From a candidate division Zixibacteria bacterium SM23_81 (GTDB lineage: Bacteria; SM23-81): a stretch of DNA of 6,719 bases. Of this stretch, positions 1 to 6,719 are shown in pieces. Numbering within the stretch: position 1 is the first letter of the stretch; each line of letters begins with the position of its first letter. The notes beneath the pieces were generated by a model. That model did not search any database. It worked only from the letters and a program-made list of their open reading frames with translations, and was not told the DNA's origin. The stretch spans positions 1 through 6,719 of the forward strand of contig LJUY01000086.1 in assembly GCA_001304015.1 (NCBI GenBank), in the 5' to 3' direction. The position numbers and the translations under genes were made by a program.

Positions 1-210
1 TTTGTGGATTTTCTCATTCAAGGCTCCCCGATGATGGGAGAACAGAATGGCCACGTCATCCCCGGTAGAGGATACTCGGTAATCGGTGAAGATATCTCCT
101 CGTTTGGCCTCCAAATACTCCCGGACTTTCTCCATAAGCCGTTGGCTGGGTTTTATATGCCCACCGATGCTGCCGATGTCAGCTTTGATGACGCTGAGGG
201 TAGTTTTCAT
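1..210 (-). CDS. Fructose-1,6-bisphosphate aldolase/phosphatase, N-terminal 70 residues (runs off the left edge)
   Basis: Translating the minus strand from the ATG at 210-208 gives 70 uninterrupted codons to base 1, beginning MKTTLSVIKADIGSIGGH. This matches the start of the archaeal-type (class V) fructose-bisphosphate aldolase/phosphatase, a bifunctional gluconeogenic enzyme. In that family one active site joins dihydroxyacetone phosphate and glyceraldehyde-3-phosphate and then removes the C1 phosphate to give fructose-6-phosphate. Visible family residues are the metal ligands D11 and H18 and the TGDDVA motif with D51-D52, followed by the SHHRG stretch near 58-62. The remainder of the protein (family size is roughly 360-400 residues) lies outside the window. 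The start is fixed by a strong AAGGAG site 8 bases upstream. It follows the glycan operon on the same strand after a gap of 162-185 bp, so it may have its own promoter. The family call is from recognition of the N terminus only. Confidence 0.86.
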   Translation of the reverse strand, partial: MKTTLSVIKADIGSIGGHIKPSQRLMEKVREYLEAKRGDIFTDYRVSSTGDDVAILFSHHRGALNEKIHK

Positions 211-218
211 AGCAAATG

Positions 219-224
219 CTCCTT
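219..224 (-). promoter_or_regulatory. Ribosome binding site of the aldolase/phosphatase gene
   Basis: On the minus strand AAGGAG sits 8 bases before the ATG at 210. It is a near-perfect Shine-Dalgarno sequence and supports that start codon, which is otherwise known only from homology. Confidence 0.8.
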
Positions 225-261
225 CCGGAGACCTCATAGGGGATGAAATCGTTATTTACGA

Positions 262-302
262 GGTCCAAGGACCGTTATAGACGAGCTTCTGAAGCTGCAA
301 CC
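262..302 (-). promoter_or_regulatory. Candidate promoter/operator with two inverted repeats ahead of the aldolase/phosphatase gene
   Basis: Between the operon end and the ATG at 210 the minus strand carries TATAAC (279-274), a five-of-six match to a -10 box. A weak TTGCAG (300-295) lies 15 bases upstream as a possible -35. Two perfect inverted repeats flank the TATAAC: AGCTTC-N-GAAGCT at 284-296 on the upstream side, and GGTCC-AA-GGACC at 262-273 directly abutting the downstream side. That placement would suit a repressor operator or a short 5' hairpin in the transcript. The -35 and its spacing are poor, so the promoter call is tentative; the inverted repeats themselves are certain. Confidence 0.35.
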
Positions 303-329
303 TAAGGACATCGTCTCCGTACTTGAAGT

Positions 330-339
330 AAAAAAAAAA
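330..339 (-). other. Run of ten A (T on the minus strand) after the operon end
   Basis: Ten consecutive A residues on the plus strand are read as ten T on the coding strand, about 35-65 bases after the last stop codon (373 or 396). A T tract in this place suggests transcription termination, but I find no stable GC-rich stem directly before it; the only pairing is a weak CTTGA/TCAAG that encloses the tract. It could equally be a flexible or UP-like element for the downstream gene. Confidence 0.3.
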
Positions 340-372
340 GCACTCGATGTCAAGAAAAATATGGATCAGGAA

Positions 373-438
373 TTACTGCACGTATCCGATAGCCCTCAGC
401 TGCTCCTCGATGAACTTGTTGATGGCTTCGGTTGAGTC
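373..438 (-). other. Displaced C-terminal tail of the lipoprotein phosphodiesterase in another frame
   Basis: Read from 438 in the frame two bases on from the upstream coding frame, the minus strand encodes 21 residues that end EEQLRAIGYVQ followed by TAA at 375-373. Enzymes of this superfamily often end in a charged helix and L-x-(A/S)-x-GY; the sulfatase-fold enzyme at the other end of this window ends ERLKSLGYTE. The distance from the last family-like codon (L480, 488-486) to 438 is 47 bases, so one base is missing (or two are extra). Restoring one base, for instance in the four-G run at 459-462, would give a protein of about 517 residues ending at 373. I cannot tell a genuine mutation from a sequencing or assembly error. 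Confidence 0.68.
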
Positions 439-1925
439 AGACAGCCCGCTGGTCTGTCGGGGTTTGCTGGAGCGTGCGGTGCATCCAGGATCCTTCCGTC
501 CATTTCCTGGGGGATGGGCTCGCCAAGAAGGTATAGAACTGAGGGGGCGATATCGGCGATTTGGGCGTCGAAATTGTTTACCCCCCTCTGGACATTGGCC
601 CCGGTTATAATCAAAACGCCGTTCATCTTGTGATAGGCGGAAAAGAAACGGCTGAAGATCGGATCATCATGTAGAGGAAACAGCCTTCCATCTTCCGTGG
701 GATTCCAGTTCCAGAACAGATAACCCTCGGTCTCCAGACCTAGGAGATCTGGAGCTACGTTTGCGTATGGTCCCCAATAAAGTTCGTCACCCTCGAAGAC
801 CTTGCTGATGACTTTCTGGCCAGTGGCAGGGTCTCGAAGCTGTTCCAGCTTACTTTTTAGCAGCTCTTTGGTCTGAGCATAGGCCTCCCGAGTTTTACTG
901 TCATAAGGGGGATCCTTTTTTGAAGTCAGGTGGAAGCTAGCGCCGAAATGATCAGCGGCCATCACTCGAAAAACATCCCGGGGAACTGCCTGGTCAATGA
1001 AGTTCTGGCCATTTACCAGTTGGTAGACAGGTCCAAAGCCATGATCCGACATCAGCACTAAGGTGGTCTGTGAATCCAGTTTGGGCCGTAGTTTTCCCAC
1101 AACCTGATCCAAACGCTGGTATGTCTCCAGAACAATGTTACTGTAAAGTTGTGCTTTCACAGGATCCCAGTTCGGATGCTTTGGGTCCATAAACTTCCAG
1201 AAATAGTGCTGAACTCGATCAGCAATGGTAAAAACAACGAAGAACAGCTCCCACGATTCTTCCTCCAGCAGCTTGAAGACGACCGTGGCCCGTCGATCCA
1301 TGATGTCATTCATGTCCTCTAGAAAAGCCTCCTCCCCATTAATCTGGACTATTTGCCCGTATATGTCATTTCTATAGTCAGGGATTTTAAACCGATACTC
1401 GGGAGGATAGGTGAAATTGGTCTGGGATGTATGAGGGAACCCCGAGATCATCACGCCTTTCATCCTATCAGGTGGAGAGGAACAGGGCACGTTCATCACC
1501 ACTGATCGTCTTCCCCGCTCGCTCAAAATGACCCAAAGGGGATCGGCCCTGCGGTCCCGGGAGGTATAATAATACAGATCATGAATCAGATCATGATGCT
1601 TGCCCGCGCTGAATTTTAGACCTTTGACAAACCCGAAGATACCGTGTTTACCCGGGTTGACTCCGGTGACAGCCGAGGTCCAGGCGGGCGGTGAGGAGGG
1701 AGGTACGGCACTGATCAGCTGGGTAGAGCTACCCTCTTCCAGCAGCTTGGCGAAGTTGGGGAGCTTTCCTTCTTTGGCCCAGGGCACCAGCAGGTCGAAG
1801 GTGAGCCCGTCGATGCCCAGCACGAAGACCTTTTGTTTGGGCGCCCGAGCGCAGCCGGAACTCAGCAAAACGAGTACAAGTGCAAAGGATATAAACGGAC
1901 TGGATTGAAGCAATTTCTTTTTCAT
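396..1925 (-). CDS. Lipoprotein of the type I phosphodiesterase/nucleotide pyrophosphatase family, C terminus probably frameshifted
   Basis: This is a 509-residue alkaline-phosphatase-superfamily metalloenzyme predicted to act outside the cytoplasmic membrane. Residues 1-25 form a lipoprotein signal: MKKK, a hydrophobic core, then LLSSGC with the lipidated Cys at 25. Candidate metal and active-site residues are D39 (GIDG), S78 at the nucleophile position (VPPSSPPAW), D236 and H240 (ADRVQH), D294-H295 (SDHGFG) and H432. GKHGI (92-96), TGQKV (368-372), GPYANVAPDLL (385-395) and ADIAPSVL (457-464) are shared with the enzyme at 3857-5482. Substrate is unknown; phosphodiesters or phospho-groups on glycans or lipids are plausible. 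I chose ATG 1925 over an in-frame ATG at 1985 because it begins the signal peptide and forms an ATGA overlap with the upstream glycosyltransferase stop. After MDGRIL (residue 480) the sequence becomes Pro/Ser-rich and unlike the family, while the expected tail lies in another frame. Confidence 0.85.
   Translation of the reverse strand: MKKKLLQSSPFISFALVLVLLSSGCARAPKQKVFVLGIDGLTFDLLVPWAKEGKLPNFAKLLEEGSSTQLISAVPPSSPPAWTSAVTGVNPGKHGIFGFVKGLKFSAGKHHDLIHDLYYYTSRDRRADPLWVILSERGRRSVVMNVPCSSPPDRMKGVMISGFPHTSQTNFTYPPEYRFKIPDYRNDIYGQIVQINGEEAFLEDMNDIMDRRATVVFKLLEEESWELFFVVFTIADRVQHYFWKFMDPKHPNWDPVKAQLYSNIVLETYQRLDQVVGKLRPKLDSQTTLVLMSDHGFGPVYQLVNGQNFIDQAVPRDVFRVMAADHFGASFHLTSKKDPPYDSKTREAYAQTKELLKSKLEQLRDPATGQKVISKVFEGDELYWGPYANVAPDLLGLETEGYLFWNWNPTEDGRLFPLHDDPIFSRFFSAYHKMNGVLIITGANVQRGVNNFDAQIADIAPSVLYLLGEPIPQEMDGRILDAPHAPANPDRPAGCLTQPKPSTSSSRSS
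1922..1925 (-). promoter_or_regulatory. ATGA start/stop overlap (translational coupling)
   Basis: The lipoprotein gene's ATG (1925-1923) overlaps the TGA (1924-1922) of the family 4 glycosyltransferase. A GGAG lies just upstream within the end of the glycosyltransferase. The arrangement implies that the same ribosomes translate both genes in sequence. Confidence 0.8.
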
Positions 1926-3109
1926 TTTCTCCAACTCCAACGCTCTAGCGTTTTCTGATAGACCTCTTCGTACCGAGGCACCCACTGGTCCCAGGTGAAC
2001 TCATCCCGGACCGTCTTACGGGCATTTTCAGAGAGCCTGCGCCGCAATCCAAAATCATTCAACAACGACATGATGGCTGTGGCGAATTCGTGGGCATCGT
2101 CGTCTCTTACTACCCAGCCGTTAACGAGATGCTGAATGCTGTTGGCCGAACCTTGACAGATAACCACTGGTTTTCCGGCGGCCAGGTAGTTCAGCAACTT
2201 GATGGGGAAGCCATAGGGCGAGATCCGAGGACAAAGAGCCAAGTCGCACTCCTCCAAGAGCCCCCGCATAACCTGGAAGGATGTTGTTTGGGTGATATGC
2301 ACCCTTTCCCAAAGGCCCATTCTTTCCACCTGGTGCAAGATACGTGTCGGCGAAGAGTTGGTTACCACCTCCAAGAGACAACGGGGATGATGAGTGACTA
2401 CTTCTCTAAGACTTTTCAGAACAAGACCGAAGTTCTGGTAATTATCCAGGTTTCCAGCATACAATAGGCGCGGCACAGCATCTTTCCCCTTTGGGGATGC
2501 CTTCTTCCCACCCACTTCGAACTGATTGGCCTCAATGGCCGGAGGAATGGTCCAAATTCTGTCTGGCGCCACCCCGCGCTTGCGAACGAAAGTGGCAATT
2601 TCCGGCGTAATGGCAATGCAGGCGTCAGTCCTCCAGGGCAATTGATAGTCCAGCAACCGTCCCAACCATCTGGCTATATGGAGACCAAACTTAGTGCGGC
2701 TGTAAGAGGGCAACTCATGGGTCATGGTGTTGTGAGTGTGAAAAACCAGGGGCACCTTTCTCAACCGCCTGATCGCCAAACCCACCAACGCACCCTCGTA
2801 ATTATGCGCATGAATGATGTGAGCCCTCTGCCGCTGGACCACTCTGTTCAGCTGGATGGCCAGAAGCGCGTCGAAAAAGGGTTTCTGAGGAGACGGACCT
2901 GACCCCAACTTGTGGGAGATGGGCAATCGCCACGCCTTGTGTACAGGCCCCTGGAAGGTTAGGTTCTTATCCCCGTAATGATAGGTTACCAGGTGAATCC
3001 GATGCCCCCGCTTGCGCAGGGCTCTGGCCAGTTGACCGATGAACACCTGCGTTCCCTGCGAAGCAGGAAAAGGGCAGGGAGCCACCATGGCGATGCGCAA
3101 GCTCTGCAT
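1922..3109 (-). CDS. Family 4 glycosyltransferase (GT-B fold)
   Basis: This 395-residue enzyme should transfer a sugar from a nucleotide-sugar donor to a growing glycan at the cytoplasmic face of the membrane. The N-terminal domain has the GT4 acceptor-side pattern (MVAPCPFPASQGTQVFIGQL, 8-27), then HAHNYEG (100-106) and PLVFHTHN (120-127). The linker region DACIAITPEIATFVRKRGV (162-180) leads to IPPAIE. The C-terminal donor domain begins RLLYAGNLDNYQNF (214-227) and includes CPRISPYGFPIKLLNYLAAG (293-312). The usual E-x7-E donor motif is replaced by Y299-x7-N307, although the surrounding GFP-KLL-Y-AAGKPVV frame is intact. There is no signal peptide or obvious membrane segment. Length is normal for the family. 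The start ATG lies 23 bases after the GT2 stop with only a weak Shine-Dalgarno (GGATAAG). Sugar specificity cannot be read from the sequence. Confidence 0.92.
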   Translation of the reverse strand: MQSLRIAMVAPCPFPASQGTQVFIGQLARALRKRGHRIHLVTYHYGDKNLTFQGPVHKAWRLPISHKLGSGPSPQKPFFDALLAIQLNRVVQRQRAHIIHAHNYEGALVGLAIRRLRKVPLVFHTHNTMTHELPSYSRTKFGLHIARWLGRLLDYQLPWRTDACIAITPEIATFVRKRGVAPDRIWTIPPAIEANQFEVGGKKASPKGKDAVPRLLYAGNLDNYQNFGLVLKSLREVVTHHPRCLLEVVTNSSPTRILHQVERMGLWERVHITQTTSFQVMRGLLEECDLALCPRISPYGFPIKLLNYLAAGKPVVICQGSANSIQHLVNGWVVRDDDAHEFATAIMSLLNDFGLRRRLSENARKTVRDEFTWDQWVPRYEEVYQKTLERWSWRK

Positions 3110-3132
3110 GATTCTTATCCAGATCCAATACC

Positions 3133-3882
3133 TCAGCCTTTCAGATTGGCGTAGAGCTTGGCCAGATCCAAAAAGGCGCGGTAGATGGTCTTCAGTCGAG
3201 CCCCGGATTGTCGACCCCGCTTTCGCGGGTAATGGGTCACCGGAACCTGCTTTACGGTGAATCCATGTTTTTGAGCCAGAATCAGGATTTCGCTGTAAGC
3301 CATTGCCCCCTGGGAGCGAATGGAGATTTGTTCGAAAACTCGCCTGTTGAAAAGCTTAAACGCGCAGTTGACGTCTCGCACTCGAAGGCCGAAGAGCCCC
3401 CTTATCAACACTCCCCAACACCAGGCGTTAAACCTGCGCCCCAGATGCTCCTGGCGCCTTTTCCGATACCCTATCACGATATCGAACCGGTTTGTCCAGG
3501 GGAGCAGCGTCAGCAGCTCACCGGGGTCAAACTGCAGGTCTGCATCCATCATGAAAAGCAATTGGTGACGGGCCAGATTGATGCCCGTCTTCAAGGCGGC
3601 ACCATACCCTCGATTTTCGGGATGGCTGGCAAGTTTGACTTGAGTTTTATCCCGGGATAGCTCTTTGACCAGCTTTATCGTATCGTCACGGCTCCCGTCG
3701 TCTACCACCACAATTTCCCACGCTGGGGCAATGTCCGAAAGAACCATCGCCAGTGCTTCGACGGCTGGGATAATATTCTCCACCTCGTTGTAGGCTGGTA
3801 GAATGGCAGAGATGGTGGCGGCGGATGTCCGGCGGCCCGGCGCAGTTTTTTTATCTCTAGGTGCCGAAATGTGTGGTGGCAT
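3133..3882 (-). CDS. Family 2 glycosyltransferase, DPM1/polyprenyl-phosphate sugar synthase type
   Basis: This is a 249-residue GT-A glycosyltransferase. The core motifs are LPAYNE (28-33), VVVDDGS (58-64), HPENRGYGAALKTG (87-100), the donor/metal motif DADLQ (113-117) and RDVNCAFKLF (169-178). The overall pattern resembles dolichyl- and undecaprenyl-phosphate mannose or glucose synthases, which load a sugar onto a polyprenyl phosphate. No C-terminal transmembrane helices are present, so it is the short, peripheral form like DPM1; the end is basic (HYPRKRGRQSG, then a helix), consistent with membrane contact. I chose the ATG at 3882 over an in-frame ATG 11 codons upstream at 3915 because CAGGAG lies 6 bases before it. 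The gene overlaps the end of the phosphodiesterase-like gene by 26 bases. The product could instead be a general glycan-assembly GT2; the exact sugar is unknown. Confidence 0.9.
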   Translation of the reverse strand: MPPHISAPRDKKTAPGRRTSAATISAILPAYNEVENIIPAVEALAMVLSDIAPAWEIVVVDDGSRDDTIKLVKELSRDKTQVKLASHPENRGYGAALKTGINLARHQLLFMMDADLQFDPGELLTLLPWTNRFDIVIGYRKRRQEHLGRRFNAWCWGVLIRGLFGLRVRDVNCAFKLFNRRVFEQISIRSQGAMAYSEILILAQKHGFTVKQVPVTHYPRKRGRQSGARLKTIYRAFLDLAKLYANLKG

Positions 3883-5482
3883 TCGATACTCCTGAGCCCA
3901 GTTTGTTCTCGGCAATCTCCAAAATCACTCGTCCGTCCATATTAGGGGGCACCGGCAGGCCTAGGAACGCCAGGATAGTTGGTGCCATGTCCATGATGGA
4001 GAGGTCACTCAATCGTCCTTTCCTGGGTCTTTGGCCATGGGCAAACAGGAAAATGCCCTGCCGCCGATGGCTGCCGTTCATGCTTTGCCCCTTGGCTCCA
4101 GCCCGCTCGTTCGCTTTCAAGACACGCATGGGTATCCTCCCTCGACGTCCACAACTGGAGAGGCATGTATAGGTGTAGCCGTTATCCAGACCCAGTTCCA
4201 GCACGAGATCGGGAGCCTGGTTCATGTAAGGCCCATGATAGAGCTCCTCCCGTCGGTAAGCTCGGCCCACCACCTTCTGACCCGTTTCCGGGTTTAAAAA
4301 ACGGGGCAGGGCGCCGATGAGCTCCTCTCGCAGCGTCTCGTATTCTATACCCGGTGCCACGATGCCATTGGGCTCTCTCCCTCGAAGATTAATCCAGATG
4401 GCTGGAAGTGTGTTCATCTCCGTTGAGAAGGCCCTGGTTCGACCCCAGTCAATAGCTCCTATCTGGGTTTGGGAAAGGAGAGCGTTGGCTGCCCGAGCTC
4501 CCTTTCGAAGAAGGCTCTCTTGAAGCCTGAGAGGTAAGAATTTCACACTGGCTGCCCGAAGTGCAGACGCTCCCCAGACGCCAGCCTGTGCGCCCCGACG
4601 AAACTTTAAAAAGCCATCCCTTTCGAGCCAACGATTCAGGTACACCACCTTATCGCCGGCACCCCCGAAGCCGTGGTCGGAGAGGAGCATGACTGCCATT
4701 CCAGGGTGAACCTGGGAGATGAGTTGACCAACGATGGTATCCAGCCGCTGATAAATGGAGAGAATGGCCTCCTCAAATTCCTGCTTAAATTTCCTGGGGC
4801 GTCGTGGAGAATCGGGGTCGTGAAACATCCAGAAATGATGGCAGACCGTGTCTGATTCCCCGAAGAGGACCATGAAACAGTCCCAGGGTTCCTTGTCAAG
4901 CAGATAAGCAGCGATGGCCGCTTTATGCTGCAGAGTCTCCCGAATTTTTTTCAAGGCCTTTTCATGCCACCTTTTTCCCATTCGGAACTGCTGAAAATCG
5001 GTGATCTTGTACGGGCCAACTCGCTCCTTGATCTCACCAAACAGGGATCGTGGATAGATGAAAGAAGGGTCAGTTCCGGTGGAAACGGGGGAATCGAAGC
5101 CGCTGATCATGAAGCCATTTACGGGCTCGGGCGGGTAGGTAGTGGGAAGAGCCATAACACCCACTCGCTTGCCACCGTCGCTGAGGAGTTTCCAAAGGGT
5201 GGGGCTTTTTCGGGAACGGGCGCTAACGAACTCGAGATGGTAATGCCCGGGTACACGTCTGGTGAAATCGTAGATACCGTGTTTACCCGAGTTCATGCCC
5301 GTCATGAAGGAGGACCAGGCGGGAAAAGTCATGGGGGGAATTGTTGATTCCAGGTTTGCGCGTAGGCCTTGTTTCATGAGAGCGGATATGTGAGGGAGTT
5401 TCCCCTGAGCGCTCCACGGATCGATGAGGTCAAAGGTGGCGCCATCTAAGGCGATGATCAACAATCTGCGTGTGCCTTCCAT
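3857..5482 (-). CDS. Cytoplasmic type I phosphodiesterase/nucleotide pyrophosphatase-like enzyme (alkaline phosphatase superfamily)
   Basis: This is a 541-residue homologue of the lipoprotein encoded at 396-1925, but with no signal peptide: the catalytic domain begins at residue 6 (RLLIIALDGATFDLI). Candidate two-metal-site residues are D13, the nucleophile T52 (IPPMTFPAW), D211 and H215 (GESDTVCHH), D269-H270 (LLSDHGFGG) and H472 (NGSHRRQG). GKHGIYDF (67-73) and GPYMNQAPDLVLEL (417-430) match the paralogue, and MDMAPTILAFLGL (497-509) with MDGRVI marks the end of the domain. A family nucleotide pyrophosphatase would have Asn two residues after the Thr-Phe/Pro step; here it is Ala (PAW), so the substrate probably differs from classical NPP substrates. 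The start is secure: an in-frame stop lies just upstream, with AGGTGG 12 bases before the ATG. It is 16 bp after the sulfatase-fold gene and overlaps the GT2 gene. Likely role (inference): processing a phosphorylated glycan or lipid-linked intermediate inside the cell. Confidence 0.87.
   Translation of the reverse strand: MEGTRRLLIIALDGATFDLIDPWSAQGKLPHISALMKQGLRANLESTIPPMTFPAWSSFMTGMNSGKHGIYDFTRRVPGHYHLEFVSARSRKSPTLWKLLSDGGKRVGVMALPTTYPPEPVNGFMISGFDSPVSTGTDPSFIYPRSLFGEIKERVGPYKITDFQQFRMGKRWHEKALKKIRETLQHKAAIAAYLLDKEPWDCFMVLFGESDTVCHHFWMFHDPDSPRRPRKFKQEFEEAILSIYQRLDTIVGQLISQVHPGMAVMLLSDHGFGGAGDKVVYLNRWLERDGFLKFRRGAQAGVWGASALRAASVKFLPLRLQESLLRKGARAANALLSQTQIGAIDWGRTRAFSTEMNTLPAIWINLRGREPNGIVAPGIEYETLREELIGALPRFLNPETGQKVVGRAYRREELYHGPYMNQAPDLVLELGLDNGYTYTCLSSCGRRGRIPMRVLKANERAGAKGQSMNGSHRRQGIFLFAHGQRPRKGRLSDLSIMDMAPTILAFLGLPVPPNMDGRVILEIAENKLGSGVSNATTHFGT
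3889..3894 (-). promoter_or_regulatory. Ribosome binding site that sets the GT2 start
   Basis: CAGGAG on the minus strand lies 6 bases before the ATG at 3882 and inside the final codons of the upstream gene. It favours that start over the in-frame ATG at 3915, which would lie deeper inside the upstream gene. Confidence 0.72.
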
Positions 5483-5498
5483 GAAGGCCTATCACCAC

Positions 5499-6719
5499 CT
5501 ACTCGGTGTATCCCAAGGACTTCAACCTCTCCTGAGTGGCCTCGTCTATCTCCCTTTCCTGGCGGGCGACCGCTCCACCTTGAGCCAGGGCCAATTTTTC
5601 TTCCAAGCGGGGTTGCATCACATCAACCAGCTCTGATTGCTCCTGGGCCAGGTTATTTTTCTCCCAGGGATCCTCCGTCAAGTTGAACACAGCCACGGGA
5701 GGAAGACCCCTGGGGTTATTGGGATTGGCCTGGATCAGCTTAAAATTCCGGGTGCGCAAAGAGAGGACCACATTACCCTCGTGGTCCTCTTCGGAGAAGA
5801 CATCCTCCACGCCGGTCCATGATTTGCCCTCGGTTCCTAAAAAGCTTTGTCCCTGCATTGAGGGGTGAGAAGAGATGTCCGTCAGGGCCAGGATAGTGGG
5901 AGCGATGTCCAGAGTGCGAACTACCCGCTGGTCCACGGTGCCGGCCTCCTTCTGGCCAGGTAACTTGACGACCAGGGGTACATGTATTTGTTCCTCATAC
6001 AGTGTAGTGCCGTGCCACCAACCACCGTGCTCATAGAATTCCTGACCATGGTCCGAGGTTAAAACAATGAGAGCGTCCTGGTACAGGCCATGGTCTTTAA
6101 GCCAGCGCCACAGCTCTCCAAGCGCCTGATCCACAAATCGCAATTCGCCGTCGTAGGTGTCGCTGAACAATCCTGCCACACTTGGATTTGGATTTGGGTT
6201 GCTCACTCGAGCGTAGCCCACGTTATTGTAAGGATGCACGAAGTAAGGATCATGGGTCTCCATGTAGTGGACAAACAAAAAGAAGCGACTGTTCTGCACT
6301 TTCTCCAACCAGGATAGGACGTTCTTGTTGACCACCTGTGCATCTTGGTAGTAGTGATAAACGTGCTTGGCTTTCGAGAAGAAGCGCTCCCGTATCAGAC
6401 GGAGTTGATTGTACCCGGCGAGCTGAAAGCCGGACTCCGGCGACTTGAAGAAATAATGGGGTTTGAGAAAGATGTACTGGTCGAATCCCTGGCCGAAATT
6501 GAAGATGGGGGCGATATTGACGTTATTGGCAAATCCCAGTGCGAAATATCCCCCCGCCGTCATCAGCTCAGCCAAGGAGACCACCGGCTCAGGAAGCATA
6601 TCTGGCTTAAAGATGGCCTGATGAGAGGAAGGGTAGAGGGCGGTGAACAGGGTGGCGGTGGAGGGGCGGGTCCAGGAGGATTGGGTTATGCAGGTTTCGA
6701 AGCGGATGGCATCGGCGGC
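5499..6719 (-). CDS. Sulfatase-fold enzyme with Thr at the nucleophile position, N terminus outside the window
   Basis: The open frame continues to the right edge without a start, giving 406 residues of a sulfatase-family (alkaline phosphatase superfamily) hydrolase or transferase; an internal ATG at 6599 is not the real start. The fragment opens inside the active-site segment: SSWTRPSTATLFTALYPSSH occupies residues 14-33, where true sulfatases have C/S-x-P-x-R. Here the aligned residues are T17, P19 and T21, so neither the formylglycine Cys/Ser nor the Arg is present. Other signatures are FVHYMETHDPYFVHPYN (149-165), LTSDHGQEFYEHGGWWHG (220-237) with D223-H224 and H236, and TLDIAPTILAL (269-279). 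The C-terminal substrate region includes RTRNFKLI and FNLTEDPWEKNNLAQ (345-359). It ends ERLKSLGYTE. The missing N terminus (perhaps 50-150 residues) would carry the first metal-binding Asp and any export signal, so location cannot be judged. It is the first gene of the cluster seen here. Confidence 0.88.
   Translation of the reverse strand, partial: AADAIRFETCITQSSWTRPSTATLFTALYPSSHQAIFKPDMLPEPVVSLAELMTAGGYFALGFANNVNIAPIFNFGQGFDQYIFLKPHYFFKSPESGFQLAGYNQLRLIRERFFSKAKHVYHYYQDAQVVNKNVLSWLEKVQNSRFFLFVHYMETHDPYFVHPYNNVGYARVSNPNPNPSVAGLFSDTYDGELRFVDQALGELWRWLKDHGLYQDALIVLTSDHGQEFYEHGGWWHGTTLYEEQIHVPLVVKLPGQKEAGTVDQRVVRTLDIAPTILALTDISSHPSMQGQSFLGTEGKSWTGVEDVFSEEDHEGNVVLSLRTRNFKLIQANPNNPRGLPPVAVFNLTEDPWEKNNLAQEQSELVDVMQPRLEEKLALAQGGAVARQEREIDEATQERLKSLGYTE

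Follow-up and report, generated by a model that had tools for sequence, protein, structure and literature searches.

The window considered here, a stretch of 6,719 bp that constitutes the whole of contig C61 in a 3.07 Mb draft genome, is read, with a probability of roughly 0.45, as the downstream stretch of a conserved operon whose products assemble a lipid-carried envelope glycoconjugate and carry out phosphodiester chemistry on either side of the membrane. The operon has a co-inherited core comprising a cytosolic NPP-fold enzyme, a GT4 glycosyltransferase and a sulfatase-fold protein to which a PF03706 membrane region is usually attached; the genes outside this core are lineage-specific additions. 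Because the core genes recur together across unrelated bacteria, the data support a dedicated system rather than a chance grouping. Its parts are known folds, and their combination is conserved and apparently undescribed: no description of the gene combination, or of a role for COG3379, was found in open-access full texts.

Three AP-superfamily enzymes and two glycosyltransferases had been proposed to share one operon, and all five genes were found on the minus strand with Pfam assignments and the junctions that had been given. In operon order, these encode the catalytic part of a sulfatase-fold protein (5499-6719; PF00884, 5.7e-36, and SGSH_C, PF16347, 1.8e-16), a cytosolic NPP-fold enzyme of 541 aa (3857-5482; PF01663, 7.9e-43), a GT2 of the DPM1 or polyprenyl-phosphate sugar transferase type with 249 aa from its ATG (3133-3882; PF00535, 5.9e-29), a GT4 glycosyltransferase (1922-3109; PF13439 and PF00534) and an NPP-fold lipoprotein (396-1925; PF01663, 2.7e-43). 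The junctions are, in the same order, a gap of 16 bp, an overlap of 26 bp, a gap of 23 bp and an overlap of 4 bp. As the best Pfam E-value per gene ranged from 8.6e-25 to 2.7e-43, these assignments are not due to chance. The downstream neighbor of the lipoprotein gene is the start of fbp, encoding a class V fructose-1,6-bisphosphatase (1-210, minus strand), whose N-terminus is near-identical to that of a sister genome's fbp (FBPase_3, 6.4e-161) and which lies outside the system. Scans for promoters and terminators returned no more than in shuffled sequence, and a search for 16S in the window's genome found none. Since the window is an entire contig, the operon is incomplete within it; the cluster of five holds with respect to genes and junctions, but the sulfatase-fold gene is cut at its 5′ end by the contig end and the operon is longer.

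By synteny, the operon continues upstream from the window onto a second contig of the same genome, C83. The comparison was made with a sister genome of the same family (deposited as Ca. Zixiibacteriota CSMAG_1598), in which the cytosolic enzyme (76% identity), GT2 and GT4 occur in the window's order. Two sister contigs, C201 (at its end) and C121 (at its start), share the tail of the sulfatase-fold gene over 264 bp at 97% identity. Upstream of this, C201 encodes two further PF01663 enzymes, one a Tat-type lipoprotein and the other a second cytosolic one (AP563), together with a protein of 1098 aa, 77% identical to the window's sulfatase-fold protein, that joins a PF03706 membrane region and further TM segments to a sulfatase domain. 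The genes of C201 are found again at the right end of C83, where at least four coding parts were recognized: a Tat-type lipoprotein of the NPP fold, a second cytosolic NPP-fold enzyme, a PF03706 flippase-like protein (52.2 bits against a cut-off of 33.4, its sole Pfam match) and the membrane half of the sulfatase-fold gene, inside which the contig ends. The membrane-spanning N-terminus of the sulfatase-fold protein therefore sits on C83, with TM segments present both there and in the sister fusion. The window picks up the sister PF03706-sulfatase protein at residue 693, which would leave approximately 0.25 kb unassembled between C83 and C61. Given that the operon runs upstream on C83, the sulfatase-fold gene is neither complete nor first in it. 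No exact end overlap was found between C83 and C61, which are linked by synteny only, nor between contigs C287 and C198 of G060.

Co-inheritance was assessed in a sample of 386 genomes, each searched with each protein. The cytosolic subfamily was carried by 13 of these, from about ten families. The GT4 subfamily was likewise present in 13 genomes, namely 11 of the 13 carriers and 2 of the 373 others, while the sulfatase-fold subfamily (E-values up to 1e-80) was detected in 11/13 carriers and 0/373 others, at a cut placed at a visible gap after the data had been seen; moving the cut to 1e-60 gave 11/13 and 5/373. The corresponding Fisher p-values, in which shared ancestry is not fully corrected, were 9.8e-18 for the GT4 and 1.3e-19 for the sulfatase-fold protein, and 1.9e-13 and 2.2e-17, respectively, with one carrier genome per family. 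Random association of the AP-fold genes with glycosyltransferases, named beforehand in the original prediction as the outcome that would speak against it, was not observed, and the suggestion that the clustering reflects one dedicated pathway is borne out for the core, which co-occurs beyond chance and mostly lies side by side.

The gene neighborhoods agree with these counts. At least two core genes stand side by side in most core-bearing genomes, and a GT4 of the same kind lies close by on the same strand for 9 of the 13 members of the cytosolic-enzyme clade; these nine linked GT4s form one clade (support 100/98) with pairings that match the cytosolic-enzyme tree. In G222 and G094 the GT4 gene lies at another place in the genome, and in G060 at a contig end. 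On unbroken contigs of two unrelated genomes (L091 and L097), AP563 is followed directly by the PF03706-sulfatase fusion and then by the cytosolic enzyme, and a third (L092) has a lipoprotein NPP enzyme, the sulfatase-fold gene and the cytosolic enzyme. More broadly, 65 regions around NPP-fold genes (1030 kb) contained 30 GT4 and 20 GT2 genes, against one of each in 442 kb of control regions drawn from many of those genomes. A conserved order of all five genes, named in the original prediction as an outcome that would support it, was dropped: the sister genome has no lipoprotein gene in this position, and the GT2 adjoins the cytosolic enzyme in no genome other than the window's and the sister's. 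For these reasons the GT2 and the lipoprotein are placed outside the core, and with the GT2 beside the cytosolic enzyme in two genomes only, so is the lipid-phosphate-sugar step.

The sulfatase-fold protein has the overall domain and SGSH_C region of the formylglycine (S1) sulfatases but not their active site. Its C-x-P-x-R site reads T-R-P-S-T, with Thr at the nucleophile position (codon 6669-6671), and in an alignment of this sulfatase-fold type Thr replaces the formylglycine Cys in 12/12 sequences; the following Arg is missing, and His takes the place of the usual Lys in most relatives, whereas a true sulfatase included in the alignment reads C-A-P-A-R. With neither Cys nor Ser at the maturation site, the candidate assignment of gene 5499-6719 as a formylglycine S1 sulfatase was rejected. 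Since Thr stands in place of the formylglycine Cys, phosphoryl transfer or hydrolysis appears likelier than desulfation, which suggests that the sulfatase label is wrong for many of the genes that bear it in such clusters. The protein shares with the EptA/MCR phosphoethanolamine transferases, LtaS and YejM a membrane N-terminus, an exported domain of the same superfamily and a Thr nucleophile, yet it is nearer to sulfatases in sequence: EptA and LtaS were not the best profile matches of its domain, which were instead sulfatases and a phosphonate monoester hydrolase, and the EptA/LtaS-type families scored 18-29 bits against cut-offs of at least 500. It further differs from them in being fused or linked to PF03706. 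The PF03706 gene on C83 shares this region with MprF/AglD-type membrane proteins above the curated cut-off but does not have the soluble lysyl-transferase domain of MprF, and in the sister and other genomes PF03706 is, unlike in the MprF/AglD type, fused to the sulfatase-fold domain.

The cytosolic enzyme has no detectable signal or TM segment. Its predicted nucleophile is Thr52 (codon 5327-5329) and its predicted metal ligands are D13, D211, H215, D269, H270 and H472; across an alignment of 20 proteins (the enzyme and its relatives), all six ligands are invariant, and either Thr or Ser occupies position 52 throughout. Structural matching of the predicted model (pLDDT 82, pTM 0.87) gave NPPs at the top (Z about 26-27), with the scores of ENPP7, Xac NPP, ENPP3 and the phosphatase PafA differing by no more than about one Z unit. 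The enzyme thus resembles the NPP/ENPP family (PF01663; Xac NPP, ENPP1, ENPP6, ENPP7) in fold, in its six metal ligands and in its Ser/Thr nucleophile, but it is cytosolic, aligns structurally to NPPs at 14-19% identity, and has Phe73, near-invariant among its relatives, where NPPs have Asn at nucleophile +21 (N277 of ENPP1). Because of this replacement we regard it as an NPP-fold enzyme rather than a standard NPP. A tree built from 107 NPP-fold proteins places it inside a 13-member clade with support of 100. The same tree does not place it close to the lipoprotein, and the two do not share a distribution, which argues against the suggestion that they form a cytoplasmic and exported pair acting on the same bond.

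Taken together, the following sequence of steps is proposed. The GT2 and GT4 would assemble a sugar on a polyprenyl carrier on the cytosolic side. There the cytosolic NPP-fold enzyme, using two metals and a Thr nucleophile, may cleave or transfer a phosphodiester on either this intermediate or its nucleotide donor. The product would then be moved or presented across the inner membrane by the PF03706 membrane part, although a flippase role is not established for PF03706 proteins as a whole. The periplasmic Thr-type sulfatase-fold domain might add or remove a phospho group in the manner of EptA or LtaS, and the lipoprotein NPP-fold enzymes could trim or recycle outside. A lipid carrier with chemistry on both faces, as suggested in the original prediction, fits the PF03706 gene, the type of the GT2 and the predicted locations of the proteins. 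Gene content and order, active-site residues, predicted locations and co-inheritance are the observed part of this scheme; the reactions themselves, with their substrates, their direction and the flippase role, we infer. The operon showed no ligase, polymerase or GT-C as a consumer of the lipid-phosphate-sugar. Many uncultured bacteria have cytosolic AP-superfamily proteins in abundance, with hardly any role assigned to them; through the link to a GT4 clade and to a Thr-type, PF03706-linked sulfatase-fold protein, one "alkaline phosphatase family protein" becomes a step in envelope glycan assembly that can be tested.

Other explanations were weighed against this reading. Neutral clustering of unrelated envelope genes within one lineage would be in keeping with the GT2 and lipoprotein, which are not conserved partners, but with three core genes co-occurring and adjoining across about ten families it is very improbable. 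Even less credence is given to a true formylglycine sulfatase at 5499-6719, for which the profile matches to sulfatases speak and to which the T-R-P-S-T site, the Thr nucleophile position in all 12 sequences and the exchange of Lys for His are opposed. A third proposal casts the cytosolic enzymes as phosphomutases or phosphatases of sugar phosphates, supplying sugar-1-phosphates for the glycosyltransferase donors. Phosphoglycerate mutase and phosphopentomutase are fold relatives of these enzymes; their family, COG3379, is annotated elsewhere as "phosphohydrolase or phosphomutase"; and the phosphomonoesterases PafA and SPAP match the structure of the window's enzyme nearly as well as NPPs do. 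No mutase-type fold was among the structural matches listed for the enzyme, which does not in itself exclude a mutase. However, a housekeeping mutase leaves the tight linkage to one GT4 clade and to a periplasmic enzyme unexplained, and we consider this proposal distinctly unlikely.

A further alternative, unlikely in our estimation, places the NPP-fold enzymes in a sulfation system, acting on PAPS/APS or sulfated sugars and fed by ATP sulfurylase (Sat) and APS kinase (CysC). Related NPP-fold subfamilies adjoin these two genes, with the order Sat, APcys2, CysC, APcys1 recurring in several unrelated genomes and its last three members on an Omnitrophota contig. In two unrelated genomes, Sat, CysC, a PHP-domain gene and two further NPP-fold genes are contiguous with the core block. 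The NPP-fold subfamily found beside CysC occurs in 9 of the 13 core-bearing genomes and 27 of the 373 others, and PAPS reductase and both sulfotransferase families tested are absent from several of the genomes with Sat/CysC blocks. On the other side, the Ser/Thr nucleophile of the AP superfamily suits phosphoryl rather than sulfuryl transfer, Sat and CysC of the window's genome are on a contig other than the window's, and no CysC was seen beside the cytosolic enzyme in most core-bearing genomes. Furthermore, the absence of sulfotransferases covers only two families, and PF13469 proteins are present in the window's genome, one of them about 17 kb from the cassette on C9. On the basis of the Sat/CysC/PHP blocks and the missing PAPS reductase and sulfotransferases, it is also conceivable, as something of a long shot, that the cytosolic NPP-fold enzymes described here and those beside Sat, CysC and the PHP gene are the missing consumers of PAPS/APS in genomes where PAPS reductase and the common sulfotransferases are absent; they would then constitute a new AP-superfamily class through which activated sulfate, or its nucleotide, is coupled to the assembly of lipid-linked glycans.

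Lastly, the glycosyltransferases and the lipoprotein were characterized individually. No TM segment was found in the GT4. The lipoprotein carries a lipoprotein-type signal (LVLLSSGC) at its N-terminus, one TM-like stretch and Ser at the nucleophile position; a phmmer search against the PDB returned chance matches only, and the sister genome holds no close match (best 33%), its fbp being inverted and directly following the GT4. The GT2 shares the GT-A domain, the DADLQ motif and its best family matches with the DPM1/ArnC/PgfS-type polyprenyl-phosphate glycosyltransferases, but has no TM helix, and its best NCBIfam matches (PgfS, ArnC and PpgS) are all far under their cut-offs; assignment to any named equivalog (PgfS, ArnC, PpgS, AglJ) failed, every score being below cut-off. 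The proposed pairing of a lipid-phosphate-sugar synthase with an exported AP-superfamily phosphotransferase has a parallel in GPI-anchor assembly (DPM1 with the phosphoethanolamine transferases PIG-N and PIG-O), as a distant functional analogy only; neither a GT-C nor any other GPI enzyme was seen here. A GT2 similar to that of the window adjoins another NPP-fold enzyme in two genomes, G101 and G367.

The class V fructose-1,6-bisphosphatase gene (fbp) was found directly downstream in both the window (1-395) and its same-family sister genome, Ca. Zixiibacteriota CSMAG_1598 (L042:3828-5057), with opposite orientations, so a rearrangement took place exactly at the site where the NPP-fold lipoprotein gene (396-1925, minus strand) is present in the window and absent from the sister. 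In the window's genome (L011:16561-18790), PF03706 and the membrane-sulfatase part each have their own ORF, and the two ORFs overlap; in the sister both belong to a single 1098-aa fusion (L043:10-3306). One TM region of the sister locus was matched twice by the tail of contig C83 from the window's genome, and the TM block therefore appears to be duplicated.

The gene order Sat (ATP sulfurylase), NPP-fold, CysC (APS kinase), NPP-fold recurred across unrelated genomes, and was identified on contig C9 of the window's own genome (L009:14360-19586 and L010:864-2015) and at loci L050, L052, L053, L064, L091, L097 and L116. Two large NPP-fold genes (about 650-715 aa) sometimes follow this block, whose CysC-linked subfamily, APcys2, was present in 36 of 386 genomes. 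Near the C9 block, two NRPS-like condensation-domain genes and one phosphopantetheinyl-transferase-like gene were observed (L009:6822-13309; calls based on N-terminal sequence only).

PHP-domain genes adjoined activated-sulfate and NPP-fold genes at three loci (L091:16270-17160, L097:3764-4651 and L070:10761-11633), and pAp recycling is a possible role for them. On the Euryarchaeota contig L070, the PHP-domain gene lies next to genes resembling CysN and CysD, together with a short NPP-fold gene. The PP-loop of a CysD-like protein encoded on L070 (L070:6490-8613) is apparently split by an intein-like insert, with CysD-like sequence resuming at HNSTTLLWLA.
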